Notes under the pieces: generated by a model
What the model saw: the letters and a program-made list of their open reading frames with translations, nothing else
What the model was told of the DNA's origin: nothing
Database searches by the model: none
Translations under genes and position numbers: made by a program
Part shown: positions 1-53,082 of the stretch, piece after piece
Layout: every line of letters starts with the position of its first letter
Position numbering within the stretch: position 1 is the stretch's first letter
Origin: Ignavibacteria bacterium
GTDB lineage: Bacteria; Bacteroidota; Ignavibacteria; Kapaibacteriales; Kapaibacteriaceae
Reading direction: 5' to 3'
DNA: 53,082 nucleotides
Assembly (NCBI GenBank): GCA_013204605.1
Contig: JABMNI010000085.1
Location: 1-53,082, forward strand

Positions 1-236
1 CGGTTTTGCCCAACGGTTTTGCCCAACGGTTTTGCCCATCGGTTTTGCCCAACGGTTTTGCCCAACGGTTTTGCCCAACGGTTTTGCCCAACGGTTTTGC
101 CCATCGGTTTCGCCCATCGGTTTTGCCTTCAGATTTCGCCCCTTGGGCTTCGCCCCTGGTTTCGCCTTCAGATTTCGCACGCAGGTTTCGCCCCTGGTTT
201 CGCCTTCAGGTTTCGCCCCTTGGGTTTTTGTCACAC
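1..236. repeat. 13-bp tandem repeat array, cut by the window edge
   Basis: Nine near-perfect copies of CGGTTTTGCCCAA run from base 1 to 117, with only A/T and T/C substitutions. The array then decays into a related GGTTTCGCCCCTT pattern to about 236. Because 13 is not a multiple of 3, all three forward frames stay open by chance and give look-alike peptides; I do not call a gene here. The array lies upstream of radC and its left end is outside the window. No spacers are present, so it is not a CRISPR array. Confidence 0.9.
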
Positions 237-305
237 TTAGCCCCCTTCCATACACGTAGCTGCTAGTACGATTTTTTGTGAATGAACAGAGGTGGTGGGG
301 TTTGT

Positions 306-977
306 ATGCTTAATGGAATTCAGACGTCGGATAGGCCGCGGGAGCGGTTGGTGAGGATTGGTGCGAAGGCGTTGACAACGGTGGAGCTGCTGGCGCTGCT
401 GATAAATCATGGCACTTCGGGGTCGAGCGCGATTGATATTGCGATGGATTTGCTGGAGAAGTTTCCGAAGCTGACGGATCTGGCGGGACGCGATGTGTCG
501 GAACTGAAACGGATTCACGGAATGGGCACGGCTAAGGCGGCTACGCTGTGTGCTGCCTTTGAGCTTGCGAATAGAATTCAAGGTGAGCCGTTTGATTCGG
601 GGAAAATTATTGGGTCGCCACACAACGTATATAAAATGATGTCGCCGAAATTGCGGCACCTGCGGTTTGAGTCGTTTCATGTGTTGCTGCTCAATACGGC
701 AAACCAAATTGTGCGCGACATCATAGTCTCGGAAGGGTCGCTGAATTCGGTGACTATTCACCCGCGAGAGGTTTTCCGGATGGCGATCACCGAGAATGCG
801 GCCGCAATAATTTTGGTGCACAACCATCCGTCGGGAAATACGGAGCCGTCGCCACAAGATATTTCTATCACAAAACAAATTGCCGATGCCGGTATTGTTG
901 TTGGTATAAAGGTGCTCGACCATTTGATCATCGGCGGTGATTACTATACGAGCTTGGCGGAGCGAAACATTTTGTGA
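306..977 (+). CDS. radC: RadC/JAB-domain protein
   Basis: This is a RadC family (UPF0758) protein: an N-terminal helix-hairpin-helix-like region (sequence RIHGMGTAKAATL) and a C-terminal JAB/MPN metalloprotease-like domain. The domain shows the HNHPSG motif with a downstream Asp in PSPQD, the expected HxH-x10-D zinc ligands. The family was named for DNA repair but its biochemical role is unsettled. I chose the ATG at 306 because AGAGGTGG lies about 10 bases upstream and the protein then begins MLNGIQTSDRPRERL, the usual RadC start; an in-frame ATG at 282 would add 8 residues. The gene follows the 13-bp repeat array and appears to be a single transcription unit. Confidence 0.9.
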   Translation: MLNGIQTSDRPRERLVRIGAKALTTVELLALLINHGTSGSSAIDIAMDLLEKFPKLTDLAGRDVSELKRIHGMGTAKAATLCAAFELANRIQGEPFDSGKIIGSPHNVYKMMSPKLRHLRFESFHVLLLNTANQIVRDIIVSEGSLNSVTIHPREVFRMAITENAAAIILVHNHPSGNTEPSPQDISITKQIADAGIVVGIKVLDHLIIGGDYYTSLAERNIL

Positions 978-1103
978 ACTGTACTTTGTTCGTTGTACTG
1001 TTATCGTGTTGGCTGGTTGGGTAATTGCACAATCTGATCGCCTAGCTAGGGTTGTTCATAAATACACCTGCAAATGGGGCTGGCCATTTGGTAATTTCGT
1101 GTC

Positions 1104-2033
1104 ATGGCAAAACAAACTACCGACCCAGGGTTTGGGATAAAGGTTGGCGCTCCCACCGGACGGATTATTAACAAAGACGGCTCGCTGAACGTGATTCGAA
1201 ATGGTGAACGGTTTCACTTTTCCGATGTGTATCACTTTGTGCTAATGACTTCATGGACAAAGTTTCTGCTGCTTACGGTTGCGTTTTATGTAGTGGTAAA
1301 CGCATGCTTTGGTACCATTTACCTGCTTATAGGTACTTCGCAAATTCAAAACGCCACAAGCGGAACTTGGTGGAATGAATTGAGCGATGCAATGTTTTTT
1401 AGTTCGCAAACACTAACTACAGTTGGCTACGGAAACCTTGCCCCAGGCTCTGCATTAGTAAGCACGGTTGCTGCGTTTGAAGCGCTTACCGGACTGTTCA
1501 TTTTTGGAATTTTTACCGGTCTGTCGTTCGGACGCTTCTCCCGAATAAAACCCCGTATTACGTTTAGCAAATCGGCGGTGGTAACAAAATATTCCGATAC
1601 CGAAAACGCATTGATGTGCCGCATAGTTAACGAACGTGTGGGTATGGTGATGGATGCCGAAGCTTCCATTTTATTAGTTATGCAAGAGGATTCAGCGCAC
1701 AATAGTAAACGGGGATATTTCACACTTCCGCTTGAATTGAATCACATTACATCGCTCGCACTTAATTGGACGCTGGTGCATCCGATTACTGCCGATAGTC
1801 CGCTGTTCGGAATTTCTACCGAAGATTTCGTCAATCGGAATTCGGAAATTCTTATCATCATAAAAGCATTCGACGACACAGTGGGCGAAAGTTTTTACAC
1901 GCGCAATTCGTATCGTCCACACGAAGTTCAGTGGGGCGTGAAGTTCGCTCCAATGTTTTTCACCACCGCTCACGGCGACGTAGAATTACACATCGACAAA
2001 ATTCACGACGTGCTGGATAGCCCCCTTCTCTAA
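1104..2033 (+). CDS. KirBac-type inward-rectifier K+ channel
   Basis: The 309-residue protein has the Kir layout: a short cytoplasmic N-terminus with the Kir-like stretch KDGSLNV, an outer helix near residues 52-76, a pore loop with the K+ selectivity filter TTVGYGN (residues 105-111), an inner helix near 117-142, and a C-terminal immunoglobulin-like cytoplasmic domain. Family knowledge: KirBac channels are tetrameric inner-membrane K+ channels regulated by lipids or ligands binding the cytoplasmic domain. The inner helix contains several glycines that could act as the gating hinge. It has no operon partners: a 126-base gap precedes it and 176 bases follow. Bacterial Kir genes are scattered and often acquired. 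Confidence 0.92.
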   Translation: MAKQTTDPGFGIKVGAPTGRIINKDGSLNVIRNGERFHFSDVYHFVLMTSWTKFLLLTVAFYVVVNACFGTIYLLIGTSQIQNATSGTWWNELSDAMFFSSQTLTTVGYGNLAPGSALVSTVAAFEALTGLFIFGIFTGLSFGRFSRIKPRITFSKSAVVTKYSDTENALMCRIVNERVGMVMDAEASILLVMQEDSAHNSKRGYFTLPLELNHITSLALNWTLVHPITADSPLFGISTEDFVNRNSEILIIIKAFDDTVGESFYTRNSYRPHEVQWGVKFAPMFFTTAHGDVELHIDKIHDVLDSPLL

Positions 2034-2150
2034 TGTGTTTGCATTATTTGCTAAGGGGCTTTGTGGTTCTTACACGAAATGCAACTCAACTTTTCCGTTC
2101 GGTATTTTAGATGAGTCTGAGAACAGTGAAGTCGATTACGGATGATTGTG

Positions 2151-2174
2151 TTGTTGAGTACGTTGTTGAGTACG
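2151..2174. repeat. 12-bp direct repeat, two tandem copies
   Basis: TTGTTGAGTACG occurs twice in tandem in the spacer before the small membrane protein gene at 2210. The same spacer carries a copy of the dispersed word at 2053 in its extended form AAGGGGCTTTGTGGT. Confidence 0.85.
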
Positions 2175-2209
2175 TTGAATAATATTTAGAATTTTATCGG
2201 CACTACTAG

Positions 2210-2566
2210 ATGAGAAAATTTACCCGCGCGATTATTTTTATGGTGTCCGTTTTAACAACGTATCTGTTGACGGGACTCTTGGAAGAAAAAATGTTGAGTC
2301 AGACCGAAGCGTTTCGTCCAATTACTGCAACACTTCTGGGCATGGTGATTATCGTAATGGTTTTCGTTCCCGTGTTTGCATACACGGAAAGAATAACCGA
2401 GGCAGTTATCAAAGCTGGATTGCAGCAAACCAAATCCGGCGCTGGAAAAATATTGGGGGTTGCCATTTTTACGGTAATTATCTTTGTTATACTATTTGCG
2501 ATTTATTTGAATCGTTGGTTTGACAAATCAATTTTGGAAGTATTTAACGCGGCGTTGTCGAAATAG
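2210..2566 (+). CDS. Small membrane protein, unknown function
   Basis: I do not recognise this 118-residue protein. It has three hydrophobic stretches, near residues 5-23, 39-58 and 84-104, with a charged amphipathic segment (ERITEAVIKAGLQQTKSGAGK) in part between the second and third. No catalytic motif is visible. It stands alone between the KirBac channel and the CbpA-like gene. The last codon and stop are part of a 14-bp repeat that recurs 9 bases further on. Confidence 0.7.
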   Translation: MRKFTRAIIFMVSVLTTYLLTGLLEEKMLSQTEAFRPITATLLGMVIIVMVFVPVFAYTERITEAVIKAGLQQTKSGAGKILGVAIFTVIIFVILFAIYLNRWFDKSILEVFNAALSK

Positions 2567-2598
2567 TTCACATTGCTTTATCAGAATAGTTCACATTG
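2562..2598. repeat. 14-bp direct repeat containing a stop codon
   Basis: AATAGTTCACATTG occurs at 2562-2575, where its TAG is the stop codon of the preceding gene, and again at 2585-2598. The 3' end of the gene therefore appears duplicated just downstream. Confidence 0.85.
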
Positions 2599-2706
2599 AG
2601 GTTCAAACATTTTCACGTGGCTGTTCTAAAGCATTCACACAGTTTTATCGGAGTATGGTATGTTGACCTCACATCATAACGGCGAATGTATTTCGTCGAT
2701 GCGTTA

Positions 2707-3570
2707 ATGGAATTTAGCGATTACTACAAAGAGCTCGAGTTAGAAAAAGGGGCAACTGCTGCTGAAATCAAAAAGGGTTTCAGAGCTTTGGCGCGCAAGT
2801 ACCATCCCGACACTAACCCCAACAAACCGGAGGCCGAGGAAAAGTTCAAGCGGATTAGCGAGGCGTACGAGGTGTTGAGTGATCCGCAAAAGCGCGAGAA
2901 ATACGACATGTTGAACAGTCGTGGCTTTAATCCGCAAGGTGGGAATTCTGGTAGAAGGGGCTCTCCCGGTGCAGAAAATTTTCAGTACACATCTGATATC
3001 GACGATATGTTTGCCGGCACATCGTTTGGTGATTTGTTGAGTCAAATGTTTGCCGGACAAAACACGCAAACACGCACACGTCAGCGCAGTGCACCAACCC
3101 CAAAGCCCGTTTCATATTCATTAGATGTTACTCTCGAAGAAGCGTACGCCGGCGTTACAAAGCGCCTGCGCGTTGGCGAGAAAACGATCGACCTGACCAT
3201 TAAGCCCGGCATTGACACGGGACAAAAAATGCAGATTCCGCAGGGTGAGCTGACAATTCAGGTGCTGCCGAATGCGAGGTACAAACGCGACGGACAAAAC
3301 CTTAGCGTTGGTCATGCAATTCCATTCACCACCGCCGCGCTGGGTGGAAAAGTGCGCATCAAAACTTTGAAGGGGGCTGTGCAGCTCACCATCCAACCGG
3401 GCACACAACCCGATACGGTGTTGCGTATGCGGGGTCTGGGAATGCCGGTGTATCCCAAGGGGACAAGTTTTGGCGACCTACTTGTTACGATAAAGATTGA
3501 TATTCCAACTTCGCTTACCGAAGAGCAGAAAGATTTACTTAGTAAGTTCGACGCCACACTAAGTGAGTAA
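2707..3570 (+). CDS. CbpA/DnaJ-like co-chaperone, no zinc finger
   Basis: From the ATG at 2707 the protein begins [16 protein letters not shown], the normal start of a J domain; an upstream ATG at 2686 would add 7 unlikely residues. The J domain covers about residues 1-70 and has the HPD motif ([20 protein letters not shown]) that stimulates DnaK ATPase. A Gly/Ser-rich linker with [10 protein letters not shown] follows, then the two C-terminal substrate-binding barrels ([18 protein letters not shown] onwards). The cysteine-rich zinc region of true DnaJ is missing, which makes it a CbpA-type (class II) co-chaperone that would deliver clients to DnaK in the cytoplasm. It ends 12 bases before the ABC ATPase gene, so the two may be cotranscribed. 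Confidence 0.88.
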
Positions 3571-3582
3571 AACGCAAATCAA

Positions 3583-4551
3583 ATGACGCAGATAGAATTC
3601 AAAAACGTAAGTAAATCATACGAGGAAGTTCAACCGCTTGCCGACGTTACATTTACAATACAGCCCGGTGAATTTTTTGTTTTGGTGGGTCCGTCGGGAT
3701 CGGGCAAGAGCACGTTACTGCGAATGATTGCCGGACTCGAGCAAATCACAACGGGAAGTTTGTTGTTCGATTCGCAAGTAATGAATGACGTTAGCCCGCG
3801 CGATCGCGACGTAGGAATGGTGTTTCAGAATTACGCATTGTATCCGCATTTAACGGTGGCTGAGAACCTTGCGTTTCCGTTGCGAATCCGAAAAGAAAAA
3901 GATAACGTAGTTAAATCTCGTGTTGATGAAGTTGCCGTAATGTTGGGTCTGCAAGAACTCCTCGCCCGCAAACCAAAACAGCTTTCCGGCGGACAGCGTC
4001 AGCGCGTAGCTGTTGGCCGCGCCATTATTCGCAAGCCCCGCGTATTCCTTTTTGATGAGCCCCTTTCCAACCTCGATGCGCAACTACGCGTTCACATGCG
4101 CACCGAACTGCGTCTGCTGCAACGCCAGCTCGGAATCACCACCGTGTACGTAACGCACGATCAAGTTGAAGCAATGACCATGGCCGACAGGATGGCCGTG
4201 CTGAACAACGGCAAGCTACAACAGGTGGGCACTCCCGCTGAAGTGTACAACAACCCTGCAACAAAATTTGTAGCCACGTTTACGGGAAGTCCGTCGATGA
4301 ACATCTTTCGCCACAACGGCCAAGAATTTGGAATCCGACCCGAGAATATTTCGTCAGAAAAAATCGAAAACGCCCTTGCCCTCCCCGTCAACATCACCGC
4401 CGTGGAATTTCTTGGATCCGAGTGGCTGGTGCACGCTACACACAACAACCAGTTCATCATTATGCGAAGGTCTGATAGGGGGCTAAACCAGGTTGGGGAG
4501 GAAACGGTTTGGTTTGCAAGCGAAGAGAAGACGATTTCGATTAAAGATTAA
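3583..4551 (+). CDS. MalK/UgpC-type ABC transporter ATPase, orphan
   Basis: All nucleotide-binding motifs are present: Walker A GPSGSGKST (residues 36-44), Q-loop in VFQNYALYPHLTVAENL, signature LSGGQRQRV, Walker B VFLFDEP, D-loop SNLD and the switch His in VYVTHDQVEA. The C-terminal portion after about residue 240 (FGIRPENI and onward) resembles the TOBE regulatory domain of the CUT1 sugar-import ATPases (MalK, UgpC, MsmK). It is somewhat short at 322 residues. No permease or binding protein lies nearby, so it may energise transporters encoded elsewhere, as MsmK does in streptococci; the substrate cannot be told. Its final codons and stop form part of a heptamer array. Confidence 0.88.
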   Translation: MTQIEFKNVSKSYEEVQPLADVTFTIQPGEFFVLVGPSGSGKSTLLRMIAGLEQITTGSLLFDSQVMNDVSPRDRDVGMVFQNYALYPHLTVAENLAFPLRIRKEKDNVVKSRVDEVAVMLGLQELLARKPKQLSGGQRQRVAVGRAIIRKPRVFLFDEPLSNLDAQLRVHMRTELRLLQRQLGITTVYVTHDQVEAMTMADRMAVLNNGKLQQVGTPAEVYNNPATKFVATFTGSPSMNIFRHNGQEFGIRPENISSEKIENALALPVNITAVEFLGSEWLVHATHNNQFIIMRRSDRGLNQVGEETVWFASEEKTISIKD

Positions 4552-4559
4552 GGATTGGA
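4539..4559. repeat. Heptamer array across a stop codon
   Basis: Three tandem heptamers GATTAAA, GATTAAG and GATTGGA cover the last codons and the TAA stop (4549-4551) of the ABC ATPase gene. One of six such stop-associated heptamer arrays in the window. Confidence 0.7.
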
Positions 4560-4563
4560 CTTT

Positions 4564-4923
4564 TTAAGATTGTTCTTGCTGGTTAAAATTATTGAACTGA
4601 GAATTTTGCAAAGTTGATTTGCCTTTGCCTGTAAATTTTTCCCCGGACTCAGATTTCAAGTAACCAGTCGAATGAAGAAGGCGAATCCAATAGACGGTCT
4701 CACGACTTTCCTTGTACGCAATCGACATCTTGGAAATGAAGTCGGCACGAGATTGGCCACCAAGCGCTTCCTCAACATTGGCACCAATACTGGTTCCGCT
4801 TTTTAGCATGTGCTTAGATAGCGAAGACTCTTTTCGCTCAGATATCAGCGTCTTGAATTCAGCAACAATGAGAATGGCGAACGCAAAACTCAGGTCTTGG
4901 ATTTCGTTCTTTTTAGTCGTCAT
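4564..4923 (-). CDS. Four-helix-bundle protein (S23/IVP-like)
   Basis: From ATG at 4923 the protein begins MTTKKNEIQDLSFAFAILI. The stretches SKHMLKSGTSIGANVEEA and SRADFISKMSIAYKESRETVYWIRLL are the hallmark of the four-helix-bundle family first found in 23S rRNA intervening sequences. Members form pentameric bundles of unknown biochemical function. Here the gene is free-standing, not in rRNA; many Bacteroidota carry such copies. The C-terminal tail (KFTGKGKSTLQNSQFNNFNQQEQS, in part) is Gln/Asn-rich and not conserved. The reading frame extends to 4962, but the family alignment supports the later Met. It is downstream of, and on the same strand as, the DnaC-like fragment. Confidence 0.85.
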   Translation of the reverse strand: MTTKKNEIQDLSFAFAILIVAEFKTLISERKESSLSKHMLKSGTSIGANVEEALGGQSRADFISKMSIAYKESRETVYWIRLLHSTGYLKSESGEKFTGKGKSTLQNSQFNNFNQQEQS

Positions 4924-4966
4924 ACCACACCCGTGTAGATTCAAGGCGAAAGTGTGACACACCGAG

Positions 4967-4987
4967 TTAATCCTTAATCCTTAATCC
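4967..4987. repeat. Perfect heptamer array TTAATCC x3
   Basis: Three perfect tandem TTAATCC units (GGATTAA on the gene strand). The unit at 4981-4987 supplies the last codon and TAA stop of the DnaC-like gene, so the array appears to have grown outward from the stop codon and gives a TAA in all three frames. Confidence 0.9.
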
Positions 4988-5643
4988 TCAAGATGCCACG
5001 CTGTTTCCTGCTTATAGCTCTCCCCGTCGACCTGCAAGATTTTAAAAAGCCCCTTAGTGCGCTCCTCGTAGCGCATGCGTGCTGCCTGGCCTTCGCCAAC
5101 AAACATTTCGGCCATGAGTTCTTGGTACGGTTTATTGCTTGTTATGAACATCCGGCCGCCGCGGTCGTGGATGTTGAGTACTACGTTTTTGAAGAGGCGC
5201 GAGCCAAGACCGTAGCCGATGTTTAGATCATCGATAATCCATACTTGACCCGATTCGAGTTCTAGATCTGTGTGAAAAGAAAATTTGTCGGCCACCATAA
5301 AGACCGGTTGCAAGCCTTGTTGCATGAAAAGCTTGCTGAGTCCGACGGCTATGTGACTCTTCCCTACGCCTGCCTCGCCCCATATAAAAAGACCGGCGCC
5401 GCGACTTTCATCAGCATACGATACCAGCTTTCGTGCGTAGTCGACCAATTTGATTTGCGATTCGTTTCGTGCCACATACGTATCTAAATGGGCACACACA
5501 CTTTCGAGTGGAAGGTGCGGATTTTTCGCGTAGAATTCTAGATCTAAACGCAAACGAAACAGCGACTCTTCAGCCACATTCGAATCGTCTACTACCGTGT
5601 GTTTGCGATCTTCAATTGTATGAATTTCGAGTCCAGGGTATGC
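4981..5643 (-). pseudogene. DnaC/IstB-like ATPase, 5' end cut by IS3 element
   Basis: The encoded protein has a P-loop ATPase core with Walker A GEAGVGKS and Walker B VWIIDDLN, then ITSNKP (sensor-1-like Asn) and an Arg-rich C-terminus, resembling DnaC/IstB helicase-loader-type AAA+ proteins. The open frame has a GTG at 5577, but it continues upstream without a stop (reading GLEIHTIEDRKHTVVDDSN) exactly to the IS boundary at 5643/5644. I therefore read it as a gene that lost its N-terminus to the IS, although translation from the GTG might still give a 198-residue ATPase. If functional in intact form it would act in replication initiation or as an accessory loader; no transposase partner (IstA) is beside it. 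Confidence 0.7.
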
Positions 5644-5678
5644 TGAACCCGCTCTGAATTGAGGTACAGAAAGTTAAG
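5644..5678 (+). repeat. IS3 left terminal inverted repeat
   Basis: 35 bases beginning TGAACCCGCTCTGAA and ending CAGAAAGTTAAG. It matches the complement of 6916-6950 with about seven mismatches, clustered in the middle. Confidence 0.88.
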
Positions 5679-5710
5679 GTTATTTTTAACCAAAAACTGA
5701 AGGAGTACAA

Positions 5711-6082
5711 ATGATGAAGAAAAAGCAAACGCGAACACCGGTAGAAGCCGAGTTCAAGCGAGAGGCAGTCCGTTTGGTTCGGGAGAATCCAGATCAAACA
5801 ATGGTAAGCATAGCCAGGGGACTCGGTATTGAGCCGAATCAGCTCTATGCATGGGTTAATCAGGCGAAACGGTTGAAGGAGAATGCGTTTCCAGGTCACG
5901 GCAATAGTTCAGACGAAGTGCAGGCTTTGCGGCGTGAATTAAAGCTGGTGACTCAGGAAAGGGACATCCTAAAAAACGCGATAAGAAGCCGGCTTCCTTC
6001 TCACAACGGCCGAGATGAGATACGCATTCATGGAGCAATTTCGCTCAAGATGGCCGTTAGCATTGATGTGCAGAGTTCTTAA
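5711..6082 (+). CDS. IS3 transposase OrfA (HTH), 3' frame disturbed
   Basis: OrfA is the helix-turn-helix DNA-binding part of an IS3 transposase: TPVEAEFKREAVRLVRE, then SIARGLGIEPNQLYAWV, then a leucine-zipper-like coiled coil (ALRRELKLVTQERDILKN). GGAG lies upstream of the ATG pair at 5711. In this frame the protein runs 22 codons into orfB with unfamiliar sequence. In the -1 frame, entered at CTAAAAAAC (a perfect A_AAA_AAC slippery heptamer near 5970), the reading ends at a TGA overlapping the orfB ATG as ATGA, the usual IS3 overlap. So either orfA has lost one base in the A tract or slippage here is programmed. Confidence 0.85.
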   Translation: MMKKKQTRTPVEAEFKREAVRLVRENPDQTMVSIARGLGIEPNQLYAWVNQAKRLKENAFPGHGNSSDEVQALRRELKLVTQERDILKNAIRSRLPSHNGRDEIRIHGAISLKMAVSIDVQSS

Positions 6083-6920
6083 AGCCTCTAGACACGGGTA
6101 TTACCAGTGGCGGCGTGGAACGGTGGGTAAGCGTAAGCAAGAAGACGTAGAACTGAGCACGCTAGTACGGGATGTTCATGAGGCAACAGGCCATACGTAT
6201 GGTGCAGAGTGGATAGCCATCGAAATCCGAAAGCAGGGTCGCTCGGTGGGAAAAGAACGCGTCCGTCGGCTCATGAAGAAAATGGGCCTACACGTGCAGT
6301 GCAAGAACACGTGGAAGAACAAGGGTACTACGAACTCATCTGAAACCTACACTCCGTCACCAGACTTAGTGCAACGTCAATTTAAGAGGACAAACCTCGA
6401 CGAGCTATGGCTGAGCGACTTTTCAGAATTGCCATCTGATGGTGATAAGATCTATGCTGTTGCTATCAAGGACCAAGCCTCACATCGCGTGTTAGGCATG
6501 CACGTTTCCTATGACTTGCATGTAGGCGCGCTTGAGGTAGCACTCAATCAGGCATTGAAAAGCCGCAAGCTTGTTGGAAGAAAGTCGAATAAGAAAACTA
6601 TACTTCATTCAGATCAAGGAGGTCAATACAACGCAATTTATTTCAAGAACCTACTAACGAAGCATGGCCTATGCAGCAGCATGGGAACCTCCGGCGATTG
6701 CTACGACAACGCACCAATGGAGTCTTTTTGGGCCACGATGAAAACAGAACTGATGCACCACTTCCCGTTTCAAAACGCTCAGCGTGCATCAGATGTGATC
6801 AACCGTTGGCTTTATCTATTTTACAATTCTCGACGAAGACACACATCTATCGGCGGCATGTCGCCCATGGATTACGAATCACAATGGATCAGCAATGAAC
6901 TGATTCTACAATCCTCTTAA
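6015..6920 (+). CDS. IS3 transposase OrfB (DDE integrase core)
   Basis: OrfB carries the retroviral-type integrase fold. The N-terminal part has the HTH_21 region (HGYYQWRRG to VRRLMKKMGL). The catalytic triad is intact: Asp in LWLSDFSEL, Asp in LHSDQGGQY, and Glu in DNAPMESFWATMKTEL, followed by YNSRRRHTSIGGMSPMDYE, the conserved C-terminus. At 301 residues it is full length. It catalyses cut-and-paste/copy-out transposition as an OrfAB fusion. Its ATG overlaps a -1-frame TGA of orfA. Confidence 0.93.
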   Translation: MRYAFMEQFRSRWPLALMCRVLKASRHGYYQWRRGTVGKRKQEDVELSTLVRDVHEATGHTYGAEWIAIEIRKQGRSVGKERVRRLMKKMGLHVQCKNTWKNKGTTNSSETYTPSPDLVQRQFKRTNLDELWLSDFSELPSDGDKIYAVAIKDQASHRVLGMHVSYDLHVGALEVALNQALKSRKLVGRKSNKKTILHSDQGGQYNAIYFKNLLTKHGLCSSMGTSGDCYDNAPMESFWATMKTELMHHFPFQNAQRASDVINRWLYLFYNSRRRHTSIGGMSPMDYESQWISNELILQSS

Positions 6921-6950
6921 CTTTGTGTACCTGTTTTTGGAGCGGGATCA
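6916..6950 (-). repeat. IS3 right terminal inverted repeat
   Basis: Complement begins TGATCCCGCTCCAAA and ends CACAAAGTTAAG. Its first three bases (TGA on the minus strand) supply the stop codon of the truncated neighbouring gene. Confidence 0.88.
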
Positions 6951-7421
6951 AGACTGGTAGCTGCCTGCAACAAAACGCTCGTCGTCAGAAACTGCAATGG
7001 GGCCACCTGACAAAGGCTCGAAAATCGTGCTAACGATCTCAGATGTTGGGTAGCGTCGAGTTTGAATAACTCCAATTCCGTTACCATTGCTGTATCCTGC
7101 CATAATGTACACCGGACGCGAACGAAGCATTATGAGGTTTTTGACTAGGCTAAACCCCGGCTTGATCTCCCATTCTAACATTCCATCTGAACTCCGAAAT
7201 GAAGCAAGACTGTATTCGCCAAAGGCTAAAACATGCTGCCCGTCTATTCCATCAGCTAAGACTGGTTGTGATCCAACATACATATTTGTACGCCACACTT
7301 CAGGCAAGCTTGGACGTTCCCCTTGTACGTTATCTGGATTCTCCTGCGCCGGTGCGGCGAGGCTGCTACCAAGCAAACAGAGAACGATTGCAAGGCTTGC
7401 AACTAGCGTAAGTGATTTTAT
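6948..7421 (-). pseudogene. Secreted protein, 3' end cut by IS3 element
   Basis: The product starts with a signal peptide (KSLTLVASLAIVLCLLGSSLAAPAQ) and continues with a beta-propeller-like sequence (VLAFGEYSLASFRSSDGMLEWEI, then PIAVSDDERFVAGSY). It breaks off at the IS right end, where the element supplies TGA, so only about 156 residues remain. Upstream, AAAGGAG is followed five bases later by ATA AAA TCA CTT at 7421; this is where the ATG should be, so the start may have mutated from ATG to ATA. The frame itself is open back to an unrelated ATG at 7517. I infer a decaying gene of unknown function. Confidence 0.65.
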
Positions 7422-7610
7422 GCTAAACTCCTTTAATTGATATTCAAATATTGCACGTGCTACGTTTTGTTGAATAGTACAACCTAGGCACGGATGAGCT
7501 AAAAACGACCTTAACAAAACCTTAACAGAAATGCGTCTTTTTTAAGGCCTCACTTTTACAAAGAAAAATATGTGCGAAGCTAATGGTTAAGCCCCCTTCA
7601 AAACAGGTAA

Positions 7611-7796
7611 CATGCTACTGATTATTCAGTCCGGTGCGTTGCTGAATATGCTTTTACTGCACACCCCCGTTCTCACCAATCTGCACCTTCTGAGAAAACG
7701 TTTGTTCTCCTAAACGTAGCACGCAAATTAAACCCTGAACTTCAAAACTTCAGCACGTGGTTGGAAGCGAACAAAGAACTGATTCCAATCGGCTAA
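7611..7796 (+). pseudogene. Possible gene remnant in 357-base gap
   Basis: The stretch 7518-7874 has no ordinary gene. One forward frame stays open for 61 codons from 7611 (after a TAA) to a TAA at 7794 and reads protein-like, ending FVLLNVARKLNPELQNF and then TWLEANKELIPIG, but it has no ATG. It could be the 3' end of a lost gene or chance. The gap also holds a dispersed-word copy at 7589 and the repeated GATTCCAATC near 7781 and 7800. Confidence 0.25.
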
Positions 7797-7811
7797 AATG
7801 ATTCCAATCCT

Positions 7812-7859
7812 AAAAAAAACAAACGCACCAAGAGTAGAAGTCCTCATTGGTGCGTTTGT
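7812..7859 (-). terminator. Rho-independent terminator of the 1324-residue protein gene
   Basis: A perfect 13-bp stem, ACAAACGCACCAA (7819-7831) with its complement at 7847-7859, closes a 15-base loop. On the minus strand it is followed by eight T's (7812-7819), so it terminates the gene ending at 7875. Confidence 0.9.
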
Positions 7860-7874
7860 GTTTTCGTTTGATGC

Positions 7875-10800
7875 TTAGTCCAAGATTACCAGCCTAGACA
7901 CCGAACCCATAGTTGAATACACGATGTACGTTCCCGATGTGTAGCCTGCAACGTTAAGAGTGTTAACACTACGGCCGGTGAAAACAATTCTGCCCATTAT
8001 GTCCATTACCACCACGTCGGCAGTATGGCTGAGCATTACCATACCGGACGTGGCGGGGTTTGGATGTAAGGTTACCGTTTCAACAGAACTATCAAGGTCA
8101 TCGACACTGCTTGGAGAATTGTTATCTATCACTTTGAATATGGTAAGGGTCCCACTTACTTCGTTAGCAACTACTAGATAGGTGTTCTTGTCAGAACTTT
8201 GAGTGCTATGAATGAGTGTTAGACTTTCCGGACCGTTATCACCTGAGTACTCAGTAGCTCCTCTGGCATTATTGTAGTCTACAAACCTTGGCGTCTGTGG
8301 ATTTGAAACATCGTAGACCATTACTCCACCAACGCGCTCGAGCGCAACAAATGCGTAGGTTTTATTTGAGATTTGTCCTACAACAACACCTTCAGGCTCT
8401 GGACCTTTCGACCGACTACGGTTCTTGAGTGAGTTGCTCTCATGATCTGAGTTGAAGATTTTGGAGGTGGTTGGGTTGCTAGAAGTTATCATTTCAAAAT
8501 CATCGCCACTATCATACACGAGCGTCTTTGTGTCGGCATTCCAAATTGAGAATGATCGAGAACCTACACAGTGAAGTACGTCAATATCACCATCGCCGTC
8601 AGTGTCGCCATTCAAATTTGTAAGTCTCATTCTGCCTAGGTTATAGTTTTGTTTCAAAAACGCCGCATTAGGAAATGTCTTTGCATCTAGTACATACTTG
8701 GAATCATTCAACGTAGTGCGTTCAACCAATCCTCCATACTCTTTTTCATCTCCCTCGTTCGCTGTAACGATATAGTTGGTCGTACCAACGCTATATGTAG
8801 CTACACCATCTGGAATGAAAAAGGCACGTACCGGCCAATTGGCAATTAACACTTCACCATTATTGTCACTTGCATCGAAGCCATTTCCACTTACGCTAAA
8901 ATCCTTCGTACCTAGTGGCCATATTCCTGATATCTGAATCGAACTAAGATCAACTTCAGCAATTGCATTGTTTTCTTGGAGAGTCACCCAAGCCTTTTTC
9001 GAGTCCGATGAAACTGCTATGTACTCTGGCTCAATGTCGGCCGAGAGTGTACTGGATGCTTTTGTTTTTCGTACGCCAGACTTGATAAGCTCCGCCTCTT
9101 GTGCATTGAATTTTGTGAACAACAATGTTGTTACATTCGCCTGAGTTACGCTGCCTGGGCCGTTGCTCACATCTATGACACTAATAGAGCCTTCGGGATC
9201 GATTGAGTAGTCTGCAGTTGGCTGGCCTTCATTTGCAGTGAGTATTTTCTTTCCATCCGGTGTAAACACAATCATGTCTGGCAGTGCGCCAACGGTAACT
9301 TGGCTGACCAACTTGCCATCCACATCAAATAGGAGTACCTTGCCATTGAGGTGTTCATCTTTATTTGGACAAGCCACGGCAACCATACCATTCTTAACTG
9401 CCACGCTAGTTATACCACCGTATTGATTAATGTCAACTGAACTAATCAATTTTAATTCGGCGGGTTGACTGAAGTCTATAATGTCTAAGAAGCCAGCAAT
9501 AGCACTCGTGCTGAATAGCCTATTCGATTCCGGATCATATGCCACTATTTCGCACGAACTTGAATTTGTTCCAGAAGGGTCAAAGCTGCTTACGTGCTCC
9601 AACTCAACCGACTTCGTAGGCACTGGTGCCTTACGGTCGTTGTCGCGAATGAACACAGTAATCAACGTGTCGCCTACTACTACGCAACCTATTGGATTTC
9701 GTAGTGCCAAGACTACGTATTCTGCACTCTGCTCTTCTATTGCGTCATCAGTTATAGTTACCATAACTTTTGCGACACTCGAACCTTCTTCGATAGCAAC
9801 CGTGTTTGATACCAGTGTTACGTCACTAGGACTGGCCGTGCTAAAGCCATCGAACAACGGTACAACATCTATCGTTCCATTTGAAGAACTCAGTACATCA
9901 AGTAGTATTTCAAGAGTTCCGGAACCTTCAGATGTGACAATGAAATTCGATTTAGCTTTAATCTCGCCACCGCTTGCACGAGTAAATGTGTAAGAGTATG
10001 CGCAGGACATTTGCTGACCATCAAGCCCCTTAACATCAGCTACACTGAGTACGTATGGCTTTCCTGCATCAAATGGACTTGCGTATAAAATTGTAACCGT
10101 ATCGGAAAGTGGTCCATTTTTCGTCACCTCAATTGTTTGAATACCGTCAATCCCACGATAGTTGGAACTAGTGGTTGCGCTCAATTCATTTAGAGCCACG
10201 CTAAACGCCAATTGAATTTTTTTACTACTAACGGTTGATGCGTTGCTAACACGAGGCGGAGTTGGTATGGATATGTTAGGCCACGTTTGAGGTGGCGTTC
10301 CAGCGCCTACAACAACCCAGTTCGAAGGCTTGAAAACAGCATCCCGTATCTCGTTTATATTTCCAGAGCTTGGCCCTTGGTAGAATGCGTTAACGCTTAA
10401 GCCACTAGTATTTCCCGGAGCAGTTGAAGTGTTAATTGAATTCGTTCCATCGGTAAGTCCAGCCGGTTTCGCGGATAAACTTCCACCACATGATGTATTG
10501 CCGCTCACCCAGGCAATAGATGTTAGTGCAGTAATGTAATGTGGTTGTGCCGCACTGCCGGTGTATACAATTACTTGATCTCCATTTGAACTCAATCCAA
10601 AACCGCCCCCCGAAACCTTACCAATGTTTGTAACAAGTGCGCTAGTTTGAATTGTAATTACCGTTCCCGCAGGAACACACTGATCTAACGGCGACACCCA
10701 CAATATGCCGCCACTACACTGTGGAGTTGCGTTTGTAGTGTACTTACTATCGGTTAAAGTTATCAATGTTCCCGGAATCAAATCTTTAAACGTTAACAAC

Positions 10801-11849
10801 GCAACTTCATCATCAGCTCCAACAGCATTCATTCTGTATGCAATGAAGGCTAGGTCGCCAGTTTCTAACTGTGTTTGTACACCTATAGTTGTGAATTGCA
10901 CAACCTGACGTTCGCTTATTGCGTTGTTGCTCGTGTCCTCTACGCGGTTGGATTCTAGTGTAATGAAATACGTTTCGTTATTGCGTAGGGGGCTCATTGG
11001 TTCAACGGTAATAGTAGGTGGCACACCGTCAAATACCAATATTCGCACGGGAACCTTCGCGCCGTCAATTCTTCCCTGTCTCATTTCGATGAAAGAAGAC
11101 GCATTCGATATATCCAACGGACCGTTGCTAATAAGGCGTACTGGTTCATTAAAAGTAATCGTAAATATTTGCGAAACAGGAATGTTTGTGCTATTATTTT
11201 CGGGCGAAAAATTGACTATAGGTGAGATTGAGTCTCTAGGTGGCGCAACGCCAATTGCGTTACCATCAGCAGCAACATTGTCAAATCTATTGTTCCCAGC
11301 CAGACCCCCACTACCTTGAACGAAGGCCACCTTAAGTTTAAGCATCGGATTGTTGCTTGTGCCTGCTATACCAGACAGATCAAGAGTAACAAGTTTTGGA
11401 TCGCCGTTATTAGGTTGAATTGTAGTTAGCGAAGTATAGCTAGTTCCATCTAAGCTGTACCACCAATTTTGTGTTCCGGCTCCAGAGCTGGATCTTCTGG
11501 TAGAGAACGAAACCTTAATCGCATTGTATCCTGTTGATGGAATAGAGAATACTAGTAAACCGCCTATTGGATCGTTGAATCGTAAATGCGTCCCTGCTTC
11601 GTCCGCATTCCGCGCATTTAAATTCTCAACACTAAAGTTTTGCCCAGTCCCTCCGGCAGCATCTATCAAACTAATTCCCCCAGGTTCATGCACTATGGAC
11701 GCACCTGTTACAACTGATTTTGTCGGTGTCAGAAGTTTTTGCGTCGAAGAATTATCATTGAAATTCCAATAGTGAATCAGGCTCTGTGCATTGGTATTCG
11801 TAGTGCAGAAGATTAGACTAAGTAAGAAAATGGGTAAGGATATTCTCAT
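7875..11849 (-). CDS. Giant T9SS surface protein, choice-of-anchor I type
   Basis: A 1324-residue secreted protein. Order seen: signal peptide (residues 1-21, ending TNTNA), a LamG/nuclease-associated beta-sandwich region starting LIHYWNFNDN, an Ig-like Big_5 domain (about 206-323, SPIVNFSPENNSTNIP), a lamin-tail-like domain (about 330-526), a second Ig-like domain, a Calx-beta domain (about 640-735, VTSEGSGTLEILLD and VTITDDAIEEQSAEYV), a long beta-propeller of the choice-of-anchor I type (about 750-1236, VGALPDMIVFTPDGKKILTANEG), and a T9SS type A sorting domain from LHPNPATSG (about 1260-1324). The propeller resembles alkaline-phosphatase-like/esterase-like surface proteins, but no catalytic site is assigned. 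Its promoter region is occupied by an IS3 relic only some 30 bases upstream. Confidence 0.85.
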   Translation of the reverse strand: MRISLPIFLLSLIFCTTNTNAQSLIHYWNFNDNSSTQKLLTPTKSVVTGASIVHEPGGISLIDAAGGTGQNFSVENLNARNADEAGTHLRFNDPIGGLLVFSIPSTGYNAIKVSFSTRRSSSGAGTQNWWYSLDGTSYTSLTTIQPNNGDPKLVTLDLSGIAGTSNNPMLKLKVAFVQGSGGLAGNNRFDNVAADGNAIGVAPPRDSISPIVNFSPENNSTNIPVSQIFTITFNEPVRLISNGPLDISNASSFIEMRQGRIDGAKVPVRILVFDGVPPTITVEPMSPLRNNETYFITLESNRVEDTSNNAISERQVVQFTTIGVQTQLETGDLAFIAYRMNAVGADDEVALLTFKDLIPGTLITLTDSKYTTNATPQCSGGILWVSPLDQCVPAGTVITIQTSALVTNIGKVSGGGFGLSSNGDQVIVYTGSAAQPHYITALTSIAWVSGNTSCGGSLSAKPAGLTDGTNSINTSTAPGNTSGLSVNAFYQGPSSGNINEIRDAVFKPSNWVVVGAGTPPQTWPNISIPTPPRVSNASTVSSKKIQLAFSVALNELSATTSSNYRGIDGIQTIEVTKNGPLSDTVTILYASPFDAGKPYVLSVADVKGLDGQQMSCAYSYTFTRASGGEIKAKSNFIVTSEGSGTLEILLDVLSSSNGTIDVVPLFDGFSTASPSDVTLVSNTVAIEEGSSVAKVMVTITDDAIEEQSAEYVVLALRNPIGCVVVGDTLITVFIRDNDRKAPVPTKSVELEHVSSFDPSGTNSSSCEIVAYDPESNRLFSTSAIAGFLDIIDFSQPAELKLISSVDINQYGGITSVAVKNGMVAVACPNKDEHLNGKVLLFDVDGKLVSQVTVGALPDMIVFTPDGKKILTANEGQPTADYSIDPEGSISVIDVSNGPGSVTQANVTTLLFTKFNAQEAELIKSGVRKTKASSTLSADIEPEYIAVSSDSKKAWVTLQENNAIAEVDLSSIQISGIWPLGTKDFSVSGNGFDASDNNGEVLIANWPVRAFFIPDGVATYSVGTTNYIVTANEGDEKEYGGLVERTTLNDSKYVLDAKTFPNAAFLKQNYNLGRMRLTNLNGDTDGDGDIDVLHCVGSRSFSIWNADTKTLVYDSGDDFEMITSSNPTTSKIFNSDHESNSLKNRSRSKGPEPEGVVVGQISNKTYAFVALERVGGVMVYDVSNPQTPRFVDYNNARGATEYSGDNGPESLTLIHSTQSSDKNTYLVVANEVSGTLTIFKVIDNNSPSSVDDLDSSVETVTLHPNPATSGMVMLSHTADVVVMDIMGRIVFTGRSVNTLNVAGYTSGTYIVYSTMGSVSRLVILD

Positions 11850-11881
11850 GTTTTGCTTTATTATTGGAATGGTTTAGTAAA

Positions 11882-12030
11882 TGTGGACACTTATTTTGTT
11901 GACAACTTAGTGTAAAAAAGTTTGCTTCAAATTCTTCTGGTGAAACATTACCCAATGTTGAGTGTGGTCTTATTCGGTTGTAGTACGCGTCGATGTACTC
12001 CCAAAGTCCTAGCTTAAATTGTTTGAGCAA
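11882..12030 (-). pseudogene. IS3-family transposase OrfB relic
   Basis: The minus strand encodes GLWEYIDAYYNRIRPHSTLGNVSPEEFEANFF, the conserved C-terminus of IS3-group OrfB, without the catalytic part. Downstream comes TGTCAACAAAATAAGTGTCCACA, which looks like an IS3 right end at about 11882-11904. It differs from the intact element at 5644. The relic ends about 32 bases before the start of the 1324-residue protein gene and may have replaced or supplied its promoter. Confidence 0.75.
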
Positions 12031-12136
12031 AACTATGGGCAGCCCGTGCGCGAACTGTTACCGATCTATTATCAAATCATTATGTCTTCGTGACATTGAT
12101 GAATGGAGTCTGAAATCCCCTCAAGTCAATCTGATC

Positions 12137-12171
12137 TCCAATTGCTATTTACTAGTTGCTAATTGCTAATT
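12137..12171. repeat. Heptamer array AATTAGC at a stop codon
   Basis: On the minus strand AATTAGC AATTAGC AACTAGT AAATAGC AATTGGA runs through the last codons (ISN) and TAG stop of the cyclase gene. Five units, two perfect. Confidence 0.75.
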
Positions 12172-13202
12172 GTCTCCAGCCAAAACGTTTGCATTTTTCC
12201 TTTGCCCTTTATCTCCATCATTCCACGCGGCTCAATAGTAGTATTATCCACGATAATGTCGCCCAACGGGTCGCTCGTAGTGTCGCCCAACGGGTCGCTC
12301 GTAGTGTCGCCGCTTCTTAGCGCTTTTGCAAACGCCTCTGATACATGAATCCGTCCAGCTTCGCCCGTGCTCTCCATGCGGCTCGCAACGTATACGGTGT
12401 CGCCCCATACGTCGTATTGCATTCGTTGAGTGCCGATCACGCCGGCAGTTACGGGACCGCAGTGAATACCAATGCGACACTGGAGTTGAGCACTACGTGG
12501 GTCACGGTGTGGGTCACGGTGTGGGTCACGGTGTGGGACACGTTGTGGGTCACTGTGTGGGTCGCTGTTCAGGTCATTGGGTGCGACACTTATGTGCGAC
12601 ACTGCATGCATCATTTGGATTGCACATTGAGCGGCGTTAACTACACTGTCGAATGACGCACACATGTAACTGTCGCCAATGATTTTGATTTTTGTTACGC
12701 CTGACTTTTCGCAAATGGCGTCGCATTGAGAAAAAACTTTGTCTAGCAGACTAATCACCTGACTCGAATCTAGTTCCGACGATAAGACGGTGAAGCCTAC
12801 TAGGTCTAAAAATATTATTGTTGCGTTTTCGAAATGGTCATTTACCACTTCGCCCCTTGCCACCCTATCAGCTATGTGTTTAGGAAGCGTAGAGTGTAGA
12901 ACCGCCATGTGCTTTTGGTGTTCACGTTGCTGCTGCTCTAACTCTGCTTGCTTTTGTTGAATGGCAATTTTGCGTTGAGTTTCTCCGCCCCGAATTTTTT
13001 CGTTGATGGCAGTGTATGCATTGTTGTGCTCAACGTAGCCATCGAAGTCGCCGGTGGTTCGGCAGTGGTCGCGCATGAGCTTGTGAAGATTGAGTTGCAT
13101 CTCAGTGAGGTTTAGGGACTGGGCCTTTTTTAAGGCGGCCGAGCACATTTCACGCGCCTCGCTGTGTTGCCCGTCGGTAGCAAACAACCATGCATTTACC
13201 AC
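12159..13202 (-). CDS. Class III adenylate cyclase half of a split TPR-cyclase
   Basis: The product has a helical lead, a coiled coil (QRKIAIQQKQAELEQQQREHQK) and a class III cyclase domain. Metal-binding Asps are in FLDLVGFT and IIGDSYM, the adenine-selecting Lys/Asp pair in TKIKIIGD and MQYDVWGD, and Arg in VASRMES. The transition-state Asn expected before VASRM is Tyr (TAC for AAC), which should impair catalysis. An Asp/Pro/His-rich insert (PHRDPHRDPHRDP) from a 12-bp repeat and a duplicated TTSDPLGD from a 24-bp repeat enlarge the domain. The frame continues upstream through one TAA (13242-13244) into the TPR gene, so this is probably the 3' half of one protein. The GTG at 13202 is only a formal start. 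Confidence 0.8.
   Translation of the reverse strand: MVNAWLFATDGQHSEAREMCSAALKKAQSLNLTEMQLNLHKLMRDHCRTTGDFDGYVEHNNAYTAINEKIRGGETQRKIAIQQKQAELEQQQREHQKHMAVLHSTLPKHIADRVARGEVVNDHFENATIIFLDLVGFTVLSSELDSSQVISLLDKVFSQCDAICEKSGVTKIKIIGDSYMCASFDSVVNAAQCAIQMMHAVSHISVAPNDLNSDPHSDPQRVPHRDPHRDPHRDPRSAQLQCRIGIHCGPVTAGVIGTQRMQYDVWGDTVYVASRMESTGEAGRIHVSEAFAKALRSGDTTSDPLGDTTSDPLGDIIVDNTTIEPRGMMEIKGKGKMQTFWLETISN
12258..12311. repeat. 24-bp in-frame repeat in cyclase gene
   Basis: A 24-base unit starting GTCGCCCAACGGGTCGCTCG occurs twice exactly (12258-12281, 12282-12305) plus six bases of a third. It encodes two perfect copies of an eight-residue unit (SDPLGDTT in one phase). Confidence 0.92.
12497..12565. 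repeat. 12-bp in-frame repeat in cyclase gene
   Basis: About five to six copies of GGTGTGGGTCAC, degrading toward the 12565 end, encode repeating Asp/Val-Pro-His-Arg/Ser tetrapeptides inserted inside the cyclase fold. Confidence 0.9.
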
Positions 13203-13241
13203 ATCAATTCTGATCTTCGTTGGTGCGTCGTCCGGTGTATA

Positions 13242-14192
13242 TTATTGGCTGTTATCAAAACAGCTTCGCGCCATTTCTACATTATCCATCAACAAGTTTA
13301 GTTCAGCCTCACCACACAACATAGAAGGTACTGTACTAAGGTGGCCATGTTTTTCAAGTACAACCCGTGCCTCTGTGAGCAATGCAAGTGCCGTAGAATA
13401 GTCCGACATTTCTCGATACGCGTTGGCAATATTTGCTTTTACTAGTGCAGCCTGCACCGGGTGATTCAACTTCTCCATAACATCTAATGACCTATTGAAT
13501 ACTTCGAGTGCCGAAGCATTGTCACCAAGTTTTACGTGGGCAATTCCTGCATTCATCCACGCACCAGCTACTACCAGCGACATGCCGAGTTCTTCGTGCA
13601 ATTGACCAGCTTTTTGGAATTGTTCAAGCGCTGCTGCATAGTCGGCCGATTCTATGAACACCAAACCAACGTTCATTGCTATACCGGCAATGCCGTGCTT
13701 AACATCAAGCAATTGCCAACCATGTAACGATTGGTTGAAGTGCTCTAACGCGTTAGTGTGGTTACCTAGTTTGTGCTCCAGAATTCCAAGATTATTTAGT
13801 ACTGCCGATTTTCCAGCAGTATCATTTAATTTCTCATACATCCCCAGTGCCATATTATAGCTCTGCATGGCCAGGTCAAGTTGACCTTTATCAACGTGTA
13901 CCGATGCTATCTCATTATGTGTTTTTGCTAAGCCCCCTAACAGACCAATCTCTAAAAATATTGCAAGAGAAGTATCCAGTATTTGTAGCGCAAGTTGAAA
14001 TTCGGATCTCAAAACAGCCGCTGCTCCCGCCGAGTATTTTGCCCACGCATTCGCAACGGGTGTGCCGAGTTCAAGCATTTGCTGCGCACACTTGTCTACC
14101 GTTTTATCATCAAGCGCACTGCGCGCAAAATCGACCTTTTCAATAAGGTCGTCTAGTTGCTCGCGTTTACCCGTTGTAACACCGTCATCCAT
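13242..14192 (-). CDS. TPR half of a split TPR-cyclase
   Basis: A 316-residue cytoplasmic protein made of about six to seven tetratricopeptide repeats (for example SAVLNNLGILEHKLGNHTNA and AGAWMNAGIAHVKLGDNASA), a scaffold for protein contacts. It ends at TAA (13242-13244) right after Gln. In the same frame after the stop the sequence continues YTPDDAPTKIRIDVVNAWLF and on through another TPR-like stretch into the cyclase domain, with no frameshift. TPR-cyclase fusions of this layout are common in Bacteroidota, so I infer a single gene of about 675 codons broken by one nonsense codon, or read through it. The start ATG is followed by DDGVTTGKREQ. Confidence 0.85.
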   Translation of the reverse strand: MDDGVTTGKREQLDDLIEKVDFARSALDDKTVDKCAQQMLELGTPVANAWAKYSAGAAAVLRSEFQLALQILDTSLAIFLEIGLLGGLAKTHNEIASVHVDKGQLDLAMQSYNMALGMYEKLNDTAGKSAVLNNLGILEHKLGNHTNALEHFNQSLHGWQLLDVKHGIAGIAMNVGLVFIESADYAAALEQFQKAGQLHEELGMSLVVAGAWMNAGIAHVKLGDNASALEVFNRSLDVMEKLNHPVQAALVKANIANAYREMSDYSTALALLTEARVVLEKHGHLSTVPSMLCGEAELNLLMDNVEMARSCFDNSQ

Positions 14193-14264
14193 CAGTTAAT
14201 CCAATTTAGTCTTCAGCAGTTTCAAGAACGGTCAAATTACGAACAGGCCCCGCACAACCATACC

Positions 14265-15089
14265 TTACTTGGGAACTTCCCCCACGCCTATACAAGCATC
14301 TACGAGCAATGTAATTGCTCCATCTGTTTCTCTCTCGCGCAGCAGATCAGTGTAAGCGCGACCCACTTCTGCAGCCGTTTCGGGACCAATACTTGACATG
14401 AGTTTTATCATTGGTGGCGATGATTTCACAAACCCACTCCAAAACTTTTCGGGAGAGTGTATGGTAAGGGGCTTTGTGGTTGTTTCAATTTTAACGTTAA
14501 CAAAGCCAGCAGTTTCCATTGCAGTTGCCAATGCTTCTGGCCCCAATAGTCTTGCCCACAGTGGTGGCTCGGATGGAGTTGGAAAATCTGGGATGACGAG
14601 CTTCAATGCCTGTACCATAATGGTCATGAGTGGCATGCGCTCAACAGAACTCCAGCAAATAATAGCACAACGCCCGCCGGGTTTCAATACTCTGTACAAT
14701 TCATCTATCCCTTTGCCAATATCCGGAAAGAAAATCAACCCCAATGCCGATGCACTTACGGTGTGCGAGGCATTGGGCACGTCAAGACTCTGTCCGTCCA
14801 TCACTGCGCAAGTAATATTGTCCGCACCTTGTTCCGCTGCACGTTCACGAATTCTGTTTACCATTCCCTCGGCAAAATCCGTTGCTAAAACTCTGGCGCC
14901 AGTTGCAGCTGCTAACAAACTGAAAGCCCCTGTTCCTGCTGCTACGTCCAATACAGTGTCGGATGAATCTATCCTAAGTAGCGTGACCGCTTCGGTGGCA
15001 TACTGCTTAGACAATTGCTCAAATGCAAGTTCGTAATCTTGCGCAATCGAACTCCAGTTTTCGGGAACTTGATCAGGTGCGTTATGCAT
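14265..15089 (-). CDS. SAM-dependent class I methyltransferase
   Basis: From ATG at 15089 (AAAGGA eight bases upstream) the product has 274 residues. It contains the UbiE/Methyltransf_11 fold: motif I VLDVAAGTGAFSLLAA, acidic loop VLATDFAEGM, motif DGQSLDVP, and post-motif ELYRVLKPGGRCAIICW. Family members methylate small molecules or quinones; the substrate is not visible and the protein lacks the specific UbiE C-terminus. The frame is open to 15164, but the ribosome site supports the later start. It lies 142 bases from, and on the same strand as, the hydroxybutyryl-CoA dehydrogenase gene. Confidence 0.85.
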   Translation of the reverse strand: MHNAPDQVPENWSSIAQDYELAFEQLSKQYATEAVTLLRIDSSDTVLDVAAGTGAFSLLAAATGARVLATDFAEGMVNRIRERAAEQGADNITCAVMDGQSLDVPNASHTVSASALGLIFFPDIGKGIDELYRVLKPGGRCAIICWSSVERMPLMTIMVQALKLVIPDFPTPSEPPLWARLLGPEALATAMETAGFVNVKIETTTKPLTIHSPEKFWSGFVKSSPPMIKLMSSIGPETAAEVGRAYTDLLRERETDGAITLLVDACIGVGEVPK

Positions 15090-15231
15090 GCGAATTCCTT
15101 TTTTTGTCAACGAGCGCTGTGTTAAATATTTCCTTGTCTTCCGACTCTTCACTTTGTTCGCCAACAGATAATGCGTTGCGATAGTGTTGCATGCCCAACT
15201 CTTTTCTAATTGCCCGACATTGAATTCTCTA

Positions 15232-16083
15232 TTAGTAGTTGTAAAACCCTTTGCCTGACTTGCGTCCTAAGTGCCCAGCCGCAACCATTTTACGTAGCAA
15301 CGGACACGCTCGGTATTTACTATCGCCTAGACCATTGTGCAGCACTTCCATTATAGACAGGCACACGTCGAGTCCGATGAAATCTGCAAGTGTTAGCGGA
15401 CCCATTGGATGCGCCATTCCAAGTTTCATCACTGTATCTATATCCTCTACCGATGCTATTCCCTCCATCACACAATACACAGCTTCGTTTATCATGGGCA
15501 TCAAGATTCGATTGCTAATAAAGCCCGGGTAATCTTGTACTTCAACAGGAACCTTGGTTAGTTTTTCCGCAAGTTCTTTGATGGTTGCATACGTTTCATC
15601 TGATGTAGCTAGACCACGAATTATTTCGCACAGCTTCATTACCGGAACAGGATTGAAAAAGTGCATTCCAATAAAATTTTCTGGATGCGAAGTACCCGCG
15701 GCTAACGTTGTAATGGAAATCGAAGAAGTGTTCGAAGCCAGGATGGTCCCGGGTTTGCAGGCGGCATCGACTGTCTTGAAAATCTGCTGTTTAATTTCCA
15801 AACGCTCACTGGCAGCCTCGATAACAAGATCGGCTTCTTTACACGCAGTTGCTAGATCTGTCGAGGTAGCGATACGCGATAGGATTTCACTTTTTTGTTC
15901 TTCAGTGAGCGTTTCCTTTTTTACTTGTCGGTCCAAGTTTTTCGTAATAGTTCCCACTCCGCGCTGTAACGCAGCATCATCCACATCCACCAACGTTACG
16001 TTATACCCATGCTGCGCGGAAACGTGCGCAATGCCATTGCCCATGGTGCCACTACCAATTACCGTGATATTAGAAATCGACAT
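15232..16083 (-). CDS. 3-hydroxybutyryl-CoA dehydrogenase
   Basis: A 283-residue, full-length single-domain HBDH (Hbd/PaaH type). The N-terminal Rossmann fold has GSGTMG (residues 10-15) for NAD(P)H and the acidic VDVDD end of beta-2. The catalytic region shows IEAASERLEIKQ, SNTSSISIT, GMHFFNPVPVMKL (catalytic His) and the Glu region, followed by the C-terminal dimer domain with YPGFISNRILMPMINEA and GRKSGKGFYNY. It oxidises (S)-3-hydroxybutyryl-CoA to acetoacetyl-CoA in fatty-acid degradation or butyrate-type metabolism in the cytoplasm. An acyl-CoA dehydrogenase lies elsewhere in the window (34183). AGAGGG precedes the ATG. Confidence 0.95.
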   Translation of the reverse strand: MSISNITVIGSGTMGNGIAHVSAQHGYNVTLVDVDDAALQRGVGTITKNLDRQVKKETLTEEQKSEILSRIATSTDLATACKEADLVIEAASERLEIKQQIFKTVDAACKPGTILASNTSSISITTLAAGTSHPENFIGMHFFNPVPVMKLCEIIRGLATSDETYATIKELAEKLTKVPVEVQDYPGFISNRILMPMINEAVYCVMEGIASVEDIDTVMKLGMAHPMGPLTLADFIGLDVCLSIMEVLHNGLGDSKYRACPLLRKMVAAGHLGRKSGKGFYNY

Positions 16084-16117
16084 ACTACCCTCTTTGAATT
16101 CGTTATACTAAAACTGT

Positions 16118-16175
16118 TAATTCGTCCCTCGTCGCGCTCGGGACTGTCTCGTTCGTGCCTCGTCGCGCTCGGCAC
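16118..16175. repeat. Imperfect direct repeat of about 28 bp, two copies
   Basis: Two adjacent copies share CCTCGTCGCGCTCGG with flanking GACTG/CACTC. They sit in the spacer between the 469-residue T9SS protein gene stop and the HBDH start. A shorter related string CCTCGTCGCTCGGGAC occurs inside the gene at about 20527. Confidence 0.7.
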
Positions 16176-16176
16176 T

Positions 16177-16197
16177 CCTAATTCCTAATTCCTAATT
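16177..16197. repeat. Perfect heptamer array CCTAATT x3 next to a stop
   Basis: Three tandem CCTAATT units (AATTAGG on the gene strand) lie two bases from the TAA stop at 16200-16202, giving TAG in all three frames. Confidence 0.9.
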
Positions 16198-16199
16198 GA

Positions 16200-17585
16200 T
16201 TAACGTTGTTGTACAAATCTTGCTGTAAAAACATTTGTGCCGGAATTAATCACAACGTTGTAAACACCTGTTCGCAAATTCGTTGTGTTTAGTGTGACCG
16301 AATTGTTTGTCACTTCAACATTTTCGTGCGAAACAGAAAGCCCGTTTACATCATAAATAGTTGCCGAATGCGTTCCGGCGATATCTTGAACACCACGCAA
16401 CGTTACATGCGAATAGCTTGGTTGCGGATGCGCACCCGTCATTGCAATTACGTTTGCTTTTTCGTTCACAGAGACAATGTCCTCAGGGTCCCAAGCAAAC
16501 AACGTGAACTCGCCATTCTTCTCTTTCAAAAATGGCATGATGAGTTTCCATTCCGACGTTGGCAAAATTTTTCGCGAGTCGTCGGAGGCATCAAGGACTT
16601 CCGAAGTTGCCTCGACAGTTTCCGGCATTGCCCACAAAATCAGAGCGTGTTTATCGCCCACCTTGGAATGCGAAATCATCCACCGCGAATCACTCGATCC
16701 CGAAGCTGATAAAAATGTAAGGGGCTTCCCCGGATCAACTTTAGATGAAGTAATACTGTCTACAACAATTCCATTCGATGCCTTAATAAGAATTGCGCCG
16801 TTTGCTGCCTCGTCGGCAATCAGCAGACGGTCCCACTTGGAGCTCGACCACACAATGCGGCGTCCGGCGCCACTACCCGGACCCCGAGTAGGGAGCGAGA
16901 GGCGTTCGTATGAACCGTCAGGACGGTACCCAAGGTACGAGCCGTAGGTAAAAACTTCTTCGGTGGTATTTGGATAAAGTGTAATTCCATTGCCGCGTAC
17001 AAACGCCAGCATCTCATAGTCGGGGTGCGGCATAACATAAATGTCGATGTCGGATTTGTTTTTAATGCGCTGCTGACCCGTCATTATTCCATCTTTGAAA
17101 AACATCAGTTGAAAGTCGGCACCGGCCGCAGGCGCTCCAGGCGCCGGACCGAACAACACACAGCCCATAAGCCCATCATCGGCCACCCAGGTGTTCGAAA
17201 ACTGCACGAACATTCCCTTTGTATCTAATGCAGCAGTAACGGATCCGAGCGATTCGTTTGTCCAAACATTATGAAGCGCGATAATTGTGTTTTCGCCTTC
17301 GGCAGTGGTCATCATTGCTATGTATGGTGATCTAGGAAGGAACTGCCAATCGCCACCCGCAGGCAGTTTGTGCTCAACCTTTGTGCCGGTAGTCAAATGC
17401 ACATCAAAAATTGAGGATGTACCACGAAATACCGCATTGCCCCCTGCCGGAATGGCTGCTAAAAATGGCGTTGTAATGCCGGCATTTGTATTGTACCGTC
17501 TAAACTGTCCCTCTTTTACCCACTGTGCACTTGTATTAATGGTAGCAACAAGCATACAATAAACAACGCTGACTCGAATATTCAT
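16200..17585 (-). CDS. T9SS-sorted secreted beta-propeller-like protein
   Basis: From ATG at 17585 (AAAAGGA upstream) the product is 461 residues: a signal peptide (MNIRVSVVYCMLVATINTSA), a body of WD40-like segments (YIAMMTTAEGENTIIALHNVW; WMISHSKVGDKHALILWAM) and a T9SS type A sorting domain (ATIYDVNGLSVSHENVEV, then LRTGVYNVVINSGTNVFTARFVQ). It would cross the inner membrane by Sec, cross the outer membrane by T9SS and be anchored or released at the surface. No enzymatic motif is seen. An ATG at 17609 would add eight polar residues and is less likely. Confidence 0.75.
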   Translation of the reverse strand: MNIRVSVVYCMLVATINTSAQWVKEGQFRRYNTNAGITTPFLAAIPAGGNAVFRGTSSIFDVHLTTGTKVEHKLPAGGDWQFLPRSPYIAMMTTAEGENTIIALHNVWTNESLGSVTAALDTKGMFVQFSNTWVADDGLMGCVLFGPAPGAPAAGADFQLMFFKDGIMTGQQRIKNKSDIDIYVMPHPDYEMLAFVRGNGITLYPNTTEEVFTYGSYLGYRPDGSYERLSLPTRGPGSGAGRRIVWSSSKWDRLLIADEAANGAILIKASNGIVVDSITSSKVDPGKPLTFLSASGSSDSRWMISHSKVGDKHALILWAMPETVEATSEVLDASDDSRKILPTSEWKLIMPFLKEKNGEFTLFAWDPEDIVSVNEKANVIAMTGAHPQPSYSHVTLRGVQDIAGTHSATIYDVNGLSVSHENVEVTNNSVTLNTTNLRTGVYNVVINSGTNVFTARFVQQR

Positions 17586-17689
17586 GTGGTCCTTTTCAGT
17601 AGTATTCATCTTGTTTCTACTTTTGCGCAGAAACGTAGGCTTATCAAAAATAAACGACTATTTTTATAGTACACTAATCTTGCAACATT

Positions 17690-17715
17690 ATGTCGGATAA
17701 TTATGAGCGATAATC
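17690..17715 (+). repeat. 13-bp duplication at a start codon, makes a mini-ORF
   Basis: ATGTCGGATAATT (17690) is followed directly by ATGAGCGATAATC (17703). The first ATG reads M-S-D-N-Y-E-R-stop, seven codons, ending inside the start region of the real gene (M-S-D-N-Q-Q...). A duplicated start could lower or tune initiation. Confidence 0.7.
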
Positions 17716-18491
17716 AACAAGACTCGGCGGCCCAACTTGCTATCGAAAAAGAAAAGACCAAGCGGTATTTCGCGCTTCTTGGTGTTGGTGGAACCATAGT
17801 TCTGATTGTGGTGCTGTATTTCTTTAACACCGTCGACCAAGGAAATCTGAAGGTAACTAAGGATGGCTTCGAAGTAAGCATTGAAAAGCCCCTTATCCAA
17901 CAAGTCAATTCAGATAACAGCCAGCTAAAGACTGGTACAAACGAGGTGACGTTTACCACGGGGTCGATTAACGACAGTGTAATACGCAACGTGGAGCAGA
18001 GCACCGGACACAAAATAACTCCCGACAAGTTTATCGGTAAAAATTTGATTGATAAAAAAGGGGGCTATGTGATTGCTTCGGGGAACCCAGACGCGTGGCA
18101 GGTGGATCACAATAGCCGCGGGTACACAAACATCGATCAGTCAATGGTGACGTTTTCATCAAACCAAACTGCACAAGTAACGGTAAGTAGAACGCCTACC
18201 ACCATGGTTCCGGGTTGCACTACCATTAGGTGTGTGGTTGACATTAAGGTAAACCTGCTGCTAGAGAACGGAGTAATTGCTGCCCCACCTTCGGTTGAGT
18301 ACGATGATAAGTTGAACATTGCTTTCCTAACGTTTACCAATCAGAATAATCAGGGTGAAACCTATCTTAAAATGGTTAAGTCGGGCGGCTATTGGTATGA
18401 GGCCCGCGCAGATTACAACAAGATTGTTACGGATGCTACTACCAAGAACGACGCTATAAATATGGTAGCATCGTTTGCCGCTATACAGTAG
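17703..18491 (+). CDS. Single-pass membrane protein, unknown function
   Basis: I do not recognise this 262-residue protein. It has a Lys/Glu-rich cytoplasmic start, one transmembrane helix at about residues 23-41 (YFALLGVGGTIVLIVVLYFF) and a large non-cytoplasmic domain with two Cys (PGCTTIRCVVD) that could form a disulfide. The end is convergent with lgt and overlaps its 3' end by 11 bases. A duplicated start codon 13 bases upstream was noted. Two copies of the dispersed word fall inside it, read as KPL and KGGY. Confidence 0.75.
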   Translation: MSDNQQDSAAQLAIEKEKTKRYFALLGVGGTIVLIVVLYFFNTVDQGNLKVTKDGFEVSIEKPLIQQVNSDNSQLKTGTNEVTFTTGSINDSVIRNVEQSTGHKITPDKFIGKNLIDKKGGYVIASGNPDAWQVDHNSRGYTNIDQSMVTFSSNQTAQVTVSRTPTTMVPGCTTIRCVVDIKVNLLLENGVIAAPPSVEYDDKLNIAFLTFTNQNNQGETYLKMVKSGGYWYEARADYNKIVTDATTKNDAINMVASFAAIQ

Positions 18492-19281
18492 AAGAGACCT
18501 GCGTTTTTGATGCCTTCCAAATGTAATACGCGCCGGCAAGTACGAAGGGGATGCTAAGTAGCTGACCCATATCGAACAGCAGACCGGCTTCGAATCCTAC
18601 TTGGCGTTCCTTTACGAATTCGATAACGAATCGACCAATAAAAATCAGCACCATAAACAAACCGATTAGCATTCCTGGTTTGCGAAACGCCAAGCCCCCT
18701 TTATAGAGTCGCCACAGCAGCACAAAAACTACCAAGCACAACACCGCTTCGTACAGTTGCGCCGGGTGACGGTATATGGGCAAAATGTCGACGCGTTTAA
18801 ACCAAACACCCCATGGCATAGTGGTGGGCATTCCCAGAATTTCGGAGTTGAAAAAATTTCCGACGCGAATAAGCAGACCTGACACTGCAGCAACAATGGC
18901 TAAGCGGTCGAGCAGCCACGTCATTGAATAACCTTTTTTGCGTTTGTGGTAAATCCACAATCCCGTAATAATTCCTATAGCACCACCATGACTTGCAAGG
19001 CCGCCATGCCAAACCGCGAACACCTCCATGAAGTCCTGCGTAATTATCTGCGGCTCGTAAAACAGCACGTGTCCCAAGCGAGCACCAACAATTGTCGAAA
19101 CAATAATCGTAATGGTAAGCGAATCAAGATCCTGTTGCGACTTTTTAGCATCGTTGCACATGATGCGCATAAAGTAGTAGCTAGCCAAAAATGCACCGGC
19201 AAACAGCAGCCCATAATATCTTGGTGAAAGGGGGCCGAGTGTAAATAGCGTGGGGTCGATGTTCCAATCAATCATGTGCAA
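18481..19281 (-). CDS. lgt: Prolipoprotein diacylglyceryl transferase
   Basis: Lgt transfers diacylglycerol from phosphatidylglycerol to the lipobox Cys of prolipoproteins in the inner membrane. The 266-residue product has about seven membrane helices and the key family motifs: YYGLLFAGAF, ARLGHVLFYEP, WHGGLASHGG (conserved His) and the Lgt signature RVGNFFNSEILG, followed by HPAQLYEA and a C-terminal GRFVIEFVKERQ. Length is normal. Substrates in this window include the lipoproteins at 26787, 27197 and 46910. The start could equally be the second Met two codons in. The 3' end overlaps the convergent gene by 11 bases. Confidence 0.95.
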   Translation of the reverse strand: MHMIDWNIDPTLFTLGPLSPRYYGLLFAGAFLASYYFMRIMCNDAKKSQQDLDSLTITIIVSTIVGARLGHVLFYEPQIITQDFMEVFAVWHGGLASHGGAIGIITGLWIYHKRKKGYSMTWLLDRLAIVAAVSGLLIRVGNFFNSEILGMPTTMPWGVWFKRVDILPIYRHPAQLYEAVLCLVVFVLLWRLYKGGLAFRKPGMLIGLFMVLIFIGRFVIEFVKERQVGFEAGLLFDMGQLLSIPFVLAGAYYIWKASKTQVSSTV

Positions 19282-19431
19282 AGTTAGGCAGGAGAGTGTG
19301 AATTTGACCTTAAAGTACTACGCTGCTGCTATGTACTTGCCGATCATTCCTACGGCTCGTTGGGTATCTAGGCAAATTATTCCTGTAAGTTGGCGAATAC
19401 AGCGGAGACATCTGCAAAATATCTCTGCAGA

Positions 19432-19626
19432 TTATGTACCGGACCCAAGGATTTTGGGCCTGCCCTGCATACCACGTATCTGCACAAGAGGCGGTCCACC
19501 TGGCACCTGTACTATTAACGGAATTATCTCCACATCCCAAATTCGTGCCGCTGGTTCCCAGGTCTGGGAAGTGGCAATGGTTGATGCCAAGAGTAGGCTG
19601 CAAAAAAGAGAAATCCAGAATTTCAT
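19432..19626 (-). pseudogene. Truncated paralogue of the adjacent T9SS protein
   Basis: From ATG at 19626 the product is only 64 residues: signal peptide MKFWISLFCSLLLASTIATS and a QTWEPAARIWDVEIIPL segment. It is almost the same as the N-terminus of the gene at 20993-21418, and 65 bases (19505-19569) match 21297-21361 without a difference. After RGMQGRPK it diverges and stops. I infer a partial duplication of the gene's 5' end. A short secreted peptide cannot be excluded because signal peptide and start are intact. The flanks 19282-19431 and 19627-19885 show no other gene. Confidence 0.65.
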
Positions 19627-19885
19627 ATCGGCCCCTTGTAATAATACGTACACGCAATTCGTGAAAGTACCACAAATCTTCATTTGTCGGTCACCTGACT
19701 GTAAGTATTTCATCTGGTCTTCAATGACGAGAATGACATATCATACAAAATCTCGACCACTTGCAAAACTTGTTGATTTGGAATGGCGACATGAACCGCA
19801 GATGGCTAAAACAATATCCTTTCCAGATGAAACTACTCTGGCCGTACAGTCATGCTCAAAACTCCTCTCCATTTCAATTTTTCTC

Positions 19886-20977
19886 CTATTGAATTCTAAT
19901 TGCACATTCACCGACCACTACCCAATACGGACCCGGACGCAGATTTCCCGGGTCGAAAATCTTCAGGGTGTTAGATTTTTCAAGCTTAGCAAAACCAACC
20001 AACCCGCCCTTGATATCATAAATAGGCGCAGAATTCGAACCGCCGCATTTGAGAGCTTTTTTTACTTCCCAATAGCCGTCGAATCGGATGGCGGTCAACG
20101 TGGAAGTTGTACCAGAGTCGGTAGATAATTCTTTGAATACGTTAGTCATTACTCGACCCGTGGTGAGGTAAAGGTCTAATACGTCTTTACTCTTGCCTGT
20201 GCTATCAAACTGTGCCAGATACGTAACGACAAAATCCTCTAATCCGTCCCCGTCCAAATCTGGAGTTAATGTGGCTCTGTTGCACCCACCACCGAGTGGA
20301 CTCGGAGCCGCGCCGTTGGCAAATCCCAACGACATACGAGCCAAGTTGTCTGTATTCGTGATTACCGAGTATTGCATGTACGGACTCTTTATTCCATTGT
20401 GGTCTACGCCATAACCGAAGTACAGCATAGCGCGAGCAGCGTCCATTACAACAGGCCGTTCGCCATTGCTTCGCTTTTGACCATAAATGCTTTGTTCGTT
20501 TAGATGCGAAAATCCACGGTCTGACCCCTCGTCGCTCGGGACGATTTCCTGGAGCGCACTGGGGGTGATTTTTAGGTACCGTCCATCCGTTAAGAGACTT
20601 GTTCCAACCCACCAGACGGTGTCTGCCCGAATTACGGGTGAGTAGTATGAAAAGCCAAGCTCTGGAATGATGTCTTGCAGGATGCGAGTGCCTATTGTAT
20701 CCTTACGAGCTACAATGTCGGCACTATCTAGTTCAATTAGTTGATACCGCACGTATTTGCCCGTTCCGCGATCATCCCTCCATATAGCGCGCAACACACA
20801 GTACCTTCCACTAAGCTTGCCGAGGGCGATGAATCGGTCGTCGGTGTTAGGGACACCATTTTCATCAATCTTAACAACGCTGCCCTGTACCAACGGGTCC
20901 GTTGGGTCACCGTATCTAATGCTTACTCGGTCGTCACCTTTACCATGGAAGTCATCTTTAATACCATCTCCGTCCAT
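19886..20977 (-). CDS. 3' half of split FG-GAP T9SS protein
   Basis: A 363-residue segment starting MDGDGIKDDFHGKGDDR, which is a calcium-binding FG-GAP/VCBS loop rather than a natural N-terminus. A second loop, DLDGDGLEDFVVTYLA, lies at about residues 237-252. The C-terminus (IYDIKGGLVGFAKLEKSN, then NLRPGPYWVVVGECAIRI) resembles a divergent T9SS type A sorting domain. It lacks a signal peptide. Upstream, in the same frame, a single TAG (20993-20995) separates it from the 5' half, with SYQGD encoded between. The intact protein would be a surface beta-propeller of about 510 residues. Confidence 0.75.
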   Translation of the reverse strand: MDGDGIKDDFHGKGDDRVSIRYGDPTDPLVQGSVVKIDENGVPNTDDRFIALGKLSGRYCVLRAIWRDDRGTGKYVRYQLIELDSADIVARKDTIGTRILQDIIPELGFSYYSPVIRADTVWWVGTSLLTDGRYLKITPSALQEIVPSDEGSDRGFSHLNEQSIYGQKRSNGERPVVMDAARAMLYFGYGVDHNGIKSPYMQYSVITNTDNLARMSLGFANGAAPSPLGGGCNRATLTPDLDGDGLEDFVVTYLAQFDSTGKSKDVLDLYLTTGRVMTNVFKELSTDSGTTSTLTAIRFDGYWEVKKALKCGGSNSAPIYDIKGGLVGFAKLEKSNTLKIFDPGNLRPGPYWVVVGECAIRIQ

Positions 20978-20992
20978 GTCTCCTTGGTACGA

Positions 20993-21418
20993 CTACTGCA
21001 GGTCGAATCCACTGAGTGTAGGATTGGATTCAGAAGGAATCGTAAATTTTTCCAACGGCGTAAAAGCATCAAAGGTGATAGCGCCTGTATCATTGCCTGA
21101 ATCTATATACAAGCCTTTATAATCTGGGAAACCATTCCCATTGAAGTCACCCGAGCCGCTTAAGAGGTTAAATCCTAGTTGCCGTTCAAAGGGCAACGAA
21201 TTTGAGGTCAAGGTTGTCAGGTTATATAACGGGAAGGCTCTTGTTTTGGGGATTCCCGTCATGCCGCGAATCTGGATAAGTGGCGGTCCACCTGGTACCT
21301 GTACTATTAACGGAATTATCTCCACATCCCAAATTCGTGCCGCTGGTTCCCAGGTCTGGGAGGTGACGGAGGATGATGCCATTAAAAGGCAGCAAAAAAA
21401 AGAAATCCAGAATTTCAT
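20993..21418 (-). CDS. 5' half of split FG-GAP T9SS protein
   Basis: From ATG at 21418 the product begins with signal peptide MKFWISFFCCLLMASSSVTS and then QTWEPAARIWDVEIIPLIVQ, shared with the truncated paralogue at 19432-19626. A first FG-GAP-type loop (SGDFNGNGFPDYKG) follows. The frame stops at TAG straight after Gln in SGFDLQ, then continues in frame as SYQGDMDGDGIKDDF into the 3' half. I infer one gene interrupted by a nonsense mutation, or read through. No further lesion is visible in either half. Confidence 0.75.
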   Translation of the reverse strand: MKFWISFFCCLLMASSSVTSQTWEPAARIWDVEIIPLIVQVPGGPPLIQIRGMTGIPKTRAFPLYNLTTLTSNSLPFERQLGFNLLSGSGDFNGNGFPDYKGLYIDSGNDTGAITFDAFTPLEKFTIPSESNPTLSGFDLQ

Positions 21419-21535
21419 ATCGGCCCCGCTGAGAAATGCAAACACATAATTTGTGAAACTAACAGAAATTTTTATTGAACACTTGAAATAACTGAGAACC
21501 ACAAACAAATACGCAGGTTTGCGCCAAACAAGAAA

Positions 21536-21561
21536 GGGTCTGCTGCATACGCAACAGACCC
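21536..21561 (-). terminator. Hairpin terminator after the PD40/OmpA gene
   Basis: GGGTCTGCTG and CAACAGACCC form a 10-bp stem with one mismatch around a six-base loop. On the minus strand it is followed by TTTCTTGTTTGG, a weak T tract, 41 bases past the stop at 21602. Confidence 0.7.
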
Positions 21562-21601
21562 AATATTACATTCATCAATTACTGAACATGATTACATGCT
21601 C

Positions 21602-24268
21602 TTAGTTTCCTGTATCGGCGTCCTCGAGAGGTGTTTCAATAATCACCTGTACCGTACGGTTAAAGAAGCGCTCTTCAGGAAGAAGGTTGTTAAACAACGG
21701 CTCTTCTTCGCCAGTACCGCGGCTAGACAATACTGAGAATCTGCCAGCTGTTTTAGCACGGATAGCGCTTTCAACAGCTCCGGCACGTCGTTCTGATAGA
21801 CGCTTGTTGTGCTCGTCTTGACCAACAACGTCCGTGTGACCATCCACTCTAATCTCACTGGTTGCTTTTACGCGAGGGTACACCCATTCTTTCAAGATGC
21901 GCTCGTTGAACGGACCTGCTTCGAACTTATCAAATGGGAATAGAATCAAATTGTATTTCTCAAGAGTTTTAACGGCATCTTGTCCAACAGCCATGCTTCT
22001 AGAAGAAACCCGTTTTACGGCAATCTTAATACTGTCTGACCTACACTCAGAACCATTTTTCGATACAACTACTAGCTGAGCCACGTACGGTGTAAGTGCC
22101 TGCTCGTCTGCAGTTTGGTTCTCTTTTTCTTTCGGATATTCTTCGTCTGGATTCTGCCAGTTCCAAACCTTAGTTGGGTCGGTAATACCAACTTCGTTAA
22201 TCGTATTCCAAGTAGCGCCACGACGCCAAACATCAATTCTTCTCGAAGCAACGATGTTGTTATCAATACCGTTTTTCATAGAGAACGTCATATCACCCGG
22301 AGAAGGGAACAACGTTGGATCGTTATCCAAGATTGGACGCGCAACTTGCCACACGTCATCGTCTTCACCCGAGAACAATAGTTCGCAACGACGGTTCTCA
22401 ACAATACCAAATGAGTCTTTAGGATTCGAGCGGATTACTGGCCAGCCCCTTGCAGACATCTTCATGCGGCTTTCATCGATCTTCCAAATGTCGCGTAGAT
22501 AGTTGTATACAATTTGAGCGCGCTCTTTGTTCAGCGAAGATTTTTTGTCTTCGTTTATTTCATCAACACAACCAACCAACTCAACTTTAACATTTGGATA
22601 TTTATTCAGACGATATCCGTAGATGTTAAGAACATGGTAATACTTTTGAAGGGTAGAACCCGGAAGACGCTCATCGTTAAATCCGGCAGTTTGAGCGGGA
22701 CTTTTGAACAATGTGTATCTGCTTGGATACTGCGAGCTGCTTAGATCGAAAAAGATATAAGGCAACAATGGATACAACACGATAGAAGCGCGTTCCTCCA
22801 AAACCAAACCTTTGAAACCATCGTTCTTACGTTTCGACCAGTCAGAGAAAGCCATGTCGGCTGTCAGTGTTGGGCGTTGGCCAAGCTTAATTGTCCTACG
22901 AATTTCAATTTGTTCGCTACTCAATGATTTTTCAGTTGTCTTGCCCGGATCTTGAACATCAATTGATATTGATCTTTCACCGTAGGCTGGAGAGAAAGCG
23001 GTAACTGTGTACTGCACCTGATCAGCTTTGGCTGGTCCTACACCGTAATCATCGTTGGCAACAACGATGTTCGATTCCAAGTGCGAGCCCATGTCGACAC
23101 TATCCTTAACCGACTTACCAGTTTTCGGATTTTTGTAGGTCAGTGTAGCAGGAACATTTAGCCCCGTACACTCATCAATTACCGAAACAATAACGTTTAC
23201 AGCACGGAAGTAGGTTGGAATGAAGGCCATGAAGACGTCTAAGTCACCCTGAAAGCCGGGAAGATCCTGGCGTCGAGAAGAGAAGTATAGAACGTCGCCC
23301 GAAGCCGGTAATGAAATAAACTGCTCATCTTCGGCTGTGTTGATAGGCGCCGGAAGTTGAGAGGGCTTTGCCCATTTATCTCTTCCTTCGCGATCTTTCG
23401 AGCCTGTTCTAGCCGTACGGTAAAAATCCAACCCACCAAGATTGGGAAGGTGACCATTTGAAGCGAAGAACAACGTGTTGCCGTCGGCCGCAATAAATGG
23501 AGACACATCAGACCTGTTGGTATTTACGTCCGGACCCAAGTTTTTGGCGGGTTTCCACTCGCCCATATCATCATCCCAGTCACAGTACCAGATATCTGTA
23601 TCATCCTGACCCTCGCCGTCCGGATTGGTTGGCGATGGACGATTGGACACAAAGTACAACTTGTCCTTACCTGCTGAAATTGTCGGCTGTGAATCCCAAA
23701 ACTCAGAGTTCACTGCCCTACCTAGGTTACGCGGCTTACCCCAACGGTCGCCTTCTAGATCCACAACATAAATGTCGCAGTCACCAAGACCATCCGGGCG
23801 GTTACAGCCGGTAAAGAACAAGGTTTGTCTGTCAGCAGCAATCGAAGCCACACCCTCATTCATAACGGTGTTCACACCAGCATCTAACGTGTCGATGTTC
23901 ACAGGAATGCTGAAAACTGTATCTAAGTTGTTCGCCTTCTTTGTAGCCCAGAAATCATGCGAGAAGTCATTATCTCGTGTAATTCTACTACCCTTACGGT
24001 TCGACACAAAGTACAGTGTTTTACCATCAGCACTAATCGTCGGGCCATAATCTAATCCTGGATGATTCACCACCTTTCCAAGATTTAGAATTCGGATCTT
24101 TTTAGGATCGTCGAGAATGTCGCCCGTTTTGGCTTCATCATCAATATTAATTGTCTCAAACGCCACGCCGTACAGCGTCAACTCTGCCTTAGGTATTGCT
24201 GCTAAACCAGCATACGAAAGAATCAGCAGTCCTACGCAGAGCGTCACCACTCGCTGCATCATATACAT
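21602..24268 (-). CDS. PD40/OmpA envelope protein, PorE-like
   Basis: An 888-residue protein with a signal peptide (residues 1-24), several PD40/WD40-like repeats at about 60-340 (GPTISADGKTLYFVSNRKGS; PFIAADGNTLFFASNGHLPN), a carboxypeptidase-regulatory-like beta-sandwich at about 354-450 (VSVIDECTGLNVPATLTY), a first, degenerate OmpA-like domain at about 505-626 and a second, canonical OmpA domain at about 776-885 (VDGHTDVVGQDEHNKRLSERRA). OmpA domains bind peptidoglycan. The order propeller, CRD, OmpA matches PorE, a T9SS-associated periplasmic anchor, but PorE is a lipoprotein and I see no lipobox here and two OmpA domains, so the assignment is tentative. Confidence 0.8.
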   Translation of the reverse strand: MYMMQRVVTLCVGLLILSYAGLAAIPKAELTLYGVAFETINIDDEAKTGDILDDPKKIRILNLGKVVNHPGLDYGPTISADGKTLYFVSNRKGSRITRDNDFSHDFWATKKANNLDTVFSIPVNIDTLDAGVNTVMNEGVASIAADRQTLFFTGCNRPDGLGDCDIYVVDLEGDRWGKPRNLGRAVNSEFWDSQPTISAGKDKLYFVSNRPSPTNPDGEGQDDTDIWYCDWDDDMGEWKPAKNLGPDVNTNRSDVSPFIAADGNTLFFASNGHLPNLGGLDFYRTARTGSKDREGRDKWAKPSQLPAPINTAEDEQFISLPASGDVLYFSSRRQDLPGFQGDLDVFMAFIPTYFRAVNVIVSVIDECTGLNVPATLTYKNPKTGKSVKDSVDMGSHLESNIVVANDDYGVGPAKADQVQYTVTAFSPAYGERSISIDVQDPGKTTEKSLSSEQIEIRRTIKLGQRPTLTADMAFSDWSKRKNDGFKGLVLEERASIVLYPLLPYIFFDLSSSQYPSRYTLFKSPAQTAGFNDERLPGSTLQKYYHVLNIYGYRLNKYPNVKVELVGCVDEINEDKKSSLNKERAQIVYNYLRDIWKIDESRMKMSARGWPVIRSNPKDSFGIVENRRCELLFSGEDDDVWQVARPILDNDPTLFPSPGDMTFSMKNGIDNNIVASRRIDVWRRGATWNTINEVGITDPTKVWNWQNPDEEYPKEKENQTADEQALTPYVAQLVVVSKNGSECRSDSIKIAVKRVSSRSMAVGQDAVKTLEKYNLILFPFDKFEAGPFNERILKEWVYPRVKATSEIRVDGHTDVVGQDEHNKRLSERRAGAVESAIRAKTAGRFSVLSSRGTGEEEPLFNNLLPEERFFNRTVQVIIETPLEDADTGN

Positions 24269-24373
24269 CCCGTTCTTGTAGATGTTGATATTCGATTTTG
24301 ACCCATGCTATCTAATGCATTTGCCACGAATGCGGAAAATAGGTAATTGTGGAAAACTCACAAAGCCCGAACG

Positions 24374-25207
24374 TCAAATAATTAATCTCGCCTCCAATAA
24401 TAACTGCAACGCCCGCACCGAAAAACCATTGTCTTTACCTGTCACTGTGGTGATTGGATACACAAACTGCAGAATCGGACTAATGTAAAGTTTTTTGTTC
24501 ATTCGAACATCAATTCCGCCCGACAAAGTTATCCAGAATTGAAAATTATTTACGCTAGGGAGGGGTCCGTCCTGTACAACCACCGAGCCCGTTTCGGAAT
24601 TTGGCAACGAAACCGACGCCTGTTCGCCGTTCGGAAACGTTACCGTTTGTGAAATCAATTCCTTGGTGTGCTTGATATTGCTGGTGGCTACGTAGGCCGC
24701 CTGCGCGCCTGCGCGAACAAAAATCAGATCAAAAAACGTGTACTTCAAATATGGATGCAGGGTTAAAAAAGTCAAAGAAACTTCGCCGATATGCCTAAAT
24801 GTGATAGGCACTGTGTATTCTTTATTGGTGGAGGGGGCTCTTTGGACCACTCCCTCAATCTCCTGGTACCTTGCCTGGACTCCAAGCTGCTCGTATCCTG
24901 CAGACACTCCCCAGCGCAGCTGCGACTTCGTTAGGCGCTCAAAAAGTGCTCCAAAAGCGAATCCGTTTTGTCCGCCGCCATCAAACTCACAGTTACAAGC
25001 CGTGGTGAACGATCCACTCTGACTGTTGAAGGAGCCACCAGCATAAACACCTATCTGATCGTAAATAATTATTTTTCTGGCACGCAGCGGATCCGAAATA
25101 ACAGCGTTCGTTTGCGCTTGCGTGTACGCAGTTGCAAAGAACATCATCACTCCAATTGCGCTTAAAAGCCTTGCCAGTAAAGGATTTGAAAGGATTTGTT
25201 TAATCAT
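24374..25207 (-). CDS. Outer-membrane beta-barrel protein
   Basis: From ATG at 25207 the product has 277 residues: signal peptide to about residue 32 (FFATAYTQAQ), then alternating amphipathic strands typical of an OmpW/OMP_b-brl barrel (RWGVSAGYEQLGVQARYQE; HPYLKYTFFDLIFVRAGAQAAY in part) and a terminal strand ending in LEARLII. Two Cys close together (TACNCEF) may lie in a loop. Function unknown; similar proteins sit next to OmpA-like proteins in this phylum. It is divergent from rsmB, with 80 bases between the two starts. Confidence 0.75.
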   Translation of the reverse strand: MIKQILSNPLLARLLSAIGVMMFFATAYTQAQTNAVISDPLRARKIIIYDQIGVYAGGSFNSQSGSFTTACNCEFDGGGQNGFAFGALFERLTKSQLRWGVSAGYEQLGVQARYQEIEGVVQRAPSTNKEYTVPITFRHIGEVSLTFLTLHPYLKYTFFDLIFVRAGAQAAYVATSNIKHTKELISQTVTFPNGEQASVSLPNSETGSVVVQDGPLPSVNNFQFWITLSGGIDVRMNKKLYISPILQFVYPITTVTGKDNGFSVRALQLLLEARLII

Positions 25208-25287
25208 GATTTTATCAAGTGGGTCGCAATCTATCAACAGCGGGCGATAATCGCAAGTTTGAAGGTTATGTATACTTGCTAAATATT

Positions 25288-26691
25288 ATGAATGAGCAAG
25301 CACTTCAAAACGGATCAGATACCGAGGTATCTACCGTGTTTACTTCCGAAACGTCGACAATTCTTTCCACTGCGCGCGGAACTGCAGTCAAACTTTTAAG
25401 TCGATATGAGAATAGCGACTCCTACATTGATAAACTTCTGGATGCGGAGTTACGCCGAAGTGAACTTTCGGCAGTTGATAAAGCTCTGGTTACCGAATTG
25501 GTAAACGGAGTTATTAGGTGGCTTTCGCGAATTGATTGGGTGTTAACTGGTTTTTACCACGGCGAATACGCTAAAGCCATGCCTATCGTTAAGAACTCAC
25601 TTCGCATGGCCCTTTACCAAATGCTGTTTCTTAACAAAATTCCCCCTCCGGCGGCCATTAATGAGTCGGTGGAAATTGTTAAGCGCCTGAAAAGTGAAAA
25701 ACACGCCGGAATTGTGAACGGAGTGCTCCGAAACATACTTCGCAACCTCCACACATTACGCTATCCGTCCCGAGAGGAGAATGAAGTATTGCACATCGCT
25801 ATTCACTCTGCTCATCCGCAATGGATTGCTAAACGCTACGTAGAGCGCTTTGGCGCCGAACAGGCCGAGGCATTACTGAACGCCAATAACCTGCGTCCGA
25901 TGCTTACACTGCGTGTTAACACGCTTAAAACCACCATCGAGGAGGTTGTTCGGGTGTTAGTCGAGGCCGATATCAAACACGAGATATCACCTATTCACCC
26001 AAATAGCATAATAATCAGCTCGCTGCGCGACGTGCGAACTCTGCCACTTTTCACCGAAGGCCTGATTACCGTCCAAGATGCCAGCGCTAGTCTAGCAATT
26101 GAACTGGCAAAGCCCCTTCCCGGAAATCTTGTGTACGACCTATGCGCAGCCCCCGGTGGCAAGGCGGTTCATGCGGCGGAACTGATGCAAAACGATGGAC
26201 GCATAATTGCGCTCGAGAAGTACGAAACAAAACTGCACTTGATTGCCGAAAATGCCGAACGCGCCGGTGTAACCATAATCGACCCTCAGCACGGCGATGC
26301 CCGCGAGTTCACAGCAACAGAACTGGCCGATGTTGTACTGGTGGATGCACCGTGCACCGGGATGGGTACATTATCCAAGAAGCCCGACATTAAATGGCGC
26401 CGCACACTGGATGACATCCGTAAAATGGCTGCCATGCAACTGCAAATCTTGAATCATGCCGCCGGACTAGTTAAGGTAGGGGGCTTTGTGCTATACAGCA
26501 CGTGCACCATAGAGCCGGAGGAGAATGAGGGTGTGGTGAGTTTGTTCTTGGAGAAGAATCCGAACTTTTCTACCGATCCTGCCGAGAATTTTCTCGACCC
26601 CGCAGTTTGTGTTAATGGCTTCATGCAGACGTTTCCGCATAAGCATAAATCCGATGGTGCCTTTGCAGCTAGGTTGAAGAGAAATTCATAG
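25288..26691 (+). CDS. rsmB: 16S rRNA m5C967 methyltransferase RsmB
   Basis: A 467-residue product from ATG at 25288. The N-terminal NusB-like RNA-binding domain (about 20-160, ARGTAVKLLSRYENSDSYID; HAGIVNGVLRNILRNL) is followed by an RsmB/NOP methyltransferase domain: SAM motif DLCAAPGGKAVHAAELMQ, VDAPCTGMGTLSKKPDIKW and LYSTCTIEPEENE, the last two holding the catalytic and release cysteines. It methylates C967 of 16S rRNA in the small subunit. A GTG at 25219 would extend it by 23 residues into the divergent promoter region and is less likely. Motif copies encode KPLPG and VGGFVLY. Confidence 0.92.
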   Translation: MNEQALQNGSDTEVSTVFTSETSTILSTARGTAVKLLSRYENSDSYIDKLLDAELRRSELSAVDKALVTELVNGVIRWLSRIDWVLTGFYHGEYAKAMPIVKNSLRMALYQMLFLNKIPPPAAINESVEIVKRLKSEKHAGIVNGVLRNILRNLHTLRYPSREENEVLHIAIHSAHPQWIAKRYVERFGAEQAEALLNANNLRPMLTLRVNTLKTTIEEVVRVLVEADIKHEISPIHPNSIIISSLRDVRTLPLFTEGLITVQDASASLAIELAKPLPGNLVYDLCAAPGGKAVHAAELMQNDGRIIALEKYETKLHLIAENAERAGVTIIDPQHGDAREFTATELADVVLVDAPCTGMGTLSKKPDIKWRRTLDDIRKMAAMQLQILNHAAGLVKVGGFVLYSTCTIEPEENEGVVSLFLEKNPNFSTDPAENFLDPAVCVNGFMQTFPHKHKSDGAFAARLKRNS

Positions 26692-26786
26692 GACAAATAG
26701 GAATGGTTGTAGGCAAGCAATGTTTGAGACGTATTTTTGTAGCAGTTTTTAATTCGAAAACAAATTCACAATCGAGGAGATTACGA

Positions 26787-27122
26787 ATGAAATCAATAAA
26801 GTTTATGGCAGTAACCCTAACGTGTGCAGCATTGATTGGCTGTGGACAAAAGGAAGAGCCAAAGCCAGTACCCGAGGAAATGCCTGTTAACGAGATGCCT
26901 TTAAATGCAGATTCACTTCGAGCCGATTCATTGAGAATTGATTCTTTGATGCAGGATTCTTTGATGCGCGCAAAAGCATCAGGTAAGAAGACCGTAAAGA
27001 AAATGAGTACAACTGTACAAAAGAACGAAGATGGCACAGCGAGTGGTGCTCAGATCCGTGCAAGCCGCGACGAGAAAAAAGAAGGCGAAGCTTCGGGTGG
27101 TACAATCCGCAAAAGCCGTTAA
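26787..27122 (+). CDS. Small lipoprotein with DSL repeats and basic tail
   Basis: From ATG at 26787 (GAGGAG eight bases upstream) the product is 111 residues. Signal peptide and lipobox end in LIGC, so it is an Lgt substrate. After a Pro/Glu spacer come four imperfect five-residue units (ADSLR, ADSLR, IDSLM, QDSLM) and a Lys/Arg-rich tail with two similar segments (TASGAQIRASRDEKKEGE and ASGGTIRKSR). I do not recognise the family. The basic tail could contact peptidoglycan, LPS or nucleic acid; that is speculation. It is followed by a perfect palindromic terminator. Confidence 0.75.
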   Translation: MKSIKFMAVTLTCAALIGCGQKEEPKPVPEEMPVNEMPLNADSLRADSLRIDSLMQDSLMRAKASGKKTVKKMSTTVQKNEDGTASGAQIRASRDEKKEGEASGGTIRKSR

Positions 27123-27146
27123 TTCTTTTAACGCTTGGTAATAAAA

Positions 27147-27176
27147 AAGGGGCTATCTGAATTCAGATAGCCCCTT
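27147..27176. terminator. Bidirectional terminator made of two inverted motif copies
   Basis: A perfect 30-base palindrome with half-site AAGGGGCTATCTGAA. Each arm begins with the dispersed word AAGGGGCT. A's precede it and T's follow, so it can terminate both convergent neighbours (lipoprotein at 26787, fibronectin protein at 27197). Neisseria and Haemophilus uptake sequences are also found as inverted pairs in terminators. Confidence 0.95.
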
Positions 27177-27196
27177 AATTTTTTACACCCTAACGA

Positions 27197-28168
27197 TTAG
27201 TCGTTAAGCTTCTGAGCTGCGTGTGCAGAAAGAGCTTGGTCTAATTTCATCTTCAAAGCGTACGGAACGTTTGCAACAGTCTGGTATGAAACCGAAACTT
27301 CAATGTACTGCTCGGTGCCTGAACCGTTTACAAAGATTCCGGTTGTAGCGCGGTGAACTAATACCTTAGCAAAGTTGTAAGTGCCGTCGGCATTTTTGCT
27401 CGCAATTACACTACCCCAGTTGGTTGTTCCACCAATTGAACCTAGTGAGTAGAATTTCTCTCCACCAGTAGCAGGTACACTCAAGGCTGCTGTTTCGTAG
27501 ATATCATCTAATGAATTTACGCCGGAAAACTTAGCACCCCAGTACGTTGTGCGTGCTTCTTTACCATTAGAGAACTTGTAGTTGGCATCAACAAAATTTG
27601 TTTGACCCGGAGAAGCAATTCTTGGATCTGATGCCGAAGTAAGATCATCAAAACATATGTCCCACTCGTCGCCTTTGTCAATTGTCAATACAGCAGGATT
27701 AGCATTTGCCTGACGGAATATTGAAAGTCCACTTCCTTTTGTCTTGTTGTTTGAAGTGTACAAAAAGAACGTTCCACTTCCGCGGCGTGCCGGTGCCCAT
27801 GAAACCATGTTCGAAGCAAATGAACGAGCAGTGTCGTTTAGTGCATATACTTTCACTTCGTAAATCATTCCATCGGTTAATCCCGTCAACTCAGTCATAA
27901 GCGTTGTTGATCCAACGCTTTTCTTCATTGTTGTCGCAGATCCCATTTCATTGTATTCTACCGAGTACGAAGTTGGTGTTGCTCCTGCTAGCGGGGCTTT
28001 CCACTTAACTCCGATTGAAGTTTGAGAAACTGACTGCGCCATAAGGCTATCAGGTGCGCCTGGTGCTGTTGGGTTTACTGGACCCGTTGTGTTTTCGTTA
28101 CAACCAATAACCGCAATTGCGCAAATAGCCGCAATCATGGTTTTAATGTTAAATAGATATTTCGACAT
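27197..28168 (-). CDS. Fibronectin type III lipoprotein
   Basis: A 323-residue lipoprotein: signal peptide and lipobox AVIGC (Cys at about residue 23), a Pro/Gly spacer, one fibronectin type III domain (about 37-126, PDSLMAQSVSQTSIGVKWKA ... YEVKVYALNDTARSF) and a C-terminal beta-rich domain of about 190 residues that I do not recognise (GDEWDICFDDLTSASDPRI; VDANYKFSNGKEARTTYWGA). HmuY-like haem-binding lipoproteins have a comparable beta fold and phrase, so that is a possible relative, not a call. It is likely surface- or periplasm-exposed and shares the palindromic terminator with the convergent gene. Confidence 0.8.
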   Translation of the reverse strand: MSKYLFNIKTMIAAICAIAVIGCNENTTGPVNPTAPGAPDSLMAQSVSQTSIGVKWKAPLAGATPTSYSVEYNEMGSATTMKKSVGSTTLMTELTGLTDGMIYEVKVYALNDTARSFASNMVSWAPARRGSGTFFLYTSNNKTKGSGLSIFRQANANPAVLTIDKGDEWDICFDDLTSASDPRIASPGQTNFVDANYKFSNGKEARTTYWGAKFSGVNSLDDIYETAALSVPATGGEKFYSLGSIGGTTNWGSVIASKNADGTYNFAKVLVHRATTGIFVNGSGTEQYIEVSVSYQTVANVPYALKMKLDQALSAHAAQKLND

Positions 28169-28229
28169 TCAATTCTCCATAACGTTAATAGTTGTCGACT
28201 TGTGGGTTTAGCTTTTCATTAAAAAGCAG

Positions 28230-28784
28230 TTACAAAGATAGCCACGGCACGTCTTTTACACCATGATCGGCATTTACCCGCCGTGCTAAAACGAATAAAT
28301 AATCGGACAACCGGTTCAAGAATTTCACCACGCACAATCCTAGATCCACCTGTTCGCCAAGCTCCACCACGCGCCTCTCAGCCCGCCTGCATACCGTGCG
28401 AGCAAGATGTAAATACGCCGCCCCATCCGTTCCGCCAGGCAGAATAAACTGCTTTAACGGCTCCAAAGTGGCCTCGTGAGCATCAATCCACTGCTCCAGC
28501 AGCTCTATTTGCTGGTCTGTAATTCGGGGAATTGGATACGATGGGGGTGGTTGCAACGGAGTAGCTAGGTCAGACCCCAGGTTGAACAACAACGAAGAAA
28601 TCTTGGTTAGTTGATCAGTCACTTCTGCGGTTAACTCGGTGGTTAGCGTGAGCCCAATTACCGAATTCAATTCATCCACGGTCCCATACGCCTCAATGCG
28701 TTGCGAGTATTTTTTTACTCGCTCACCTCCGAACAATCCCGTGGTTCCATCATCGCCGGTTTTTGTATAAATGCGTGTTGCCAT
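28230..28784 (-). CDS. Cob(I)alamin adenosyltransferase, PduO type
   Basis: From ATG at 28784 the product is 184 residues. It has the ATP-binding N-terminus TKTGDDGTTGLFGGERVKK, then EAYGTVDELNSVIGL, and the C-terminal helix CRRAERRVVELGE with conserved Arg and Glu, followed by LNRLSDYLFVLAR. It forms adenosylcobalamin from cob(I)alamin and ATP, the cofactor of methylmalonyl-CoA mutase. Such genes often accompany corrinoid-dependent enzymes; none is in this window. It is divergent from the ymdB-type gene, with 49 bases between starts. Motif TATGTTTG lies eight bases before its start. Confidence 0.93.
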   Translation of the reverse strand: MATRIYTKTGDDGTTGLFGGERVKKYSQRIEAYGTVDELNSVIGLTLTTELTAEVTDQLTKISSLLFNLGSDLATPLQPPPSYPIPRITDQQIELLEQWIDAHEATLEPLKQFILPGGTDGAAYLHLARTVCRRAERRVVELGEQVDLGLCVVKFLNRLSDYLFVLARRVNADHGVKDVPWLSL

Positions 28785-28791
28785 ATACCTA

Positions 28792-28827
28792 CAAACATAA
28801 ACCACAAAGCCCCCTTTCGTAGTTTTG
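28792..28827. promoter_or_regulatory. Divergent promoter region, two TAnnTTTG elements
   Basis: TATGTTTG (minus strand, 28799-28792) precedes the cobalamin adenosyltransferase gene, and TAGTTTTG (plus strand, 28820-28827) precedes the phosphoesterase gene, each six to eight bases from its ATG. Both match the Bacteroidota -7 consensus. No good -33 TTTG is placed, so this is tentative. Starts so close would make leaderless or near-leaderless mRNAs. A dispersed-word copy fills the middle. Confidence 0.4.
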
Positions 28828-28833
28828 TAAGCT

Positions 28834-29643
28834 ATGGGTCAATTAAACATTCTATTTATCGGCGATATTGTGGGCCACGTCGGACTCCGCAAAGTGGTGG
28901 CAACGCTGCCATCACTAATTGAGAAATACAAGTCCGACTGCGTTATTGTAAACGGCGAAAATATCGTTGATGGTAAGGGGCTTTCCGAGAAGGAAGCCGA
29001 TGAGCTGTTTGCGAATGGAGCGCATTGCATTACCACGGGAAATCATGTGTGGGAGAACTGGAAGGCCCGAACGTTGTTGGCTAACAACCCGCGCGTGCTG
29101 CGTCCGCACAACTATCCGCCCGAAAATCCGGGCCGCGGTTTTACACTGGTTACGTTACCGGATCAGCGCACAGTGGGTGTAATTCAGGTGCAGGGCAGGG
29201 CGTATATGCAACCAATTGACGATCCTTTTAAATCTGTCGATACGGCCATTGCAAAACTTCGCATGCAGGCCACGGTGCTTTTTGTTGACTTTCATGCCGA
29301 TGCTTCGGCAGAGAAAATTGCAATGGGGTGGCACCTTGACGGACGTGTTTCGGCGATTTGCGGAACACATACCCACACGCAAACAAACGACGGTACTATA
29401 CTCCCGAACGGCACAGCCTTTATTAGCGATGTTGGAATGTCGGGTCCGTACGATTCGGTGATCGGCATGAAAAAAGACATCGCCCTCAAGCGCATGATGC
29501 TACAAACTGCACACAAGTATGAAACCGCCGAGAACGACGTACGCGTTTGCGGCGCCCATATAGCCGTTGATGAGAAAACCGGAATTGCTCTCGAAATTGA
29601 ACCTTTTATGATTCCTGCGCCACGCAGAACCAACACGCTGTAG
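28834..29643 (+). CDS. YmdB-family metallophosphoesterase
   Basis: A 269-residue protein of the YmdB/TIGR00282 family. Metal-binding motifs are in order: GDIVGHVG (Asp), NGENIVDGKG (Asn-Glu), TTGNHVW (Asn-His), DFHADASAEK (His), and GTHTHTQTND (two His). In Bacillus subtilis YmdB is a di-iron cyclic-nucleotide phosphodiesterase that affects biofilm and motility; in this phylum the role is not established. No signal peptide, so cytoplasmic. It is followed after 15 bases by pyruvate kinase and is probably cotranscribed. Confidence 0.93.
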   Translation: MGQLNILFIGDIVGHVGLRKVVATLPSLIEKYKSDCVIVNGENIVDGKGLSEKEADELFANGAHCITTGNHVWENWKARTLLANNPRVLRPHNYPPENPGRGFTLVTLPDQRTVGVIQVQGRAYMQPIDDPFKSVDTAIAKLRMQATVLFVDFHADASAEKIAMGWHLDGRVSAICGTHTHTQTNDGTILPNGTAFISDVGMSGPYDSVIGMKKDIALKRMMLQTAHKYETAENDVRVCGAHIAVDEKTGIALEIEPFMIPAPRRTNTL

Positions 29644-29658
29644 AATCAAGAGAATCCA

Positions 29659-31110
29659 ATGTTAATTCACAAAGCAAAAATTCTGTGCACCATGGGTCCG
29701 GCCGTTGCCTCCGTTGATAAAATCATCGGAATGATTAACGCCGGCGCTAGCGCTTTCAGATTAAACATGAGCCATGGTGCCTATGCAAGCCATTTGCTCT
29801 ACATTGAATACATCCGTAAAGCGGAAAAGAAATTGAACGCACATGTTCCGATTATTGCGGATTTGCAGGGACCGAAGATTCGCGTAGGCGACTTCCCCGA
29901 CCGCGACACCATAGTTCTCGCCGTTGGTACTGATGTGAAGCTTGCAGATGTAGGTACGATAAAAAGCAAAAAACTACCACCATCTGATACGCTGATTCCG
30001 GTGCAATATCCAACCATTGCAAAGGATGTTAAAAAGGGCCATGTGTTGTTGTTGGACGATGGCTTAATGAAACTTCAAGTAAAGAGCACCGATGGAGAAA
30101 TTGTAACCTGCTTAGTTGTTTATGGCGGATTGTTGAAAGAGCGCAAGGGAATCAATCTTCCTAATACCAAGGTTTCGCAACCTAGTATGACATCTAAAGA
30201 CCGCGCCGATGTTCGCTTTGCAATCGAAAATAATTGCGACTACATTGCCCTCTCGTTTGTGCGTACCGCAGCCGACATTGAGTTGCTCCGCAAGTACGTT
30301 GTAAAGCATGGCGGCAACCAATGGCTGATATCTAAAATCGAAAAGCCCGAAGCGTTAGATAATATCGAAGCCATTGTAAAAGTTTCCGATGCCGTTATGG
30401 TTGCGCGTGGAGATCTTGGTGTGGAGATTCCCGCCGAGGCTGTTCCTATTGTCCAAAAGAAAATCATTCATCTCTGCAACACTCATGCAAAGCCCGTTAT
30501 CACAGCAACGCAAATGTTGGAGTCGATGATTCGCAACCCACGCCCAACGCGTGCCGAGGCCAGCGATGTTGCAAACGCCGTACTCGATGGTACCGATGCC
30601 GTGATGCTGAGTGCCGAAACCAGTGTTGGTGCATATCCAATTGAAGCCGTCGCCTACATGCGTTCTATTTGCACGTCGGCCGAAGAAGTGTTAATGGAAG
30701 ACGGACACATCTACGATAGTTTGTTTGCGCATGCCGATACGTCGCTGCACTCCAACACACATTCCATTGCCCTTGCTGCAGCACGAATTGCCGAAGAAGC
30801 TCGCGTCAGCGCAATTGCTTGCTTAAGCTACAGCGGCGAAACCGCCCGGCTAATCTCCAACAAACGCCCACGCGCTCCCATCCTTGCAATATCCACACTC
30901 GATTCTGTTGCCCGCAAAATGGGTCTGCTGTGGGGTGTAACCGGTATCGTATTTGCCAAAATCACCACCACCGATGATACAATGGAAGAAATTAAAACCG
31001 CGCTCGTAAAATCTAAGATGTTCAAAACATCCGACATTGTGGTGTTCACCATTGGCCGCCCGCTAATTGGCCGCGCCCGCACCAACATGCTATCAATCGA
31101 AACTCTGTAA
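29659..31110 (+). CDS. pyk: Pyruvate kinase
   Basis: A full-length 483-residue pyruvate kinase. The A domain starts KILCTMGPAVASVDKI with AGASAFRLNMSHG (the family's usual Arg-Asn pair), the B domain covers roughly 70-170, and the PK signature ISKIEKPEALDNIEAI holds the catalytic Lys and Glu. Further family blocks are MVARGDLGVEIP, PVITATQMLESMI and DGTDAVMLSAETS. The C domain ends in TSDIVVFTIGRPLIGRARTNML. It converts phosphoenolpyruvate and ADP to pyruvate and ATP, the last step of glycolysis. The mRNA ends at the hairpin at 31146. Confidence 0.97.
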   Translation: MLIHKAKILCTMGPAVASVDKIIGMINAGASAFRLNMSHGAYASHLLYIEYIRKAEKKLNAHVPIIADLQGPKIRVGDFPDRDTIVLAVGTDVKLADVGTIKSKKLPPSDTLIPVQYPTIAKDVKKGHVLLLDDGLMKLQVKSTDGEIVTCLVVYGGLLKERKGINLPNTKVSQPSMTSKDRADVRFAIENNCDYIALSFVRTAADIELLRKYVVKHGGNQWLISKIEKPEALDNIEAIVKVSDAVMVARGDLGVEIPAEAVPIVQKKIIHLCNTHAKPVITATQMLESMIRNPRPTRAEASDVANAVLDGTDAVMLSAETSVGAYPIEAVAYMRSICTSAEEVLMEDGHIYDSLFAHADTSLHSNTHSIALAAARIAEEARVSAIACLSYSGETARLISNKRPRAPILAISTLDSVARKMGLLWGVTGIVFAKITTTDDTMEEIKTALVKSKMFKTSDIVVFTIGRPLIGRARTNMLSIETL

Positions 31111-31145
31111 GGGGCTTTCCCAAAAAAACTTCCCTTAAAAAAAAA

Positions 31146-31170
31146 CCCGATGTTTTGCATCGGGCTTTTT
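31146..31170. terminator. Terminator after pyk, bidirectional
   Basis: CCCGATG (31146-31152) pairs with CATCGGG (31158-31164) around a five-base loop, flanked by a long A tract before and CTTTTT after, so it can also stop the convergent M16 peptidase transcript. A dispersed-word copy (31109) lies between stop codon and hairpin. Confidence 0.92.
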
Positions 31171-31233
31171 CTGTTGTGTTCTAAATGACTAACAGCATGC
31201 ATTTCAGTATTCGCAAATTCTCACATTCGGCTT

Positions 31234-34050
31234 CTATTTCTGTTCTGGCTTCAGTACAAACCTGGCAAAGTTTTTCATGCTCAAGTATGTGTTTGCGGCT
31301 TTCTTAATCTGTGCTGTTGTGAGTTTTGAAATTAACTCATCGCGCTGGGCAAATGCTGAGAATGGTTCGCCATCTCGGACTATGCTGGATAAGCCCCTTA
31401 ACCAATATTGATTTTGTGTTTTTGAGACTTCGCGCTCGTTGGTTTGAATTTGTTTTACCTTGTCAACATAGGATTGCTCGACCTCGTTTTCCTTCATGAA
31501 TTCGATTTCTTTTTCTACCACTACGATAAGTTCGTCAACTCGGTCCGGACTGCATGAGAAAATTACCACCATGGAATACTCTTGACGCGGAACCTTTTCA
31601 ATTTGCGGCTGTACACTCACAAAGTACACTCCACCTTTTTCCTCGCGCATTTGTTCGCGCAAACGAATGCTAAGCACCTCGCTTAGCGCTATTAAATCAT
31701 ACCGATTTTCAGGTGTGTATTTGGCCTCGCCAGAAATGAGTAACGCAACAAAGCTTTTTGCTTCTTTTCCGGCATAGACGGTCCTGTCAATTTTTCCGCG
31801 CGCAGTTTTAATTCCAACGTCTTTCCACGACTCCGTAGACGGCTTACCCGGCAAACTTGCAACGTAGGTTTTCAGATAATCTTCCACCTGAGCTTCATCA
31901 AAATTGCCCACAATAAAATACGTGTACTTACCCGCATTTGCAAAACGCTGTTTGTAAAACGCAAATGCTTTTGCAGGATCGATTTGCGCAATGCGTTCCT
32001 TGGTGGTGGGTTGTACGCGTGGGTGGTGGCCCGACATAATTGTGGTAACGGAATCGAACAACGCACCTTCTGGACTCTTTGATCGGTTTTCAACCATCGC
32101 CGTCATTCGGGATTTGTACGACTCAACAGCATCGTTATCTAAACGTGGCGATGTGAAATACATATGCAACAACTCAAACATAGTTTTCATGTCCTTCGGC
32201 GAAGTTGATCCCCGAAAACCTTCCGACTCCATGCCCATTGCTGGCGAAATAGAAATGTTTTTGCCCTGCAACATTTTCGTCAAGGTGGTAGCGTCAAACT
32301 CCGCCAAACCACTCTCGTCAACCAGCGCAGTCGCATTCGAGTTACTAATGTGATCCGCTTCCGATCCCAACGATAGTCCTCCCGGCGCTTGCATCGCAAA
32401 CAAAATTTCGTCGTTCTTAAAATCAGTTTTCTTCAAATACACTACCGCACCATTCGAAAGCGTGAGTTTTCTCACATCCACTTCTTTAATCTCTTCGCGC
32501 TTCATAATTGTTCCCGGTGTGGGAGTGTTTTCTAAAAGGGGCTTAAGGGGTACGTCGTCTACATACGCGTCGACGTTTTTCGCTAACACTGCCGCCACCA
32601 AATCCTGCACCTGTTTTACCGTGGGCTTGATGTAACCGTTACCCTCCGGTACCGAAATTGTAATCACCCTATTCTCCGGACCACTCACTGCGGCAAGCTG
32701 CTTCAAACAATCCTCAACCGTGATGGTTGGAGTAATTTCCTGATAGATTTCATATTCATGCACTATACCAGGAACAGATTCTACGGTGAGCACATGGCGC
32801 GAAAGCTCCATAGCAAGACCCTGAGATTCAGTCTTGTCGCGCTCATTATAATACCGTTCCATCGATGACATCAAACTCTCTTTTGCTCTATCTAGTTCCG
32901 TTTGTGTAAAGCCGTGTTTCCTGGCGCGCTGCAACTCCGTCATCAATGCGTTCAATGACTTCAATACGTTTTTGTCCGAAGCTATCGTTCTACCGTAAAA
33001 CGCCCGCGTCTCACGCGCAATAGCATACGTACCAAATCCCGCATTTACGAAAGGGGGCTTTGCCTTGCGTGCTAGTTCGCCAAGTCTGCTGTTAAGCATA
33101 CTCTCTACCAACCTGCCGGCAATCTGCCACTTGTAGTCGCCGTAGGTTACAACGGTATCTGCCGGACGTTTAATATATAGGTCGGCCGAAGCAGTTTGTA
33201 GTTCCGGATCTGATGCAATGCTTACCAGCATTTCCTGGTGACCAGGTATAATGATTTGCGGACGCAACACATCGTTTGCTTGTCCAGCCGAAGGTGGCAT
33301 GACAAAATACTTATACAGGATTTCTTCTAACGCTTCAGCGCCAACATCACCAACGGCAATTACCGACATGTTTTTGGGGTTGTACCACTTCTTGTAAAAA
33401 CGACGCAAATTATCTGGCGACGAATGAAGCAGCACGGCCGAATCTCCAATTACATCTCTAACAGCATACTTGCTACCGTAATATATGTATTCGGCGTGTT
33501 TCTTTTGGACGCGGTCCTCAGCCCCTTTCCCAAGACGCCATTCCTCCATTATTACTCCGCGTTCCGATTCGATGTCCTCATCTTCGTAGTTCACCCAACC
33601 GGCCCAATCGCGCAGCACTTGTACGGCCTTTATGAGGGACTGAGCGTTATCCAATGGAACGGTAAGCAAGTACACCGTTTCATCTTGTGTGGTATAGGCG
33701 TTCAAATCGGCGCCAAACCGAATTCCTGTGCTTTCTAAAAACTTTACCAACTCTTGTTTTGGGAAAAGTTGTGTGCCGTTAAAGGCCATGTGCTCACAAA
33801 AATGCGCTAGCCCATCTTGGTTGTCGTCCTCCAGAACGGCCCCGGCATTCACCGTCAGGATTAGGTCGAGCCGTTTAGCCGGCTTGTGATTTTCAAGAAT
33901 GTAATACGGAATTCCATTCTTCAACAATCCCTTTTTAACGCTGCTGTTAAACGGAACTACGTCCGCTAATTTCAACGTGCCCTGGGCTAATGTTAGCGCT
34001 GGCATCATAGCCAATATCACAAGTAGTGTGAGTACTCTTCCAAAAATCAT
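31234..34050 (-). CDS. M16 family zinc metallopeptidase, two-repeat
   Basis: From ATG at 34050 the product has 938 residues and a signal peptide (MIFGRVLTLLVILAMMPALTLAQ). The N-terminal M16 domain has the inverted zinc motif HFCEHMAF (His83, Glu86, His87) with the distal Glu in the expected ERGVIMEEW region. Then come a second M16_C half, a long linker, and a second degenerate pair (residues about 520-930) without HxxEH. PqqL/YmxG-type periplasmic proteases have this layout; they degrade peptides. The frame is open to 34116 but the signal peptide fixes the start. The gene is divergent from the acyl-CoA dehydrogenase with an inverted repeat between. Confidence 0.93.
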   Translation of the reverse strand: MIFGRVLTLLVILAMMPALTLAQGTLKLADVVPFNSSVKKGLLKNGIPYYILENHKPAKRLDLILTVNAGAVLEDDNQDGLAHFCEHMAFNGTQLFPKQELVKFLESTGIRFGADLNAYTTQDETVYLLTVPLDNAQSLIKAVQVLRDWAGWVNYEDEDIESERGVIMEEWRLGKGAEDRVQKKHAEYIYYGSKYAVRDVIGDSAVLLHSSPDNLRRFYKKWYNPKNMSVIAVGDVGAEALEEILYKYFVMPPSAGQANDVLRPQIIIPGHQEMLVSIASDPELQTASADLYIKRPADTVVTYGDYKWQIAGRLVESMLNSRLGELARKAKPPFVNAGFGTYAIARETRAFYGRTIASDKNVLKSLNALMTELQRARKHGFTQTELDRAKESLMSSMERYYNERDKTESQGLAMELSRHVLTVESVPGIVHEYEIYQEITPTITVEDCLKQLAAVSGPENRVITISVPEGNGYIKPTVKQVQDLVAAVLAKNVDAYVDDVPLKPLLENTPTPGTIMKREEIKEVDVRKLTLSNGAVVYLKKTDFKNDEILFAMQAPGGLSLGSEADHISNSNATALVDESGLAEFDATTLTKMLQGKNISISPAMGMESEGFRGSTSPKDMKTMFELLHMYFTSPRLDNDAVESYKSRMTAMVENRSKSPEGALFDSVTTIMSGHHPRVQPTTKERIAQIDPAKAFAFYKQRFANAGKYTYFIVGNFDEAQVEDYLKTYVASLPGKPSTESWKDVGIKTARGKIDRTVYAGKEAKSFVALLISGEAKYTPENRYDLIALSEVLSIRLREQMREEKGGVYFVSVQPQIEKVPRQEYSMVVIFSCSPDRVDELIVVVEKEIEFMKENEVEQSYVDKVKQIQTNEREVSKTQNQYWLRGLSSIVRDGEPFSAFAQRDELISKLTTAQIKKAANTYLSMKNFARFVLKPEQK

Positions 34051-34081
34051 AATTATATACTCCGGTATTAGGCAAAACAAA

Positions 34082-34112
34082 GGTTCTGTGAAATTTCGTA
34101 CTTCACAGAACC
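34082..34112. promoter_or_regulatory. Perfect inverted repeat between divergent genes
   Basis: GGTTCTGTGAA (34082-34092) and its exact complement (34102-34112) flank nine bases. It sits 32 bases before the M16 peptidase start and 70 before the acyl-CoA dehydrogenase start. An 11-bp perfect dyad in a divergent promoter region fits an operator; a hairpin in a 5' leader is the alternative. No T tract follows, so it is not a simple terminator. Confidence 0.6.
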
Positions 34113-34182
34113 ACAAAACTAAGAACCTATTTGGTTGCGTAGATTTGGCGTTCTTACACGTATCAATATTGATTGGGTTTCA

Positions 34183-35346
34183 ATGGCCAACACTAGCCCC
34201 TTTTCGTTCAGTCTCACCGATGATCAAGAAGCATTACGATCGCACATTCGGGCATTCGTCGAAGAAGAGATTAAGCCTATTGCGTTACAATTCGATGAGT
34301 CGCAAGAGTTCCCCACCGAAGTTTTTGCTAAGCTGGGTGCCCTTGGATACCTTGGTATTACTATGCCTCCGGAACTGAATGGCTCGGGATTAGGGTACAT
34401 GGAGTACGCAATTATTGTTGAGGAAGTGGCAAGGGGCTGTCCGGCTATTGCTCTGGGAGTGGCCGCCCACAACGGACTCTGCAGTGGACACATCTACCGT
34501 TTTGGCGGCGATTATTTGCGTGAGAAATACATTCCGCGCTTGGCTGCGGGCAATACCATGGGCGCGTGGGGTCTGACGGAGCCCAGTGCCGGCTCCGACG
34601 CCGGAGGCACCCGCACCACCGCTGTCCGTGATGGCGATGACTGGATTCTTAACGGCTCGAAGAATTTTATCACACACGGCAATGTTGGTGACATTTGTGT
34701 AGTAATGGCCGTTACCGATGCAACAAGCGGGAAGCGTGGCATCTCGGCATTTGCTATTGATAAATCCATGACGGGTTTTTACGGTTCGAAAAAAGAGAAC
34801 AAACTTGGTATGCGCTGTTCCGATACGGCCTCGCTCACCTTCGATAACGTTCGCGTTCCCGGCAACCACCTAATTGGCAACGAGGGCGAAGGCTTTGTGC
34901 AAGCCCTACAAATTCTTGATGGTGGACGTATTTCCATTGCAGCACTTAGCGTTGGCCTAGCCCAAGGTGCATTCGAGGCTTCGGTGAAATACGCAACTGA
35001 ACGTTATCAGTTTGGTAAGCCCCTTTCAGATAATCAAGCTATTCAATTCAAACTTGCCAAGATGAGTATGGATATCGAGGCAGGCCGCATGCTAACGTAT
35101 CAGGCTGCCGCGCTGCGCGATGCGGGGGAAAATTATACGCTTCAGGCTTCGCAAGCAAAACTTTTTTCATCGGAAGTTGCGGTGCATACCGCCGAAGAGG
35201 CTATTCAAATTCACGGCGGCTACGGTTACGTGAAAGATTATCCCGTTGAAAAATATTGGCGCGATTCCAAACTTCTCACCATCGGCGAAGGCACATCCGA
35301 AATTCAAAAAATGGTGATCGCCCGCAACCTGCTGTCTGCGTTGTAG
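34183..35346 (+). CDS. Acyl-CoA dehydrogenase
   Basis: A 387-residue FAD-dependent acyl-CoA dehydrogenase from ATG at 34183. Blocks seen: N-terminal helical domain (FVEEEIKPIALQFDES), FAD/substrate signature GAWGLTEPSAGSDAGGTRTTA, the beta-domain ILNGSKNFITHG, and the C-terminal block LQIHGGYGYVKDYPVEKYWRD and EGTSEIQKMVIARNLL. The catalytic Glu expected in short/medium-chain enzymes falls at the IGEGTSEIQ segment. It makes the trans-2-enoyl-CoA in beta-oxidation and hands electrons to ETF; hydroxybutyryl-CoA dehydrogenase (15232) would act later in the same path. The frame extends to a TTG at 34135, but family alignment supports the ATG. Confidence 0.95.
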   Translation: MANTSPFSFSLTDDQEALRSHIRAFVEEEIKPIALQFDESQEFPTEVFAKLGALGYLGITMPPELNGSGLGYMEYAIIVEEVARGCPAIALGVAAHNGLCSGHIYRFGGDYLREKYIPRLAAGNTMGAWGLTEPSAGSDAGGTRTTAVRDGDDWILNGSKNFITHGNVGDICVVMAVTDATSGKRGISAFAIDKSMTGFYGSKKENKLGMRCSDTASLTFDNVRVPGNHLIGNEGEGFVQALQILDGGRISIAALSVGLAQGAFEASVKYATERYQFGKPLSDNQAIQFKLAKMSMDIEAGRMLTYQAAALRDAGENYTLQASQAKLFSSEVAVHTAEEAIQIHGGYGYVKDYPVEKYWRDSKLLTIGEGTSEIQKMVIARNLLSAL

Positions 35347-35354
35347 ATACAAAA

Positions 35355-35396
35355 GCACCGGGTGATTTGCACCGGGTGATTTGCACCGGGTGATTT
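35355..35396. repeat. 14-bp tandem repeat x3 between convergent genes
   Basis: GCACCGGGTGATTT occurs three times perfectly. Its last two bases are part of the stop codon (35395-35397) of the convergent phosphatase gene, so again the array abuts a stop. Confidence 0.92.
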
Positions 35397-37008
35397 ATTT
35401 TTTTAGCGGAAGGGGCTTTCCGGCTACTGACCCCATGTTTATACCAAACCAGTCTGCTATTGTAACCGCGGCATTTACGGGGGTAACACGAGCATCGGAG
35501 GTTTGGGGTTTGATAGGTCCACCAAAAAGCATTAGCGGCACCCATCGGTCGTAGTCGTGCGGCGATCCGTGCGAGGACGGATCCTTTCCAAAAATCCAGT
35601 ACCGTTTTGTGTACAGTAACACATCGCCCGACCTATCAGGGTGAAAACTGTTTCTGATAAACTGACACACTTCAGCTTCTGTGTTGGGCGGACAATTTCC
35701 GCGAAGCATTTCTTTTTTAGAGGTGATAACTCCAATTCCGTTGCGCGTGCGCAGCGCTTCGATAGTAATAGATGTAACCGAATCTAGATTGCTGAACGTA
35801 CTGATTGTGGAATGGTTGAAATACAAATTGGGTGGATAAAAATTCTTCACCCAGATAGTTGCAGAATCAGTTTTGAATTTGGCGTTCAACGTGCTGTCAA
35901 CAAAATGTTGAAGTGCAGGTTTCGAAATTCTTCCGGCATCGAGTGCAGGATTTCCAAAAGAGGAAAGTGAGAGTAATTGCTCGGGTACGGGGCTAGCACC
36001 ATGATCAGATGTAACAACAAGAACGTAGCCGTTCCTGCCCACAGTATTATCGAGTTTGTTTATCAGCCGTTCCATCTGCTTGTCGCAATGCAAATACATT
36101 TCCTGCACTTCCCGGCTGTCGGGTCCGAAGGTGTGCCCTAGGTAGTCCGTACTCGACACCCCAACACACAACAGGTCCACATTCCTGTTCCTGCCCAGAC
36201 GCTCCGCATCGAGCGCGTACATGGCTACGTCAAAAATCCACTCCACACTGAAAGGACTCTTCAAAAAGTCCGGCAGAAATTCCGTGTTGTTACTGTTCGA
36301 AAGTTTATACGGGAAAATATTTTTTCCATTACTAAATGTCCCCTCGCCCACGGCTGCATCGGCGGCTGGTTGCAACTCAGTTGGAATTTCTGTGCTCCAA
36401 GTTTTTCCGCCATAATTTTTGATTGAGAATTTCTTGTTCACTACATCAAGCCAAGCCGGCCGTGAATAAAAATTGGTGGTGGTAAGCCGTAACGAATCAG
36501 AAAGCCACAGCACGCTACTCTTTTCATCGCCACCCATCATTACTGCAGCCCGGTCCTTGTGTGAAATAGAAATCACCTTGCTCTTCGGATTCTCTTGCTG
36601 CAATAGCATTCCCAACGTTGGCATTTCCAATTGCATTGCCGAAACATTACTACCGCCGCCGTTAACGCAACTAATGCATTGTCCGCCACGCGCCGAACAG
36701 TAATCATTGCCAACAATTCCGTTTGCAAACGCGTACGTGCCCGTAAGAATGGCGGCATGCCCCGGACCCGTAATTGTATTTGCTTGCTCGAAGAAACACT
36801 TATTAAATGTAGTTCCTTCTTTTTGAATTCTGGTAAAGCCCCCTTCACCAATAAATTTTTTGAAGCGCATTGGGTAGTCGCCCCGCATCTGATCGAAGCT
36901 CACAATTACTATTAAGCGGGCTTTGGGTTGCTTGTTAACGGCAACCGCAGCAACTGAACTTGTGGCGGCAATTACTGCGGTAAACCAGAATATTATTTTT
37001 CGTGACAT
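35395..37008 (-). CDS. PafA-type alkaline phosphatase
   Basis: A 537-residue periplasmic alkaline phosphatase superfamily enzyme with signal peptide (1-24). Active-site elements of PafA are all visible: metal Asp in IVSFDQMRGDY, nucleophile Thr in ANTITGPGHAAI (Thr80 by my count), Asn in VGNDY, the SHKDR pair equivalent to PafA Lys162/Arg164, Asp/His in STDYLGHTFGPDS, Asp-His in VVTSDHGASPVPE, and the last His in GSPHDYDRWVPLM. It hydrolyses phosphomonoesters and is Zn-dependent. In flavobacteria PafA is a constitutive phosphate-scavenging enzyme. The signal peptide indicates periplasm; no lipobox or sorting domain is visible. Confidence 0.93.
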   Translation of the reverse strand: MSRKIIFWFTAVIAATSSVAAVAVNKQPKARLIVIVSFDQMRGDYPMRFKKFIGEGGFTRIQKEGTTFNKCFFEQANTITGPGHAAILTGTYAFANGIVGNDYCSARGGQCISCVNGGGSNVSAMQLEMPTLGMLLQQENPKSKVISISHKDRAAVMMGGDEKSSVLWLSDSLRLTTTNFYSRPAWLDVVNKKFSIKNYGGKTWSTEIPTELQPAADAAVGEGTFSNGKNIFPYKLSNSNNTEFLPDFLKSPFSVEWIFDVAMYALDAERLGRNRNVDLLCVGVSSTDYLGHTFGPDSREVQEMYLHCDKQMERLINKLDNTVGRNGYVLVVTSDHGASPVPEQLLSLSSFGNPALDAGRISKPALQHFVDSTLNAKFKTDSATIWVKNFYPPNLYFNHSTISTFSNLDSVTSITIEALRTRNGIGVITSKKEMLRGNCPPNTEAEVCQFIRNSFHPDRSGDVLLYTKRYWIFGKDPSSHGSPHDYDRWVPLMLFGGPIKPQTSDARVTPVNAAVTIADWFGINMGSVAGKPLPLKK

Positions 37009-37109
37009 AATGTGGTTTTAACGAACGAACTTCAAATGTATTCAAAGTGCGTTGAAAATCGCCACATGTTAACAAAATTTAAGATTAGTTATCAACTCAG
37101 TGCATCTAA

Positions 37110-39272
37110 TTATCGAAGCACAGTAAGCACGGTTACGGATTGATGTGTGCCCGCTACACATCGCACCAAGTATTGTCCGCTTGCTACTTGAGCACCTAGC
37201 TCGTTTGTTCCATCCCACTCTAACTGCAACTCATCTGCATTTGCGTTGCCATAGAACAGTAAGCGAACCACGTTGCCCTGCATGTCTACTAGCTCCACAC
37301 GAATATCGTGCAAGCCTACGCGTGTAAGATCAATCTTGATGGTAGTTGCGGCGCGAGTTGGGTTTGGTGCCAGCATAATAAAACTTGCAATTTTTTCAGT
37401 TAGGTCTTCCACGCCCGTTGCACCCCCACCTGTGCCGCCCGTGCCCCCACCTGTCCCGCCTGTGCCACCACCTGTGCTGCCACTGCCCGTGCTGCCACTA
37501 CCACTGCCTGTACCGCCTGTGCCGCTGCCACTGCCTGTGCCGCCCGTGCCGCCGCCTGTGTTGTCAACTTCGCCTTTGTCGGAAAACGTTGTATAGGGTG
37601 TTACCAAGCCGAACTTGACACCAAGGCGAATTATTTCGTCGCGCCATTCCTTCCATAAACTCGTTTGAGTTTGCACGCCCTTCATAAGGGTTACAAGTTC
37701 TTCGATTCGGTACTTCGCCCAGATTTTTGGAACAAAGAGATTTATGGTACTATCGGAACTTAACGTTGCTGCAAAACTTTGAGCGGTTTGTCCGCTGGCA
37801 TTACTTCCAACCACGGTTACCTTACAGTCACCTGCAACGGAATACCTACCTACCATACGTAATTGCTCACCGGCATATAGGTCGGGCATAATGCGAGGGA
37901 AAATGTCGTATACCAGATTAGGAGCAAAGTTGATACTAGGATCTTTTATAAGCGGGTCTTTAATCTTATCGAACAGTGCGGAAATTCTGGCCGACGTAGA
38001 TCCCGCGTCCTTGATTACTTCGAGTTCCCCCCTATTTGATTTTGCAATGCTAGCCAATGCCAGCTCGCTAACGTCGCTACCAATTCCAAATACAAAAATC
38101 CGAGTGTTTGTAGTATTCGACTTTTTCAGACTGATCGTATCCACTACTCCCATTCCATCTGTCAAAAACAAAATAATGTTCACATACTCATCTGCAACCA
38201 TTTGCTTGAGTCCGGCCGTGAGTGCGCTCATAATATTGGTGCCGCCTCGAGTAGAAGATGCCTCAACGAAATTCACGGCTGAACTAATATTGGATGGAGT
38301 TGCCGGCAGGTGACTCGACTGCCAGTTAGTAACCCGATCGTCAAAAAGAATTACATTCAACTGATCACTCATTTGAAGTCTAGTAAGACAGTACTTCGCC
38401 GCCTCTTTTGCCTGTGCATACTTTACTCCGACCATCGATCCGGATTGGTCTATAATTATCGTGAATCGTTTTTTCAGAATGTCGCCACTTTCCGTTTTGG
38501 ATTTCGGTACGGCCAACATGACTGCGTAGCCGGCTTCGGTAGGGGGCTTTGTGCTCATCACATTCATCGTCAGATTATCATACAGAATTCTAAAAGAGAA
38601 TTCCAAGGTCCCCTTTACTATGACATCCGAGACTCTAATCTTGATGCTGTTTTGAGTGAGTTGCTGAATTGGTAGCGGTAGTTCCCAAACAAAGTCCGAC
38701 AGTTCATGTTCGGATCTTATGTCAATCGTGAGGTTATTTATCAGAACGTTGGCTGCCGATACAACCGAGGTAGCGTTGTATACGTTGCGCACTAATCCAC
38801 CGCCGTACTGCAGAAGCTCTATGTATGTCAACTCGACAATCAACGTGCTATCGGCCAACAATGAGTCTGCAAACGGAAACACAAACGGATTCTCACCAAA
38901 CGACTTTGCGAATGTTGAGAATGATGAACCGCCGCCGCCATTTACTGCCGCTGTATCTTGTTTTGATAGCGATGCCACAAACCATGTACCCTGTCTGAAC
39001 CACTTAAAATTGGTCACCGTGGCCGAGGGGGGTAAAGAGAATCCGTAGGCAATCTTGCTCTTCGACGGTTCGCCGATAAAGGTTTGCGTGGTGGTGGTAA
39101 TGGCCACTTGTTCGCGAACGGTTACGTTCACGTTGGTCACAGTAGATGCTATAACGTTTGTTCCCGTTTTATTGCGGGATTCCATTAAGCCCCCTGCCTT
39201 AACGGATAGGCTGCATACGCATAGTATGCAAAGCGCCGTAAAAACAGAAAAGGCATTGCTAAGATTTTTCAT
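37110..39272 (-). CDS. VIT/von Willebrand A protein with T9SS sorting domain
   Basis: A 720-residue secreted protein: signal peptide (1-26), a VIT-like domain (about 45-230) with the phrase KIAYGFSLPPSATVTNFKWF, a vWA domain (about 265-440) with the MIDAS motif IIDQSGSMVG and further metal ligands in TRGGTNIMSAL and FLTDGMG, a beta-rich segment, a Gly/Thr/Ser-rich linker at about 571-621, and a T9SS type A sorting domain (APNPTRAATTIKIDL; LVDMQGNVVRLLFYG; GQYLVRCVAGTHQ). VIT-vWA proteins mediate metal-dependent protein binding. The repetitive linker (37414-37560) is a site of length variation. Confidence 0.88.
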   Translation of the reverse strand: MKNLSNAFSVFTALCILCVCSLSVKAGGLMESRNKTGTNVIASTVTNVNVTVREQVAITTTTQTFIGEPSKSKIAYGFSLPPSATVTNFKWFRQGTWFVASLSKQDTAAVNGGGGSSFSTFAKSFGENPFVFPFADSLLADSTLIVELTYIELLQYGGGLVRNVYNATSVVSAANVLINNLTIDIRSEHELSDFVWELPLPIQQLTQNSIKIRVSDVIVKGTLEFSFRILYDNLTMNVMSTKPPTEAGYAVMLAVPKSKTESGDILKKRFTIIIDQSGSMVGVKYAQAKEAAKYCLTRLQMSDQLNVILFDDRVTNWQSSHLPATPSNISSAVNFVEASSTRGGTNIMSALTAGLKQMVADEYVNIILFLTDGMGVVDTISLKKSNTTNTRIFVFGIGSDVSELALASIAKSNRGELEVIKDAGSTSARISALFDKIKDPLIKDPSINFAPNLVYDIFPRIMPDLYAGEQLRMVGRYSVAGDCKVTVVGSNASGQTAQSFAATLSSDSTINLFVPKIWAKYRIEELVTLMKGVQTQTSLWKEWRDEIIRLGVKFGLVTPYTTFSDKGEVDNTGGGTGGTGSGSGTGGTGSGSGSTGSGSTGGGTGGTGGGTGGTGGGATGVEDLTEKIASFIMLAPNPTRAATTIKIDLTRVGLHDIRVELVDMQGNVVRLLFYGNANADELQLEWDGTNELGAQVASGQYLVRCVAGTHQSVTVLTVLR

Positions 39273-39418
39273 AATGTGAGTCCGATAGTGAATAACTGAA
39301 TTTCAATTATTTGCAACGTAGTGCACTATGAACTCAAATCGACCTTAACAATACCTTAACAAGGTTTATGAATGAGGATTAGAAGTCTCCTATTACTTCA
39401 CGGGGATTGTTCGCAATA

Positions 39419-39775
39419 CTACACGCCCATGGTGCGCATCATATTGGCAACTTCGTATGCCTGTTTCATGTTGTACTCGCTAGTCATTTTTTTGTGGTTC
39501 ACGAGATCGATAATGGTACCAATGCCGCACAGACCGAACGTTAACAGGTACAGCACACCCATTCCTATCTGACCCAACACAAACCGTTGAATTCCGGCAA
39601 TCACTACAAAACCCACCAGCGTGAGAATCAAAATCATTTGCGGATCTTTTCTGCGTGCCCGATAAATCAACGCATATTGTTGCGCTTGTTTATCTGTCAT
39701 TGGTTCGAGAATCATATTCACATACGCCAGTTCATCACCTTCGAGGTCATGCATATATTGAAAAACATTAGCCAT
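39419..39775 (-). CDS. TM2 domain membrane protein
   Basis: A 118-residue protein whose C-terminal half has the TM2 layout: hydrophobic helix, the stretch GIQRFVLGQIGMGVLYLLTFGLCGIGTIIDL (in part) with its Gly-rich turn and Asp, then a second helix. The N-terminal half is soluble and helical with MTDKQAQQYALIYRARRKDP. Function unknown across the family; such genes are often next to other small envelope genes. It is followed on the same strand by nothing for 146 bases and preceded by the DUF2752 gene 33 bases away, so the two form an operon. Confidence 0.9.
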   Translation of the reverse strand: MANVFQYMHDLEGDELAYVNMILEPMTDKQAQQYALIYRARRKDPQMILILTLVGFVVIAGIQRFVLGQIGMGVLYLLTFGLCGIGTIIDLVNHKKMTSEYNMKQAYEVANMMRTMGV

Positions 39776-39808
39776 GTTAACTCCTACTATAAAATATTGT
39801 TGTCGCGA

Positions 39809-40165
39809 TTAGTTGTTATTGTTTTGTTCTGAATCTTGTTCAGCTGATTCGTCCTTTGCCGGTATAGGCATCGGAACTGTCCTGTTTGCGTCTTTATAAA
39901 TCGTAACCAAGCGGTAAACTATTACCCCAAGTGCCAATATGCCGAGTGGGTGATAATCAACAGATCCTACGAAATCTCCGTGTAAAACGTGGGTAATTGA
40001 CCCTCCAATACCACATCCCCAGCACGAATCGAAGCCAAAAAGGCTTGGAATACAAAATGGAATGGGTGAATCCAAGAATGGTGAAAGCCCGCCAAGGTAC
40101 GCCAGGGCTGCTATCCAAATGATAAATTCGGGATTCTTAGCTGCTTTTGAGAGTTTTTGCCACAT
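39809..40165 (-). CDS. DUF2752 membrane protein
   Basis: From ATG at 40165 the product is 118 residues with two to three hydrophobic segments and the DUF2752 hallmark FDSCWGCGIGGSITHVLHGDF, where Cys-Trp-Gly-Cys/Gly is conserved. The tail is Asp/Gln/Asn-rich (SAEQDSEQNNNN), typical for a cytoplasmic end. The function is unknown. It likely forms an operon with the TM2 gene, as often seen in Bacteroidota. An extended frame to 40213 has no support. Confidence 0.88.
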   Translation of the reverse strand: MWQKLSKAAKNPEFIIWIAALAYLGGLSPFLDSPIPFCIPSLFGFDSCWGCGIGGSITHVLHGDFVGSVDYHPLGILALGVIVYRLVTIYKDANRTVPMPIPAKDESAEQDSEQNNNN

Positions 40166-40262
40166 GGGCAGCCTTGTACGTATGGGATGTGGAAAAGGTT
40201 GCCGATTTACCAAAATTCTTCATACTTTCTGCAGGGGTTTGTGTGGAAAATCGTGTAACCTG

Positions 40263-40319
40263 TTTGTTCATATACTAATTGAGCCGTATATTGCGCGTCC
40301 TTTTTACGATCCTCGTAAA
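40263..40319 (+). promoter_or_regulatory. rplU promoter and leader hairpin (tentative)
   Basis: TTTG (40263-40266), 20 bases, then TATATTGC (40287-40294) resembles the Bacteroidota TTTG-N19/20-TAnnTTTG promoter with weak -7. A leader hairpin TTTACG (40303-40308) / CGTAAA (40314-40319) follows and could be an L21 autoregulatory site, as leaders before rplU are common; this is inference. Confidence 0.4.
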
Positions 40320-40342
40320 GAGACATCTATTCGAAGACTAAC

Positions 40343-40651
40343 ATGTACGCAGTAGTTGAAATATCAGGACAGCAATTCGCTGTTGCACCGAACCAAACAG
40401 TTAAAGTACCATTACTTGCGGGTAACGCAGGTGACACGGTAGAATTTACAAATATCCTTCTTGCTAGCGACAACGGTAAGGTTCATGTTGGCGCGCCGTA
40501 CGTTAAAGGTTCCGTTAAGGCAACCGTTAATGCACATGGTAAGGGCGATAAAGTACTTGTATTTCACAAAAAGCGGAGAAAAGGCTATCAAAAGCTGAAT
40601 GGTCACCGCCAACACTTTACAAGTATCACCGTAACCGACATTAAAATCTAA
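40343..40651 (+). CDS. rplU: 50S ribosomal protein L21
   Basis: A 102-residue L21, usual length: MYAVVEISGQQFAVAPNQTVKVPLL at the start in part, GAPYVKGSVKATVNAHGKGDKV in the middle and the basic KKRRKGYQKLNGHRQHFTSITVTDI at the end in part. L21 binds 23S rRNA in the large subunit. It is 13 bases ahead of rpmA, the standard rplU-rpmA operon, with GGT-AGAACA before the rpmA ATG. Confidence 0.97.
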   Translation: MYAVVEISGQQFAVAPNQTVKVPLLAGNAGDTVEFTNILLASDNGKVHVGAPYVKGSVKATVNAHGKGDKVLVFHKKRRKGYQKLNGHRQHFTSITVTDIKI

Positions 40652-40664
40652 ATAAGGTAGAACA

Positions 40665-40934
40665 ATGGCTCACAAAAAAGGTGGAGGATCCACCAAGAAC
40701 GGACGCGACTCCAATTCGCAGCGTCTGGGAGTGAAAAAATTTGGCGGACAGCACGTTCTAGCCGGTAACATCATTATCCGTCAACACGGAACTAATGTTC
40801 ACCCTGGCAAGAATGTTGGTCTGGGCAAAGATTATACAATCTATTCCTTGATTGAAGGAAAAGTGCAATTCGAACGCAAGGACAAAACGCGTTTGAAGGT
40901 ATCAGTATATCCATATGCTGAAGTAGCGAACTAA
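40665..40934 (+). CDS. rpmA: 50S ribosomal protein L27
   Basis: An 89-residue L27: [22 protein letters not shown] then [17 protein letters not shown], the flexible N-terminus reaching the peptidyl-transferase centre. It starts directly at the mature AHKKGGG sequence, so it lacks the cleaved N-terminal extension of the Firmicutes type. Cotranscribed with rplU and ended by the hairpin at 40957. Confidence 0.97.
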
Positions 40935-40956
40935 TACAAAGTCAATTCTACATTGA

Positions 40957-40980
40957 ACGCCTCTGCAAGGGGCGTTTTTT
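40957..40980 (+). terminator. Terminator of rplU-rpmA
   Basis: ACGCCTC pairs with GGGGCGT (one G-T pair) around UGCAA, followed by six T's. The 3' arm reads AAGGGGCG, one base off the dispersed word. Confidence 0.85.
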
Positions 40981-41030
40981 GTTTGCATGAGAGTAAAATT
41001 TCGAATCCACATGTTTTTAAAGGCGTAGTC

Positions 41031-42011
41031 ATGAAGTCTCCCGTTAGAGTTGCTGTTACCGGCGCGGCCGGTCAAATTGGATATAGCTTATTGTTCCGTA
41101 TTGCCAGCGGTGAAATGCTAGGCGCTGACCAGCCCGTTATTCTGCAGCTGTTGGAGCTAACGCCGGCCTTGCAGTCGCTTAAGGGTGTTGCAATGGAACT
41201 TGATGACTGTGCCTTCCCGCTCTTGCATGGTATTGTGCAATCAGACGATCCTATGGTGGCCTTCAAGGATGCCGACTTTGCATTGCTTGTTGGTGCACGC
41301 CCACGCTCGAAGGGCATGGAACGCAAGGACCTCCTCGAAGCGAACGCACAAATCTTCACGGTTCAAGGTAAGGCGCTAAACGCAGTTGCAAACAGGAATG
41401 TGCGCGTGGTGGTAGTTGGTAATCCGGCAAACACGAATGCGCTTATTACACAAAAAAGTGCGCCAGACCTTAACCCGGCCAACATTACAGCACTAATGCG
41501 TTTAGATCATAACCGCGCAATGTCGCAGATTGGGAACAAGCTTGGCGTGCACACTACCAGTTTGTCCCACCTCACCGTTTGGGGCAATCACTCGGCAACG
41601 CAGTACCCGGATATCTATCATGTAGAGAACAACGGTGCGAGTGCTTGGTCATCAATAAACGATGAAGCGTGGCTAACTGAAAACTTCATTCCAACTGTGC
41701 AAAAACGTGGCGCGGCCATCATCGAAGCTCGTGGATTTTCCTCGGCAGCATCTGCCGCCAATGCCGCCATCGAGCACATGCGCGATTGGGTGCTAGGCAC
41801 TCCCGCAGGAGATTGGACCACCATGGGCATCCCCAGCGATGGCTCGTACGGCATTGCCGAGGGAGTTGTTTACGGGTATCCTGTTGTATGCGCCGACGGC
41901 GAATACACAATTGTTCAAGGAATTGAAATCTCTGAATTCTCCAAGACCCGCATGGATGCAACTCACCAAGAACTTTTGGAAGAACGCAACGGCGTCCAAC
42001 ATCTCTGGTAA
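41031..42011 (+). CDS. mdh: Malate dehydrogenase (NAD-dependent, MDH type 2)
   Basis: A 326-residue MDH from ATG at 41031. It has [13 protein letters not shown] for [18 protein letters not shown] with the substrate-binding Args, [26 protein letters not shown] and the catalytic His in [11 protein letters not shown]. This type 2 form, close to cytosolic and proteobacterial MDH, interconverts malate and oxaloacetate in the TCA cycle. The frame extends upstream to 40953 across the L27 terminator, which argues for the ATG at 41031. The dispersed word is absent between 39200 and 42510, across the conserved L21/L27/MDH genes. Confidence 0.95.
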
Positions 42012-42043
42012 GTGTGAACTGAAATCGAGTACGGGGCTTTCTG

Positions 42044-42631
42044 TTACTTACTACGCACAGTAAACAACAACACAACAGTAGTTACGGCAGCCGCTACAAA
42101 AATTAGCGGCTGCACCGCATCATCCCAAAACGATGTGGGTGCTGGCGGAAATTCAGCGTGCGTGGAATTATGCTGAAACGATTGCGTTGCCAATGCAACA
42201 TCCCTACGGCATCGCACAGAGTCTATTCTCTTCCTCAACTCAATCACATGCCTTCCTTCAGCATCTGTCAGCATGGCTTCTAACTGTACAGTAATAACCC
42301 GGTTCACACTATCGGCAGCCAACAGGGCTTCATACATAGTTGAAACATTTCCTGCCACCACCGATAACGTTGGTGCAACATTGCCACGTTCAACCACTTC
42401 AATATTCTTTTCATTTGCAACATTAATCGCAAGTGCCTCTATCCATCTTGCATCTGGGTGCGCACCAACATCAATCATCACGCGTTTGTGTTTTCCTAAA
42501 GCAGAAAATACATCCCCCAAAGCCCCTTTCAATTCACTCTCAACAACTTCGGTAGTTGAAGGAATTCGCTGCGCACTAATATTTCCTAGGCTTATCACGC
42601 AGAACACAATAACTACAACAAGTTTTGTCAT
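42044..42631 (-). CDS. Exported protein with C-terminal membrane helix, unknown
   Basis: A 195-residue protein: signal peptide (1-20, ISAQ), a soluble domain of about 150 residues with KHKRVMIDVGAHPDARWIEALA and SVVAGNVSTMYEALLAADSVNRVI, and a C-terminal helix (QPLIFVAAAVTTVVLLFTV). It could be a membrane-anchored periplasmic protein. I do not recognise a family. Its ATG overlaps the stop of the upstream PH-like gene by four bases (ATGA), showing translational coupling, and both follow murG on the same strand. Confidence 0.75.
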   Translation of the reverse strand: MTKLVVVIVFCVISLGNISAQRIPSTTEVVESELKGALGDVFSALGKHKRVMIDVGAHPDARWIEALAINVANEKNIEVVERGNVAPTLSVVAGNVSTMYEALLAADSVNRVITVQLEAMLTDAEGRHVIELRKRIDSVRCRRDVALATQSFQHNSTHAEFPPAPTSFWDDAVQPLIFVAAAVTTVVLLFTVRSK

Positions 42632-43125
42632 TGCTGTTTGCGGTCTCCACTGAACTGCCGTAGCGCGCTTAATAGCATTGTATCGTTCTCAAAAACGCCT
42701 GGCCTAATTCTGAGCGCCCTACGCCTGCCCTTCACGTAAATTTTCACCAAAGAAAAACGTCCGCGCACACGCATGCGTCTGTCCCGTCCAACCACAACTT
42801 TCGAAATTTCCTCGTGTGTAAACTCGCGCAAATGAAACTTGCTGGTAAAGGTTATTGATTGCCGGGTAACAATAATGGCGCGCCGCATAATTGCATTAAA
42901 CACCAACGAGAGTGATGAGACAATTACAAAAAGGCCAAGCACAACTACCATTGGATCGGTGATTACTACGTTCACAATTCCATCTTGCAACGTGGCATCC
43001 CACAACGCGCGAATTAAAATGTACAGCAAAAAGGTAATCGAATACACGGCTACCGACGTCCAATACGGCGCTAATTTTATCTTGAAAACCGCCGGATATT
43101 CCACTGTAGGCATTTCAGTTTCCAT
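42628..43125 (-). CDS. Membrane protein with bacterial PH-like domain
   Basis: A 165-residue protein with two membrane helices (about residues 22-41 and 57-78), followed by a bacterial PH-like domain (RRAIIVTRQSITFTSKFHLREFTHEEISKVVV, in part) with many Arg/Lys. Its start overlaps murG's end by 11 bases and its stop overlaps the next gene by four, so the three form one operon murG / PH-like / exported protein. The role is unknown; the operon suggests envelope function. Confidence 0.8.
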   Translation of the reverse strand: METEMPTVEYPAVFKIKLAPYWTSVAVYSITFLLYILIRALWDATLQDGIVNVVITDPMVVVLGLFVIVSSLSLVFNAIMRRAIIVTRQSITFTSKFHLREFTHEEISKVVVGRDRRMRVRGRFSLVKIYVKGRRRALRIRPGVFENDTMLLSALRQFSGDRKQQ

Positions 43126-44227
43126 TATTCACCCACCCGCCTATATCTAAAACTAGTTGCGCTGCTTCTTCGGCTGCACGGGGCTTTCCAAGTTTTTTCA
43201 TGGCAACACTCATTTGTTCAATTTTATGTTCATTGCCCAATATATCTAACACCACACTTTTCATCTGCTTAATGATTTCGTTGTCGGCCACCATCACCGC
43301 CCCACCAGTCTCTTGCGCATGCATGGCATTATGATACTGTTCGTTCGTAGCAGAATTGGGCATGGGCACCAAAATTGCCGCCTTACCCAACAAACCTAAT
43401 TCAGCTACAGTGGTTGCACCACTCCTGCACAACACCAAATCACACGCGGCGTAGGCCACACCCATATTCTCTATGAATCTAACACACTTCACACCCTCCG
43501 GTAAGGGGCTTTGTGGTTCATACTTTTTTCCCGTCTGCCAAAGAACTTGAATGTTGGAATTTGAATGAATAAAATTTTCAACTGCCGTGTTAATTGTTTT
43601 TGCGCCCAGGCTGCCGCCAAATACGAAGAGTGTTTTTGCATCTTCTTTCAGACCTAGTATTTTCCTGGCCTCACGTTGATCTAAACCACCTATTACTTCT
43701 TTTCTAATTGGATTGCCCAAAACCACCAAACGTTTTTGCAACGATTTTGGGAAATATTTTTTTCCTTCTTCAAATGCAAGCACTACGGCCGATGCTTTTG
43801 ATGCAAGTTTCCGATTTGATTTTCCGGGATTCACGTTCGACTCTAACACCACGAGTGGCACTCCGCTCAGCCATGCTGCCAAACCAACGGGAAAAGAAAT
43901 ATAGGCTCCGGTGCACATCACAACTTGGGACTTATTCCGCTTGATGGTAACGTAGGCTTTTACAACGCTAAAGAGCACTCTAAAAGGAAGTAGCAATGTG
44001 TCGACGCTGAATATTCTACTCAGCCCCTTAATTCTCATCCCCACAAAACGGTACCCCATAGCCGGAATCAATTCCGATTCCATTCGGTTGGTACTGCCCA
44101 TAAACGTGACGTTAATGTTCTGTTGAGTGAGTACTTCCAGCTGCTCAACTACGGCCACGGCTGGAAAGATGTGTCCACCTGTACCACCCGCTGCCACTAC
44201 TACACTGAATAGTTTTTTATTACCCAT
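43115..44227 (-). CDS. murG: UDP-GlcNAc:undecaprenyl-PP-MurNAc-pentapeptide GlcNAc transferase
   Basis: MurG adds GlcNAc to lipid I to give lipid II at the inner face of the membrane. The 370-residue protein has the N-terminal motif AAGGTGGHIFPAVAVVEQL, GTGAYISFPVGLAA-like CTGAYISFPVGLAA, HE-like VLESNVNPGKSNR, FGGSLGAKTIN, and the UDP-GlcNAc block RSGATTVAELGLLGKAAILVPMPNS with ATNEQYHNA. Length is normal. It is not in a dcw cluster here but begins an operon with two small envelope genes. A copy of the long form of the dispersed motif (43503) lies within it. Confidence 0.96.
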   Translation of the reverse strand: MGNKKLFSVVVAAGGTGGHIFPAVAVVEQLEVLTQQNINVTFMGSTNRMESELIPAMGYRFVGMRIKGLSRIFSVDTLLLPFRVLFSVVKAYVTIKRNKSQVVMCTGAYISFPVGLAAWLSGVPLVVLESNVNPGKSNRKLASKASAVVLAFEEGKKYFPKSLQKRLVVLGNPIRKEVIGGLDQREARKILGLKEDAKTLFVFGGSLGAKTINTAVENFIHSNSNIQVLWQTGKKYEPQSPLPEGVKCVRFIENMGVAYAACDLVLCRSGATTVAELGLLGKAAILVPMPNSATNEQYHNAMHAQETGGAVMVADNEIIKQMKSVVLDILGNEHKIEQMSVAMKKLGKPRAAEEAAQLVLDIGGWVNNGN

Positions 44228-44310
44228 AAATTGAAATTTCTGTACCCTGGAAAACGTTAGACGCTACAAATTAAGTTTGTTAGGGCTATTTTTATGTTCT
44301 CCGATCACTA

Positions 44311-45084
44311 ATGCCAACCAAAATGTTCAAAATTCTTGCTCTTCCTTTGTGTATTCTCTGTTTCACTTCAACGCCACTGTTTGCCCAAGCACCAAACATC
44401 CAGATGCATGTACAACAGATTGCAAAGGGATGGACAACAGATGCGAAGAAGGCACTTCCGGATTTATTGATTGATTATCCAAATGATCCGGCGGTGATGT
44501 TTTTACACGCTTCGCTAGTTGAAGATACAAAGCGCGCCATGCCGTTGTTGGAACGAATTGTAACCGTGTTTCCTAAAAGTGAATGGGCCGATGATGCTTT
44601 GGTGCGCATAATCATGTATCAATGTGTAAACAAAGAGGTTGAAAAGGCTCGCAAGTCATTCTCGGAATTACGCGAAGTATATCCACAAAGCGATTTATTG
44701 CCTGTTACCTACGATGTGTTAAGAATGAGCGTTGGCGCACCGCCGCCGACAGCTCAGGTAGAATCTGCAAAGAAAACCAGTACAGCGTCCGTGGCTGCGC
44801 CTTCAGCAACCGTGGCAACTACTACAACCACACAGCCCCCTACCACCGCAGTAAAAGTGTACTCTTTACAAACTCGGTCAACATTCGATAAGAAAGAGGC
44901 TGCATCGGTGGTTGAGCTTTTTAAGAAGAAGCGAATGCGAGTTACTACAAACGAGATGAAAGTGAAGGGGAAAACTCAGTACGAAGTTCTTGTTGGGGAG
45001 TATCCTAATGAAGTGGAGGCTGCTAAGGACCTCGATGTTGTGCGAAAGGTATGCAAATGCAAACCAACCGTTGTTGCCCGTTAA
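44311..45084 (+). CDS. Exported TPR-like/SPOR-domain protein
   Basis: A 257-residue exported protein: signal peptide ending LFAQ, a helical TPR-like region (about 30-145, NDPAVMFLHASLVEDTKRAMP), a Thr/Pro/Ala linker, and a SPOR domain at about 183-257 (VKVYSLQTRSTFDKKEAASVV; YEVLVGEYPNEVEAAKDLDVV). SPOR domains bind denuded peptidoglycan at division septa. It precedes the barrel gene at 45097 by 12 bases. A second Met (residue 5) is an equally good start. Confidence 0.85.
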   Translation: MPTKMFKILALPLCILCFTSTPLFAQAPNIQMHVQQIAKGWTTDAKKALPDLLIDYPNDPAVMFLHASLVEDTKRAMPLLERIVTVFPKSEWADDALVRIIMYQCVNKEVEKARKSFSELREVYPQSDLLPVTYDVLRMSVGAPPPTAQVESAKKTSTASVAAPSATVATTTTTQPPTTAVKVYSLQTRSTFDKKEAASVVELFKKKRMRVTTNEMKVKGKTQYEVLVGEYPNEVEAAKDLDVVRKVCKCKPTVVAR

Positions 45085-45096
45085 CCTAAGCTACCT

Positions 45097-46767
45097 ATGA
45101 ACAATTTTCTTTTCGTCATAGTAACGCTGATTACATCGTCCGCTGTTACTTCTAATCTTTTCGCGCAGAATGCCGACGTGAATGCCGAGCGTGTTTCGTT
45201 CGATTACCAGATGCTTAGGGCAATTAGTGGGAAGAGTTCCGTAGGTAGTGTTTCGGTGTGGCCGCAGTCTGTGTACACTATCAAAGATCAGAGCACCGAT
45301 ACATCGAGTGCTTTTTCGAAATACGTTTCAGATTACTACGCTCCAATAATGTTGGACAATAATTCATCCACACCAATTACCATGGCCGAAAATTCCTTTG
45401 GAAGATTTCGGGGTCTAGTGTATTCCGATAGCGGTGTGAGGCTTCAAGGCGATGCATCGTTAATGGCACGTGCCGGCTACTACAATACCACTACAGTTGC
45501 AGACCCGTTTGTTTTATTCCGTCCAGCCGTACGTTTTATGGGCTCACTCAACAGCAATCTTGGTTTCTTTCTCGATCTATCAAACGGGATGCGCATTAAG
45601 GGGAACCCGCGGTATATAGCGCTAACAGATCCAACGTTGGCTAGAACACTGAAATTTAATACTGAAGACAGTTCATTTTTCGATAGGTACATCGGCTATG
45701 TGCAATATCAAAGTGAACATCTGCGCATCCGTTTTGGTAGAGAAGCCATGCAGTTTGGCTTTAGTCCAATCGACAATTTTGTTCACTCAATCGATGCCGC
45801 GTTGTTAGATGGATTGCTGATTGATGTACCGTACAAGTCTATTCGCTTTACCATGACGCATTCCGGCGCAAACGGAACTGATACCACCGGCGCTGCCGTT
45901 CCAACCAAATACATTGCAACGCATCGTTTGTCTGTAGATCCCACGCCATGGCTCTCCGTGTCTGTGAGCGACATGATAGTGTATTGGGGTAGGGGGCTTG
46001 ACCTGGCGTATTTAAACCCGCTCGCATTTTTTGTTTCGGCCGGATTAGCCACAGAAGAGCGGAGCAGGAACGACAATTCTTTCATAGGTTTCGATGCCGC
46101 CGTACGACCTATGAACGGAACCATGATTTACGGAAACCTGATTATCGACGACCTAAGTTACTCCACACTTTCAGACACATCGTATGTTGGGAACAACAAC
46201 AAGTTTGCCTGGCAATTAGGTGCATCGCAACTGCTTGGATCAACGCATGGTAATTCAAAACCAACATTGATAAGTGCAGAGTATGTGCGAATTGATCCTT
46301 ACACTTTCTCGCACCGCACGCAGGCGGCATCGTATACTTCTTTCAATGCACCAATCGGATACGACATGAATCCGAATAGCGATCGTCTTGCCGTGCAATT
46401 GAAAACATGGTTTACACCGCGAACATTTCTGCGAGCAGATTTCGACTATACGCGTCACGGCGAAAATATTCTAGGCACAAACGGGAAGATCTTAATGGGT
46501 GAAGACCCTCGCTATCCCGGTTCTGGATTACAAGCACCCATCGGCAACGTAGGTGGCGATGCCCTCCGTGGCGACGGCGACTTCCTACAAGGCAACCGCT
46601 TTCTGCGCGGCGTACTCAGCTACCAACGCAGAGTACGTATCTGGTTCTCCGCCGAGTGGCTACCCAACGTATTCACCGATCTCCGCATAGGGTACACACA
46701 CCGTAGCGGCGGCAACACGCCATCGGAATTCTTTTTTGGGGGACTGGAAGTACGGATCGGCTATTGA
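45097..46767 (+). CDS. Wzi-like outer-membrane beta-barrel protein
   Basis: A 556-residue beta-barrel protein: signal peptide ending NLFAQ, then repeated aromatic/amphipathic strands. The passage FLDLSNGMRIKGNPRYIALTDP and IRFGREAMQFGFSP together with VYWGRGLDLAYLNPLAFFV resembles the capsule-assembly Wzi family found in Bacteroidota. No capsule genes are nearby; function is inferred only. Cotranscribed with the SPOR protein. A dispersed-word copy encodes GRGLD (45991). Confidence 0.75.
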   Translation: MNNFLFVIVTLITSSAVTSNLFAQNADVNAERVSFDYQMLRAISGKSSVGSVSVWPQSVYTIKDQSTDTSSAFSKYVSDYYAPIMLDNNSSTPITMAENSFGRFRGLVYSDSGVRLQGDASLMARAGYYNTTTVADPFVLFRPAVRFMGSLNSNLGFFLDLSNGMRIKGNPRYIALTDPTLARTLKFNTEDSSFFDRYIGYVQYQSEHLRIRFGREAMQFGFSPIDNFVHSIDAALLDGLLIDVPYKSIRFTMTHSGANGTDTTGAAVPTKYIATHRLSVDPTPWLSVSVSDMIVYWGRGLDLAYLNPLAFFVSAGLATEERSRNDNSFIGFDAAVRPMNGTMIYGNLIIDDLSYSTLSDTSYVGNNNKFAWQLGASQLLGSTHGNSKPTLISAEYVRIDPYTFSHRTQAASYTSFNAPIGYDMNPNSDRLAVQLKTWFTPRTFLRADFDYTRHGENILGTNGKILMGEDPRYPGSGLQAPIGNVGGDALRGDGDFLQGNRFLRGVLSYQRRVRIWFSAEWLPNVFTDLRIGYTHRSGGNTPSEFFFGGLEVRIGY

Positions 46768-46815
46768 AGCCCAATGTGCAAATGTGTAAATATGAGAATG
46801 CCAATCTCTAATGCA
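46765..46815 (+). repeat. Dispersed repeat of about 50 bp, copy 1
   Basis: Begins at the stop codon of the barrel gene with GAAGCCCAATGTG and continues AATGTGTAAAT then GAGAATG and CAATCT. It is about 88% the same as 51058-51108, which lies after another gene 4.3 kb away. Intergenic mobile or relic element of unknown type. Confidence 0.7.
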
Positions 46816-46845
46816 TAATCTCTAATGCATAATCTCAAATGCATA
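46804..46845. repeat. 14-bp tandem repeat x3
   Basis: ATCTCTAATGCATA occurs twice exactly and once with a C/A difference, followed by a partial copy. Contains TAA in shifting frames. Confidence 0.9.
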
Positions 46846-46885
46846 ATCTCTCAATTTTGACCTACTGCCTACTTTGCCATCTACG

Positions 46886-46920
46886 CACTCGCAATTCGTA
46901 CTTCGTAATTTATAATTGAC
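46886..46920. repeat. Imperfect heptamer array at a stop codon
   Basis: On the minus strand CAATTAT AAATTAC GAAGTAC GAATTGC GAGTGCG spans the last codon and TAA stop of the Omp28-like gene (46910-46912). Five heptad units. Confidence 0.65.
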
Positions 46921-47758
46921 TCGAGATTACTTGAACAACTTCTTTTGTTGTTTCGTGTTGGTGGACGTAGATAATTATTTCGCAATTGCCAGGCACCCAG
47001 GTTGATCCAGCCGGGAAGGTGTAGGTGAAAGTTTTTTGTTTTTTTGTTCCGGCAGTTACTGCGGTTGTTGAGATTTGTTCGCCCCACGTGCCATTTAGCA
47101 TCGATGCTCTCATTACGTGATCGAACTCATAGGCTTTAATATGCGAAGGGTTCTTACGGTAGTCTGTTTGGTCTGATATTATGTGGCTTTCGGTTAACAG
47201 ACCAACTAGGTGATAATCCGCTGTTCCGTCTGTTAAATAATCAATATCGACGCTTACGCTAAGAGTTTTTGTTGTGGAATCCCACGTGTGGGTTTCGCTG
47301 AGTCCGAGCTTGGGTGTGGCGGTTAGTAGTTCGGCCGACACCTCAGCCCATTGGTCCTTGCCAAGAATAATCTTGCCGTTCTTAGCCACTCTGTTTATAA
47401 ATCCATTCGGATTTCCTGCTCTGCCCACACGAAACGTATTGTCTAAATCTGTACCCGCTGCTGTATTAAAATCCATCGGATAGTCCGGCAGTGACACTTT
47501 TGCAAAAGGTCCGGCATGCACGGCAACAACAATCACTCTGCTCTTGCCATAGGTGGTTTGAATCTGGTGCGCTAACTCGGCAGCTTCCGGACAGTTTCCG
47601 CAGGTGTGCCCTGTGTAGTCTTCAAGTAAAACGTTCTGCTGCACTTTTTTTGTGGTGTCAATCGGAACATCGATTGATTGAACCGGATTGTCAATAACAT
47701 CGCAAGCAGAAGCAATGAACAAAATTGCGGCTGCGAAAAATAATAATGTGAGTTTCAT
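46910..47758 (-). CDS. Omp28-related lipoprotein with thioredoxin-like motif
   Basis: A 282-residue lipoprotein: signal peptide and lipobox (IASAC, Cys19), followed by a thioredoxin-like domain (VLLEDYTGHTCGNCPEAAELA with CxxC, then RVIVVAVHAGPF). The C-terminal beta-sandwich continues YHLVGLLTESHIISDQTDY. Omp28-related proteins are outer-membrane lipoproteins whose partner may be reduced or oxidised through the Cys pair. It is the last gene of a TlpA / barrel / Omp28 operon, a conserved set in the phylum. Confidence 0.9.
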   Translation of the reverse strand: MKLTLLFFAAAILFIASACDVIDNPVQSIDVPIDTTKKVQQNVLLEDYTGHTCGNCPEAAELAHQIQTTYGKSRVIVVAVHAGPFAKVSLPDYPMDFNTAAGTDLDNTFRVGRAGNPNGFINRVAKNGKIILGKDQWAEVSAELLTATPKLGLSETHTWDSTTKTLSVSVDIDYLTDGTADYHLVGLLTESHIISDQTDYRKNPSHIKAYEFDHVMRASMLNGTWGEQISTTAVTAGTKKQKTFTYTFPAGSTWVPGNCEIIIYVHQHETTKEVVQVISSQL

Positions 47759-47887
47759 TTTAAATATCCAGATTTATCTTTTTACAACTGCGGTGTTTGC
47801 AACTTGATGAACAATGTGAAATGTACTGACATCTACGTACGCTTGCTGAATTGGTGATTTCCCGACTGACTTAACTAATCAAACCGT

Positions 47888-47922
47888 GTTATTTGTTAAC
47901 TGCTAATTGTTAATTCATAATT
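47888..47922. repeat. Imperfect heptamer array beside a stop codon
   Basis: On the minus strand AATTATG AATTAAC AATTAGC AGTTAAC AAATAAC begins two bases after the TAA stop at 47925-47927. Five heptad units with consensus AATTANC and stops in all frames. Confidence 0.75.
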
Positions 47923-47924
47923 GA

Positions 47925-49649
47925 TTAAAACGTATAGGTCGTGTTAAGTGTGAAGCCGTTCGAAGCCGGCACGGGACGACATATTCCGCCAACACAAAGT
48001 ATTCCGCCACGAACTCGCCCATAGCCCCCTTGCAACCTAAGAGCTCCAGTTGTGAAGGCCACTGTTGCATTCGGGTAGTGAACTTGTAGTTCTTCGCTGG
48101 CGTTCCCGTAATTGTATTCATCGAATAACGTGAAAAACCAGCTTGGAGAAATTGAGTACTCCGCTAGGATCATTGCCCAGTCACCGTTCTGCAAAGCAAG
48201 TACAGCTCCTGGCTGATGGCTTACCGCCATATACTGAAACTCTGTGCGCAATGCCTGGCCCCTGGCTGTTGAAAACCATAATTCTAGGACGGCAAAGTTT
48301 GCTGTGACAACACCGTACTTGGTTTCATCCGGCGAAGCTCTGCGTTCTATAATGTCTTGGTCATACTGCAGGTTGATGTATGATGCTGTTACCTTGAAAT
48401 TGCGTCCGAACTTTCGAATAACTTCGGCATTAATATCACGATAATAAATTCGGTTCGACCACATGAATTTCGCATCGTAATGGTACTGATCGGTGTGGGT
48501 AGTATCTAGTGCATGAATCATGGAAGCGTTTATTGAGACCGTGGTTTCATCCGATCCTAGAAAACCTCCCTTAGGAATTGTAAAGGTCATATCGCCCTGC
48601 AAACCAAATTCGCCTGTGGGTTGCGTAGCGTACGGATACAACGTAATCAAACGCCATGTGTGTTGCTTAGTAAGTGCGGGCAAATAATTTACCTGTTGCA
48701 CAAAGCCCGTTGCCGTTCTATCACTTCTAAAATCCATGTTGTCGATTCGTTTTCCCGAAACGTTCAAACCAAATCCATTCGTGGCGTATGACATGTTTAC
48801 ATACAACGCGTTTCCGGTGTTATAAGAAAGCAGATTGGCTGCACCGGGATCGTTAATTTTATATGCGTACTCGAGGTCCATCATAAAATCGCTGTACCCC
48901 AAACCGGCTCTTGCACTCCACGCCATTACATTTTGCGGTAGGTTGAGAAATGGATTTTTATCCTCTTGAAATCGGCTAACTGCACTGATGCCAATCGAGC
49001 CTCGCATGTCATTGGGGAGTATTCCGCCGGCAAGCTCCGTAAGATCAATTGAAACATCACCACCACGCATAATGCCCGCACTTACGTCGAAAAACGCGCG
49101 TTGCTTACCTAACAATGCCGTTACTTTCATCCCCGCCGTTGGCGTGAATTTCATTCGCAAACCATCAATGGAATTGTCAAAACCAAGGTTGCGTTCCTCG
49201 TAAGTACGCAACACCATTCCACTACCAAACTGCTCGTAAAAATTACCGGCAGTTATTTCAAAAATGTCATCGGTGTACGTAGCAAATCTGAACGGAATTC
49301 CAATACCCGTTCCCGCACCCGACGTACCATAACGCGGGTCGATACCCAACAACGGATTTTGATACGATTCGTACCGCAAACCGGCCGTGAATTTTCCACG
49401 TACAAAACGCAGGTTCACAAAGGTGTTAGACAGTACTCGCTCTGGTACCTCTGGCGCGCCAATTAGACTGTCCTTGGTGTAGGTTTGAATATCCGACTGC
49501 AACGAGCCCGAAATAGTTCCCACATCCTGAATGTCGTAGCCCTGACTTTTCATGGTGAAGGGGGCTATACAGAGCACACATACAATAGTGATTGTGCGAG
49601 TGAAATTCTTTGCGTGAGACTTGTTCGCTGAGTGACTAGATTTCTTCAT
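47925..49649 (-). CDS. DUF6029-like outer-membrane beta-barrel protein
   Basis: A 574-residue beta-barrel with signal peptide (about 1-35, IAPFTMKSQG) and repeated strands: GKFTAGLRYESYQNPLLGID, FEITAGNFYEQFGSGMVLRTYEERNLGFDNSIDG (in part), and a terminal VPASNGFTLNTTYTF ending in Phe. This resembles DUF6029 proteins that accompany TlpA and Omp28-like proteins in Bacteroidota. It starts directly after the TlpA stop (no gap), so coexpression is certain. I infer an outer-membrane pore or scaffold for the redox module. Confidence 0.75.
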   Translation of the reverse strand: MKKSSHSANKSHAKNFTRTITIVCVLCIAPFTMKSQGYDIQDVGTISGSLQSDIQTYTKDSLIGAPEVPERVLSNTFVNLRFVRGKFTAGLRYESYQNPLLGIDPRYGTSGAGTGIGIPFRFATYTDDIFEITAGNFYEQFGSGMVLRTYEERNLGFDNSIDGLRMKFTPTAGMKVTALLGKQRAFFDVSAGIMRGGDVSIDLTELAGGILPNDMRGSIGISAVSRFQEDKNPFLNLPQNVMAWSARAGLGYSDFMMDLEYAYKINDPGAANLLSYNTGNALYVNMSYATNGFGLNVSGKRIDNMDFRSDRTATGFVQQVNYLPALTKQHTWRLITLYPYATQPTGEFGLQGDMTFTIPKGGFLGSDETTVSINASMIHALDTTHTDQYHYDAKFMWSNRIYYRDINAEVIRKFGRNFKVTASYINLQYDQDIIERRASPDETKYGVVTANFAVLELWFSTARGQALRTEFQYMAVSHQPGAVLALQNGDWAMILAEYSISPSWFFTLFDEYNYGNASEELQVHYPNATVAFTTGALRLQGGYGRVRGGILCVGGICRPVPASNGFTLNTTYTF

Positions 49650-50159
49650 TTAGCCCTCTTTGCCAACGAGTTTCCGAAGCTCAGCCTCTACGTCTTCTTC
49701 GTCGCCCGGGGCAAATGCACTATGCGTCCACACTACCTTGCCGTTCATTATTATAAACGTATGGGGCACATTATTCACATTCATTGCTCTTTTAAATTCT
49801 TGATTCATGTCTAGCAGCACTGGGAACTTCCAGTTTCGCCCCTTTGCAAAACCAGGCACCTTAAGCGCGTTTCGACTGTCGTCGATGGAAATTGCGTAAA
49901 TGTTCACGCCAAGCTCTTTTACCCAGTCTTCGTAGAGTCCGTGGTACGTTTGCAGCTCCTGCAGGCAGGGTTTACACCACGTTGCCCAAAAACTGAGTAC
50001 GACCGGCTTGCCGTCCCTACCTAAATCAGCCGTATTTATTAGGTTGCCGTTGATGTCCTTGATTTTTACTGATGGCAACGAGGCTTGCGTACTGTCTTGC
50101 GCGCTGGACTGAGCCAGGCAGAAAACAAACACCATGATGGCCGTAATGTATAGTCGCAT
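49650..50159 (-). CDS. TlpA-family thiol-disulfide oxidoreductase
   Basis: A 169-residue periplasmic thioredoxin-like protein with signal peptide (1-20) and the active site FWATWCKPCLQEL. The TlpA-type insert and the cis-Pro loop (NVNNVPHTFII) are present. It would reduce or isomerise thiols in the periplasm. It is the first gene of the operon with the DUF6029-like barrel and the Omp28-like lipoprotein, whose own CxxC could be its target. Confidence 0.92.
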   Translation of the reverse strand: MRLYITAIMVFVFCLAQSSAQDSTQASLPSVKIKDINGNLINTADLGRDGKPVVLSFWATWCKPCLQELQTYHGLYEDWVKELGVNIYAISIDDSRNALKVPGFAKGRNWKFPVLLDMNQEFKRAMNVNNVPHTFIIMNGKVVWTHSAFAPGDEEDVEAELRKLVGKEG

Positions 50160-50272
50160 GTAATCTCTATAAATGTAACTGAATACTGTCTGTAAGCTCT
50201 TTGCGGGTGTTGCTCATGGATTCTACAATCCGTAGTTTAACGATTCCCTCGAAAAACACCGAAAGCAAATCT

Positions 50273-50983
50273 ATGAAAATCAAAAGTCTTGTATTGTTCC
50301 TTACACTTATTAGTACTGCCTGTATTTTGAAAGCACAGTCATACAATATCATTTGGGACCAGGAATTGCCAATACGCGGTACTTCGTCAGAGAGTGTTAT
50401 AAAACGCACAGGCAAGCTTTTGAACCCAGGTTTTACCGATAAAGTGATGTACTTCCGTTACGATCTAAGCAAGGCGATTTCTGGACACGATGGAGCATTT
50501 TGCTTTGGAGCTAATTGCTTTTACCTTTTTGAAGGGGTAGATGATCCTAAAGAGCGCCCAGGGCAGAATTTATCGGGATTCGGAAGTTTAGACCTCCTAA
50601 CTGATATAGTACCAAACGGGCTAAAAGGTACAACTTCCATTTCGTTTACTTTGTTCGATGGTAATAACGAGGCCGATAGTCTACCGTTCTCTATTACATG
50701 GATTGTGGATGACCTTTCATCTGTGCCTTCGGCTTTCGATGCAGGAATTACCTCCGGACCACTTCCGGCTTCGTCTGTTTTAACCGTTAATGGCGATGCC
50801 CTCAGCAATGTCCGTGGCTACAATTTGTACAGCGCCTCTGGTAACCTGGTGAGAACATTTATTACGGCGCCGTCTGCAGTTCAGCAATTTGACATAAGCG
50901 ATGTATCTGCCGGACGCTATTTCCTGCTACTTACTCAGCAAGATGGCAGCGTTACGCAACTTCCAGTAGTGATTGCCAAATAA
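50273..50983 (+). CDS. Secreted protein with T9SS sorting domain
   Basis: A 236-residue protein from ATG at 50273: signal peptide (MKIKSLVLFLTLISTACILKA), a beta-rich domain of about 120 residues not recognised (MYFRYDLSKAISGHDGAFCFGANCFYLFEG; two Cys), and a T9SS type A sorting domain (SNVRGYNLYSASGNLVRTF; SAGRYFLLLTQQDGS). The 24 codons from 50201 overlap the divergent TlpA promoter and are unlikely to be translated. A strong terminator follows. Confidence 0.8.
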   Translation: MKIKSLVLFLTLISTACILKAQSYNIIWDQELPIRGTSSESVIKRTGKLLNPGFTDKVMYFRYDLSKAISGHDGAFCFGANCFYLFEGVDDPKERPGQNLSGFGSLDLLTDIVPNGLKGTTSISFTLFDGNNEADSLPFSITWIVDDLSSVPSAFDAGITSGPLPASSVLTVNGDALSNVRGYNLYSASGNLVRTFITAPSAVQQFDISDVSAGRYFLLLTQQDGSVTQLPVVIAK

Positions 50984-51010
50984 ACTTCCTTTAAAACTTT
51001 CAAACCCACT

Positions 51011-51047
51011 GACGCTAAGCATACTTTTTGTTTAGCGTCATTTTTTT
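51011..51047 (+). terminator. Rho-independent terminator
   Basis: GACGCTAA (51011-51018) pairs with TTAGCGTC (51032-51039), loop of 13 bases, then A and seven T's. Confidence 0.92.
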
Positions 51048-51057
51048 GCCGGAGAGG

Positions 51058-51108
51058 GAAGCCCAATGTGAGAATGTGTAAATGTGAGAATGGCAATCTT
51101 CAAATGTA
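51058..51108 (+). repeat. Dispersed repeat of about 50 bp, copy 2
   Basis: GAAGCCCAATGTGAGAATG and onward, a near-copy of 46765-46815, placed between the terminator and the promoter of the DUF2723 gene. Confidence 0.7.
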
Positions 51109-51142
51109 TTTGCAGGGAAGGAAGTTTTTCTTAATAGCTTTG
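51109..51142 (+). promoter_or_regulatory. Bacteroidota-type promoter before DUF2723 gene
   Basis: TTTG (51109-51112), 22 bases, then TAGCTTTG (51135-51142), an exact TAnnTTTG. The ATG is eight bases after it, so the mRNA would be almost leaderless. The spacer is slightly long for the consensus. Confidence 0.5.
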
Positions 51143-51150
51143 CCACCATT

Positions 51151-53013
51151 ATGCAAGACTTCAAACAGCAACTAATTCAATCAAGATGGGCGCATGCGGC
51201 ATTGCTGTTTGCGGCGCTTTTTGTGTTGTACTTGGTAACCTTGGTGCCGGGACTATACTTCACAGATTCTGGCGAGCTGGCCGCTGCCTGTGCTACATGG
51301 GGCGTGGCGCATCCAACTGGGTACCCGTTGTACACGTTGGTTGGTCACATTATTACGTTCCTTCCGTTTAGTACTCCCATTACCTTGCTCAATGCCTTTG
51401 CTTCATTTTGTTGCGCTGCCGGCTGTGGAATTTTTAGCGTGCTGGCGTACAATGTATTGATGCGCACCAATAACCAACTGAAGCCCAACGTTGCAAGACT
51501 TATTGCCATCACCTCGGCAGCGGTTCTTGGCGCAAGCCCGTTAGTATGGCAGCAGGCCACATCGGCCGAGGTGTACAGCTTAAACTTTCTCCTGCTCTGT
51601 GCCACCCTTCTTGCCGTTGAACGCAGCACCGCGCTTCAAAACAAATTCTATTCGCTGAGTGCACTAAGTGGACTCCTCTTCGGACTCATGCTGTGCAATC
51701 ACTTGTCGTCAGTATTTCTCGCCCCGGGCTTAATCCTGCTATGGTCCAGCGGCAGCACCCTCAGGGCCCGCTCCAAAGACGCGCTCTGGATTGTCCTGCC
51801 CGCCCTTCTCGCCCTCTCCCTATACGCCCTCCTACCCTTGCGCAGCGCAGCACTCCCACCTATCAACTGGGGCTGGGTCCACCGCGACTTTGCCTCGTTC
51901 TGGTACCACGTGCGCGGCACTCAGTTCGGCGTGTGGCTGTTCTCCGATCCGAACGTGCTGAACATTAACTCGCGCATTTTCTTTCAGGTTGCCGGCAGCG
52001 CCCTCCTCTACTTCGGACTCGCCTTTTCCGCCATCGGCGCCGTGCTTTTGTACCGCAAACAACGATCTCTGGCAACGGGCTTTGTGGTTCTGATTATTGG
52101 AAATCTTGGAATCTCACTCGGCTATGGAATTCCCGATATCGATTCTTACTTCTTGCCAACCATTACGGTTTTAACATTGCTGTTTGCCTTGGGTTTGCTG
52201 CCGGTTGCAGATAAGCTGAAGAACAACATTACGTATGGACTACTAGCAATTCCAGTTGTAGCCGTGTTGATAAATTTTATGGCGATGGACAAGCACAAAC
52301 ACACATCAGTGAACGACTACTCGGAATGGGTGTTGGAAAATGCCGAACCAAATGCGATTATTATTACGCGTCAGTGGGATTACATGTGTGCCGCCCTCTG
52401 GTACAAACAAGTGGTGGACGGCTACCGTCCCGACGTAACCATAATCGACAAAGAACTCCTTCGGCGCACCTGGTATGCCCCCTACCTCAAACAACTGTAC
52501 CCGCAAGTTTTTGCGCACATTCAGCCGCAAGTTGATGCCTACATGAGCTACCTGCGCGAGTTCGAGCTCGACTCGAAAACGTTTATGGAATCTCAGGCCA
52601 ACACGCAGGTTATTCAGGAACGGTTTATCAGAATGCTGAATGCCTTGCTAGACAGTAATGCCAACCGACCCATCTACGTTACGCCCGAAATTCTGAATGA
52701 GGAAAGGGGCTTTGCAGAGGGTTACAATGGTTATCCTCAGGGTCCGTTGTACCGCCTGACAAAAAATGTCACACAACCACCTCGCACACGCACGGCATGG
52801 TTAAACAAACTAGCCATGGGCGTTCGACTTGCACCCGACAGATTAGATTCCGGAATTCAAAGCGTAACGTTGAATGCCGTTACAAACAGCGCCATGTTTG
52901 AGTTAGAGGGTCGGGCCGACACTGCAGCATTCCGTAGATTACGCAGCGTTGCCGCATTAATCAACAACCGAAGTCAAGCAGTCAGAATGCTCAACGAAAA
53001 ACTACCGTACTGA
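51151..53013 (+). CDS. DUF2723 multi-pass membrane glycosyltransferase-like protein
   Basis: A 620-residue inner-membrane protein. The family signature is GLYFTDSGELAAACATWGVAHPTGYPLYTL (in part), with Asp-Ser-Gly-Glu and His-Pro-Thr-Gly-Tyr-Pro on the first loop, followed by about ten hydrophobic helices to residue 375 and a soluble C-terminal domain (WDYMCAALWYKQVVDGYRPDV). DUF2723 proteins resemble protein O-mannosyltransferases (GT-C fold) and are thought to use polyprenyl-phosphate sugars; an O-glycosylation role is inferred. The last codons (Leu-Pro-Tyr-stop) are inside a 16-bp repeat. Confidence 0.9.
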   Translation: MQDFKQQLIQSRWAHAALLFAALFVLYLVTLVPGLYFTDSGELAAACATWGVAHPTGYPLYTLVGHIITFLPFSTPITLLNAFASFCCAAGCGIFSVLAYNVLMRTNNQLKPNVARLIAITSAAVLGASPLVWQQATSAEVYSLNFLLLCATLLAVERSTALQNKFYSLSALSGLLFGLMLCNHLSSVFLAPGLILLWSSGSTLRARSKDALWIVLPALLALSLYALLPLRSAALPPINWGWVHRDFASFWYHVRGTQFGVWLFSDPNVLNINSRIFFQVAGSALLYFGLAFSAIGAVLLYRKQRSLATGFVVLIIGNLGISLGYGIPDIDSYFLPTITVLTLLFALGLLPVADKLKNNITYGLLAIPVVAVLINFMAMDKHKHTSVNDYSEWVLENAEPNAIIITRQWDYMCAALWYKQVVDGYRPDVTIIDKELLRRTWYAPYLKQLYPQVFAHIQPQVDAYMSYLREFELDSKTFMESQANTQVIQERFIRMLNALLDSNANRPIYVTPEILNEERGFAEGYNGYPQGPLYRLTKNVTQPPRTRTAWLNKLAMGVRLAPDRLDSGIQSVTLNAVTNSAMFELEGRADTAAFRRLRSVAALINNRSQAVRMLNEKLPY

Positions 53014-53082
53014 ATAACTACTGTACTGAATAACTACCGTACTGAATAACTACTGTACTGAATAACTACTGTACTGAATAAC
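53001..53082. repeat. 16-bp tandem repeat array starting inside a stop codon region
   Basis: Five copies of ACTACTGTACTGAATA (with C/T variation) run from 53001 to the window end. The first copy contains the last two codons and TGA stop of the DUF2723 gene. Array continues past the window. Confidence 0.95.

Follow-up and report, generated by a model that had tools for sequence, protein, structure and literature searches.

An in-frame TAA divides a TPR-linked class III nucleotide cyclase gene in an Ignavibacteria bacterium: a probable recent pseudogene

Two neighbouring open reading frames on the minus strand of the window (the whole stretch of DNA that was analysed, 53,082 nucleotides) share one frame and are parted by one stop codon. 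The first encodes a TPR half of 316 residues and the second a cyclase half of 360 residues. The question raised by this locus is whether the two frames are separate genes, the halves of one gene that has been broken, or one gene whose stop codon is passed during translation.

The divided gene and its intact relatives

The initial annotation had described a TPR half and a cyclase half in the same frame, separated by a single TAA after CAA, and the letters confirm this. The TAA at 13242-13244 (minus strand) lies directly 3' of CAA, in the context GAT AAC AGC CAA TAA TAT ACA CCG, and is the sole internal stop in the frame that runs from the ATG at 14192 to the TAG at 12159-12161. The parts of the gene are as follows:

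13245..14192, minus strand: TPR half, the 5' part of the broken gene, 316 codons from the ATG (from the frame and Pfam)
13242..13244, minus strand: in-frame TAA, located in the linker that joins the last TPR to the cyclase (from the frame and the alignment of relatives)
13200..13202, minus strand: GTG, the nearest candidate restart codon, 39 bases past the TAA
12162..13241, minus strand: 3' part of the broken gene, comprising the remaining linker and the class III cyclase domain, 360 codons

Protein-like sequence had also been reported on both sides of the stop, and Pfam analysis bore this out, with TPR_12 upstream (6.4e-26) and Guanylate_cyc downstream (1.5e-48). The second half is a member of PF00211, with residues 134-356 scoring 165.3 bits (cut-off, 21.9). 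When this 1080-nt half was base-shuffled 2000 times, every copy contained a stop; the half is therefore coding now or was so recently. That the halves can be joined without an insertion or deletion is correct, but unremarkable by itself, as the window holds six same-frame neighbour pairs with each stretch at least 150 codons long. The TPR/cyclase pair is one of the six, and the other five are taken as separate neighbouring genes. The shared frame alone is thus weak evidence, and the two halves are assigned to one gene because homologues read through the junction, not because of the frame coincidence.

When 60 related genomes were searched with the second half, 23 yielded matches with E values no higher than 1e-25, the best matches being in the family of the window genome. 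The comparison set for the family was 23 genomes, none of them from the window genome's genus. The first round of retrieval took the best second-half matches only; further places with PF00211 were fetched afterwards, and this later fetch omitted frames longer than 1,100 residues that scored about 58-76 bits, plus a few others. The 67 fetched stretches of relatives (36 + 31) contained 77 intact frames (63 from the first round and 14 later), spanning the linker-cyclase model end to end; a frame was counted as intact if it was open for more than 500 residues and its match to the model began before position 10 and extended beyond 380. Two of the 77 (L048 and L054) reach the edge of a contig or of a fetched stretch. 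The initial annotation had proposed an alignment to homologues of about 670 residues, and homologues of this build proved to be numerous in the family and order of the window genome, with open frames mostly of 600-800 residues.

All 77 intact relatives run linker and cyclase in one frame, which supports the earlier reading of one TPR-cyclase gene split by an in-frame TAA. In a 69-row alignment, which includes a few rows that are not intact (a frame from contig C37 of the window genome, one piece from L065, edge-cut frames and the TPR protein L012), the linkers of the closer relatives align across the stop column. The column itself is poorly conserved (Ala in 22 rows, Asp in 7, a gap in 12, the rest mixed). 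The 12 gapped rows are mostly divergent members with shorter linkers, and all of them continue in one frame. Continuation of intact homologues through the position of the stop is the mark of a nonsense pseudogene; members of the TPR-cyclase fusion family have one uninterrupted frame, and the window gene, with its TAA, is a broken member and not a working one. No intact fetched relative ended at the TAA position with a separate cyclase gene, the arrangement that had been named as speaking against a single gene, and a natural gene boundary at the TAA was rejected, since the relatives continue in one frame. In-frame stops inside four matches from genome G013 were read as natural ends crossed by the alignment; the frames reach the end of the cyclase model.

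The TPR-linked class III cyclases of the Kapaibacteria-like genomes G002, G016 and G019 have the order seen in the window, a TPR array followed by a linker and a C-terminal Guanylate_cyc domain. Most of them consist of one open frame and retain the catalytic Asn, whereas the window gene has the TAA and a Tyr. The four best matches in G002 are 53-62% identical to the second half over the aligned parts; the TPR half is far less similar, with 29% identity to its sole family match at E 1e-30 or better.

The cyclase domain and the surroundings of the gene

The following features lie within or beside the second half:

12681..12683, minus strand: ATC (Ile) replacing the Thr of the K-TIGD motif; Thr in 77 of 77 intact relatives
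12492..12566, minus strand: 12-nt tandem-repeat insert with DPHR units, in the cyclase domain (repeat scan)
12390..12392, minus strand: TAC (Tyr) replacing the catalytic Asn of the DTVN-ASR motif; Asn in 77 of 77 intact relatives
12258..12311, minus strand: 24-nt tandem-repeat insert with DTTSDPLG units, in the cyclase domain (repeat scan)
11865..12028, minus strand: truncated insertion-sequence end with a transposase C-terminal peptide; 98% identical to contig C18 over 164 positions

At the 16 columns otherwise invariant in the first 63 intact genes, the window gene has two private changes (Thr to Ile and Asn to Tyr). Among those 63 genes, private changes at the same columns number zero in 54, one in eight and three in one. 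At a looser threshold, the window gene keeps 44 of 46 highly conserved cyclase columns, ranking 17th of 70 and tied with four others, and several intact genes deviate more than it does. Two Asp and a Lys, which we take to be the metal-binding and substrate-binding residues of a class III cyclase, are present; the Asp pair is kept in all 77 intact relatives and the Lys in 68 of the 69 alignment rows, the remaining row having a gap. The transition-state pair of class III cyclases is given as Asn and Arg in PMC4215837; in the window gene, the Arg is retained and the Asn is replaced by Tyr. The same paper describes Ma1120, an active class III cyclase with a natural Ala at the position of the Asn. 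The Tyr is therefore not proof of inactivity, although the replacement suggests it.

In-frame tandem-repeat inserts were also seen in other cyclase domains of the family (L042, L043, L044, L050, L056, L057 and others), with units that vary by genome: DPHR and DTTSDPLG in the window, SHxV in G002 and NSNSEQ-like in G013. Of 66 sequences scanned with Tandem Repeats Finder (one broken copy, both halves of the window gene and 63 intact genes), 33 contained arrays; some of these arrays sit near the frame start or elsewhere outside the cyclase.

The insertion-sequence end, presumably IS3-like by its motifs, lies 130 bases downstream of the end of the broken gene and was counted in favour of decay. 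In contig C18, a 311-codon transposase frame carries the same peptide near its end. A 7-nt repeat, AATTGCT, extends across the end of the gene (12143-12173) and has 10 short matches elsewhere in the genome. The downstream neighbour (7875-11849) encodes a 1324-residue choice-of-anchor I family protein with a T9SS type A sorting domain. The window ends (1-127 and 52996-53082) are tandem repeats with 13-nt and 16-nt units. The window covers positions 1-53082 of contig C85, with these repeats at both ends, and the assembly may have been broken at them.

Broken copies in the same genome and in relatives

PF00211 was found in three genes only of the window's genome, on contigs C37, C85 (the window) and C79. 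In the C37 copy, a single in-frame TAA interrupts the TPR part and separates a stretch of 133 codons from one of 516; relatives align across this TAA without a gap. The C79 copy has a TAA and a TAG close to its start, plus a frameshift in the cyclase. Both copies keep the catalytic Asn and have zero private changes at the strictly invariant columns; the 516-codon C37 frame, with its invariant residues kept, could still function from an internal start. The 77 intact genes were also checked for an N-terminal piece cut off upstream by an in-frame stop, as in C37. An upstream in-frame stretch of at least 60 codons is present in 10 of them, and none of the ends inspected by eye resembles the missing TPR part.

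Thus, 3 of 3 copies in the window's genome are broken, at unrelated places, compared to 6 of the 83 copies that were counted in relatives, the other 77 being intact (hypergeometric probability 0.0008). The initial count, from best matches only, had given 5 of 68 broken and a probability of 0.001; the recount moved the broken copies from 5/68 to 6/83 and the intact genes from 63 to 77, and left the odds unaffected. The ABC_tran match rows of the same genome served as a control; an internal stop was present in 1 of the 37, a figure that covers the domain interior only and is not like for like with whole-gene breakage.

The six broken copies of the relatives are in L043, L053, L065 (three) and L144, and their lesions are scattered along the gene. 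In L043 (genome G002), an in-frame TGA lies in the last TPR, between TPR and cyclase, well over 20 alignment columns upstream of the position of the window TAA. L053 has a frameshift in the TPR part, and Thr at the column of the catalytic Asn. Of the three neighbours in L065, one is frameshifted in the linker, one has a TAA within the frame of its N-terminal part and one is frameshifted within the cyclase, as is the L144 copy; four of the six are thus frameshifts. Left out of this count were edge-cut frames, partnerless fragments in L043, L045, L047, L051, L064 and L148, what is probably a relic in L149, and cyclases matching the catalytic part only and thus of another architecture (among them L140, L141, L143, L154, L155, L157, L164, L165 and L166). 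A splitting hot spot at the TPR/cyclase junction was considered, as L043, L053 and one L065 copy are interrupted in that region, and was rejected; the lesions differ in place and kind. L065 (G004:C1:2615000-2630000) comprises three adjacent TPR-cyclase genes, each differently broken, in a one-contig genome.

These lesions bear on whether the window gene could be a working split, in which a TPR protein and a cyclase are made separately through reinitiation at the GTG at 13202 and act jointly or singly. Both halves are open and recognisable and the GTG is 39 bases beyond the TAA, yet none of the intact fetched relatives is split at the TAA position, and the lesions of the six broken ones, of which four are frameshifts, lie at other places. 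Moreover, the cyclase half lacks the invariant Asn, and the first in-frame ATG past the TAA starts only at 13148, within the linker. A working split was accordingly judged unlikely.

Of the 23 genomes of the family, 12 gave matches to PF00211 and 11 did not, and two genomes had more than 20 match rows, with a maximum of 32. Gain and loss of such genes is therefore common.

Readthrough, assembly error and decay

A programmed or leaky readthrough of the TAA would give some full-length enzyme from the gene as it stands. The in-frame stops of the family in the window's genome are all TAA or TAG (n = 4; one in the window, one in C37 and two in C79), and at least one of them, the C79 TAA, lies opposite a Gln of the window protein, as read by eye and not from a computed alignment. 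The restriction to TAA and TAG is the sole point for readthrough, and ordinary mutation produces these codons too. On the other side, two release-factor genes with open frames, which we take to be RF1 and RF2 by their motifs, are present in the genome. No stop anticodon was found among 27 ARAGORN-typed tRNAs (30 candidates), a set that is incomplete, with several amino acids lacking a typed tRNA. Neither a suppressor tRNA, within that incomplete set, nor the loss of a release factor thus pointed to readthrough or reassignment. The 106 nt starting one codon before the TAA fold no better than shuffled sequences (z +1.04), the frameshift in C79 is not curable by readthrough, and just 1 of 37 ABC_tran match rows in the same genome has an internal stop. 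Readthrough of the window TAA was judged to be highly improbable. No more probable is a family-wide form, in which low-level readthrough of TAA and TAG (for instance as Gln) would let all three stop-bearing copies still yield some full-length cyclase; if true, this would be a translational throttle on cAMP signalling.

A hairpin just 5' of the TAA (GCTGTT-TTGAT-AACAGC) was discounted, as such stems occur in 11% of the 60-nt stretches of the gene. The 72-nt stretch ending just past the TAA has a slightly more stable fold than its shuffled versions (z -1.72), 11 of 200 of which did equally well. An exact scan of viral contigs for the stop context gave no match.

The TAA could also be an assembly error, in a genome that is in 86 contigs and is known from the assembly alone. 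This is very unlikely given the several independent lesions at three loci together with the Asn to Tyr replacement, in a genome in which all but one of the 37 ABC_tran match rows lack stops.

We therefore consider the window gene to be, very probably, a recently inactivated pseudogene of a TPR-linked class III nucleotide cyclase. Decay is favoured because the relatives are contiguous across the stop, two invariant residues have been lost and 3 of 3 copies in the genome are broken. Counted against it were the lack of a frameshift and the 44 of 46 conserved columns kept, the gene appearing healthy apart from the TAA and the two residues; and also the unchanged invariant columns of C37 and C79, and the prospect that the C37 frame could work from an internal start. 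The decay is probably recent, because conservation at the looser threshold is not extreme and both C37 and C79 keep the Asn. Overall, the pattern looks like the ordinary decay of a paralogue, not unusual decoding.

In the order of events that we infer, a single-base change would have created the TAA, translation would stop after the TPR half and little useful cyclase half would be made, in a lineage that may be shedding a gene family with many members in some relatives and none detected in others. The transmembrane adenylyl cyclases of Trichomonas vaginalis, as described in PMC2914791, are likewise an expanded family with copies carrying in-frame stops and frameshifts; they differ in belonging to a eukaryote and in their transmembrane architecture, and serve as a precedent for the pattern only. 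A literature search yielded no paper on an adenylate cyclase of Kapabacteria, and none that was evidently about the present TPR-cyclase family.

For annotation, both open reading frames should be treated as one disrupted gene. The locus represents a clean case of decay in an expanded signalling family, as none of the three class III cyclases detected in the 2.69 Mb assembly is unbroken and full-length. Although the C37 frame may still work from an internal start, the bacterium of the window would thus be predicted to produce little or no cAMP from full-length TPR-cyclases.
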